Origin: Candidatus Kuenenia stuttgartensis
GTDB taxonomy: Bacteria > Planctomycetota > Planctomycetia > Pirellulales > UBA1268
Assembly: GCA_945873085.1 (NCBI GenBank)
Contig: CAMCCR010000007.1
Coordinates: forward strand, 1 to 40,634
DNA: 40,634 nt
Direction: 5' to 3'
Made by a program: the position numbers and the translations under genes. Below, piece by piece: positions 1 to 40,634 of the stretch. The notes under the pieces were generated by a model that saw only the letters and a list, made by a program, of their open reading frames with translations, was not told the origin of the DNA and made no database searches. How positions within the stretch are numbered: the first letter of the stretch is position 1; each line of letters opens with the position of its first letter.

Positions 1-1065
1 CGCCAAAACGATGCCGTCGCGGCCGACGGTACGAATGACGGCGAGGCGATGGATCGGATCCTCGAGCACCAGCGCCGTGAGTCGGAGCGCGGAGAGGCCG
101 GCGAGACCGTGAAGCGTCAGCCGAAGGAAGGTAAGCAGGGCGAGGGCCAAAAGGGCGAGGGCCAAAAGGGCGAAGGCCAAAAGGGCGAAGGCCAGCAGGG
201 TGAAGGCCAGAAGGGTGAGGGCCAGCAGGGTGAAGGCCAGCAGGGTGAAGGCCAGCAGGGTGAAGGCCAGAAGGGTGAAGGCCAGAAGGGTGAAGGCCAG
301 AAGGGTGAGGGCCAGAAGGGTGAGGGCCAGAAGGGGGAGGGCCAGCAGGGTGAAGGCCAGCAGGGTGAAGGCCAGCAGGGCGAGGGCCAGCAGGGTGAGG
401 GAGAAGGAAGTGGTGGTGAGGGAGAGCAGGGTGAGGGGGGAGAGAAGCCAGGCGGCAAGGCCAAGCCGGGCAGCGATCCGTCTCAGCAGCCCAAATCACC
501 GCCGGGAAGCGCCCAGGCCGGCGGGGCGGAGGAAGGCGATCAGGAAGGGGGAGGGGGGGCCGATCCGCAGCAACCAGCCGATGGACAACCCGGATCGTCG
601 GCGAGCCCCACGGGGAGCGGAGGCTGGTCGAATGGCGACGGACCGGCTCCCGACCAGGCGCCGCGGCGTGACGGCGAAGCACCCAAGACCGAAGCCGAAT
701 GGGGAGATCAGGACACCGCTCATGCCCGCAATGCCGCCGATCTGGCTGTTCGGGCGCTGAAGGACGATCTCGACAAGGGACGGACGGAGCTCCTCGACGA
801 ACTCGGTTGGACGCGGGATCAAGCCCGGGCGTTTCTCCAGCGTTGGGAGGCGATGCGGGCCCTCGAGAAGAGCAACGATCCGGTCAAGCGGAGCGAGTTC
901 GACCGGGCCGTGCGGAGCCTCGGCCTCCGCCCGGATGGAGCACGCAGTAGCCGGGATGTGCCGGCGGACGTGAAGGGTGGACAGGCGGAGGGGCGGCGGA
1001 GCCGTCCGCCGAGCGAGTATCGAGAGCAGTTCAAGGCCTACACTCAAGGGACGAGCGCAGAATGA
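1..1065 (+). CDS. C-terminal part of a large repeat-tailed planctomycetal protein (5' end outside window)
   Basis: The reading frame is open from the first base of the window, so the true start lies upstream; the first internal ATG is at 49. The visible part begins with a charged segment, then 17 copies of the pentapeptide GEGQ(K/Q), then a Gly/Pro/Ser/Gln-rich low-complexity stretch, and ends in a folded-looking helical segment with EWGDQDTAHARNAADLAVRA and LLDELGWTRDQARAFLQRW, closing with PPSEYREQFKAYTQ. From memory, this ending resembles the C-terminus of large planctomycetal membrane proteins often annotated DUF4175-like, which sit near MoxR ATPase and DUF58 genes; that link is recalled rather than searched. 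It overlaps nadB by ATGA (1062-1065), implying co-transcription. The function is unknown. The Gln/Gly/Glu repeat probably forms a disordered, strongly hydrophilic linker. Confidence 0.6.
   Translation, partial: RQNDAVAADGTNDGEAMDRILEHQRRESERGEAGETVKRQPKEGKQGEGQKGEGQKGEGQKGEGQQGEGQKGEGQQGEGQQGEGQQGEGQKGEGQKGEGQKGEGQKGEGQKGEGQQGEGQQGEGQQGEGQQGEGEGSGGEGEQGEGGEKPGGKAKPGSDPSQQPKSPPGSAQAGGAEEGDQEGGGGADPQQPADGQPGSSASPTGSGGWSNGDGPAPDQAPRRDGEAPKTEAEWGDQDTAHARNAADLAVRALKDDLDKGRTELLDELGWTRDQARAFLQRWEAMRALEKSNDPVKRSEFDRAVRSLGLRPDGARSSRDVPADVKGGQAEGRRSRPPSEYREQFKAYTQGTSAE
139..393 (+). repeat. 15-bp coding tandem repeat, 17 copies (GEGQK/GEGQQ)
   Basis: Seventeen consecutive in-frame 15-bp units encode GEGQK or GEGQQ, followed by degenerate GEGEG and GEGEQ remnants to about 440. 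Units differ mainly at ggc/ggt, gag/gaa and the last codon (aag or cag). The K/Q variants occur in blocks (QK runs, then QQ runs), as expected from unequal crossing-over or slippage. The unit length is a multiple of three, so copy-number change alters only linker length. The reverse strand shows a Pro/Ser/Trp-rich open frame here that is just the mirror of the repeat. Confidence 0.95.
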
Positions 1066-2723
1066 CCAAGGTGTTCGATGGCCCGAGGTACCTCGTCGCC
1101 TTCGGTCCGAAGCGGGTGCAGCACTGTTTCACCGACGTGCTCGTCCTCGGCGGTGGCGTGGCCGGGCTCCGGGCGGCTCTGGCTGTCGATCCCCGGCTGT
1201 CGGTCACGGTCGTCACGAAGGACGATCTGCTCACGTCGTCGAGCCAATGGGCGCAGGGAGGGATCGCGGGGGTCGTCGATCCGGAGGATCGCTTCGACAA
1301 CCACGTGGCCGACACGCTCGTGGCCGGGGGTGGCCTTTGTCACGACGCGGTCGTCGATTCGGTCGTCCGCGAGGCGCCGCAGCGGATCGCCGAGCTGATC
1401 ACCTGGGGAACGAAATTCGACGAGCGTGACGGCCTCCTCGAGTTGGGCCGCGAGGGGGGGCACAGCCACCACCGGATCGTTCACGCCCTCGGCGACGCCA
1501 CCGGCCGGGAGGTGATGCGGGCGATCATCGAACGGGTCCGGGGGCTCGATCACATCGCGCTGTGGCCCGGCACGTTCTCCATCGACCTGCTCACGCACGA
1601 GGGGGCCTGCCGGGGGGCCCTGGTGTGGAACGGCTCCCATGGGAAGACGCTCGTCTGGGCCCGGCGCACGATCCTCGCCACCGGCGGCGCCGGGCAACTC
1701 TTTCGGGAGTCGACCAATCCGGAGGGGGCTGTCGGCGACGGCATGGCGCTGGCCTGGCGCGCGGGGTGCGAACTGCGTGACATGGAGTTCATGCAGTTCC
1801 ATCCGACGGTCCTCTACATCGCCGGCGGGTCGCGGAGCTTGATCACCGAGGCGGTGCGTGGGGCGGGGGCCTGGCTTGTCGATCGTGATGGCCACCGCTT
1901 CATGCCCGACTTCGATCCCCGCGCCGAACTCGCGCCGCGAGACGTCGTGTCGCGGGCGATCACCGTCGTCATGGCCCGCACCCACCACTCCAACGTCTAT
2001 CTCGATCTCTCCCATCTCGATCCCGTCAAAGTGTTGTCCCGCTTTCCGGGGATGGCGCAGATCTGCGGCAAGTTCGGCCTCGATCTGGCGCGGGACAGGA
2101 TCCCGGTGCGCCCGGGGGCCCATTACATGGTGGGCGGGGCGGCGGTCGACGAAATCGGGCGGACGACGTTGCCGGGCTTGTTCGCCGCGGGCGAGGTGAC
2201 GTCGAGCGGGCTCCATGGGGCCAATCGTCTGGCGAGCAACAGCCTCCTCGAGGGGCTCGTCTACGGGGCGAGGACGGGAAGCGCCGCCAGCGCCGAGATC
2301 CTCGCCGGGCCCCCCGACGACTTCAGCGTTCCCCCCCTTGCCAATCCCCGCGTCCCCGACACGCGCGGCAGCCTCGACCTGGCCGACATCCGCAACTCGC
2401 TCCGCAGTCTGATGTGGCGGCATGTCGGCGTCGAACGGGACGGCGCTTCGCTCGAGGAGGCACGCGACACCGTCGAGGGATGGTGCCGGTATGTGCTGCC
2501 GCGGCAGTTCGCCGACCCGGCCGGTTGGCAGCTCCAGAACATGCTCGAGGTCTCCCGATTGATGATCCGCTCGGCGCTGGAGCGGGAGGAGACGCGCGGG
2601 GTGCATGTCCGTCGCGATCATCCCGACACGCTCGACGACTGGCGCTGTCATCTCGCCTGGCGCCGCGACGCCGCCGGCCCATGGCACGAGCCGCTCCCGG
2701 GCGGCAGTGCCGTGCCGGCCTGA
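1062..2723 (+). CDS. nadB: L-aspartate oxidase (NadB)
   Basis: This FAD enzyme oxidises L-aspartate to iminoaspartate, the first step of de novo NAD synthesis; NadA then makes quinolinate. The 553-residue length fits the family. Near the N-terminus the dinucleotide-binding motif LGGGVAGLRAAL is followed by SSQWAQGGIAGV and GREGGHSHHRIVHA, a loop typical of NadB. The substrate-site elements line up with those known in E. coli NadB: FMQFHPT (His), PRDVVSRAI (Arg), GAHYMVGGAAV (His) and HGANRLASNSLLEG (Arg). The C-terminal helical domain ends near WRRDAAG. Succinate dehydrogenase and fumarate reductase flavoproteins share the fold, but the GGHSHHRI and HYMVGG segments favour NadB. The start ATG overlaps the previous stop (ATGA). 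nadA and nadC are not in the window. Confidence 0.95.
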   Translation: MTKVFDGPRYLVAFGPKRVQHCFTDVLVLGGGVAGLRAALAVDPRLSVTVVTKDDLLTSSSQWAQGGIAGVVDPEDRFDNHVADTLVAGGGLCHDAVVDSVVREAPQRIAELITWGTKFDERDGLLELGREGGHSHHRIVHALGDATGREVMRAIIERVRGLDHIALWPGTFSIDLLTHEGACRGALVWNGSHGKTLVWARRTILATGGAGQLFRESTNPEGAVGDGMALAWRAGCELRDMEFMQFHPTVLYIAGGSRSLITEAVRGAGAWLVDRDGHRFMPDFDPRAELAPRDVVSRAITVVMARTHHSNVYLDLSHLDPVKVLSRFPGMAQICGKFGLDLARDRIPVRPGAHYMVGGAAVDEIGRTTLPGLFAAGEVTSSGLHGANRLASNSLLEGLVYGARTGSAASAEILAGPPDDFSVPPLANPRVPDTRGSLDLADIRNSLRSLMWRHVGVERDGASLEEARDTVEGWCRYVLPRQFADPAGWQLQNMLEVSRLMIRSALEREETRGVHVRRDHPDTLDDWRCHLAWRRDAAGPWHEPLPGGSAVPA

Positions 2724-2887
2724 TTTCGTTCCCCGGGCCGCGTCGCCATGCCTTGGCCGAGCCGGGGGGGGACGGGGGATTGCCCAGTGGGGGCTTCCCA
2801 CCTAAGAATGTGTCGTTTCCGATCCCCTCCCACCAGCCCTACAGCCAATCAGCCATGTCTGAATCGCACAGCCCTGGCGGAGAAGCC

Positions 2888-3598
2888 ATGATCGAGGCCG
2901 ACGGCCTCTGCAAGTATTACGGCCCCTTCATTGCCATCGAGGACGTCTCGTTCCGCGTGCCGCGGGGCGAGGTCGTGGCCTTTCTCGGTCCCAACGGGGC
3001 CGGCAAGAGCACGACGATGAAGATCCTCACCGGGTACCTGGCGCCTTCGGCAGGGACGGCGCGGATCGCCGGCCACGACATGTCGACCGACCGGCTCGCC
3101 GGGGCGACCCGACTCGGGTATCTCCCGGAGAACGGCCCGCTCTATCCCGACATGACGCCGCGCACGCTCCTCGAGTTCTTCGCCGATGCCCGCGGCATGG
3201 CGAAGCGGCAGAAGGAGGAGCGGATCGAGGCAGTGGTGAAGCAGTGTCAGCTCGGCAGTGTGATCGGCAAGGCGATCTCGAAGCTCTCCAAGGGCTACCG
3301 GCAGCGCGTCGGCATGGCGCAGGTGCTCCTCCACGAACCTGATGTCCTGATCCTCGACGAGCCGACCAGCGGGCTCGATCCCAACCAGATTCGCGAGGTC
3401 CGGGAGACGATCCGCCGGCTTGGCGAGAAGAAGACGATCCTCCTTTCCACGCACATCCTCCAGGAGGTCGATGCTCTGGCGGACCGCGTGATCCTCATCG
3501 CCGAGGGGCGGAAGCGGTTCGACGGCACGCCCGGGGATCTCGTCCGTGACGGCCGCGGGCTCGACGAACGCTTCTACGAGATGACCCGGTCGTCATGA
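2888..3598 (+). CDS. ABC transporter ATP-binding protein (Gld-like)
   Basis: This is the cytoplasmic ATPase of an ABC-2-type transporter. Walker A is GPNGAGKST at residues 34-42. The Q-loop region reads LGYLPENGPLYPDMT, the signature is LSKGYRQRVGMAQ, Walker B is VLILDEPTSGLDP and the switch His lies in STHILQEV. The 236-residue length is normal for a single-domain exporter ATPase. I chose ATG 2888 because GGAG lies 5 nt upstream (2879-2882); an in-frame ATG at 2855 without a ribosome-binding site would add 11 residues. The next two genes encode its fused permease/GldG-like partner and a DUF4340 protein, an arrangement matching GldA-GldFG modules. In Bacteroidetes GldAFG supports gliding; here a general envelope-export role is more likely, substrate unknown. 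Confidence 0.9.
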   Translation: MIEADGLCKYYGPFIAIEDVSFRVPRGEVVAFLGPNGAGKSTTMKILTGYLAPSAGTARIAGHDMSTDRLAGATRLGYLPENGPLYPDMTPRTLLEFFADARGMAKRQKEERIEAVVKQCQLGSVIGKAISKLSKGYRQRVGMAQVLLHEPDVLILDEPTSGLDPNQIREVRETIRRLGEKKTILLSTHILQEVDALADRVILIAEGRKRFDGTPGDLVRDGRGLDERFYEMTRSS

Positions 3599-3728
3599 CG
3601 CCCGGCGAGGCCACGGTGTTCCCTGCTGGGCGGGGCCCAAGCCGACCGGCGGAGCCCCATCGGGGGATCGCCGCCTGGATCGAAAACCAACCAACCGATC
3701 TGTTCAACAGTCTGTCCGGGGAAGCAAC

Positions 3729-6452
3729 ATGAACTGGCACGTTCTCGACGCGGTGTTCAAGCGGAACTTCGTCGCCTACTTTTCCAGTCCCACCGGCTAC
3801 GTCTTCATCTGCGTGTTCGTGCTGCTGGGGTCGCTGGCGGCGTTTTGGCCGCCGGAGTTCTTCAACTCCAATCTCGCCAACCTCGATCAGCTCAACCGCT
3901 ATCTCCCCTACATCCTTCTCGTCTTCATCCCGGCGATCACGATGAGCGTGTGGGCCGACGAGCGCCGTCAGGGCACCGACGAGCTGCTCCTCACGATCCC
4001 GGCGAGCGACTGGGAGGTGGTGTTCGGGAAATACCTCGCCACGGTCGGGATCTACACCGTCGCCCTGATGTTCTCTTGCATCTGCAACCTCATCATCCTG
4101 TTGCGCTGGGGCACCCCGGACGGAGGCCTGTTCCTCGCCAACTACCTCGGATACTGGTTCGTCGGGCTCTCGATGCTCGCGATCGGGATGGTGGCGAGCT
4201 TCCTCACCAGCAACCTCACCGTCGCCTTCATCCTCGGCCTCATCCTCAATGCGCCGCTGGCCGTGGCCGACCAGGCGGTGACGGTCATGGATCCGAAGCT
4301 GGCCGACCGTGTCCGGGCCTGGAGCCTGGCCGAGAACTTTTCCGACTTCGGTCGCGGGATCGTCAGTCTCTCGTCGGTGGCGTTCTTTCTCGGCATCGTG
4401 GCCGTTGCGCTCTACATCGCCATGGTGCTCATCGGTCGCCGTCATTGGACGGGCCGCCGCGACGGCGCGAAGCTCGGCGTTCATTTCGTGATGCGGGCCC
4501 TCGGCCTGGCAGGGATAGCGTTGGGATCGGTGCTCGTCTGCCGGGCAATGGATGTCCGCCACGACCTCTCCGCGGAGCAGATCAGCTCCCTCTCGGCCGA
4601 CACGCGCCGGCTCCTCACGGAGTTCAATCCCCCCCGCCCCGTGGAGATCACCGCCTACGTCAGCCCGAGCGTCCCCGAGGAATACACGCAGACGCGGCTG
4701 ACGCTCCTCAACATGCTCCGTCAGTTCGAGCGACTCGGTCGGGGCAAGGTGAACGTGCAGGTGGTCTCGACGGAGCCGAAGACCGATGCTGCGGCCCTGG
4801 CCCGGCAACAGTTCGGCATCGAGCCGGTGAAGGTCATGTCCCGGGTGCGCGGCACCTACCGCGACGAGGACATCTTCCTCGGATGTGCCTTCACCAGCGG
4901 CCTCGAGAAGGTCGTCGTGCCGTTCTTCGACAAGGGGACGCCGGTCGAGTACGAGCTCATCCGCTCGATCTCCATCGTGGGCAACGAGGGGCGGAAGCGC
5001 CTCGGCGTCCTCACGACAGACGCCGATCTGTTTGGCGGCGTCGACATGATGACCGGCCAGCAGCGGCCACGGCAGGCGATCGTGGATGAGCTCGAGAAGC
5101 AGTACGACGTCGTCCAGGTCGATGCCTCGGCACCGATCACCGAGAAATACGACGTCCTCCTCGCGGTGCAGCCTTCGACCCTCGGTCCCGAGCAGATGGC
5201 GCATCTGGTCGCTGCGGTGCGGGATGGCCAGCCGGTGGCAATCTTCGAGGATCCGCTCCCCGTTCTCATGACGGGCGTCCCGGGGACCGACCAGCCGCGG
5301 CGTGGCCCCGGCGGGCCGATGGCGATGTTTCAACCGCAGGCCCAGCCGAAGGGGGAGATCGGGCTCCTCTGGCAGGTGCTCGGGGCGAAGCCGGCAGCAC
5401 GGGAGGGACGGCCCGAAATGGGGCAGATGGGAGCCGGATCGCTCGTCATCTGGCAGGACTACAACCCCCACCCGAAGCTGCAGATGCCCCATGAGTTCGT
5501 CTTCATCGACAACGATCTGGGGATGGGCTCGGGTCTGGCCGATTCCTTCAGTCAGAGCAGTGCCGTCACCTCCGGCCTCCAAGAGGTTCTCTTCCCGTTC
5601 CCCGGGGCCGTCGCCAGGGATGACTCGGCCGATGTCGATTGGACGCCGCTGGTCCAGACGAGCACCCGTTCCGGGACGATCGAGGTCGAGCAAGTGATGC
5701 GCAACCGCGGCGACATGGCGCAGTTGCAGGTCTTCGAGAAGCAGGGGAAGCAGGCGATGGTGCTGGCGGCCGCGATCGAGCGCCGGCCCCCGGCCGGCAC
5801 CGAGGGGACACCCGTCAAGGCTGTCATCGTCGCCGACATCGATCTCCTCGATGGCCGGATCTTCGGCCTCCGCAACCGTCCGGACGAGGTCTTCGGGCTC
5901 GATTTCGACAACGTCACTTTCGCCCTCAACATCCTCGATTCGCTTGCCGGTGACGACCGGTTCCTCGAGATCCGCAAACGAAAGCCGAAGCACCGCACGC
6001 TCGAGCGCATCGAGGCGACCGTCGCCGATGCCCGCGAGCAGGCGGACGCGGAGCGGCAGAAGTTCATCGAGCAGTGCGACCTTGCCGAGCGGGAGGCCAA
6101 CGGCCAGCTCGAGAAGGAGGTGGGGGACTTCGAGCGGAAGGTCAAGGATCTCGAGGCCACCGGCGACGCCGATCCCCAAGCCACGATGCAGATGATGCAG
6201 CAGTTGGCCGCGAAGCGGGCGCTGGCCCAGCGGCGGCTGGAGACAAAGACCGAGCAGCTCACCCGGCAGCGGGACATCGAGATGGAGAAGGTCGAGCGCC
6301 AACTCGGGGGCAAGGTCCGTCAGGAACAGGACCGTCAGAAGTGGCTGGCGGTTCTCCTGCCGCCGATCCCGCCGCTGGTGGTGGCGTTCTTCGTCTACTT
6401 CCGACGGCGGGCCCAGGAGCGCGAGGGCGTGGCAAAGACACGGTTGCGGTGA
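3729..6452 (+). CDS. Fused ABC-2 permease and GldG-like auxiliary domain protein
   Basis: The 907-residue protein joins two parts that are separate GldF and GldG proteins in Bacteroidetes. Residues 1-245 form a six-helix ABC-2 permease; the helix/loop stretch PAITMSVWADERRQGTDELL is a hallmark of this group. From about residue 255 a further membrane helix leads into an extracytoplasmic ABC_transp_aux-type domain (PF09822): LSADTRRLLTEFNPPRPVEI, GTPVEYELIRSISIV and DVLLAVQPSTLGPEQMAHLV. Residues 757-867 are rich in Glu, Lys, Gln and Arg and look like a coiled coil. A C-terminal helix (about 871-892, LLPPIPPLVVAFFVYF) ends in RRR. It should pair with the ATPase encoded 130 bp upstream. The start ATG has GGGGAAG just upstream. 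Substrate unknown. Confidence 0.88.
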   Translation: MNWHVLDAVFKRNFVAYFSSPTGYVFICVFVLLGSLAAFWPPEFFNSNLANLDQLNRYLPYILLVFIPAITMSVWADERRQGTDELLLTIPASDWEVVFGKYLATVGIYTVALMFSCICNLIILLRWGTPDGGLFLANYLGYWFVGLSMLAIGMVASFLTSNLTVAFILGLILNAPLAVADQAVTVMDPKLADRVRAWSLAENFSDFGRGIVSLSSVAFFLGIVAVALYIAMVLIGRRHWTGRRDGAKLGVHFVMRALGLAGIALGSVLVCRAMDVRHDLSAEQISSLSADTRRLLTEFNPPRPVEITAYVSPSVPEEYTQTRLTLLNMLRQFERLGRGKVNVQVVSTEPKTDAAALARQQFGIEPVKVMSRVRGTYRDEDIFLGCAFTSGLEKVVVPFFDKGTPVEYELIRSISIVGNEGRKRLGVLTTDADLFGGVDMMTGQQRPRQAIVDELEKQYDVVQVDASAPITEKYDVLLAVQPSTLGPEQMAHLVAAVRDGQPVAIFEDPLPVLMTGVPGTDQPRRGPGGPMAMFQPQAQPKGEIGLLWQVLGAKPAAREGRPEMGQMGAGSLVIWQDYNPHPKLQMPHEFVFIDNDLGMGSGLADSFSQSSAVTSGLQEVLFPFPGAVARDDSADVDWTPLVQTSTRSGTIEVEQVMRNRGDMAQLQVFEKQGKQAMVLAAAIERRPPAGTEGTPVKAVIVADIDLLDGRIFGLRNRPDEVFGLDFDNVTFALNILDSLAGDDRFLEIRKRKPKHRTLERIEATVADAREQADAERQKFIEQCDLAEREANGQLEKEVGDFERKVKDLEATGDADPQATMQMMQQLAAKRALAQRRLETKTEQLTRQRDIEMEKVERQLGGKVRQEQDRQKWLAVLLPPIPPLVVAFFVYFRRRAQEREGVAKTRLR

Positions 6453-6539
6453 GCGACGACGGTCGGCGGTCCCCGCGATGCGAGAGCCGACCGACACGAG
6501 AGCCGACCGAGACGGGACAGTTCCCCGGAGAGAAGGATC

Positions 6540-8597
6540 ATGGCAGACGACCACAAGGCCCGGAATCATCACGATCGCAGCGACGTCCATCCGCCCCTGC
6601 CCGCCGGGGGAGCCGGTGCCAGGGTGCGTCGCCGGGTGGAGGAAGATGCCGGCGGGATGTCGCGCGGCATCTGGGGGAGAACCTCCCTGTTCCTCCTCGG
6701 TGGTCTGGGCATGCTCCTCCTCGGCTGGCTCGCGCAGCCGCGCTATCAGAGCCGTGAGGTTAAGCCGGAAGCCGAGCGGATCCTCTTCCCGGAGCTCACC
6801 GACGTCCAGAAGGCAGCCAGCCTCGAGGTGGTGAAGTACGACGAGGAACTCGCGACCCTCCAGCCGTTCAAGGTGGTGCAGGCCGGCGGGGTGTGGGTGC
6901 TCCCGTCGCATCAAAACTACCCAGCCGACGCCAGGGATCATCTCGCCGCGGCGGCGACGGAATTGGTCGACCTCGAATCCCTCGACGTCGTCAGTTCTTC
7001 CGCGGCGGATCACGAGACGTACGGCGTCATCGAGCCCGATCCGGAGAAGATCAAGCCGGGGATGGTGGGGGTCGGCGAGCTCATCGAGATCCGCGATGCC
7101 GGTGGCAACAAGCTCGCGCGGCTCGTGGTCGGCAAGGAGGACAAGCGTCCGGGAACGTCCGCGGCCGGGGGAAAGAAGCTCCGCTTCGTGCGGAAGGCCG
7201 GGCAGGACCCGGTCTATCGCGTCGAGATCGACACGTCGAAGTTCACGACCCGCTTCGATGATTGGATCGAGAAGGATCTCCTCAAACTCTCGCCGTGGGA
7301 CGTGCGGCGGGCCGTCCTCGACGACTACTCGCTCGGTGCGGTCGAGTCGGGGGGAAGGATCCGAGTCGAGCAAAACCGCAAGGATCGGATCGAGGTCGCG
7401 TACGACGACAAGGATCAGCGATGGACGCTCGCTCGGCTCGAGGCCTTCGGTGGCGGGCCCGAGGCGAAGCTCGAGACCCTCGGCGAGGCCGAGGAACTCG
7501 CATCGCCACGGCTCAATGATCTGCGCAACGCTTTGGGCGACTTGAAGATCGTCGACGTCGTCCGCAAGCCAGCCGGATTGTCGGCCGAACTCAAGGCCGA
7601 GGAGAAGTTCACCGCCGACGAGGAGGCGGTCCGCTCCATGCAGCAGCGTGGCTTCCTGCCGCTGAAGTCGGGCGACATCCTCTCGACCGATGGCGAGACG
7701 ATCGTCGGCATGAAGGATGGGGTCGAGTACGTCCTCCGCTTCGGTGCCGGCACCTCCATTGGCAACGGCAGCGGCGAGGACGTGGCCGCCGACGATGCCA
7801 CGGGGCGGTATCTCCTCGTCATGGCCCGGTTCAACGAGAGCCTCCTCGAGAAGCCCGTGCTCGAAGAGGTTCCGGGGGAAGCGCCGGCGACGGAGGGAGC
7901 CGCAGCCGAGGGGGGAGAGCAGGGAGCCGCCGATCAACTCAAGGCGGCCGATGAGGCCGAGGCGAAGGCCCAGGCGGCGCTCGAGGCCCGCCGCGCCGTG
8001 GAACGCGACAACCGGCGTCGCCAGGACGACTACGACGCGAAGGTGAAGGCGGCCCAGCGCCGCGTTCGCGACTTGAATGCCCGGTTTGCCGACTGGTACT
8101 ACATCGTGCCGACGAAGGAATACGCGAAGATCCACCTCAACCGTGCCGCCGTCGTGCAGCCAAAGGGGACCGACGCCGCCGACGCCGGGCCGCCGGGGGG
8201 AGGATCGCCGTTCGGTGCCGGTGGGGGTGCGCCTTTCGCACCGCCGAGACCCCGCCCCGCGCCGACGCTCCCGCCCGTCGAGCCGAAGGACGAAGCGGCC
8301 CCTGCGACCGACGCCCCTGCCGGCGCCGCTCCGCTTGAGTCTGGCGCTCCGGATGAGGCGGGCGCCAAGGCCGCTGCCGAGTCCCCCGCCGACGTCGCCC
8401 CGCCGGCCCCGGCAGAGGACGCTCCGGTCCCCGACACAGCCCCTCCGGCTCCGGCGGGCGACGCTCCGGTCGGCGACGCAGCCCCTCCGGCAGCCGATCC
8501 GGTTCCCCCGCAGGCTGAGCCGGCCAAGCCCGATGTCCCTGCCGATGTCCCGGTGCCTCCTGCATCGTCGGAGCCCGTGCCAGCGGCGGGATCGTGA
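6540..8597 (+). CDS. DUF4340 domain protein, membrane anchored, Pro/Ala-rich tail
   Basis: The 685-residue protein has a charged N-terminus, one membrane helix at about residues 48-65 (LFLLGGLGMLLLGWLAQ) and a long extracytoplasmic part. The segment around VWVLPSHQNYPADARDHLAA, followed by paired beta-rich repeats, is characteristic of DUF4340 (PF14238), whose members are regularly encoded next to Gld-like ABC permeases. Residues about 550-685 form a low-complexity Pro/Ala/Glu/Asp tail with a 14-residue imperfect repeat. An internal ATG at 6657 (MSRGIWGRT) would start just before the helix and is a reasonable alternative. The stop overlaps the fabH start (TGATG). The likely role is accessory or substrate-handling subunit of the upstream ABC system; no catalytic motif is visible. 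Confidence 0.82.
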   Translation: MADDHKARNHHDRSDVHPPLPAGGAGARVRRRVEEDAGGMSRGIWGRTSLFLLGGLGMLLLGWLAQPRYQSREVKPEAERILFPELTDVQKAASLEVVKYDEELATLQPFKVVQAGGVWVLPSHQNYPADARDHLAAAATELVDLESLDVVSSSAADHETYGVIEPDPEKIKPGMVGVGELIEIRDAGGNKLARLVVGKEDKRPGTSAAGGKKLRFVRKAGQDPVYRVEIDTSKFTTRFDDWIEKDLLKLSPWDVRRAVLDDYSLGAVESGGRIRVEQNRKDRIEVAYDDKDQRWTLARLEAFGGGPEAKLETLGEAEELASPRLNDLRNALGDLKIVDVVRKPAGLSAELKAEEKFTADEEAVRSMQQRGFLPLKSGDILSTDGETIVGMKDGVEYVLRFGAGTSIGNGSGEDVAADDATGRYLLVMARFNESLLEKPVLEEVPGEAPATEGAAAEGGEQGAADQLKAADEAEAKAQAALEARRAVERDNRRRQDDYDAKVKAAQRRVRDLNARFADWYYIVPTKEYAKIHLNRAAVVQPKGTDAADAGPPGGGSPFGAGGGAPFAPPRPRPAPTLPPVEPKDEAAPATDAPAGAAPLESGAPDEAGAKAAAESPADVAPPAPAEDAPVPDTAPPAPAGDAPVGDAAPPAADPVPPQAEPAKPDVPADVPVPPASSEPVPAAGS
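8397..8498 (+). repeat. 42-bp coding repeat in the DUF4340 protein tail
   Basis: Two in-frame 42-bp units encode APPAPAEDAPVPDT and APPAPAGDAPVGDA, and a third partial unit encodes APPAAD. The repeat lies in a Pro/Ala-rich tail and probably gives a flexible, extended, acidic periplasmic linker. Nearby stretches (8140-8390) are similarly biased but without a clean period. Confidence 0.75.
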
Positions 8598-9631
8598 TGT
8601 CTGAGATCCTCACCGCGCCCCGAGCCTCACGGTTCGGTCGGACCACCGGCTTCCGCCTTGTCGGAGTCGGCCATGCCGTTCCCGACGAAGTCGTCACCAA
8701 CGAGGATCTCGCCCGGCTGGGCTGCGATGCGCAGTGGATTCTCGAGCGGACCGGAATCCGCGAGCGTCGCCATGCCCCGTCCTGGATGGCCACGAGCGAC
8801 TTGGCGACGGCGGCCGGGCGCGATCTGTTTCGCAATTCGGGTGTCGCTCCGGCGGATGTCGACCTCCTCGTCCTCGGGACGTTCACCCCCGACATGTCGA
8901 TCCCATCGACCGCCTGCATCGTTCAGGAGGGGCTCGGCATCGAGGCGCCGGCGATGGATGTCACGGCGGCCTGCGCCGGCTTCGTCTATGCCCTCGTGAC
9001 CGCGGCTCAGTTCGTCGGCTCCGGGACGAGCCGGCAGGCGCTCGTGATCGGCGCCGATACCAACTCCCGCGTCGTCGATCCCGAGGACGTCAAGACCTGG
9101 CCTCTGTTCGGGGACGGGGCGGGGGCGGTGCTCTTGGAGCGGATCGAGAATCCGGCTGAGGGCGGGGAGCGGGGGCTCCTCTCGTTCTCGCTCGGCGCCG
9201 ATGGTCGTGGATCCGGGCTTCTCGTCTGCCCGATGAGTGGCTCGAGGCAGCCAGTGACCGCCGAGGGACTGTCGCGGCGCGAGCAGTACATGCGGATGGA
9301 TGGGCGGGCCGTCTTCAAGTGGGCGATCCGCCTGGCCGAGGAGAATCTCCGCGCTGTCATCAAGGCCGCCGGCCTGACGCTCGACGACATCGACTGCTTT
9401 GTTCTCCACCAGGCCAATCTGCGGATCATCGATGCGACTCGGGCTGCCCTCGGCGTGTCGGCCGATCGATTCGCGGTCAACATCGACCGCTATGGCAACA
9501 CGTCGAGCGGTTCGATCCCGTTGGCGATCGACGAGGCCTGGCGCGAGGGACGCGTCGGGCCTGGGAGCACGATCGCCGTGTGCGGGTTCGGCGGCGGCCT
9601 GGCCTGGGGCAGCGCCGTCTGGCGGCTCTGA
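8597..9631 (+). CDS. fabH: Beta-ketoacyl-ACP synthase III (FabH)
   Basis: FabH condenses an acyl-CoA primer with malonyl-ACP to start fatty-acid elongation. The Cys-His-Asn triad is complete: Cys126 in TAACAGFVYA, His271 in FVLHQANLRI and Asn301 in DRYGNTSSGSIPLA. The N-terminal DEVVTNEDLA and WILERTGIRERR segments and the C-terminal CGFGGGLAWGS also match. The 344-residue length is slightly longer than usual (about 320). The ATG at 8597 shares one base with the DUF4340 stop (TGATG); a GTG codon directly before it (8594) is less likely. It is not surrounded by other fab genes, so it could also be a dedicated starter synthase rather than the main housekeeping FabH. Confidence 0.93.
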   Translation: MSEILTAPRASRFGRTTGFRLVGVGHAVPDEVVTNEDLARLGCDAQWILERTGIRERRHAPSWMATSDLATAAGRDLFRNSGVAPADVDLLVLGTFTPDMSIPSTACIVQEGLGIEAPAMDVTAACAGFVYALVTAAQFVGSGTSRQALVIGADTNSRVVDPEDVKTWPLFGDGAGAVLLERIENPAEGGERGLLSFSLGADGRGSGLLVCPMSGSRQPVTAEGLSRREQYMRMDGRAVFKWAIRLAEENLRAVIKAAGLTLDDIDCFVLHQANLRIIDATRAALGVSADRFAVNIDRYGNTSSGSIPLAIDEAWREGRVGPGSTIAVCGFGGGLAWGSAVWRL

Positions 9632-9729
9632 CAAGCCGGCCGTGGTCCCCGCCTGCCCTCTGCTTTCTGTGCCCTGCTCCAGTTTCCCTCCCGCCCCCAA
9701 CACCCTCCCAGCAATCAGGACTCTTCCCG

Positions 9730-11550
9730 ATGGTGAACACCGAGCGGACCGACGGCGCCTTGAAGGTCCGAGGTGAGGTCGCCGAGGGGGATACCTGGGA
9801 TCTCGCCAGCCTTTTCTCTTCCGATGGCGCGTGGGAGGCGGCGCTGGCTGCCTGGGAGGAGACGATTCCCGGATTCGTGGCCTTCGCCGGCACGCTCGGC
9901 CGGTCGCCGGATGACCTCGCCGCCTGCCTCGCCTACGACGTCGAGGTCGATCGAACGGGGGACCGCCTCGGCACCTACGCGCATCTGCGGGCCAGCGAGG
10001 ATCAGGGGGCGCCGGAGCCCCAGCGGATGGTGGGCCGCTTCCAGCATGTCGCCACGTCGTTTGCGGAGAAGACGAGCTTCCTCCGCCCCGAGATCCTCGC
10101 CATCCCGGCAGCGACCCTCGATGCCTGGATCGCCCTGCCGATCCTGGCGCCCTATCGGATCGGCATCGAGCGTCTCGTCCGCACCCGTCCGCACGTCCTC
10201 TCCGAGCGCGAGGAGAAGCTGCTTGCCATGCAGGGGACCTTCGCCGGGACCGCCGCGAAGGTCTTCCGGCAACTCACCGACACCGACATGAAGTTCGGCT
10301 CGGTCGTCGATGGCAAGGGAAGGTCGTCGGAACTCTCCAACGCCACCTTCACGACGTTTCTCCTCGACGCCGACCGCGGTGTGCGGAAGACGGCCTTCCA
10401 CCAGCTCTACGACGAGTATGCCGCCCACGCCAACACGCTTGCCGCCGCCCTCTCGGGATCGGTGGAACGCGACGTCTACGCCGCCCGCGTCCGCAACCAT
10501 CCCACCGCCGTCGGCGCCGCGCTGTTCAACGACAACATCCCGGTGTCGGTGTACGACCAACTGGTCGCCGCCGTCCGTGCGCACCTCCCCGCCGTCCACC
10601 GCTACTACGACCTCCGTCGCCGTCTCCTCGGCCTCGACAAGATCCACCATTACGATTGCTACGTCCCCCTTGCCCAGGACGTGCCCCTGCAGCACACCTG
10701 GAACGAGGCGGTGGGGCTCATCGTCGGAGCCCTCGAGCCGCTCGGCGCCGACTACGGCCGCCGTCTCGAGGCGGGCTTGAGGGGGCGCTGGTGCGACCGC
10801 TACCCGAACGCCGGCAAGCAGTCAGGGGCCTTCAGCTCCGGCACCTACGACTCTGATCCCTACATCCTCATGAACTTCCAAGAGGAGGGGATCGAGCACG
10901 TATTCACGCTCGCCCACGAGGCGGGGCACTCGATGCACACCCGCCTCTCCGCCGAGGCGCAGCCCTACCAACTTGCCGGCTACACGATCTTCGTCGCCGA
11001 GGTAGCCAGCACGTTCAACGAGCAACTCCTCGCCCGTTCGCTGCTGGCCAAAGCGCGGACGCCGCGCGAGCGGGCGGCGATCCTCGCCCGGGAGATCGAC
11101 GGCATCCGGGCGACGATCGTGCGGCAGACGATGTTTGCGGAGTTCGAGCGGCTCACCCACGCCTCGGCCGAGGCCGGCCAGCCGTTGACCCTGGAGCGCA
11201 TTCGGGGCCTCTACCGGGGGCTGCTCGATGCCTATTTCGGGCCGGATTTTTTCGTCGACGATCAGCTCGAGCTCGAGTGCCTGCGGATCCCACACTTCTA
11301 CAGCGCGTTCTATGTCTACAAGTACGCCACCGGGCTGTCGGCCGCGATCGCCCTGGCCGAGCGGGTGGCGAGCGGTGGGCGGGCCGAACTCGATGCCTAT
11401 CTCGGCTTTCTCCGTGGTGGCTGCTCGCGATGGTCGCTGGAGCTCCTCCGGGATGCCGGCGTCGATCTCGAGCGGCCGGAGCCGGTTGCCACGGCACTGA
11501 CGAGGTTCGCCTCTCTCGTCGACGAACTGGAGCAGACGCTCTGCGGTTGA
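9730..11550 (+). CDS. pepF: Oligoendopeptidase F (M3 family zinc peptidase)
   Basis: This is a cytoplasmic zinc metallopeptidase that cleaves short peptides. The 606-residue length matches PepF. The zinc site HEAGH is at residues 396-400 (TLAHEAGHSMHT), and the third ligand Glu lies downstream in FVAEVASTFNEQLLA. Other M3B signatures are NFQEEGIEHVF, the FYVYKYATGLSAA helix near the C-terminus and the N-terminal DTWDLASLF. The start ATG at 9730 is chosen because the protein then begins right before the family's conserved N-terminus; the open frame continues far upstream into fabH without family similarity. The 98-bp gap to fabH is pyrimidine-rich and shows no clear promoter or terminator. Confidence 0.94.
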   Translation: MVNTERTDGALKVRGEVAEGDTWDLASLFSSDGAWEAALAAWEETIPGFVAFAGTLGRSPDDLAACLAYDVEVDRTGDRLGTYAHLRASEDQGAPEPQRMVGRFQHVATSFAEKTSFLRPEILAIPAATLDAWIALPILAPYRIGIERLVRTRPHVLSEREEKLLAMQGTFAGTAAKVFRQLTDTDMKFGSVVDGKGRSSELSNATFTTFLLDADRGVRKTAFHQLYDEYAAHANTLAAALSGSVERDVYAARVRNHPTAVGAALFNDNIPVSVYDQLVAAVRAHLPAVHRYYDLRRRLLGLDKIHHYDCYVPLAQDVPLQHTWNEAVGLIVGALEPLGADYGRRLEAGLRGRWCDRYPNAGKQSGAFSSGTYDSDPYILMNFQEEGIEHVFTLAHEAGHSMHTRLSAEAQPYQLAGYTIFVAEVASTFNEQLLARSLLAKARTPRERAAILAREIDGIRATIVRQTMFAEFERLTHASAEAGQPLTLERIRGLYRGLLDAYFGPDFFVDDQLELECLRIPHFYSAFYVYKYATGLSAAIALAERVASGGRAELDAYLGFLRGGCSRWSLELLRDAGVDLERPEPVATALTRFASLVDELEQTLCG

Positions 11551-11577
11551 ATGGCCGGCCCGCGTGCGTGGTACACT
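11547..11577 (+). promoter_or_regulatory. Possible promoter for the ATP-grasp/alpha-E gene
   Basis: TTGAAT (11547-11552) and TACACT (11572-11577) are separated by 19 bp, and TGG before the -10 gives an extended -10 element. The boxes match the sigma-70 consensus only partly and the spacer is long. The -35 box overlaps the pepF stop codon. The predicted transcript would start about 20 bp before the start codon at 11606. Confidence 0.35.
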
Positions 11578-11605
11578 CGGGGACATTCAGGAGTTTCTGC
11601 CGCTG

Positions 11606-14194
11606 ATGCCCACCCCCGACACCGCGCCCCCCGGGCCGGTCGATCCGTTCGCGTCGTACCGCGTTCCCGCGGGATCTCACGACGAGTTCTCCACGGCCGG
11701 TGAGCCACGCCCCCACTGGCGGCGGCTGGCGTCGATCCTCCGCCACTGGGATCCGGCAGAGCTCTCCGAACGCTGGGAGCAAGCGCGGCGGCTGATCCGG
11801 GACAACGGCGTCACCTACAACATCCACGACGAGGCCCAAGGGGATCAGCGGCCCTGGGTGCTCGATCCGATCCCGTTGGTGATCGCGGCCGACGATTGGA
11901 AGGGGATCGAGGCGGGGATCCGCCAGCGCCTGCGGGTTCTCGATGCCCTCCTTGCCGACCTCTATGGCCCGCAGCATCTCCTCAAGGAGGGGGTGGTGCC
12001 CGCCGATCTCGTCCTCGGCCATCCGGCGTTTCTCCGTTGCTGCCACGGCATCAATCTGCCCGGGGGGCGTCACCTTCATCTCCACGCCTCCGTGCTCGCC
12101 CGTCACGGCGACGGCCGTTGGCATGTGCTCGGCGATCGCACCGGCGTGCCGCGCGGGCTCGGCTACGCGCTCGAGAACCGACTCGTGGTCTCGCGGCTTC
12201 TCCCGGCGGCGTTCCATGAGTCACACGTGGAACGACTCGCGCCGTTCTTCATCGGGTTGCGGTCGATGCTCCGCGCCCTCGACACCGGGCGCGACGTCCC
12301 ACGGATCGCGCTGTTCAGCCCCGGGCCGTCGAGCGCCACGTGGTTTGAGGATGCCTACCTCGCCCGCTACCTGGGCCTGCCGCTGGTCGAGGGGGGTGAT
12401 CTCGCCGTCCGCGAGGATCGGGCCTGCCTGAAGACGCTCGGTGGCCTCGTGCCGATCGACGTCCTCCTCCGTCGTGTCTTCGACCGTGAATGTGATCCAC
12501 TCGAATTGGACAGCGGAGCGCTGGCCGGCACCCCGGGGCTCGTGCAGGCCGCGCGCGGTGGCCGCGTGGCTCTGGCCAATCCCCTCGGCAGCGCGCTGGT
12601 GGAGTCGCCCGGATTCATGGGGTACATCCCCGCTGTCGCCCGGCGTCTCCTCGGTGAGGAGTTGCTCCTGCCGTCGCCACAGTCGTGGTGGTGCGGCCGC
12701 CCTGACGGGCTCTCCCATGTCCTCGCCCGCTTGGATGACCTCGTCATCGAGCCGGTCGTCACGATTCCGGGGGGGCCCAAGCGGTACGTGCCGCGACTCC
12801 TCGACGCCGCGGGACGCACGGCCCTGGCGGATCGGATCCGCGCTCGCCCGGGGGACTGGGTGGGGAGGGAGGTCATCGAGCGGTCGGTCGCCCCGTGCTG
12901 GGATGGCGGGCGGGTCGTGGCCGCGCCGGTCGTCCTCCGACTGTTCTCGGCGGCGACCCCCGAAGGGCCGATCGTGATGCCGGGGGGATTGGCCCGTCTC
13001 ACGCTCCGCGGGGGCGGAGCGGGGGAGTTGGCGATGTTCTCCGGGCAGGGATCGAAGGATGTGTGGGTTCTGTCGCCGGGGCCCGTGCAGCCGGTTTCGC
13101 TGCTGCCGCCTCCCGGCCAGCCGGTGCCACTGCGGCGCAGCGGCAACGATCTCCCCAGCCGCGTCGCCGATCATCTCCACTGGCTCGGCCGGCATGTCGA
13201 GCGGGCCGAATCGGCCGCACGACTCCTCCGCACGGTGTCGGCGCGGGTCGCCTCGGAAAGCACGCTCGAAAGTGCCGCGGCCGTTGCCCGGCTGCTGGCC
13301 ACGCTCTCCGAGCCACCTGTTGTCCGGCCGGAGTGGCAGGAGCCAGGGCGGCCGGAAACGCCTGCTGAGATCGCCGCCGAAGTACAGTCGCTGGTGTTCG
13401 ACGAGTCGCGTCCCACGAGCGTGGCAGCTTCGATCCGGGCGATGTGGCAGATGGCCAGCGTCGTCCGCGATCGGATCTCCATCGATTCTTGGAAGATCCT
13501 CTCCCGGCTCCGCCGCGACGGGCTGGCCGACCTCCGCGCCGGGGTCGGCGGGGCTCCGGTCGTGCTCGTCCATGACGGGGACGTCCTTTCGTTCCTCGAC
13601 ATGCTGATCCTCGACTTCTCCGCCTTTGCCGGTCTGGGCACCGAGAGCATGACGCGCGGGCCCGGCTGGAGATTCCTCGACATGGGCCGCCGCCTCGAGC
13701 GGGCCACCGGCATGGTCCATCTCCTCCGCAGCACCGTCGTCACGGCGCGGGCCGACGAGCAACGGATCGACGAGATGCTCCTGGAGATCGCCGACAGCTC
13801 GATGACCTATCGCAACCGCTACCTCGGCACGCTCCAGGCCGCCCCGCTTGTCGATCTCCTCCTCACCGACGAGACGAATCCCCGCAGCATCGGATTCCAG
13901 GTGGCAGCGCTCGATGCCCATGTCGAAGCGCTCCCCCGCGACGTCGGCTCGCCGGTCCTCGCCGACGAGCAGCGGGCCGCGATGGAGGCGACGGGACTGC
14001 TCCGTCTGGCCGATGTCTCGGCGCTGGTCGTCCCCGACTCTGACGGGGCTCGCGGGCAGCTCGATCGATTCCTCGTGCGCCTCGACGGGCACCTTCGCGA
14101 TCTCTCGGTCGCCATCACCCACCGTTATCTTGTTCATGCCATGCCGCGCCGGCGTCTCGGCGACCTGATGGAGTCGAGCGATGCCCGCGAATGA
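11606..14194 (+). CDS. Circularly permuted ATP-grasp / alpha-E fusion protein
   Basis: The 862-residue protein fuses two families that are often separate genes. Residues about 40-500 resemble the circularly permuted ATP-grasp (DUF404/DUF407, CP_ATPgrasp) group: NGVTYNIHDEAQGDQRPWVL, RCCHGINLPGGRHLHLHASV, DRTGVPRGLGYALENRLVVS, GGDLAVREDRACLKTLGGL and VALANPLGSALVESPGFMGY. From about residue 515 the alpha-helical alpha-E domain (DUF403) follows: SRVADHLHWLGRHVERAESA, MGRRLERATGMVHLLRS and LDAHVEALPRD. ATP-grasp enzymes of this type are predicted to form amide bonds on peptides; the substrate is unknown. AGGAG lies 12 nt before ATG 11606. The last 14 bp overlap der. The transglutaminase-like protein commonly encoded beside such pairs is absent here. 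Confidence 0.88.
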   Translation: MPTPDTAPPGPVDPFASYRVPAGSHDEFSTAGEPRPHWRRLASILRHWDPAELSERWEQARRLIRDNGVTYNIHDEAQGDQRPWVLDPIPLVIAADDWKGIEAGIRQRLRVLDALLADLYGPQHLLKEGVVPADLVLGHPAFLRCCHGINLPGGRHLHLHASVLARHGDGRWHVLGDRTGVPRGLGYALENRLVVSRLLPAAFHESHVERLAPFFIGLRSMLRALDTGRDVPRIALFSPGPSSATWFEDAYLARYLGLPLVEGGDLAVREDRACLKTLGGLVPIDVLLRRVFDRECDPLELDSGALAGTPGLVQAARGGRVALANPLGSALVESPGFMGYIPAVARRLLGEELLLPSPQSWWCGRPDGLSHVLARLDDLVIEPVVTIPGGPKRYVPRLLDAAGRTALADRIRARPGDWVGREVIERSVAPCWDGGRVVAAPVVLRLFSAATPEGPIVMPGGLARLTLRGGGAGELAMFSGQGSKDVWVLSPGPVQPVSLLPPPGQPVPLRRSGNDLPSRVADHLHWLGRHVERAESAARLLRTVSARVASESTLESAAAVARLLATLSEPPVVRPEWQEPGRPETPAEIAAEVQSLVFDESRPTSVAASIRAMWQMASVVRDRISIDSWKILSRLRRDGLADLRAGVGGAPVVLVHDGDVLSFLDMLILDFSAFAGLGTESMTRGPGWRFLDMGRRLERATGMVHLLRSTVVTARADEQRIDEMLLEIADSSMTYRNRYLGTLQAAPLVDLLLTDETNPRSIGFQVAALDAHVEALPRDVGSPVLADEQRAAMEATGLLRLADVSALVVPDSDGARGQLDRFLVRLDGHLRDLSVAITHRYLVHAMPRRRLGDLMESSDARE

Positions 14195-15536
14195 TGTCAT
14201 CCCCCAAGTGGTCGTGGTCGGCCGTCCGAACGTGGGGAAATCGAGCCTGTTCAACTGGCTGATCGAGAAGCGGATCGCTATCGAGGATCCGACGGCCGGC
14301 GTCACCCGCGATCGTCTCGTCCAGCGGGTGAGCCTCGAGGACCGGGTCTTCGATCTCGTCGACACCGGCGGGATGGGATTCGACGATCCCGACGGCCTCA
14401 CCACCCAGATCGACGCCCAGATCGCCTCGGGGCTCACCTCCGCCGCCTTGATCGTGTTCGTCGTCGAGGTCCGCAGCGGCCTCCTGCCGGCCGACCGCGA
14501 AGTGGCCCGCCGGGTGCGATTGACCGGGGCGCCTGTCCTGCTGGTTGCCAACAAGGCCGACGACACGAAGTACGACCTCCTCGCCCATGATTTCGACGAG
14601 CTCGGCTTCGGCGAGCCGCTGATCGTGAGCGTCCGGCAAAACCGCAACCGGGCCGAACTCGTCGACGAGATCGTCGCGCATCTCCCCGAGGCTTGGCCCG
14701 AGGAGGCCGAGGGGGCGGCGCTTCCGGAGATGAAGCTGGCGATTGTCGGTCGCCGCAACGTGGGGAAGAGCACCTTCACCAACGCCCTGGCCCACGAGGA
14801 GCGGGTGATCACGAGCCCCATCGCCGGCACCACGCGCGACAGCATCGACGTCCGCTTCGAGGTCGACGGCCACTCGTTCCTGGCCATCGACACGCCCGGC
14901 CTGCGGCGAACGAAGAGCCGGACGACCGACCTCGACTTCTACTCCACCCACCGCGCCGAACGGAGCATCCGTCGGGCCGACGTCGTGCTCCTGTTCCTCG
15001 ATGCTTCCGAGCCGATCGGGCGCGTCGACAAGCAACTCGTCGACACGATCCTCGAGGAGGCCAAGCCGGTCGTGTTCGTGATCAACAAGTGGGATCTCTA
15101 TGCCGGCGAGGTCGACCGCAAGGAATGGGACGACTACCTCCGCGAGACGTTCCGCTCGATGCCGTGGGCGCCGGTTGAGTTCACCACGGCGACGTCGGGG
15201 CGGAACGTGAAGGCGGTCGTCGACACCGCGCAGCGGCTGTTCCGGCAGAGCAGCACCCGCATCCCCACCGCGAAGCTCAACACGGTCATCCGCACCGCCG
15301 TCGAGACAAACCATCCCCCCGCCGACGGTCGTGGTCGTCCGATCCGGATCTACTACGCCACGCAGGTCGAGGTGAATCCGCCGACGATCGTCCTCTCCAC
15401 CAGCGATGCCCGCGGCATCACCGAGCCCTACAAGCGTTATCTCGTCAATTCCCTGCGGCAGACCACCTTTCTGAAAGAAGTGCCGATTCGCCTCTTTGTC
15501 CGCGGTCGCGGCTCGGAGAAGGCCTCGGAGGAGTGA
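14181..15536 (+). CDS. der: Ribosome-assembly GTPase Der (EngA)
   Basis: Der has two tandem GTPase domains followed by a KH-like domain and acts in 50S ribosomal subunit assembly. The first G domain shows GRPNVGKSS (G1), DTGGM (G3) and NKADD (G4). The second, from about residue 180, shows GRRNVGKST, AGTTRDSIDV (G2), DTPGLRR (G3) and NKWDLY (G4). The C-terminal KH-like part ends with PIRLFVRGRG. The 451-residue length is normal. The start at 14181 lies inside the preceding ATP-grasp/alpha-E gene with a 14-bp overlap in a different frame, so the two are probably translated from one message. Confidence 0.96.
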   Translation: MPANDVIPQVVVVGRPNVGKSSLFNWLIEKRIAIEDPTAGVTRDRLVQRVSLEDRVFDLVDTGGMGFDDPDGLTTQIDAQIASGLTSAALIVFVVEVRSGLLPADREVARRVRLTGAPVLLVANKADDTKYDLLAHDFDELGFGEPLIVSVRQNRNRAELVDEIVAHLPEAWPEEAEGAALPEMKLAIVGRRNVGKSTFTNALAHEERVITSPIAGTTRDSIDVRFEVDGHSFLAIDTPGLRRTKSRTTDLDFYSTHRAERSIRRADVVLLFLDASEPIGRVDKQLVDTILEEAKPVVFVINKWDLYAGEVDRKEWDDYLRETFRSMPWAPVEFTTATSGRNVKAVVDTAQRLFRQSSTRIPTAKLNTVIRTAVETNHPPADGRGRPIRIYYATQVEVNPPTIVLSTSDARGITEPYKRYLVNSLRQTTFLKEVPIRLFVRGRGSEKASEE

Positions 15537-15625
15537 CCCCGGCCCCCGTTTCCCCGCCGCCGTCGGCAGGGTATCCTTGCGGTTCGTCTTTGGAAGTTTC
15601 CCCCCCGGTCAGGAGTTCCCCTGCG

Positions 15626-16936
15626 ATGAGCGCACCCGTCCGCCCAGGCACCCCCACGAGCCCGTTCTCCCGCCGCGATGTCCTCAAGGTCGCCGGTGCG
15701 ATCGGTGGCACCCTCGCCGCGGTGCCGGGCGTGCACGCTCAGAATCCCTCGAGCGACGTCATCCGCATCGGGCTCATCGGCGCCGGCGGCCGCGGCACCG
15801 GTGCCCTCCAGCAGTCACTCTCAGTGCCGGGGTCGAACGTCAAGCTGACCGCCATCGGCGACGCCTTCGGTGATCGCATCGACGGTGCCCTCCGCGCCGT
15901 TGAGGAGATGAAGGACAAGATCGAGTGCCCCGAGGATCGGCGCTTCCAGGGGCTCGACGCCTACAAGAAGGTGCTCGATCACTGTGACATGGTGATTCTC
16001 GCCACGCCCCCCGGATTCCGGCCGTTCCACTTCCAGGAGGCGGTGAAGGCGGGGAAGCACGTCTTCATGGAGAAGCCGGTGTGCGTCGACAGCTTCGGCG
16101 CGCAGGTCTGTCTGACGGCGGCGAAGATGGCCGACGAGAAGAAGCTCAAGGTGGCCGTTGGCCTCCAGCGCCGCTATGAGAACCGCTACCGCGAGACGGT
16201 GAAGCAGATCCGCGAGGGCCTCGCCGGCGACATCATCGGTGGGCAGGTCTACTGGAATGGTGGCGGCATCTGGTACCGCAACCGCCAGCCGAACCAGACC
16301 GAGATGCAGTTTCAGGTCAACAACTGGTACCACTTCAACTGGCTCTCTGGCGATCATGTCTGCGAGCAGCACGTCCACAACATCGACGTCGCCAACTGGT
16401 TCCTCGACAAGATCCCGGAGTCGGCCTACGGCACCGGCGGCAAGCAGAATCGGGTGCCGGGGCAACCGAGCGAGATCTATGACCACCACTGCGTGAACTT
16501 CGTCTATCCCGGCGGCGTGCGGATCGCCAGCCAGTGTCGGCAGTTCCCCGGCGGCGACGGCCGGGTCGACGAGTTCTTCCAGGGCACGAAAGCACAGGTC
16601 CGGATCGGCGAGATCACCGACTACGCCGGCAAGGTGTTGTGGAAGTTCCAGGGGGAGAATCCGAACCCCTACCAGATCGAGCACGACGAACTCCAGGCGG
16701 CGATCCGCAATGACACGCCGCTCAACAACGCCTACTACGGCGCGACGTCGAGCTTCGCGGCCTGCCTCGCCCGGTATGCCACCTATTCGGGCAAGGAAGT
16801 CAGCTTCAAGGAGATGATGGACCGCAACATCCGCACGATGCCGGAAAACATGTCTTGGGATGGCGAGCCGCCGGTCATGCCGGACAAGGATGGCAACTAC
16901 AAGCTGCCGATGCCGGCTGATTACAAGCTTGCCTGA
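15626..16936 (+). CDS. Tat-exported Gfo/Idh/MocA family oxidoreductase
   Basis: This is an NAD(P)-dependent oxidoreductase of the Gfo/Idh/MocA type, probably acting on a sugar or sugar-derived substrate in the periplasm. A twin-arginine signal (SRRDVLKVAGAIGGTLA) leads to a likely cleavage near VHAQ. The Rossmann motif GLIGAGGRGTGAL follows, then ILATPPGFRPFH and the conserved EKPV within KHVFMEKPVCVDS. The planctomycetal subgroup signature HNIDVANWFL and the ending PADYKLA are present. Start ATG 15626 has AGGAG 10 nt upstream and places the Tat motif at the correct distance; the longer open frame from 15533 is unlikely to be translated. Planctomycetes carry many such paralogues, so the substrate cannot be named. 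Confidence 0.92.
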   Translation: MSAPVRPGTPTSPFSRRDVLKVAGAIGGTLAAVPGVHAQNPSSDVIRIGLIGAGGRGTGALQQSLSVPGSNVKLTAIGDAFGDRIDGALRAVEEMKDKIECPEDRRFQGLDAYKKVLDHCDMVILATPPGFRPFHFQEAVKAGKHVFMEKPVCVDSFGAQVCLTAAKMADEKKLKVAVGLQRRYENRYRETVKQIREGLAGDIIGGQVYWNGGGIWYRNRQPNQTEMQFQVNNWYHFNWLSGDHVCEQHVHNIDVANWFLDKIPESAYGTGGKQNRVPGQPSEIYDHHCVNFVYPGGVRIASQCRQFPGGDGRVDEFFQGTKAQVRIGEITDYAGKVLWKFQGENPNPYQIEHDELQAAIRNDTPLNNAYYGATSSFAACLARYATYSGKEVSFKEMMDRNIRTMPENMSWDGEPPVMPDKDGNYKLPMPADYKLA

Positions 16937-16950
16937 CCCGTGTCCTCCCC

Positions 16951-16976
16951 TGAGGCCCTCGGGCCTGAGGGCCTCA
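16951..16976. terminator. Perfect hairpin (10-bp stem) after the Gfo/Idh/MocA gene
   Basis: TGAGGCCCTC and GAGGGCCTCA are perfect inverted arms around a 6-nt loop, 15 bp after the stop at 16936. No T-run follows, so it would be a non-canonical terminator or an mRNA 3'-end stabiliser. It is the first of two adjacent hairpins. Confidence 0.6.
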
Positions 16977-16991
16977 CGGATCGTTCGACCT

Positions 16992-17023
16992 GCGACCGCC
17001 GGGGTTGGAGCCCCGGCGGTCGC
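16992..17023. terminator. Perfect hairpin (13-bp stem) upstream of ald
   Basis: GCGACCGCCGGGG and CCCCGGCGGTCGC are perfect inverted arms around the loop TTGGAG. A U-rich-leaning but not pure stretch (TCTGTTCCTGTCC) follows. With the hairpin at 16951-16976 it separates the oxidoreductase gene from ald, which starts at 17084. It is very stable and is likely a transcription terminator or processing barrier. Confidence 0.65.
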
Positions 17024-17083
17024 TCTGTTCCTGTCCCTGGCTTTGCTGTCCCTTGAATGCCCCATCCCGGAGTCGATCCTGCC

Positions 17084-18196
17084 ATGATCGTCGGAGTGCC
17101 GAAGGAGACGAAGAAGGACGAATACCGGGTGGCGATGCTTCCGGTGGGCGTCGAGGAGCTGGTGCGGGCTGGCCACGCCGTGGTCGTCGAGCGCACGGCG
17201 GGTGCCGGGTCGGGGCTCCCCGACGAGGCCTACGAAGCGTGCGGGGCGAGGCTCGTCGACACGGCTGCAGAGGTGTTTGCCGCGGCCGAACTGATCGTCA
17301 AGGTGAAGGAGCCACAGAGGCCCGAATTGAGTCTGCTGCGCCGCGGGCAGGTGCTGTTCACCTACTTCCACTTCGCCGCCGACCGGGGGCTGACGGAGGG
17401 CTTCCTGGCGACCGGCGCCACGGCGGTGGCCTACGAAACGCTCCGCGATGACCGCGGCCGGCTCCCGCTGCTCGTGCCGATGAGCGAGGTGGCGGGGCGG
17501 ATGAGCATCCAGGAGGGGGCGAAGTATCTCGAGAAGCCGCAGATGGGGCGGGGCATCCTCTTGGGCGGGGTGCCTGGGGTGGCGCCGGCGCACGTCACAG
17601 TGCTCGGAGCGGGCACCGTCGGGGCGAATGCCGCCAAGGTGGCGGCCGGCTTCGGCGCCAACGTCGGCCTTCTCGACACGAATCTCGAACGGCTCCGGTA
17701 TCTCGACGACGTCTGTGCGCCCAACGTCGACGTCCTCTTCTCCGATCGGCACACCATCCGCGAGCAGCTCCGCCGAGCCGACCTCGTTATCGGCAGCGTG
17801 CTGATCCCCGGCGCCAGAGCGCCGCATCTGGTCGAGCGCGACGATCTCAAGCTCATGAAGCCGGGGGCGGTGATCATCGACGTGGCCATCGATCAGGGAG
17901 GGTGCGTGGCGACGAGCCGACCGACGACGCACGCCGAGCCGACGTACGTCGTCGACGACGTCGTCCATTACTGCGTCACGAACATGCCGGGCGCCGTGGG
18001 GCGGACAAGCACCTACGCGTTGTGCAACGCCACGCTGCCCTATGTCCTCGAGCTGGCCCGGGATGGCGTTGGCGGGGCGGCACGGCGGAGCGCCGCGATC
18101 CGATCCGCCGTCAACGTCTGGCGGGGAGAGCTCGTGCAGCCGGCGGTCGCAGCCGCGTTTGGCCTTCCCTGCGCCGAGCCGCGGTTCGACGGCTGA
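17084..18196 (+). CDS. ald: Alanine dehydrogenase
   Basis: Ald interconverts L-alanine and pyruvate plus ammonia with NAD. The 370-residue length is typical. The conserved N-terminus MIVGVPKETKKDEYRVA supplies the substrate Arg, IVKVKEPQ the Lys, and FTYFHFAADR the catalytic His. The Rossmann motif is VTVLGAGTVGANAAKVA, and VIIDVAIDQGGCVATSRPTT carries the catalytic Asp. The C-terminus keeps NMPGAVGRTSTYALCNATLP. The start at 17084 matches the family N-terminus; GGAG lies 11 nt upstream (17069-17072). The family is related to NAD(P) transhydrogenase alpha subunit, but length and the Ala-dehydrogenase residues make ald the clear call. It probably supports nitrogen or alanine catabolism. Confidence 0.95.
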   Translation: MIVGVPKETKKDEYRVAMLPVGVEELVRAGHAVVVERTAGAGSGLPDEAYEACGARLVDTAAEVFAAAELIVKVKEPQRPELSLLRRGQVLFTYFHFAADRGLTEGFLATGATAVAYETLRDDRGRLPLLVPMSEVAGRMSIQEGAKYLEKPQMGRGILLGGVPGVAPAHVTVLGAGTVGANAAKVAAGFGANVGLLDTNLERLRYLDDVCAPNVDVLFSDRHTIREQLRRADLVIGSVLIPGARAPHLVERDDLKLMKPGAVIIDVAIDQGGCVATSRPTTHAEPTYVVDDVVHYCVTNMPGAVGRTSTYALCNATLPYVLELARDGVGGAARRSAAIRSAVNVWRGELVQPAVAAAFGLPCAEPRFDG

Positions 18197-18244
18197 GCAT
18201 CTCCAGATTCGGCCAACGGTCCACATCCAGCCACGGAGAAAGCG

Positions 18245-19333
18245 ATGAGTCCACAACAGGGAACGGCGCCGGTGTCGGTGCGCTGGGTGGGGGGGCCTGA
18301 CGGCCACTTGGAGCTCCTCGATCAGACGCGACTCCCCGGGGAGGTCGCCTGGGTGGAGTGCCGCGATGTGCCGACGGTGATCGAGGCGATCCGCAGCCTC
18401 CGGGTGCGCGGGGCGCCGGCCATCGGCGTCGCCGGCGGATATGGCGTGGTCATCGCCGCTGCCGAGGCCCGACAGCGGAATCTGCCTCCGCGGGAGGCTC
18501 TCACGCACCTCTTGGCGGCCGCAGAGGAGATCGCCGCTGCCCGGCCCACCGCCGTCAATCTACGTTGGGCGGTGGAACGGGTCCTCCGTGAGGTCGGCCT
18601 GTCGGCCGCGGTTGGCGAAGCGCCGCTGCCGGCGACCGATCTGGACGCTGCGCTCCTCCGGGCGGCGCGGGAGATTCATGACGAGGATAAGCGGCTGTGC
18701 ACCGCGATCGGGCGCTACGGAGCCGACCTCTTGCCGGACGGTGACATCCTCACCCACTGCAACACCGGGGCGCTCGCCACGGGAGGGGACGGAACGGCGC
18801 TGGCGGTGGTCACAACGGCCTGGGCGGATGGCCGCCGGTTCCGCGTCTGGGCCGACGAAACCAGGCCGTTGTTTCAGGGGGCCCGCCTCACCGCCTGGGA
18901 GCTCGTTCAGCGAGGCATCCCGGTGACGGTGCTTTGCGACTCTGCCGCAGCGCACCTCCTCGCCACGGGGCGGATCGGGTGCTGCATCGTCGGTGCCGAT
19001 CGGATCACCGCCGGTGGCGACACGGCCAACAAGATCGGGACGTACGGTTTGGCGGTGCTCGCGGCAGCCCATGGCGTGCCGTTCTATGTCGCCGCGCCGT
19101 CGAGCACGTTCGATCTCTCGATCGTCGATGGCACGGAGATCCCGATCGAGCACCGCGGGGCCGCGGAGGTCACGAGCCCCTGGGGGAGAGCGATCGCGCC
19201 GCCGGAGGCCGAGGCCTTCAATCCCGCCTTCGACGTCACGCCGGCGCGGCTGATCCGGGGGATCATCACTGAGCGGGGCGTGATCGCACCGGTGACTCAG
19301 GCCGAGGTGGCGCGGGTTCTCGGCAGGCGCTGA
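18245..19333 (+). CDS. mtnA: S-methyl-5-thioribose-1-phosphate isomerase (MtnA)
   Basis: MtnA isomerises methylthioribose-1-phosphate to methylthioribulose-1-phosphate in the methionine salvage pathway. The 362-residue protein has the family motifs RGAPAIGVAGGYGVV, Cys172 in ILTHCNTGALAT, DETRPLFQGARLTAWEL, Asp252 in IVGADRITAGGDTANKIG and a C-terminal FNPAFDVTPA. The Cys/Asp pair and the HCNTG motif separate it from the related eIF-2B alpha regulatory subunits. GGAG lies upstream of ATG 18245. The gap to ald is 48 bp, so co-transcription is possible although the two pathways are unrelated. No other methionine-salvage gene is nearby. Confidence 0.94.
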   Translation: MSPQQGTAPVSVRWVGGPDGHLELLDQTRLPGEVAWVECRDVPTVIEAIRSLRVRGAPAIGVAGGYGVVIAAAEARQRNLPPREALTHLLAAAEEIAAARPTAVNLRWAVERVLREVGLSAAVGEAPLPATDLDAALLRAAREIHDEDKRLCTAIGRYGADLLPDGDILTHCNTGALATGGDGTALAVVTTAWADGRRFRVWADETRPLFQGARLTAWELVQRGIPVTVLCDSAAAHLLATGRIGCCIVGADRITAGGDTANKIGTYGLAVLAAAHGVPFYVAAPSSTFDLSIVDGTEIPIEHRGAAEVTSPWGRAIAPPEAEAFNPAFDVTPARLIRGIITERGVIAPVTQAEVARVLGRR

Positions 19334-19350
19334 TTGGCGACAGCCGCCGG

Positions 19351-20859
19351 TCAGAGGCTCGGGTTCCGCGCGAGTTCGACGAGCGTCCGCACGAGCACGC
19401 CGGTGCCACCGCCATCGATCCATGGCCGGGGCTTCTCGGCGAATGCCGGGCCGGCGATGTCGACGTGGGTCCAGGGGATCCCGCCGACGAACCGCTCGAG
19501 AAACTTCGCGGCGGTGATCGCGCCCCCCCACCGTCCGTCGCCGACATTCTTGATGTCGGCCACCTCGCCGCGGATCTGCTCGTCGAATTCGGGATACATC
19601 GGCAGTTGCCACACCGGCTCGCCGACGGCCCGCGCCGCGGTGGCGATCTGGTCGCACCAGGCTTGGTCGTTGGTGAACAGGCCGGCGACGTCGTGGCCAA
19701 GGGCCACCATGCAGGCCCCCGTCAGAGTGGCGGCGTCGATGATCTTCTGTGGGGCCATCTCGCGGACGACGTCGAGGACATCGGCAAGCACCACCCGCCC
19801 CTCGGCATCGGTGTTGTGGATCTCGATCGTCGTGCCGCTGCGGGCGGTGATCACGTCGCCGAGCTTGTAGGCTGCCGGTCCGGTCATGTTCTCCGCCAAG
19901 CCGCAGACCGCGACGAGGTTGACCGGGAGTCGGAGGGCAGCGATCGTGGCGGCAGCAGCAACCATCGCCGCGGCGCCCGCCATGTCGCACTTCATCGTCA
20001 ACATCCCGTCCGGGGTTTTCAGCGACAGGCCACCGGAATCGAAGGTCACCCCCTTGCCGACGAGGGCCACATGCGGGGGCCCGGCCGGCACGCCGGGGCC
20101 ACGGTAGGTGAGCTTCACCAGCCGCGGCGGCCGGGAGCTCCCCCGGCCGACGGCGAGGATCGCCCGGCAGCGTTCCCGGTCGAGGCGGTGCTCGTCCCAG
20201 ATCTCGATCTCCATCCCGGTCCGGCCGGCGACCGCGGCGGCAGCTTCGGCAAACGTCTCGGGGTAGAGGTCATCCGGAGGGCTGTTGACCAGCCGCCGCG
20301 CCAGATTGACGCCGTCGGCGATCACCATGCCGGTGGCGAGAGACTCTGGGGAGACGCCGGCCCAGATCGTCGTCCCGAATCGGGTCCGCTTCTTGTCGGT
20401 GCGGTGGAGGTCCTGCCCGACCATGCCCATCGCCGCTCCGGCGACGGCCTGCTCGGCATGGCGCGACGACCAAGCGGGATCGGCGACGATGACCACCGTC
20501 TCCCGCGAACGCGTCGAAAGGTGCCTGGTGGCGGTGGCCGCGGCACGGAAGAGCGTCCCCAGATCGGTGTTGCCGTCGGGCCCCAGGGGCCCCAGTCCGA
20601 TGACGACGATCTGCCCGGCCGCGATCCCGGCCGGGGCAAGGATCGGCACGCACTCATAGCGCTTGCCGGTGATTTCGCCGGCGGTGGCGAGACGCGAGAG
20701 GAGGCCGCCTGTGGCACGGTCGATGCCTGCGGCGGCACCGCCGATGGTCCCCTCGGTGACGAACACCACAAGGGCGTCGGCACGGATCGATTCGGGGGGG
20801 TCCGACGGCTCGCAACGGAAGCCAAGGTGAGACTTGTCGGCAGCGAACTCGGTGGGCAT
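19351..20859 (-). CDS. pepA: Leucyl aminopeptidase (M17 family)
   Basis: This cytosolic dimetal aminopeptidase removes N-terminal residues from peptides. The 502-residue protein has the usual variable N-terminal domain followed by the catalytic domain with VGKGVTFDSGGLSLK (metal-binding Lys and Asp), MKCDMAGAAAM (Asp), and NTDAEGRVVLADVL (Asp, Glu and Arg of the active site). YKLGDVITARSGTTIEI and TLTGACMVALGHDVAG are further M17 signatures. It ends 17 bp from the convergent mtnA stop with no obvious terminator between them. The gene lies 72 bp downstream of the RND exporter gene on the same strand and may share its transcript. Confidence 0.95.
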   Translation of the reverse strand: MPTEFAADKSHLGFRCEPSDPPESIRADALVVFVTEGTIGGAAAGIDRATGGLLSRLATAGEITGKRYECVPILAPAGIAAGQIVVIGLGPLGPDGNTDLGTLFRAAATATRHLSTRSRETVVIVADPAWSSRHAEQAVAGAAMGMVGQDLHRTDKKRTRFGTTIWAGVSPESLATGMVIADGVNLARRLVNSPPDDLYPETFAEAAAAVAGRTGMEIEIWDEHRLDRERCRAILAVGRGSSRPPRLVKLTYRGPGVPAGPPHVALVGKGVTFDSGGLSLKTPDGMLTMKCDMAGAAAMVAAAATIAALRLPVNLVAVCGLAENMTGPAAYKLGDVITARSGTTIEIHNTDAEGRVVLADVLDVVREMAPQKIIDAATLTGACMVALGHDVAGLFTNDQAWCDQIATAARAVGEPVWQLPMYPEFDEQIRGEVADIKNVGDGRWGGAITAAKFLERFVGGIPWTHVDIAGPAFAEKPRPWIDGGGTGVLVRTLVELARNPSL

Positions 20860-20931
20860 GGCGGAATCCTCGGGCGGCCGGGAGGCGGACGTAGGGGAGG
20901 GACCAACGGGAGCGGGGAGCGACAGGCGCCC

Positions 20932-23304
20932 TCAGGCTCGAGCGGAGGGATGTTGTAGCGGTTTTCCGCCGCGGGGGCACCCACCGCCGAGCCACGGTTC
21001 GAGGAGGGCGAGCATCACCGGGAGGACGACGAGGTTGCCGGCCAGACCGCCGAGCAGGGTCAGGCAGGTAAGGGCGCCGAACGACACGGTGGGAATGAAT
21101 CCGCTCGTCGTGAGGGCGAGGAATCCGACGACGAGCGCCAGCGTCGCGAACACCATCGCCCTCCCGGCCGTCTGGTGGGCGACATCGAGTGCCGCGGGGA
21201 GCGTGTGGCCCCCGGCCAGCCTCCGCTTGAAGGCGACGAGCCAATGGATCGAGCTGTCGACCGAGAGCCCCATCGAGACGGCGGCGATCATCGCCGTTCC
21301 CATGTTGATCCGCTGGCCGCACCAGCCCATCAGCCCGAGGACGACGAAGATCGGCAGGGCGTTGGGGACCAGCGCCACGGTGGCCAGGAGAAGGCTCTGG
21401 AAGGAGAGGGCGAGGAGGAGGAAGATCCCCACCGCCGCGATCAGGAAGGTCGACCATTGATCGGTGAGCATCCGGTCGACGAGCTTTGAGAGGAGGACAA
21501 AGAACCCCGTCACCTCCCCGCCGCCGCCCGGACCATCGGGCAACTCCTCGGCGACGATCCGCCGCACCGATTCGACGATCTGCCGCTTCGACTCCGCCGG
21601 CTGCCGCTCCCGCGCCCGGAGCATCACCCGCAGCCATGTCGAGCCATCCTCTGGGTCGCGGCCGATGAGCGACCGGTCGAGTTGGGGGAGCTGCTGCCGG
21701 AGGAGCGTCACGGCGCTGGCGACGACCCAGTTGCCCAGCGGCGAAGCGCCGGCGTTGTCGAGCGGCACCGGGGAGACCGCCGCGAGGACGTCGGCCACGC
21801 TCAGGACCTTTGTCAAAGCCGGCGCGGGCTTCCCGTCGGCCCCGGGGGCGATCACCTCCCGTCGGAGGCGCTCCCCGAGGCGATTGAGGCGGGCCACCGT
21901 CGCTCCGTCGATCGGCCCGCTCACCGGGACGAGGACGTCCCACACCCCCGCGCCGCCGAGTCGCGATTCGATCATCTCGTAGGAGCGAACGATTCCGCTC
22001 GAGCGGCGGAAGTTGCGGGTGAAATCGGTCTCGACCTCGAGCCGTCCCATCCCGGCCATGCAGGCGGCTACAACAACGGTCGCGCCAGCCATGATCCTTC
22101 CCGGATGGCGGACGATCCGTCGCACGAGGCCGTCGAGGCCGAGATCGAGCAATCCCTCGCCCCAGGCCCGGCGGGGATCGGTGTCGAAGCGGCCGCCGAG
22201 GGCCAGCTGTGGGATGACAAGCGCCGCCGAGACGAGCACCATGATCGCCCCGACCGCGGTCATGATCCCGAAGTCATGCACCGGCCCGACCCGGCTGGTG
22301 ATCAACGAACCGAATCCGATCACGTCGGTGGCGATGGCGCCGAGGACCGGCCAAAAGAGGAGGTGGATCGCCTCCTCGAGCGCCTGGCGGGGGGGAAGGC
22401 CGAGCTCGCGCTGGCGACGAACCTCGACGATTACGTGAACGACGGTGGCGATGGCCACCACCGTGATCATCGCCGAGAGCATCGTCGACACCATCGTCAG
22501 CTTCATGCCGGCCACGGCGAGGACGCCCCGGGTGCTCCACAGGCCGAGGAGAACCACGGCGAGGGGAACGGCCAACCAGCGGAGGCTGCGGAACGACAGG
22601 AGGAGGACGACCCCGGCGAGGATGCCGGCCGACGTGCCGAGGAGATTGCCGTCGCGCTCGAGCATCGCGAAGCCGTCGCGGAGCATCACCGGCTCGCCGG
22701 CGACCGTGCCGCCGGGGAGCTTGCCGGTGGCGGCCCGGACTGCATCGATCGCGTCGGCCCGGGTCACGCCGGCCGTCGTGCCGGCCGGTTCGAGGACGCA
22801 GACGACGGCCGCGGTCCGGTGATCCGCCGACACCGCATACCCCTCGAGGAGCGACACGAGCCGTCGGGCAGCGGGGTTGGTGTCGAGGTGGATGATCCCG
22901 GCACCGAGCGGCGTGCTAGCGAGGCTCGTGGCGGACGCAATCCCGGGGATCCGTTCGAGCTGTTGGGTGATGTCGCGGAGCGTCGCGATTCCCTCGGGCG
23001 TGAGGAGATCGGGCGCGTCGTAGGCGGCGAGAACCACTTCGCTCGAGCCGAAGGCCCGGGCGAGGCGCCGGTAGGGAGGGAGCGCCGCGTCGGTGCGGTC
23101 GAACATCGTGTCGATCGAACGGACGAACTCGAGGTGCCGCGACCGTTCCACCGAGACTCCGCCGAGCACGAGGGCGACAAGGAACAGCGCCATCCGGTGT
23201 TCGATGAGCCAAACCGCCACGCGTCGGCTGACGGGTGGACGTAGGGACGGTGGCGAAGAGGAGGCCTCGGCCGCCATTCGGGGGGGATCACCGGGAAACG
23301 ACAT
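20932..23304 (-). CDS. RND superfamily (MMPL-type) exporter
   Basis: The 790-residue membrane protein has the two-fold RND layout: a first helix (about 33-50, MALFLVALVLGGVSV), a periplasmic domain, a cluster of helices around SLRWLAVPLAVVLLGLWST to VLVSAALVIPQLALGG, a second periplasmic domain, and a second helix cluster from STFLIAAVGIFLLLALSFQS to the C-terminus. SMGLSVDSSIHWLVAFKRRL is the family motif carrying the conserved charged residues in the membrane. It is smaller than AcrB-type pumps and fits the MMPL/sterol-sensing-like exporters that move lipids or hydrophobic molecules. No membrane-fusion partner is encoded beside it. The ATG at 23277 (MAAEASS) is an alternative start. Substrate unknown. 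Confidence 0.87.
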   Translation of the reverse strand: MSFPGDPPRMAAEASSSPPSLRPPVSRRVAVWLIEHRMALFLVALVLGGVSVERSRHLEFVRSIDTMFDRTDAALPPYRRLARAFGSSEVVLAAYDAPDLLTPEGIATLRDITQQLERIPGIASATSLASTPLGAGIIHLDTNPAARRLVSLLEGYAVSADHRTAAVVCVLEPAGTTAGVTRADAIDAVRAATGKLPGGTVAGEPVMLRDGFAMLERDGNLLGTSAGILAGVVLLLSFRSLRWLAVPLAVVLLGLWSTRGVLAVAGMKLTMVSTMLSAMITVVAIATVVHVIVEVRRQRELGLPPRQALEEAIHLLFWPVLGAIATDVIGFGSLITSRVGPVHDFGIMTAVGAIMVLVSAALVIPQLALGGRFDTDPRRAWGEGLLDLGLDGLVRRIVRHPGRIMAGATVVVAACMAGMGRLEVETDFTRNFRRSSGIVRSYEMIESRLGGAGVWDVLVPVSGPIDGATVARLNRLGERLRREVIAPGADGKPAPALTKVLSVADVLAAVSPVPLDNAGASPLGNWVVASAVTLLRQQLPQLDRSLIGRDPEDGSTWLRVMLRARERQPAESKRQIVESVRRIVAEELPDGPGGGGEVTGFFVLLSKLVDRMLTDQWSTFLIAAVGIFLLLALSFQSLLLATVALVPNALPIFVVLGLMGWCGQRINMGTAMIAAVSMGLSVDSSIHWLVAFKRRLAGGHTLPAALDVAHQTAGRAMVFATLALVVGFLALTTSGFIPTVSFGALTCLTLLGGLAGNLVVLPVMLALLEPWLGGGCPRGGKPLQHPSARA

Positions 23305-23840
23305 CGCTGGGCCGACTCCGTGGCGTCACGCCGGCCCGGGGGGCCGACGTGGGGCGGAAGGTGGGGGGGCGGGGAGGCGACACGGGGGGAACCGGGGATC
23401 GCTGGACGGCACGGGGATGCGGGCGGTTGCGGGACCCTGGACCGGGCGGTGGGAGGGCGGATGCTCGGGCAGCATGGGAACTCCAGGCACCACCGTTGCC
23501 CGCGGGTCATCTTAGTCGCGCTGCCCGTGAGGGGTGGGGCAAACCTTCCGCTCCCCCCCAGACATCCCCGTCGCCACATCCCAGACCGCGTCGACTCCGC
23601 CGCCAGAGCTTTTACCGCAGCCTCCCCGGCTCACCAGGGACGTCGCTGCCGTGGGGCCTGGGGTGGCGACGGGGACCGCGGCGGTAAACCGTTCGAACAT
23701 CGGCACTTGCGGACTCCTCCAGGGCGGCGCAACGCCTTGACCCCTGTTGGATCAGGCTCCTATAAACCGCACCGTTTTTGACCGAGCTCCCTCCCCGACC
23801 CCGCCGCGGGCATCGCTTGCGCGACCACGTCACCTTTCCC
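23305..23840. other. Divergent intergenic region between RND exporter and LptD-like genes
   Basis: No convincing gene lies here. Several short open frames exist on both strands, but all have Arg/Gly/Pro-biased composition typical of non-coding GC-rich DNA. The clear content is a sigma-70-type promoter at 23737-23766 reading toward the LptD-like gene. I found no equally clear promoter for the RND exporter gene on the other strand. Confidence 0.6.
23737..23766 (+). promoter_or_regulatory. Sigma-70-type promoter of the LptD-like gene
   Basis: TTGACC (23737-23742) and TATAAA (23761-23766) each match the consensus at five of six positions and are 18 bp apart. Transcription would start near 23773. 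AT-rich bases around the -10 stand out in this very GC-rich window. This position argues against translation starting at the TTG codon at 23778, unless the mRNA is nearly leaderless. Confidence 0.75.
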
Positions 23841-26800
23841 GTGTCCCACTGCCGACACCGCCACGCGCGGCGTGGCCGTGCGCCGGCGCGCGGTGACGTC
23901 GCGCAGTGGTTGATGGCGATCGTGCTGCTGCTCATCGCGTTGCAGACGCTGCCGGCTCTCGCGCAACCAGTCTCGCAACCGGAGGCGGCCGCAGGGGCAC
24001 TCTCCGCGCTTCCGGCACGTGGCCTCGCCGCAGCGATCGCCGAGGCTTCGAGCATCGAGGTGCCGGCCGTCGATCCCTCCGAAGCGATCGCCATCCGGGC
24101 CGCACAGGCCTCGCGGTGGACGGAGGGCTCCTACGACGTCTGGCATCTCACCGGTGGCGTGCGCATCGAACAGGGCCCGACGGTCGCCGAATCGCACGAG
24201 GCGGTGGTGTGGATCGAGCAGGATCCAGGCGCCTCGCTCTCGGAGGGAGTTCCCGGTGACCCCACCGATCGTTTCAACGATCCGGCGGCGGAGGGTGGCA
24301 CGGCGCTGCCTCCGCTCCGCGGCATGCTCGTGCGCATGGCGGGCAATGTCTCGGTGACCGCCGGGAACGCTCCGGCGCCCGGCGCCGAGCCGGGGCTGTC
24401 GACGGTCCGCGGCCCGCGTTGGACAGGCCGCTTCTGGACGCGACGGGATCCGCGGCTCCAATTCGCCAGCGTCGTGCCGCCGACGGGCACGCCGCCGGTC
24501 TACGATGCGGTTGCCGACGTGCCCGCGCCGGTCCGCCAGGCGGTCGGTGGCGACGACGGCGGCGATGGCGTCGAGCAGGTCCAGTTCGTCGATCGGGATC
24601 GTGGCACGGATCTCGCGCAGTTCAGCGAGTTTGCCGCGCCGGCGCCACCGGCGGTGGGCGTGGCCGCTCCGGCCCGTCGGCTCCGCGCCTTCCCGCGGTC
24701 GAGTGTCCCGCTCTCGATCCGCTGGTTCCCCAGTCCCACCGGTGGCGAATGGGTGGCGGTGATCACGTCGGGGGTCAACCTCGTCATTGACGGGGTCGAC
24801 CCGGCCGGCCCACTCGACATCGCCGCCGACCGTGTCGTCATCTGGACGCGGAGCGGCACCCAGCCCGATCTCGACGGTAACGCGGCGCAGTCGGCCGACT
24901 CGCCGCTGGAGCTCTACCTCGAGGGCAACGTCGTCTTTCGTCAGGGGCAGCGCGTCGTCGAAGCGATGAGCATGTTCTATGACGTGCCCCGCTCCTCGGG
25001 CGTCATCACCGGCGCCACGGTGCTCACTCCCGTCGACAACTACGCCGGGCTCGTCCGGCTCCGCGCCGACGTCATCCGCCAGGTCGATCGGAGCCGGTTC
25101 GTTGCCCAGCGGACCGGCCTCACCTCGAGCCGCCTCGGCGTGCCGACGTGGGAGTTCCGCTCGAGGGAGCTTGAGTTCACCGACGAACAGGTGCCGCTGG
25201 CGGGGGGCGACGGCCAGCCGATGATCGATGGCGTGACCGGAGAGCCCGTGCTCGAGCACCAGCAATTCGTCACCAGCCGCGGCAACACCTTGACGCTCGG
25301 CAACGTGCCGGTGCTGTGGTGGCCGGTGCTGGCGACGAATGCCAAGAAGCCGACCTTCTACATCAACAACATCCAGGTCAAGAACGACCAAATCTTCGGC
25401 AACCAGTTGCTGACGAGCTGGGATGCCTTCCAGATCTTCGGCTGGCGGCGGCCTCCGGACGGCGTCGACTGGGATTTCGACGTCGACTACCTCAGCTACC
25501 GCGGCGTCGGTGGTGGAACGTCGCTCCTCTACAACCGCCCCGACTTCCTCGGCTTTGGTTCGCCGGCCAACGGCGTCCTCGATGCCTGGATCATCGGTGA
25601 CAGCGGCATCGACAACCTCGGTCTCTATCGCCGCGACTTCACCTATCCCAACGCCTTCCGCGGGCGATCCTTCTGGCGCCATCGGCAGGATTTCGCCGGC
25701 GGCTGGCAGGCCCGCGGTGCGGCCGGCTGGATCAGCGACATGAACTTCCTCGAGGAGTATTACGAGGCGGAGTGGGAAGAAGGCTACGAGCAGCGAACCT
25801 GGCTCGATCTCCGCCGCCCCGTGGACAACCGCGAGCTGCGCTTCCTCACGAGCGTCCGGGTCAACCCGTTCTTCACGCAGACGGAATGGTGGCCGCGGCT
25901 CGACCACTATTCCATGGGGCAGCCGCTGCTGCGCGATGCGGTCACCTGGTACGAGCACAGCGGACTGGCCTACGCGCGGCAGAATCTCCCGCAGACACCG
26001 AGCGCCGGCCAGGGGCTGCAGTATTGGACGACGCTTCCCTACGAGAACAACGTCATCGGCGAGCGCTTCTCCACCCGGCACGAGCTCGATCTGCCGTTCC
26101 AGGCGGGGGTGGTGAAGATCGTCCCCTATGCCCTCGGTGAGCTTGCCCACTGGGGGCAGGATCTGACGCAGTCGCCCCTCGATCGTGCCTACGGGCAGAT
26201 CGGCATCCGCTCCAGCGTGCCGATGTGGTCGGCAGACAATTCCGTCGAGAGCCCGCTGTGGAATGTCCACGGCCTGGCCCACAAGGTGGTGTTCGAGGGG
26301 GAGTTCTCCTATGCCAACAGCTCGCAGGACATGAACCAGCTGCCGCTGTACGACCAGATCGACGACGACACCATCAATCAATACCGCCGCAACATCCCCT
26401 ACTGGGATTATGGGGCCATTCCGGGGCAGCCGACGCCGGTCCCCAACGGGACCGTGTTCGGACCGGACGGCAAGTACGATCCGCGCTCGTACCTCGTCCG
26501 TCGCGGCATGGGGAGCTGGGTGACCGGGCCGACGGAGATCGCCCAGGACCTGACCGCCTTCCGGCTCGCCGCCCGGCAGCGGTGGCAGACGAAGCGCGGG
26601 CCCGCCGGCAACCGGCGGATCATCGACTGGATCACGCTCGACATCGACGGAGAGCTGTTCCCGACCACCGGGCAGAACTTCGGCCAGCTGATGGGACTTT
26701 GGCAGTACGACTTCCGCTGGCATGTCGGCGACCGGACGACCGTCCTCTCCACCGCCGACATCGACTTCTTCAACGGTGGCCAGCAGCTTTACACCGTCGG

Positions 26801-27149
26801 GGCCCTCCTCAACCGGACGCCGCGGGGCAGCTTCTACATCGGCTTCAACGAGTTCGGCGGCCCGATCGACGCCAGCGTGCTCGTCGGGTCATACACCTAT
26901 CGGATGAGCCCGAAGTGGGCGAGTTCGTTCGGCACGGCGCTCAACCTCCGCGGGATGAACATCGGGCAGAATTTCCAGATCACGCGCATCGGCGAGTCGT
27001 TCCTGATGACGTTCGGCTTCAACGTCGACTACAGCCGCAACAACGTCGGCGTGACGTTCAACCTCGAGCCCCGCTTCCTGTCGCGGACGCAGTTCGCCAG
27101 CCGGTCGGGCATTGATCTGCCGATGGCCGGGGCCTACGGCCTGGAGTAG
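23841..27149 (+). CDS. LptD/OstA-like outer-membrane beta-barrel protein
   Basis: The protein is about 1102 residues from GTG 23841. It has a basic n-region, a hydrophobic core (MAIVLLLIALQTLPALAQ) and a likely signal-peptidase site after ALAQ. The N-terminal half holds OstA-like beta segments (WHLTGGVRIEQGPTVAES; DLYLEGNVVFRQG-like wording is seen as LELYLEGNVVFRQGQRVVEA). The second half is aromatic-rich with alternating polar and hydrophobic residues, as expected for barrel strands, for example GSFYIGFNEFGGPIDASVLV. LptD homologues insert lipopolysaccharide in the outer leaflet; planctomycetal relatives are divergent. The frame is open back to TTG 23778; ATG 23913 is another possible start. 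No ribosome-binding site supports any of them. The promoter at 23737-23766 drives it. Confidence 0.75.
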   Translation: MSHCRHRHARRGRAPARGDVAQWLMAIVLLLIALQTLPALAQPVSQPEAAAGALSALPARGLAAAIAEASSIEVPAVDPSEAIAIRAAQASRWTEGSYDVWHLTGGVRIEQGPTVAESHEAVVWIEQDPGASLSEGVPGDPTDRFNDPAAEGGTALPPLRGMLVRMAGNVSVTAGNAPAPGAEPGLSTVRGPRWTGRFWTRRDPRLQFASVVPPTGTPPVYDAVADVPAPVRQAVGGDDGGDGVEQVQFVDRDRGTDLAQFSEFAAPAPPAVGVAAPARRLRAFPRSSVPLSIRWFPSPTGGEWVAVITSGVNLVIDGVDPAGPLDIAADRVVIWTRSGTQPDLDGNAAQSADSPLELYLEGNVVFRQGQRVVEAMSMFYDVPRSSGVITGATVLTPVDNYAGLVRLRADVIRQVDRSRFVAQRTGLTSSRLGVPTWEFRSRELEFTDEQVPLAGGDGQPMIDGVTGEPVLEHQQFVTSRGNTLTLGNVPVLWWPVLATNAKKPTFYINNIQVKNDQIFGNQLLTSWDAFQIFGWRRPPDGVDWDFDVDYLSYRGVGGGTSLLYNRPDFLGFGSPANGVLDAWIIGDSGIDNLGLYRRDFTYPNAFRGRSFWRHRQDFAGGWQARGAAGWISDMNFLEEYYEAEWEEGYEQRTWLDLRRPVDNRELRFLTSVRVNPFFTQTEWWPRLDHYSMGQPLLRDAVTWYEHSGLAYARQNLPQTPSAGQGLQYWTTLPYENNVIGERFSTRHELDLPFQAGVVKIVPYALGELAHWGQDLTQSPLDRAYGQIGIRSSVPMWSADNSVESPLWNVHGLAHKVVFEGEFSYANSSQDMNQLPLYDQIDDDTINQYRRNIPYWDYGAIPGQPTPVPNGTVFGPDGKYDPRSYLVRRGMGSWVTGPTEIAQDLTAFRLAARQRWQTKRGPAGNRRIIDWITLDIDGELFPTTGQNFGQLMGLWQYDFRWHVGDRTTVLSTADIDFFNGGQQLYTVGALLNRTPRGSFYIGFNEFGGPIDASVLVGSYTYRMSPKWASSFGTALNLRGMNIGQNFQITRIGESFLMTFGFNVDYSRNNVGVTFNLEPRFLSRTQFASRSGIDLPMAGAYGLE

Positions 27150-27168
27150 CCAGGCTCCCGCGTGGCGA

Positions 27169-29037
27169 TCATTTCCCGGGAAGTTCCCAGCAGGGATTGA
27201 AATCCCTGTCGGTCGACACGAGGCAATTGGCGACCCGGGAGAGGAGCAGCAGGCTCGGACCGTCATCGGGGCGCGTCTGGAGCAGGTCGCCGAGGAGATG
27301 GGCTGCTTCGTGGAAGTTGCGGTTCTCGAAGGCCGAAAGTGCCCCCTCGTAGGCCCTCTGGAGCTCTCCCCAACCGGCGTCATCGGTCCGGCCGAGCTCG
27401 TGGAGAACGACCGGCTCGGCGATGTTGACGACGCGCACCTGGCACACCCGCCGGCTCGCGAATCCCGCTCCCATCCGGGAGCGGGTCGCGTCGGTCACGA
27501 GGATCCGCGAGCGGACGTACTTCGTCGCCCCTTGGACGCGGCTGGCCAGATTGACGGTGTTGCCGAGGGGGCCGTACTTGAACTTGTGCCTCGAGCCGGT
27601 GTTTCCCACCCGGGCAACACCGGAATTGATGCCGATGCCGAGATCCATCGGCTCGCCGAGCGTCGCCGCCCAGCGCTCGTTGATCCGCGGCACCGCAGCG
27701 AGCATGTCGACCGCTGCCCTGGCGGAGAGCGTGGCATGATCGGGCTGGTCGACCGGCGCCCCCCACATGGCAATCAACTCGTCGCCGATGTAATCGACGA
27801 GGACGCCGGAGTGAGCGAGGACGCAGTCGGAAAGCTCCCCCATCACGTCCCCGATCCACTCCATTGTCCCGGCCGGGCCGAGCCGTTCGCTGATCCGGCT
27901 GAAGCCACGGATGTCGCAGAACAGGATCGAGACGTCGGCGTCATGGCCGTCGAGGAGGTTGGGGCGGAGGGCGAGTTGTTCGGAAAGCTCGCGGGTGAAG
28001 AACTGCTCGAAGGTCGCCTGCGACTGGCTCGCCGTCGAGCGGGCGAGCGTCGCCCCGACCGATCCGGCGAGGAGTTGCACCAGCTGCGCCTCCAGCGGCG
28101 TGATCGGGCCGCGGGCGACGAGCCCCTGGGTCGTCCGGACGCCATAGAGGACGCCGATCACGTCGTCGGTGAGCCCGAAGATCGGCGAGGCCACGCCGGC
28201 CTCGATGTCCATCAGGCTCGCCCCCGCCCCGGAGCCGGTCAGCGAATCGAGATCGTCGAAGAACGTCTTCCGCTGATCGACGACCGCCTTGAGGAGGGTC
28301 TGGCTGTAACGGACCGTCGTCCGATCCGACTCGACGCCACACCCGGCGATCGTCCACTTCTCGCCCGAGCGGAGGAGCACGAGGCCCAGGTCGAAGCCGA
28401 CAAGATCGATGAGGGCCCGGGCCGCGGTGTCGTGAAACTCCCGCGACTCGCTCGAGATCTTTTGGATCTCGATGATTCGTTCGAGCCACGGACCGACTCC
28501 TGACGCAGCCTCGAGCGAGGGGACCGCGGGGCGGGCGCGTGCAGGAGCCGCGGCGGCGGCGGCCCGCTCGGGGGTGGGAAGGGAGCGGAGGCCGGGGGGA
28601 GGGTCGGCCGCGCCGGGGGGAAGCGTGACGGTGGCCGGGGCCGGAGGGGCCTGTGGAGTCGGCGCCGGGGGTGAAATCGGAGAGGCCGTCCGGGGCTGCT
28701 GGGAGGGCGATCCCGACACAGCTACCGGCCGAAACTCGATCCGCGTCCGCCCTGCCGTCACCGCCACCGGCACGGCGAGGTCGCGCGCTTGGAGATGGAT
28801 GATCGGGTCGCTCTGGCCTTCGACGACCACCGGGGTGTTGGCGCTGAGGTTCTCCAAGCGGATGCGGCCATCGGCCAGAGGCTCGACGCGCAGCTGGTCG
28901 CGCGATACCGACTGGTCGCCGGCGATCACGCAGCGCGGGAGCTCCCGCTGCGGGCCACGGCCGAACTCGAGCGGCCCGGACGGATGCTCGAACGCCGTTC
29001 GCTGGGCTGGATTAGAAACTTCGATGTGCAGGGCCAT
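27169..29037 (-). CDS. FHA-GAF-class III nucleotidyl cyclase
   Basis: The 622-residue protein is cytoplasmic with no membrane helix. Residues 1-105 form an FHA domain (FGRGP, SVSRDQL, ENLSANTPVVVEG) that may bind phosphothreonine proteins. A Pro/Ala linker (106-180) follows, then a GAF-like sensor (about 185-335) and a class III cyclase domain (about 360-560). Both metal-binding Asp are present: Asp375 in ILFCDIRGFS and Asp419 in VDYIGDELIAMWGAP. The transition-state pair Asn496/Arg500 is present in NTVNLASR. The position normally held by the adenine-selecting Lys is Asp415, so the product (cAMP, cGMP or other) is uncertain. It starts 18 bp after the DUF1501 stop, probably the last gene of a four-gene operon. 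Confidence 0.9.
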   Translation of the reverse strand: MALHIEVSNPAQRTAFEHPSGPLEFGRGPQRELPRCVIAGDQSVSRDQLRVEPLADGRIRLENLSANTPVVVEGQSDPIIHLQARDLAVPVAVTAGRTRIEFRPVAVSGSPSQQPRTASPISPPAPTPQAPPAPATVTLPPGAADPPPGLRSLPTPERAAAAAAPARARPAVPSLEAASGVGPWLERIIEIQKISSESREFHDTAARALIDLVGFDLGLVLLRSGEKWTIAGCGVESDRTTVRYSQTLLKAVVDQRKTFFDDLDSLTGSGAGASLMDIEAGVASPIFGLTDDVIGVLYGVRTTQGLVARGPITPLEAQLVQLLAGSVGATLARSTASQSQATFEQFFTRELSEQLALRPNLLDGHDADVSILFCDIRGFSRISERLGPAGTMEWIGDVMGELSDCVLAHSGVLVDYIGDELIAMWGAPVDQPDHATLSARAAVDMLAAVPRINERWAATLGEPMDLGIGINSGVARVGNTGSRHKFKYGPLGNTVNLASRVQGATKYVRSRILVTDATRSRMGAGFASRRVCQVRVVNIAEPVVLHELGRTDDAGWGELQRAYEGALSAFENRNFHEAAHLLGDLLQTRPDDGPSLLLLSRVANCLVSTDRDFNPCWELPGK

Positions 29038-29055
29038 GGGTGAGTCCCGGGGCGG

Positions 29056-30435
29056 TCAGGCGAGAACCGGTCGGACGACCTCGCCTTCGAGGTCGGTGAG
29101 CCGGTAGTCGCGGCCAGCATAGCGGTAGGTGAGCCGGGTGTGATCGAAACCGAGGAGGTGGAGCATCGTGGCGTGGAGATCGTGCGCCGAAACCGGGTTT
29201 TCTACCGCCTTGAAACCGAAGTCGTCGGTGGCCCCGTGGATCGTCCCCCCCTTCACCCCGCCCCCGGCCATCCACAGCGAAAAGCCCCAGTGGTTGTGAT
29301 CGCGCCCCTGGGAGGCCCCGGCGCCGTTCTGCCCCATTTCGACGCTTGGGGTGCGGCCGAACTCCCCCGTGCAGAGCACGAGGGTGCTGTCGAGCATGCC
29401 GCGGTCCTTGAGATCGGTGAGCAGGGCCGCCAGCCCCTGATCGCATTCGCCGGCCACCTTGCGATGCTCGTCGCGGATGTTGGAGTGGCTGTCCCACGGC
29501 TGCATGCTGCCGTGCCAGGTTTGCACGAAGCGCACGCCTCGTTCGACGAGCCGCCGCGCCATGAGGAGCTGCCGGTTCTGCGGCCCCGCGCCGTACATCT
29601 CGAGGATGTGGGCCGGCTCCTGCCGGACATCGAAGGCATCGGTCGCCTCGAGCTGCATCCGGTAGGCGAGCTCGAAGGAACGGATCCGCGCCTCGAGGGC
29701 GGCCTCTCCCGGACGCTTCTCGAGATGGCTCGAGTTGAGCGAGCGGAGGAGGTCGAACTGCTCCTGCTGCCGATCGGGGCCCAAGCGCGAATTGCGGATG
29801 TGGTCGATGAGCTCGGCGGGGTTGGTCTTCGAGGTGTCGACGTGCGTTCCCTGAAAGGCTCCCGGAAGGAAGGCGCTCCGCCAGTTGCCCGCCCCTCCGA
29901 CCGGCATCCCGCCGGGCACGAGGGTGATGAAGCCGGGGAGGTTGTCGTTCTCCTGACCCATGCCCCAGGTGAGCCAGGAGCCGAAGCTGGGGCGCACCTG
30001 CCGCATGTGGCCGGTGTTCATCAGCATCAACGACATCTCGTGGTTGGGAAGCTCGACATGCATCGAACGGATGACGGCGAGCTCGTCGGCGTGGCGGGCG
30101 AGGTTGGGAAAGAGATCGCTGATCGGCATGCCGCTTTGACCGTGCCGGGCGAAGGTGAACGGCGAGGGAAGGGCAACGCCGGTCTTGCGTTCGGTTTGGA
30201 GGTTGTCATACGGGAGCGTTTGGCCGCCGCGGGCCTGAAGCTCCGGCTTCGGATCGAACGTGTCGACCTGCGACATGCCGCCGTTCAAGAACACGTGGAT
30301 CACCCGCTTCGCCCGGGCGGGGAAGTGGGTGGGGAGGGAGCCGGTCACGCCATCGCGAGCGAGCAGGCCGGCGAGCGCGATCGATCCGAAGCCCATGCCG
30401 CTGGAGCGGAGGAAATCCCGGCGGGAAGCGTGCAT
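29056..30435 (-). CDS. DUF1501 family protein with Tat signal
   Basis: The 459-residue protein starts with a twin-arginine signal (ASRRDFLRSSGMGFGSIALA). It carries the DUF1501 (PF07394) hallmarks: VIHVFLNGGMSQVDTFDPK, the segment with MLMNTGHMRQVRPSFGSWL, FVQTWHGSMQPWDSHSNIRD, LVLCTGEFGRTPSVE and GRDHNHWGFSLWMAGGGVKG. The fold belongs to the alkaline-phosphatase/sulfatase-like group, and the His/Asp residues in these motifs could bind metal, but no reaction is established. DUF1501 genes are characteristic of planctomycetes and are usually next to a PSCyt/PSD1 gene, as here (74-bp gap). Its location is likely periplasmic or at the cell surface. Confidence 0.93.
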   Translation of the reverse strand: MHASRRDFLRSSGMGFGSIALAGLLARDGVTGSLPTHFPARAKRVIHVFLNGGMSQVDTFDPKPELQARGGQTLPYDNLQTERKTGVALPSPFTFARHGQSGMPISDLFPNLARHADELAVIRSMHVELPNHEMSLMLMNTGHMRQVRPSFGSWLTWGMGQENDNLPGFITLVPGGMPVGGAGNWRSAFLPGAFQGTHVDTSKTNPAELIDHIRNSRLGPDRQQEQFDLLRSLNSSHLEKRPGEAALEARIRSFELAYRMQLEATDAFDVRQEPAHILEMYGAGPQNRQLLMARRLVERGVRFVQTWHGSMQPWDSHSNIRDEHRKVAGECDQGLAALLTDLKDRGMLDSTLVLCTGEFGRTPSVEMGQNGAGASQGRDHNHWGFSLWMAGGGVKGGTIHGATDDFGFKAVENPVSAHDLHATMLHLLGFDHTRLTYRYAGRDYRLTDLEGEVVRPVLA

Positions 30436-30509
30436 GGGAACGTCATCCGGTGGCTGGTGGTGGCGGGGCCGACGGTCTGCCCGGGGCAGATGATGGCTTG
30501 TGCGGAGGG

Positions 30510-33353
30510 TCAGTCGACGAAATGAAACTCGTTGGCGGCGAGGAGCACATGCGCCAGTCGCTGCCAGGGAATCTCGGCCGCAAGCCCCGGCTCGAGGGAG
30601 GCCGCCTGCTTGTGGACGAACTCGATGGCGGCGGTCGTCTCTGCCGGCAAGGGGGAGCGGGAGAAGGCGCGGCGGTAAAGCCAGGCCACCCGCCCGGCTT
30701 CGTCAGCCGGACCGGCACGGAGGCTCGCGGCGGCAAACGCCATGGCCCGGTCCTGGATGAAGTCGGAATTGAGGGCGAACAGGGCTTGTTGCGGGATCGT
30801 CGTGTCGGGTCGGCGGGCGGTGCAGGCGGCGGGGTTAGCGCCGTCGAAGGTTCCGGAGAGCGGGGAGAGAATGTCGCGGTTGACGAAGCCGTACACCGTC
30901 CGCCTGGGGACGATCGGCGTCGCCGCGAGGTCGACCGGCGGCCCACCGGCGGTGGTGTCGAGCTCCCCCGAGACCGCGAGCATCGCATCGCGCATCGATT
31001 CCATGTCGAGCCTGCGGCGCGGCATCCGCCACAGCATTTCGTCGTCGGCGTCGATCTGCCGCGCTCCCGAATCCTCGACCGCGGCGGTGCGGTAGGCATC
31101 GGAAAGCATGATCCGGCGATGAAGCGATTTGAGCGACCAGCCGTCGTCGCGGAAGGTCTCGGCGAGGTGATCGAGGAGGTCGGGGTGGGTGGGGGGGCGG
31201 CCGCGGGTTCCGAAGTCGTCGGGGGTGCGGACGAGCCCCGCGCCGAAGTGGTGCTGCCACGCCCAGTTGACGATGACACGGCGGACGAGCGGATTGTCGG
31301 CCGAGACGAGGGCCACAGCGAGGCCGAGGCGGCGTTTGCCGGGGGAGAACGGCGCCGCATCGGGGGCCGACAGGGCGACCGGGAAGCGGGCCTCGACGAC
31401 AGGGCCACGGTTGAGCGGATTGCCACGATTGAGAAGCCTCGTGGCCGGAGCATCGGCCTGTTCCTCGAGAGTCATCGCCCGCGGGGGGGAGCCGGGGGCG
31501 CCGAGATGGAGCTCGTGGATCGCTCCGCCCTTCCCGGCAAGCGTGTCTTGGACGGTGCGGTTGAGGAGGGTGCGGGCGAGCGCGTCGTCGACTGCCGTCG
31601 GCGTGCCGGGGGCGAAGAGATGGTGCCTGAGTTGGCGGCGGATCGGACTGTTGACGACGAGGTGCCGGGGATCCTCGTCGGTGATCAGCCCTTCCCCGAT
31701 TCCTTCTGCCGCCGCCGCGGCGAGACCCTCGAGCCACTCCCGCTGGACGGTGACAAAGACGGCCCCGTAGACATCAGCGACGTCGGCGAGCGTGGCGGGC
31801 TTGCGCTCCGAAAGGGCCGTAAGGACGAGCGGATTCCACTTCGGCGTCTCCTCGCCCAGGCCGTTCCGCGCGGCCGCGGCAGCCGGGTCGCCGTTCTCCG
31901 CGGTGAGGGCAGCGAAGATCTCAACGCACCGCACGTCGAATCCGTCGGCGGGGAGGTCGCGGACCTTCACCCAGGGGCCGAAGACGGGATCGTCGGCGGG
32001 CATCGTCGCCAGGTACGTGCGCCAGCGATCGAGGACATGCGGGCGGACGTCGTCGGTGCGGAACGAGAGAAACGCCGAGGTGAGATCCTGCTCCGGCGTC
32101 CCCTTGGCGAGCTCGCGGAGATAGAGGCCCACCTGCATCCGTAGCCGCCCCTGCATGACGGCGATCTGGTCGCGGGCCATGTCGTCGCGGATCGTCCGGC
32201 GGCGCTCGAGCTCGCGCCGGTAGTCGGCGAAGGCCGGCGTCTCCTCGGGGCTGCCGATGACCGGCGGAAGTTCGGGGGGGGCGCTGGGGGCGAGGGTGGC
32301 GGCGAGGGCGTAGTAGTCGCTCGCGGTGACGGGATCGTATTTGTGGTCGTGGCAGCGGGCGCAGGCGATCGTCAGTCCCATGAAGCCGCGACTGACGACG
32401 TCGATCTGGTCGTCGAGGAGGTCGTAGCGGTTGCGGAACTGCATGCCGATGGTGAGGAAGCCGAGGCCGGCCAACGCCGGGTCGTTCCCGGCAAGTCCCA
32501 TCTGGTCGGCGGCCACCTGCTCGGTGATGAACCGGTTCCAGGGGACGTCGCTGTTGAATGACCGCACGCAGTAGTCGCGGTAGGTGTAGGAGAAGGGGAA
32601 CTTCGTGAAGCCGATGGCACTGCCGCCGTGGGTGTCGGCATAGCGGGCGATGTCGAGCCAGTGGCGGCCCCAGCGTTCCCCGTAGCGGGGGGAGGCGAGG
32701 AGGCGATCGACGACGCGGCCGAAGGCCTCACCTTCGGGGGCGGTGTCAGCCTCGAAGGCCTCGACATCCTCCCAGGCCGGCGGTAACCCGGTGAGGTCGA
32801 ACGTGGCCCTCCGGATCAGTTCACGCCGCCCGATCTGGGGTGGCTCAGCGAGCCCGCGCGACTCGCGGGCGGCGGCGAGGAAGCGGTCGATGTCAGTGCT
32901 GGCCGGTCGGGTCGTAGCGGGAACCGGAGGGCGGCGGATCGGCGCGAAGGCCCAATGCCCCTCGTAGGGCGCGCCGGCTTCGATCCAGCGGCGGAGCGTG
33001 TCGATCTCGGTCGCCGTCAGGCCCGGCCCCTTTTCGGGGGGCGGCATGCGCAGGTCGGGGTCGGTCGTGAGGATGCGGCGCACCAGTTCGCTCTCGTCGG
33101 GCCGACCGGGGACCACGGCCTGCGGCTTGGCCCCCTCGTCGGTGTCGAGCCGGAGATCACCCTGGCGCGATTCGGCGTCGAGGCCATGGCACTCCAGGCA
33201 GTGTTCGGCGAGGATCGGCCGGATATCGCGGTCGAAGCGGACCTCGGCCGCGAGGCTGGTCGATCCGGGGAGGACGATGCCAGCGAGCATGAGGGCCGCC
33301 GTCAGCGCCACGGAGCGGACGGGGGCAAGCGACGGCGATCGTGGGGCCTTCAT
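30510..33353 (-). CDS. PSCyt1/PSCyt2 (DUF1549)/PSD1 (DUF1553) protein
   Basis: The 947-residue exported protein has a signal peptide (about 1-36) followed by a PSCyt1 domain with one c-type haem motif, Cys52-Leu-Glu-Cys55-His56 (AEHCLECHG). PSCyt2/DUF1549 follows at about 150-365 (ATFDLTGLPPAWEDVEAF, HWLDIARYADTHGG, FITEQVAADQM, CARCHDHKYDPVTASDYYAL, which holds a second CxxCH). PSD1/DUF1553 covers about 680-940 (VIVNWAWQHHFGAGLVRTPD, FGTRGRPPTHPDLLDHLA, RRLDMESMRDAMLAVSG). The two CxxCH motifs suggest covalent haem and a periplasmic or surface redox role. It overlaps the upstream permease gene by ATGA (33350-33353) and precedes the DUF1501 gene. This is the usual planctomycetal pair, of unknown function. 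Confidence 0.94.
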   Translation of the reverse strand: MKAPRSPSLAPVRSVALTAALMLAGIVLPGSTSLAAEVRFDRDIRPILAEHCLECHGLDAESRQGDLRLDTDEGAKPQAVVPGRPDESELVRRILTTDPDLRMPPPEKGPGLTATEIDTLRRWIEAGAPYEGHWAFAPIRRPPVPATTRPASTDIDRFLAAARESRGLAEPPQIGRRELIRRATFDLTGLPPAWEDVEAFEADTAPEGEAFGRVVDRLLASPRYGERWGRHWLDIARYADTHGGSAIGFTKFPFSYTYRDYCVRSFNSDVPWNRFITEQVAADQMGLAGNDPALAGLGFLTIGMQFRNRYDLLDDQIDVVSRGFMGLTIACARCHDHKYDPVTASDYYALAATLAPSAPPELPPVIGSPEETPAFADYRRELERRRTIRDDMARDQIAVMQGRLRMQVGLYLRELAKGTPEQDLTSAFLSFRTDDVRPHVLDRWRTYLATMPADDPVFGPWVKVRDLPADGFDVRCVEIFAALTAENGDPAAAAARNGLGEETPKWNPLVLTALSERKPATLADVADVYGAVFVTVQREWLEGLAAAAAEGIGEGLITDEDPRHLVVNSPIRRQLRHHLFAPGTPTAVDDALARTLLNRTVQDTLAGKGGAIHELHLGAPGSPPRAMTLEEQADAPATRLLNRGNPLNRGPVVEARFPVALSAPDAAPFSPGKRRLGLAVALVSADNPLVRRVIVNWAWQHHFGAGLVRTPDDFGTRGRPPTHPDLLDHLAETFRDDGWSLKSLHRRIMLSDAYRTAAVEDSGARQIDADDEMLWRMPRRRLDMESMRDAMLAVSGELDTTAGGPPVDLAATPIVPRRTVYGFVNRDILSPLSGTFDGANPAACTARRPDTTIPQQALFALNSDFIQDRAMAFAAASLRAGPADEAGRVAWLYRRAFSRSPLPAETTAAIEFVHKQAASLEPGLAAEIPWQRLAHVLLAANEFHFVD

Positions 33354-35026
33354 GACGACGGATCCTGCGGGGGGGATCCCGGGATTTTACCTTCGAAGAA
33401 GCCCCAGGCGACGAACAGCGTTGCCAGAAGGGCGTAGGCGAGGGCCATTTCGATCGGGCCCCGCCCCGTGGCCGCTTCGGGAAGGGGGGCGAGGCTCCAG
33501 GGGAGAAACAACCGGCCGTCGGCGTACGGGGAATGGATGATCCCGAAGAGTGTGAACAGCGCCGCCGCCGCCGCCCAGGCCCCCGCCTGCCGGAGCCGGC
33601 GATCGACGAGTGCCGCGGTCATCCCTGCCCAGAGCAGGCTCGTGACGATGAACCCGGCCGAAAGCACCCGCATCGTGTAGAGATCGCGGGCAAGCGCCGC
33701 ATCCGGCTTTGCACCCGCGGCGAGGAGGTTGTCGGCCTGGAGCGTGACCAGCGCCGCCAAGGCCGGCACGCAGGCGATCGCCACGGCGGGGAAGTGACGC
33801 GCGGGGGTGGCATGAAAGCTCTGCGCGGTGATTTCCAGGCCGATAAAGACGAGGATCGGATAGACCGCTGCCGGCGGCAGCGCTTGATAGATGTAGGCGA
33901 AGGAGCCGGTGAGCCCGGCCAGCCCGATCACGGTGGCTGTTGCCAGGGTGTAGGCGGCTCGTCCTCCCATCGCCTTGTAAGCCGGGTGGCCGATGTAGGG
34001 GGTGGTCTGGATGATGCCCCCGCAGGCGCCGGCGAGGATCGTCGCGATCGCCTCGACACCGATCACCGATCCGGTGTCGTACTCGTCTCCCGCGGCGGCG
34101 GCGCTCTCCGTGCAGTCGATCCCGCCGACCACGGTGCCCAGGGCGAAGGGAATCACAATGGGGAGAACCTTCACCGTGTCGGGCCAGCCCTCCAGCCATT
34201 CCAGCCGCAGCGCCGAGAGCCACTCCTGCGGCCAGAGCGCCGCGGCAGGATCGAGCGACGCATGAGGGGCTCCTTCGATCCAGCCCGCAGCCGAGCCCAG
34301 CAGATGCATCCCCCAGCCGACGACCAGGGCGGCCAGGGCTCCCGGGATGCCGAAAGGAAGGGGGATCCGGGCGGTGAGTGTCGCCAGGACGATGCCGAGC
34401 GAGAGGAGGCCGACCAGTGGCGACTCGAAGACATCGAGGAGCGGGAGGAACGTGATCAGCACCAGCGCGACCGCCGTGAGGCTGCCGAGGAGCGCCGCCC
34501 GGGGAATGAGCCGGCGGATCGGACCGGCGACAAAACTGCAGGCGAGTTTGAACAGGCCGCTGGCGACGATGGCACACATCCCCACATGCCAGGCATGACG
34601 GGCCGCGGCCGTGACCACCTCCGGGGGAGCGTCGGCGGGGCCGCGGGCGGCGAGGAATGCCGGGCCGATGACGAGGAACACCATCCCGAAGGTGCTCGGC
34701 GTGTCGAGGCCGAGGGGCATCGCGGTCACATCGCTCCTGCCGGTCTTTCTGGCCAGCCGGAAGGCGAGCCAGGTGAAGAGCAGATCGCCGACCACGACCC
34801 CCACCGCCGTCCCGGGGACGAAGTGGGAGAGGGCGAAGTCGACGGGGAATTGGAAGACGGTCGCCAGGAGGGAGACGGCGAGGACGAGGTCAGCGAGGTT
34901 GTCGAGGGCGAGGCCGAAGAATGCGTTGATATCCCCCGGGGCCGCCCAGCGGTAGGCGTTCCTCCCGCGGTTTGGGGCCGGGCGGGGGGGCTCGGAGCGT
35001 CCGGGGGTGGGGCTGGGGGGTGTCAT
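33350..35026 (-). CDS. NCS2/AzgA-like permease
   Basis: The 558-residue integral membrane protein has about 12-14 hydrophobic segments. The N-terminal helix INAFFGLALDNLADLVLAVS, the GRSDVTAMPLGLDTPSTFG segment, the charged CTESAAAAGDEYDTGSV motif and the following GACGGIIQTTPYIGHPAYK resemble the NCS2 (xanthine/uracil/AzgA) transporters, where equivalent segments line the substrate path. The relation is distant, so the substrate may not be a nucleobase. I chose ATG 35026; a GTG at 35077 would add 17 residues. It is the first gene of the minus-strand block and overlaps the PSD1 gene by four bases, so the two are probably translationally coupled. The 200-bp gap to the divergent sigma-factor gene should hold its promoter. 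Confidence 0.78.
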   Translation of the reverse strand: MTPPSPTPGRSEPPRPAPNRGRNAYRWAAPGDINAFFGLALDNLADLVLAVSLLATVFQFPVDFALSHFVPGTAVGVVVGDLLFTWLAFRLARKTGRSDVTAMPLGLDTPSTFGMVFLVIGPAFLAARGPADAPPEVVTAAARHAWHVGMCAIVASGLFKLACSFVAGPIRRLIPRAALLGSLTAVALVLITFLPLLDVFESPLVGLLSLGIVLATLTARIPLPFGIPGALAALVVGWGMHLLGSAAGWIEGAPHASLDPAAALWPQEWLSALRLEWLEGWPDTVKVLPIVIPFALGTVVGGIDCTESAAAAGDEYDTGSVIGVEAIATILAGACGGIIQTTPYIGHPAYKAMGGRAAYTLATATVIGLAGLTGSFAYIYQALPPAAVYPILVFIGLEITAQSFHATPARHFPAVAIACVPALAALVTLQADNLLAAGAKPDAALARDLYTMRVLSAGFIVTSLLWAGMTAALVDRRLRQAGAWAAAAALFTLFGIIHSPYADGRLFLPWSLAPLPEAATGRGPIEMALAYALLATLFVAWGFFEGKIPGSPPQDPSS

Positions 35027-35127
35027 CGAGGCCTGGCTGGCGGAGAAGGGGGGCCTCCGGCCGATCCACCCGGCCACCGGTCCTTTCGGAACAGGGGCCG
35101 CAACTTCGCGGCAGGAGGGATGGGCCG

Positions 35128-35135
35128 ACTATACT
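35128..35135. promoter_or_regulatory. Possible -10 elements in the permease/sigma divergent region
   Basis: The AT-rich octamer ACTATACT reads TATACT on the plus strand (35130-35135) and TATAGT on the minus strand (35133-35128), each five of six matches to TATAAT. Neither has a convincing -35 box at 16-19 bp. It is the only such AT-rich patch in the 200-bp gap between the divergent genes, so it is the best candidate for the start of one or both transcripts. Confidence 0.3.
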
Positions 35136-35226
35136 CCACGGGGCGGATTTCCGGGGGGGGCCAAGGCCCCTCCAACTTTTTTCAGCCCGGCTTGCGAACC
35201 CGGTTCCCCTTCACGCCGTAGTGCCG

Positions 35227-35994
35227 ATGGTTGCACACGATTCTCATTCCCGTTCCGGAGAGACTCCAGCCGGCCGTGTTCACGGCGATGGCCCTTCGTC
35301 CGCGGTGCGCCCCAAGGGGGCAAACGCTGACAGGGGTGCGGTGGTCGACCGGGAACCGGTCGCTGCCGCCGCGGTGAACGTCGTCGACCGGGGTGACGGC
35401 GGGAGAGAAGGTGGGCCCTCCGATGAGGAACTGCTCCGGCGGTTCCGCAGCGGCGGGGATGAAACCGCCTTCGAGGCGCTTGTGCACCGTTACGAGCAGG
35501 AGTTGTTCAGTTACCTCCGTCGCTATCTCGGCAGCGCCGAGATGGCGGAGGATGTGTTTCAGGCGACGTTCCTGCAGGTGTATCTCAAGAAGGAGGGATT
35601 CGAAGAGGGCCGACGGTTTCGACCGTGGCTCTACACGATCGCCACGAACCAGGCCATCGACGCCCAGCGTCGCAATCGTCGGCACCGGATGGTCAGTCTT
35701 GACCAGCGGACCGGCGACGACGACGTCGGCGCCTTGGTGGAGATGCTCGCGGGGCGTGACCAGACCGCCGATGATCGGATGGCGGGCGAGGAAGCGAAGG
35801 AATGGGTGCGGTCGGCGGTCCAGGACCTGCCGGATGCCCTCAGGAGTGCGCTCGTCCTCGTCTACCACCAGGGGATGAAGTACCGCGAAGCGGCGGACGT
35901 CCTCGGCATCCCGGTTGGCACCGTCAAGAGCAGGCTTCACTCGGCGCTTTTGAAGCTCAATGAATCCTGGCAGGCCGGCGGAAAGAGTCTCTAG
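35227..35994 (+). CDS. ECF-type sigma-70 family RNA polymerase sigma factor
   Basis: The 255-residue protein contains region 2 (about residues 65-150: EELLRRFRSGGDETAFEALV, AEDVFQATFLQVYL, FRPWLYTIATNQAIDAQRR) and region 4 (about 190-245: LPDALRSALVLVYHQGMKYR, EAADVLGIPVGTVKSRLHSA). Regions 1 and 3 are absent, as in ECF factors. The first 60 or so residues are low-complexity and may be a real extension or an over-called start; GTG codons near 35340-35375 would give a standard-length protein. A single-TM protein gene follows after 64 bp and looks like the cognate anti-sigma. No ECF-type autoregulatory promoter could be assigned with confidence. Confidence 0.92.
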   Translation: MVAHDSHSRSGETPAGRVHGDGPSSAVRPKGANADRGAVVDREPVAAAAVNVVDRGDGGREGGPSDEELLRRFRSGGDETAFEALVHRYEQELFSYLRRYLGSAEMAEDVFQATFLQVYLKKEGFEEGRRFRPWLYTIATNQAIDAQRRNRRHRMVSLDQRTGDDDVGALVEMLAGRDQTADDRMAGEEAKEWVRSAVQDLPDALRSALVLVYHQGMKYREAADVLGIPVGTVKSRLHSALLKLNESWQAGGKSL

Positions 35995-36058
35995 ACGGAG
36001 GGCGTAACCGACGCGTGGCGACGGGGCGTCCCCTGATCCACACGAGCGAGCAAACATC

Positions 36059-37180
36059 ATGCGAGACGATTTGGTCGGCTATCTGATCGGGGCCCTCGAC
36101 GCCCCTGACTCCCACCGCGTCGAGGCGCTGCTCGCCGATCCGCAGTCGGGTGAATCGTTACGCCGCGACCTCGAGATCCTCCGGCGATCGATGTCGCCAG
36201 TCGTTGCCGATAGCGAGCCGCTTCCGGCTCCGGCCGGGCTGGCAACGCGGACGCTGGAGATGATCGCCGCCCGAAAGACGAGCGCCCCGCACGACGGGCC
36301 GGAGGCTTCCTCCCAGCCTTCTGCCGCGCCGGGTCGACCCCGGGCAGAGCCCGCCAACGACTCTTTTCGGGGTTCCTTCCCGGCCGACCATCGGTCGCGT
36401 CCCCAAGCCCCCCGCCATCACGGCCGACACCACCGCAGCACCGCCGATGGCCGTCCGTCCACGATGACGCCGGAGCGGTCGGCAGGCCATGTCGGCTCGC
36501 CGCTGGCCTGGCTCGACAAGGTGATCCTCGCCGCCACGGCGCTGGCCGCCTGCGTTCTCGTGATTCCCGGCCTCAGCCTGCTTGTCGACGATGCCCGGAA
36601 GACGCAGACCGTCCGGAAGCTGGGGAGGGTCGGCGGCACGCTCCAGGAATACGCCGCCTCGCATCGAAAGTATCCCTCGCCCCCCGATGCCGGCCCGATG
36701 TCCCGCGGCGGGCTCTACGCCCCCACGCTCGTCTCCGAGCATCGCATCGTTGCCGACGACGGCATGCTGCTCTCACCCGGTTCGACGCTCGCCGTGAAAG
36801 GCACCCACCGAATCCCGACGGTCGAGGAAGTGAAGTCTGCCGTTGGCACTCCTGAGTTTGACGAGATGGTCGGGGCGATGGGGGGTGATTTCGGTTACAC
36901 GCTCGGCCATCGCGATCCGATGGGGCGTCTGGTGCCGATCCGTCCCCTCCACCGCGGCCACCACCCGATCATGGCCGATGCACCCGACTCCAGCTGCGAG
37001 CGAAGCGGCAATGATCCCCACGGAATCCATCACATTCTCTTCGAGGATGGACGGGTGAAGACGGTGCCCGAAGCCCAACTCCACGGCGACGACCATCTGT
37101 TCCGCAACCATGATGGCCACACGGCCGCCGGCAACGATGCCGAGGACGCTGTCATCGGCGACTCCCACCACCAGCCCTGA
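36059..37180 (+). CDS. Putative anti-sigma factor with pseudopilin-like periplasmic domain
   Basis: The 373-residue protein follows the sigma-factor gene by 64 bp. Residues 1-75 (DDLVGYLIGALDAPDSHRVE, DPQSGESLRRDLEILRRS) look like the cytoplasmic segment of anti-sigma proteins, but there is no Cys-based zinc motif. A disordered Pro/His/Arg-rich linker leads to one membrane helix at about 155-176 (VILAATALAACVLVIPGLSL). The helix is followed by ARKTQTVRKLGRVGGTLQEY, similar in spacing to the post-helix segment of type II pseudopilins, and the protein ends with HGIHHILFEDGRVKTV (Asp330-Gly331), like the C-terminal signature of planctomycetal DUF1559/pseudopilin proteins. The anti-sigma call rests on gene order and topology only; a sigma-regulated surface protein is the alternative. 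Confidence 0.6.
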   Translation: MRDDLVGYLIGALDAPDSHRVEALLADPQSGESLRRDLEILRRSMSPVVADSEPLPAPAGLATRTLEMIAARKTSAPHDGPEASSQPSAAPGRPRAEPANDSFRGSFPADHRSRPQAPRHHGRHHRSTADGRPSTMTPERSAGHVGSPLAWLDKVILAATALAACVLVIPGLSLLVDDARKTQTVRKLGRVGGTLQEYAASHRKYPSPPDAGPMSRGGLYAPTLVSEHRIVADDGMLLSPGSTLAVKGTHRIPTVEEVKSAVGTPEFDEMVGAMGGDFGYTLGHRDPMGRLVPIRPLHRGHHPIMADAPDSSCERSGNDPHGIHHILFEDGRVKTVPEAQLHGDDHLFRNHDGHTAAGNDAEDAVIGDSHHQP

Positions 37181-37201
37181 TGAGCGCTGATGATTGGGCT
37201 G

Positions 37202-37242
37202 ACCGTTGTGGTCGGCCGCAGCCGCGGGGGACGAGTTTTTTT
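37202..37242 (+). terminator. Possible intrinsic terminator after the sigma/anti-sigma genes
   Basis: Short inverted arms (GACC...GGTC and CCGC...GCGG) precede a run of seven T (37236-37242). The T-run begins eight bases after the second stem, farther than ideal, so efficiency is uncertain. It ends one base before the convergent Pit-gene stop codon (37244-37246). Confidence 0.35.
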
Positions 37243-37243
37243 C

Positions 37244-38809
37244 TCAGCCGACGAACCAGGTGGCGATCCAGTAGAGGCCACCAGAGAGAGCCATCGCCAC
37301 CGGGAGCGTGAGCACCCAAGCCAGCGCGATCTCTTTGACGGTGTCGGCCTGGATGCCCGACTTGTTGGCCCACATCGTCCCGGCAATGCCTGACGAGAGC
37401 ACGTGCGTCGTGCTCACCGGCATGCCGAGATTATCGGCCAGGGCGATCGTCGTGGCTGCCACGAGTTCGGCTGCGCCCCCCTGGGCGTAGGTGAGATGCT
37501 CCTTGCCGATCTTCTCGCCGACGGTAACGACGATCCGCTCCCAGCCGAACATCGTGCCGAGCCCGAGACAAATAGCCACGCCCCACTTCACCCATTCCGG
37601 GACGTATTCGACCGGCTTGGAGAGCTTGCCAGCGAGGCCCTTGAGGATCTTCCGCCGGTCTTCCGTGATCTGGTCGCCGAACTGCCGCACGAGCGTCCGC
37701 ACCGAGGCACCGAGCTCAACGAGCTGCGTGCGGAGATTCCAGCGCTCGTCGCTGGAGAGATCCTTGAATCCGCCGCGGCCTTCGAGGGCAGCAACGACCG
37801 AGGCGGCCAAGGGGACCGGATCGAGAGTGGCAAGGACGACGTCGTTTTGCGGATAGGGATCGAGGATGTTGTCGAGCGACGAATGCTCGAGGGAGGCCTC
37901 GGCAGCAGAGACGACGTCGGAGCGGGTGATCCGCTCCACTCTCGCGTTGGCGAGGTGCTGCTCCTTGAGGACCGTCATCAGGTTTGCAAGGTCGGGCTTC
38001 TCGAGCTCGGCCTTGAGCTCCTTCGCCGCGGCGACGGTCGCTTGGAGATCATCGCGGCTGGCATCGAGGTTGAGGGCGTAGGTCGCCGGCACGATGCCGA
38101 TGAGCACGAGCATAATCAGCCCCATCCCCTTCTGGCCGTCGTTGGAGCCATGGGCAAAGCTCACGGCGGTGCAGGTGCTGATGAGGAGGGCGCGGATCCA
38201 GCCCGGGGGCGGCTTGTCCCCATCGGGCGGCTGGTAGAGCTCCTTGGCGGGGATGAGAGCCTTGCAGAGAAGGAGGAGGCCGGCGGCGAGGGCAAAGCCG
38301 ATCAGCGGCGAGAGGATCAGGGCGATGCCGACTTCGCTTGCCTTGTGCCAGTTGATCCCCTTGGCGAGCGAGCCGTTCTCGAGAAGTGAGTTCATCATCC
38401 CCACGCCCATGATCGAGCCGATCAGCGAGTGCGAGCTCGAGGCGGGGAGGCCGCGGTACCAGGTGGCGAAGTTCCAGATGATCGCCGCACCCAACAGCGA
38501 CAGCACCATCGCCAGACCGCGGCCTGTCTTGATGTTGACGAGGAGATCGACCGGGAGGAGGTGGACGATGCTGAAGGCGACGCCGATCCCGCCGGCGTGG
38601 ACCCCGATGAAGTTCCAGATCCCCGACCAGACCACCGCCCAGGTCGGCTTCATCGACTTGGTGTAGATGACGGTGGCGACGGCGTTGGCCGTGTCGTGGA
38701 AGCCGTTGATGCACTCAAACCCGAAGGCGATGACAAGCGCGATTAGCAGGAGGATCAACTGGCCAGTGCCGAGCGACGAGAAGGCTTCGAAAAGTTCCAC
38801 GATCGGCAC
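37244..38809 (-). CDS. Pit-family inorganic phosphate transporter
   Basis: The 521-residue inner-membrane protein has the two Pit half-signatures: NGFHDTANAVATVIYTKSM near the N-terminus and STTHVLSSGIAGTMWANKSG near the C-terminus. The inner segments GLPASSSHSLIGSIMGVG and SFAHGSNDGQKGMGLIML are also characteristic. A soluble loop of about 150 residues with charged helices separates the halves, as in PitA-type proteins. Pit carriers move metal-phosphate with protons at low affinity. The start codon is GTG at 38809 (MPIVELFEAF) and no strong ribosome-binding site precedes it. The divergent neighbour encodes a phosphate-type porin, so both may serve phosphate uptake. No pstSCAB or phoU gene is present in the window. 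Confidence 0.93.
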   Translation of the reverse strand: MPIVELFEAFSSLGTGQLILLLIALVIAFGFECINGFHDTANAVATVIYTKSMKPTWAVVWSGIWNFIGVHAGGIGVAFSIVHLLPVDLLVNIKTGRGLAMVLSLLGAAIIWNFATWYRGLPASSSHSLIGSIMGVGMMNSLLENGSLAKGINWHKASEVGIALILSPLIGFALAAGLLLLCKALIPAKELYQPPDGDKPPPGWIRALLISTCTAVSFAHGSNDGQKGMGLIMLVLIGIVPATYALNLDASRDDLQATVAAAKELKAELEKPDLANLMTVLKEQHLANARVERITRSDVVSAAEASLEHSSLDNILDPYPQNDVVLATLDPVPLAASVVAALEGRGGFKDLSSDERWNLRTQLVELGASVRTLVRQFGDQITEDRRKILKGLAGKLSKPVEYVPEWVKWGVAICLGLGTMFGWERIVVTVGEKIGKEHLTYAQGGAAELVAATTIALADNLGMPVSTTHVLSSGIAGTMWANKSGIQADTVKEIALAWVLTLPVAMALSGGLYWIATWFVG

Positions 38810-39210
38810 TCCCAGCGTGGTGAGCCCCAGGCTCGGAGGAGCGGGGGGTAAAGAGACCCGGAGGTTTCAAAGGCTTTGGGCAAAGTAGGCGGCTCCGGAG
38901 CCCCGCACAAGCAACGAATCAAACTCTCACAAACTGGCGGCGCACACCGCTGCCTGCCGCGTTGGGGCGGCCGCCCTGAAGACGGTGCCTCGGCAGACGG
39001 GCCGAACGGCGGGGGTGGGGCCCCCCAAAGTAAAGCCGGCGACGCCTCCCCTCGCTCCGGAATCGTCAGAATCCCCAGGAAAACGCAGCCTGCAGGAAAT
39101 CCGGATTCCTAATACTCCGATGGGCCAAAGTTGGCCGAATCTAACGACTGTGCCAGTCGGAGGATTTGTCCTGCCATGGCCCTGGTGCACCGAAACGCTC
39201 GCCCCGCTTC
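38810..39210. other. Divergent intergenic region rich in palindromes (Pit / porin)
   Basis: About 400 bp without a gene. It contains the perfect palindromes GGCTCCGGAGCC (38891-38902) and AATCCGGATT (39098-39107), plus two small hairpins, GGCCAA/TTGGCC (39123-39136) and CGACTG/CAGTCG (39145-39159). The best AT-rich patch is TAATACT at 39110-39116, without a matching -35 box. I could not identify a PhoB-type box. Short open frames here look like chance frames. Confidence 0.6.
39098..39159. promoter_or_regulatory. Cluster of three inverted repeats before the porin gene
   Basis: AATCCGGATT (39098-39107), GGCCAA-AG-TTGGCC (39123-39136) and CGACTG-TGC-CAGTCG (39145-39159) lie within 62 bp, ending 51 bp before the porin start. 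Each is a perfect inverted repeat. They could be operators or structure in the mRNA leader. Short palindromes are common in GC-rich DNA, so only the clustering is notable. Confidence 0.35.
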
Positions 39211-39237
39211 ATGCAACCCATGCAACCCATGCAACCA
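39211..39237 (+). repeat. Three tandem 9-bp units at the porin start codon
   Basis: ATGCAACCC, ATGCAACCC and ATGCAACCA follow each other directly, giving MQPMQPMQP. Each copy offers an in-frame start codon. Slippage would change the number of possible starts without shifting the frame. Confidence 0.9.
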
Positions 39238-40634
39238 AGGGGCCAGTGGCTCGCAGTCGTCGCGGCTCGGTGGGCGGCTGCCCGTGTGGGCTTGGCCTTG
39301 ATCGCGATCCAACTGGCCGGTGGAGGTGTCGCCGCGCTGGCCGCCGACCCGCTCGCAGCGCCCCCATTCCTTCCCGGCATCGCGGCTGACGCGCTCCCCG
39401 AGGGGAAAGAACTCTTCTCCGACACCTTCGACGAGATCGGCGAGGGGGAACCCGAGCCGCCGACGGGCCGGCCACTCAAGAATCCGATCCGGCTCGCCTC
39501 CCAGATTCAGGATCCGGCCATCGAGACCGTCGACGAGCAAACGCGCGGCTTCTCGCCCGGGGGCGGCCGGGAAGCGGGCTCCGGCGGCCAATCGCTCGGG
39601 GAAGCCCTCCGTCAACGCTACAACAACATCCAGGATCCTGCCATCGAGACGGTCGACGAGCAGACCCGCGGCGGCAACGACCACTCCGGCGAGAAGGAGT
39701 GGTACGAAAAGATCAACATCCGCGGCTACACCCAGATGCGCTACAACAGCACGCTGTGGTACGACGAGGATCAGGCCGGCCCCTATCATCCGAACGACAA
39801 GTCGGTTGGGCCGAACAACAACTTCTTCCTCCGCCGCGTCCGTCTCATCTTTTCAGGCGACATCAGCGACCGGCTCTACATCTACATCCAGCCCGATTTT
39901 GCCTCGAGCCTGTCGGGCGTGAGCGATCCGGGGGCCATCAACTACGGCCAGCTCCGCGACTGCTACGGCGACTGCTACATCACCACCGACAAGGTTCACC
40001 GTGTCCGCGTCGGGCAGTCGAAGGTGCCCTACGGCTGGGACAACATGCAGTCGAGCTCCAATCGTCTCCCCCTCGATCGGGCCGACTTCATCAATGCCAC
40101 GAAGAGCGAGCGTGGGCTCGGCGTCTTCTACTACTGGACGCCCGACTATGCCCAGGATCTCTACAAGGAGGTGCTCGAAGAGGGGCTGAAGGGCTCGGGC
40201 AACTACGGTGTCTTCGGGATCGGTTGCTACAACGGCCAGGGCAACTCGACGCTCGACCAAAACAACAACATGCACTTCGTGATGCGTCTCAATTCCCCCT
40301 ACAAGTTCGACAATGGCCAGATCGTCGAGGCGGGAGTGCAGGCCTACACGGGCAACTATGTGCCGACGCTTGCCGACATCAAGATCGGCGGCAGCACCGT
40401 CAGGCCGGTGGTGGTCTCGCCCTCAAACGGCGTGCTGGACCAGCGGATCGCGGCGACCTGGGTCTACTACCCGCAGCCGCTGGGCGTGACCTGCGAATGG
40501 AACACCGGCCTCGGGCCGCAGATGAGCAGCTTGAACGGCGTCACCCCGAGCAATCCCCCCACGATCTCGAGCCAGCCACTTTCGGGCGGCTACGTGCTTG
40601 TCAACTACAAAGCCGACACCGATCGCTTCGGCGT
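39211..40634 (+). CDS. Phosphate-selective (OprO/OprP-type) porin, 3' end outside window
   Basis: The frame is open from ATG 39211 to the last base, so the gene continues beyond the window; 474 codons are visible. An in-frame stop at 39142 limits the start, and three ATG codons (39211, 39220, 39229) occur in a row. A signal peptide (hydrophobic core VGLALIAIQLAGGGVAALAA) is followed by a linker in which a 15-residue motif occurs twice, then Porin_O_P-type strands: EKINIRGYTQMRYNSTLWYD, NNNFFLRRVRLIFSGDIS, RLYIYIQPDFASSL, VHRVRVGQSKVPYGWDNMQS and NRLPLDRADFINATKSERGL. This is the outer-membrane channel family that admits phosphate or polyphosphate, though some relatives are general anion porins. 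The divergent Pit gene supports a phosphate role. Confidence 0.9.
   Translation, partial: MQPMQPMQPRGQWLAVVAARWAAARVGLALIAIQLAGGGVAALAADPLAAPPFLPGIAADALPEGKELFSDTFDEIGEGEPEPPTGRPLKNPIRLASQIQDPAIETVDEQTRGFSPGGGREAGSGGQSLGEALRQRYNNIQDPAIETVDEQTRGGNDHSGEKEWYEKINIRGYTQMRYNSTLWYDEDQAGPYHPNDKSVGPNNNFFLRRVRLIFSGDISDRLYIYIQPDFASSLSGVSDPGAINYGQLRDCYGDCYITTDKVHRVRVGQSKVPYGWDNMQSSSNRLPLDRADFINATKSERGLGVFYYWTPDYAQDLYKEVLEEGLKGSGNYGVFGIGCYNGQGNSTLDQNNNMHFVMRLNSPYKFDNGQIVEAGVQAYTGNYVPTLADIKIGGSTVRPVVVSPSNGVLDQRIAATWVYYPQPLGVTCEWNTGLGPQMSSLNGVTPSNPPTISSQPLSGGYVLVNYKADTDRFG
39505..39672 (+). repeat. Duplicated 15-residue motif in the porin N-terminal linker
   Basis: IQDPAIETVDEQTRG is encoded at 39505-39549 and again at 39628-39672. 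The two 45-bp copies differ at five positions, all synonymous third bases (att/atc, ccg/cct, acc/acg, caa/cag, acg/acc). They lie between the signal peptide and the first barrel strand, separated by a Gly-rich spacer. Confidence 0.92.

Follow-up and report, generated by a model that had tools for sequence, protein, structure and literature searches.

A sigma factor gene and its downstream partner

The window, meaning the whole 40,634-nt stretch of DNA analyzed here, derives from a 3.6-Mb, 89% complete MAG (G000) with 35 places matching PF07596 (DUF1559). Its forward strand carries an ECF sigma factor gene with a predicted promoter ahead of it and the gene of a putative anti-sigma factor behind it:

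35195..35220 (+): CGAACC-N16-CGTA, a predicted promoter through which the ECF factor would regulate its own gene
35227..35994 (+): ECF sigma factor gene, matching Sigma70_r2 (E 7.1e-18) and Sigma70_r4_2 (E 1.8e-13), both over cut-off
36059..37180 (+): anti-sigma gene with a pilin-like periplasmic half, ATG start and TGA stop, 373 aa, product presumably located in the membrane

The sigma reading frame stops at position 35994 and the anti-sigma frame begins at 36059, leaving a gap of 64 bases. The short gap and the matches to both sigma domains upstream bear out the first-pass annotation, which had described the gene as directly following an ECF sigma gene. The start codon of the sigma gene is uncertain: we placed it at the ATG at 35227, and the frame is open further upstream. 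On the other side of the sigma gene, and directed away from it, is a multi-TM, permease-like ORF (33350-35077, -) without a Pfam match at E <= 0.01. Clustering of neighboring genes placed homologues of this ORF upstream of the pair in 21 of 73 loci. Downstream of the anti-sigma gene lie a PHO4-family phosphate transporter (37244-38809, -) and the start of a protein similar to phosphate-selective porin O/P (39166-40634, +), a possible phosphate theme next to the sigma/anti-sigma pair.

The pairing of the two genes extends well beyond the window. Of 78 distinct loci (nine repeat loci dropped, L055 included), 75 have a sigma gene ahead of the anti-sigma gene in the same orientation, and the remaining three (L017, L030 and L042) start at contig edges. 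Outside the order, the same arrangement was present in 20 of the 20 class-level loci chosen; in this and all later tallies, the order is taken to be Pirellulales and the class Planctomycetia. The distance between the genes is 176 to 415 bases in L069, L077 and L088, and in L055 the sigma frame ends 750 bases ahead of the anti-sigma frame.

A conserved promoter upstream of the sigma gene

A conserved promoter motif ahead of its own gene is to be expected of an ECF factor that drives its own transcription. The pattern CGAACY-N16-CGTA has a sole exact match in the 40,634-nt window, where 0.07 would be expected. Furthermore, the dyad GAAC-N17-CGT was found upstream of homologous sigma genes in 72 of 91 regions, a set of related, non-independent sequences, and any other gap of 5 to 30 bases in 0 to 11 of them. 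The 91 are what remained of 104 regions once L054, L055, repeats and any shorter than 300 bases had been set aside. By group, the dyad was present in all 31 regions of the family, 24 of 40 from the rest of the order and 17 of 20 from outside the order. The longer form CGAAC-N17-CGTA occurred in 56 of the 91; in five controls made by shuffling two-base blocks, the most frequent dyad reached 6 to 8 regions each time. Neither GAAC-N17-CGT nor GAAC-N19-CGT was found in 18 of the 91 regions. The conserved promoter predicts that the sigma/anti-sigma pair is autoregulated.

Across the source genome, the exact motif occurs at 14 places and its reversed counterpart, used as control, at 8; this excess does not support a regulon or allow a further target to be named. 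No DUF1559 (PF07596) or T2SSF place has any of the 14 in the 3 kb ahead of it. In the window, the ATG at 35227 stands only 6 bases past the predicted -10 element; unless translation begins further downstream, the sigma transcript could lack a leader. The promoter is 222 bases from the conserved sigma domain, against a median of 98.

Domain organization of the 373-residue protein

We divided the protein and its coding sequence into the following segments:

36059..36298 (+): anti-sigma domain, about residues 1-80, presumably cytoplasmic, from NF052375, anti-sigma profiles matching relatives and the predicted helices
36299..36499 (+): variable linker, about residues 81-147, with poorly aligned columns and pLDDT mostly under 40
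36503..36568 (+): TM helix, residues 149-170, in pilin register +1 to +22, from column counts and the ungapped DUF1559 profile alignment
36569..36673 (+): C-terminal half of the pilin-like alpha1 plus the beginning of the loop, residues 171-205, from the predicted helix and the DUF1559 alignment
36674..37066 (+): globular periplasmic part, residues 206-336, with several short predicted strands and a weak profile match alone
37010..37057 (+): degenerate H-X10-DG segment NDPHGIHHILFEDGRV, residues 318-333, from alignment columns and the profile alignment
37091..37177 (+): conserved C-terminal tail, residues 345-373, with D363 in 72/72, N350 in 71/72 and G358 in 71/72

Residue counts out of 72 refer to an alignment (A2) of the window protein with 71 other sequences, which omits L055, seven genome repeats in L039-L047 and seven partial or split copies (L014, L017, L030, L042, L045, L053 and L054). 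A class-wide alignment (A5) has 54 rows. The order of segments fits the anti-sigma topology initially proposed for the protein (an N-terminal segment, one TM helix and a periplasmic part), as do the low-confidence structure models.

As sole query, the window protein matched no Pfam family even at E <= 10, and a PDB sequence search with it found nothing; the homology came to light through relatives. The NCBIfam profile NF052375 aligned with residues 5-90 of the window protein at E 1.5e-5, below its curated cut-off, and the best NCBIfam anti-sigma match of the protein (25.1 of 100 bits) is under the curated cut-off. Among the 72 sequences, NF010501 was found in 67 and NF052375 in 62 at E <= 0.1 (NCBIfam). 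RskA_N matched 10 of the 72. The family profile also retrieved RskA among solved structures at E 0.19. The consensus of the domain (LxGYLLGALD..E...VE..L) has no zinc ligands. Such an absence is permitted in RskA or RseA types, but it weakens the match to a class I domain. Class I anti-sigma domains have four helices, the fourth of them set apart. An AlphaFold2 model (mean pLDDT only 48.7) places four N-terminal helices at residues 2-9, 15-25, 31-44 and 61-74.

A pseudopilin-like second half

An acidic residue at +5 and proline at +22 matter for pilin helices, and both positions are retained in the TM helix. D153, the equivalent of pilin +5, is D in 70, E in one and N in one of the 72 aligned sequences, and P170, at pilin +22, is proline in 70 of them. 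Class-wide, D or E occupies +5 in 53 of 54 rows and proline +22 in 51 of 54. A conserved acidic residue inside a TM helix, together with Pro22, suggests that the helix may contact other pilin-like helices. Further along the register, position 184 (Cys36) is cysteine in 40 of 72 sequences and threonine in the window protein, position 187 (Asn39) is asparagine in 48 of 72 and lysine in the window protein, and P206 (Pro58) is proline in 70 of 72.

The TM helix and the stretch that follows it give an ungapped alignment with alpha1 of DUF1559 proteins from the same genome. Indeed, a profile-profile comparison with seven of these proteins gave a probability of 97.8 (E 7.5e-13) with the TM segment included and 96.0 (E 4.2e-9) without it. 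The globular part alone gave a probability of 49 (E 1.7e-4) and was placed on the H-X9-DG segment; the anti-sigma domain, used as a control against DUF1559, gave 0.2. In addition, 38 of the 72 sequences match PF07596 at E <= 0.1 (best E 1.9e-9), and at this threshold 19 match H-X9-DG-CTERM and 3 match GspG. Geopilin and GspG head the solved-structure matches of the family profile, which also include PilE1, with E values of 0.0015 to 0.02. The likeness of the post-helix segment to planctomycetal pilin-like proteins, which the first-pass annotation had suspected, thus holds in the DUF1559 profile alignment and in the 38 relatives. For the periplasmic half, this assignment to DUF1559 emerged through relatives and profile alignment but not from the window protein alone, which had no Pfam match.

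The C-terminal segment calls for a different count. The histidine column of the family is position 319, which is H in 70 of 72 sequences and D in the window protein and in one relative (L041). Both H319 and DG are kept in 59 of the 72 rows, with a spacing of 10 residues in 58 and 9 in one. The H-X9-DG signature of DUF1559 proteins is therefore found in 1 of the 59 rows that have H and DG. The original reading of the window protein as an H-X9-DG motif one residue short was mistaken, having been counted from H321 (8 residues before D330) rather than from column 319. We rejected it: the family form is H-X10-DG, one residue longer, and the histidine has been lost from the window protein.

AlphaFold2 was run with input alignments of 14 and 16 sequences and returned mean pLDDT values of 48.7 and 60.7. 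Besides short strands, these low-confidence models show one continuous helix, at residues 150-200 (150-201 in the domain model). Fold searches with the low-confidence domain model found no pilin. Foldseek gave no match at E <= 0.001, and the best VIA-align hit against 378 chains had a Z of 2.6, with none significant. Because the model is poor, these null results are uninformative and do not count as evidence against a pilin fold.

Lack of a conserved prepilin-peptidase site

Prepilin leaders have G at -1 and a hydrophobic residue at +1 of the cleavage site. The window protein has P148 at -1 and L149 at +1, and the leader signature is unconserved among the 72 sequences: G occupies -1 in 13 of 72 and R occupies +1 in 26 of 72. 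In 9 of 72, a G or A at -1 is followed by a hydrophobic or aromatic residue. Since the site is not kept, the protein should remain bound to the membrane with its N-terminus inside. The prepilin peptidase profile PF01478 had no match in the source genome, which could reflect either an assembly gap or a divergent peptidase; the absence of one gene says little because the MAG is 89% complete. T2SSF-type proteins are encoded at 5 places in the MAG, 4 of them over cut-off.

Distribution among the Planctomycetia

Searches with the single window protein (E <= 0.001, own genome included) matched at least 66 of 72 genomes of the family, with all 34 of those of good quality among them. Matches were found in at least 234 of 296 genomes of the order (good quality, at least 182 of 205) and at least 153 of 248 of the class (good quality, at least 129 of 221). 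These tallies, like those of the profile and phylum searches below, are lower bounds, since scoring covered a part of the candidates in each genome: up to 27, 6 and 8 in the family, order and class searches, and up to 71 and 21 in the profile and phylum searches. Among the matches listed, most genomes have one gene, sometimes in two pieces. A profile search of 30 genomes, 26 of them previously without a match, matched at least 9 of the 30 at E <= 1e-20, at least 7 of them new. In one family of the class (f22), the profile search found strong matches (E <= 1e-20) in 0 of 12 genomes among the candidates scored; with the single protein as query, two of the 12 had matched weakly (E 2.5e-4 and 3.6e-4).

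A phylum sample of 99 genomes included 94 from outside the class, which were covered by one search at E <= 1e-20; at least six of these outside genomes matched. In all six, among the matches are prepilins with the usual N-terminus of GFTLIELLVV type, which lack an anti-sigma domain. In the phylum sample searched, the sigma-paired anti-sigma/pilin architecture is thus mainly found within one class. A DUF1559-like C-terminal segment with a D-I tail is also present in true prepilins outside the class, which suggests that the family descends from a prepilin.

A probable pseudopilin anchor of a putative anti-sigma factor

Comparative sequence analysis demonstrates the architecture of the protein, the gene pairing, the conserved promoter and the pilin homology. 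We consider it probable that the locus encodes an autoregulated pair of an ECF sigma factor and a class I membrane anti-sigma factor, whose anchor and presumed sensor would be an uncleaved, exapted pseudopilin of the DUF1559/H-X9-DG type. The anti-sigma domain and linker would occupy the place of the short prepilin leader. At rest, the N-terminal domain would hold the sigma factor at the membrane, and some alteration of the pilin module, whether within the membrane or in the periplasm, could release it, directly or by way of proteolysis. The pilin-derived half would thereby relay an envelope signal, and the freed sigma factor would transcribe its own operon from CGAACC-N16-CGTA. Such a pilin-anchored anti-sigma factor suggests an unusual route from the cell surface to gene control in many planctomycetes. 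More specifically, and more tentatively, the protein could be a non-cleavable pilin turned transcription regulator, with alpha1 docked among inner-membrane pseudopilins so that pilus or secretion activity shifts its partners and frees the sigma factor. We regard this docking as rather unlikely; if true, it would provide a direct pilin-to-sigma signaling device across much of a bacterial class.

The pilin half may instead be merely an inherited anchor, a reading to which we give a little less than an even chance. The globular part and the His/Asp-rich tail would then read the signal (a ligand, a metal or envelope stress), release would proceed by RseA/RskA-like proteolysis and pili would have no link to the system. 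The C-terminal tail is indeed among the best conserved parts of the protein (D363 in 72/72), the MAG has no PF01478 match, and no promoter-like place lies within 3 kb upstream of PF07596 or T2SSF places. However, the acidic +5 and Pro +22 are retained throughout the class, the MAG is 89% complete and T2SSF-type proteins are present in 5 places. We consider it very improbable that prepilin peptidase removes the anti-sigma domain as a switch, which would make the protein a prepilin whose leader is exceptionally long. The unconserved cleavage site (P148 at -1 and L149 at +1 here, G at -1 in 13 and R at +1 in 26 of the 72 sequences) and the lack of a PF01478 match in its own genome speak against it, even though the anti-sigma domain sits exactly at the leader position and nine of the 72 sequences retain G or A at -1 ahead of a hydrophobic or aromatic residue. 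Scarcely credible is a chance neighborhood, in which a DUF1559 paralogue without regulatory role happens to follow a sigma gene. Some of the 35 PF07596 places in the genome may adjoin sigma genes by chance, but the anti-sigma domain is conserved, the pairing is kept in all testable loci and the single-protein search yields one gene in its own genome despite these 35 places.

The exapted pseudopilin that we favor combines features of known systems. Like class I anti-sigma factors of the RskA/RseA type, the family has a predicted helical N-terminal domain without zinc ligands, one TM helix and a periplasmic part, its gene adjoins the sigma gene and an autoregulated ECF promoter is predicted. Unlike them, it shares homology with a pseudopilin over the TM helix and the periplasmic half. 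With DUF1559/H-X9-DG-CTERM proteins (PF07596, TIGR04294) it shares the alpha1 register (acidic +5, Pro +22 and, in the family, CxxNL, Y50 and F/Y-P58) and a C-terminal H...DG segment. It differs from them in having an anti-sigma domain and linker for a leader, no conserved peptidase site, an H-X10-DG spacing and, among the matches listed, usually one copy per genome. The geopilin domain 1 protein and GspG pseudopilins are alike in alpha1 by profile (9egp, E 0.0015; 5wda, E 0.02), but they are cleaved fiber subunits and the window protein is not expected to be cleaved. PilS-PilR of Pseudomonas aeruginosa offers a parallel in principle only, and we claim no homology: the membrane regulator reacts to the pilin PilA in the membrane (PMC6058289). 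There, the pilin is bound by PilS, a histidine kinase with six TM segments, whereas here the regulator itself would be pilin-like.

DUF1559 is one of the largest planctomycete families and has no known function. Planctopirus limnophila has 68 paralogs, of which two are essential (PMC10632474), and in Rhodopirellula baltica the family counts 74 genes, labelled solute-binding (PMC2754498). The portions of the literature that our search covered call DUF1559 solute-binding or function-unknown or just name it, and never tie it to an anti-sigma factor; earlier mention elsewhere is possible. As far as these searches go, a pseudopilin anchor and presumed sensor in an ECF/anti-sigma pair is an unreported type, with priority left to any such mention. 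A relative that is conserved, mostly present once per genome and linked to a sigma factor would offer a handle on the role of the DUF1559 fold because its regulon and membrane partners are measurable. It would also show that the pilin module is reusable as the input part of a membrane regulator.

Variant copies

A few loci depart from the common design. The family match at L054:5464-6654 is spread over two reading frames, and at L156:994-2010 the matches are limited to parts of the pilin-like half; both copies look split or degenerate. In a relative from outside the order (L129:2980-4260, -), which had no match in a Pfam search, the protein seems to carry two tandem anti-sigma domains, since the beginning of the family profile aligns with it in two places. 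One of the six matching genomes from outside the class (G556) encodes a protein (L167:1207-2319, -) that combines a zinc-finger anti-sigma domain (zf-HC2, over the Pfam cut-off) with a DUF1559-like half and has a sigma gene upstream, which speaks for the main reading proposed above. The combination may have arisen independently, or it may represent an ancestral form of the design.
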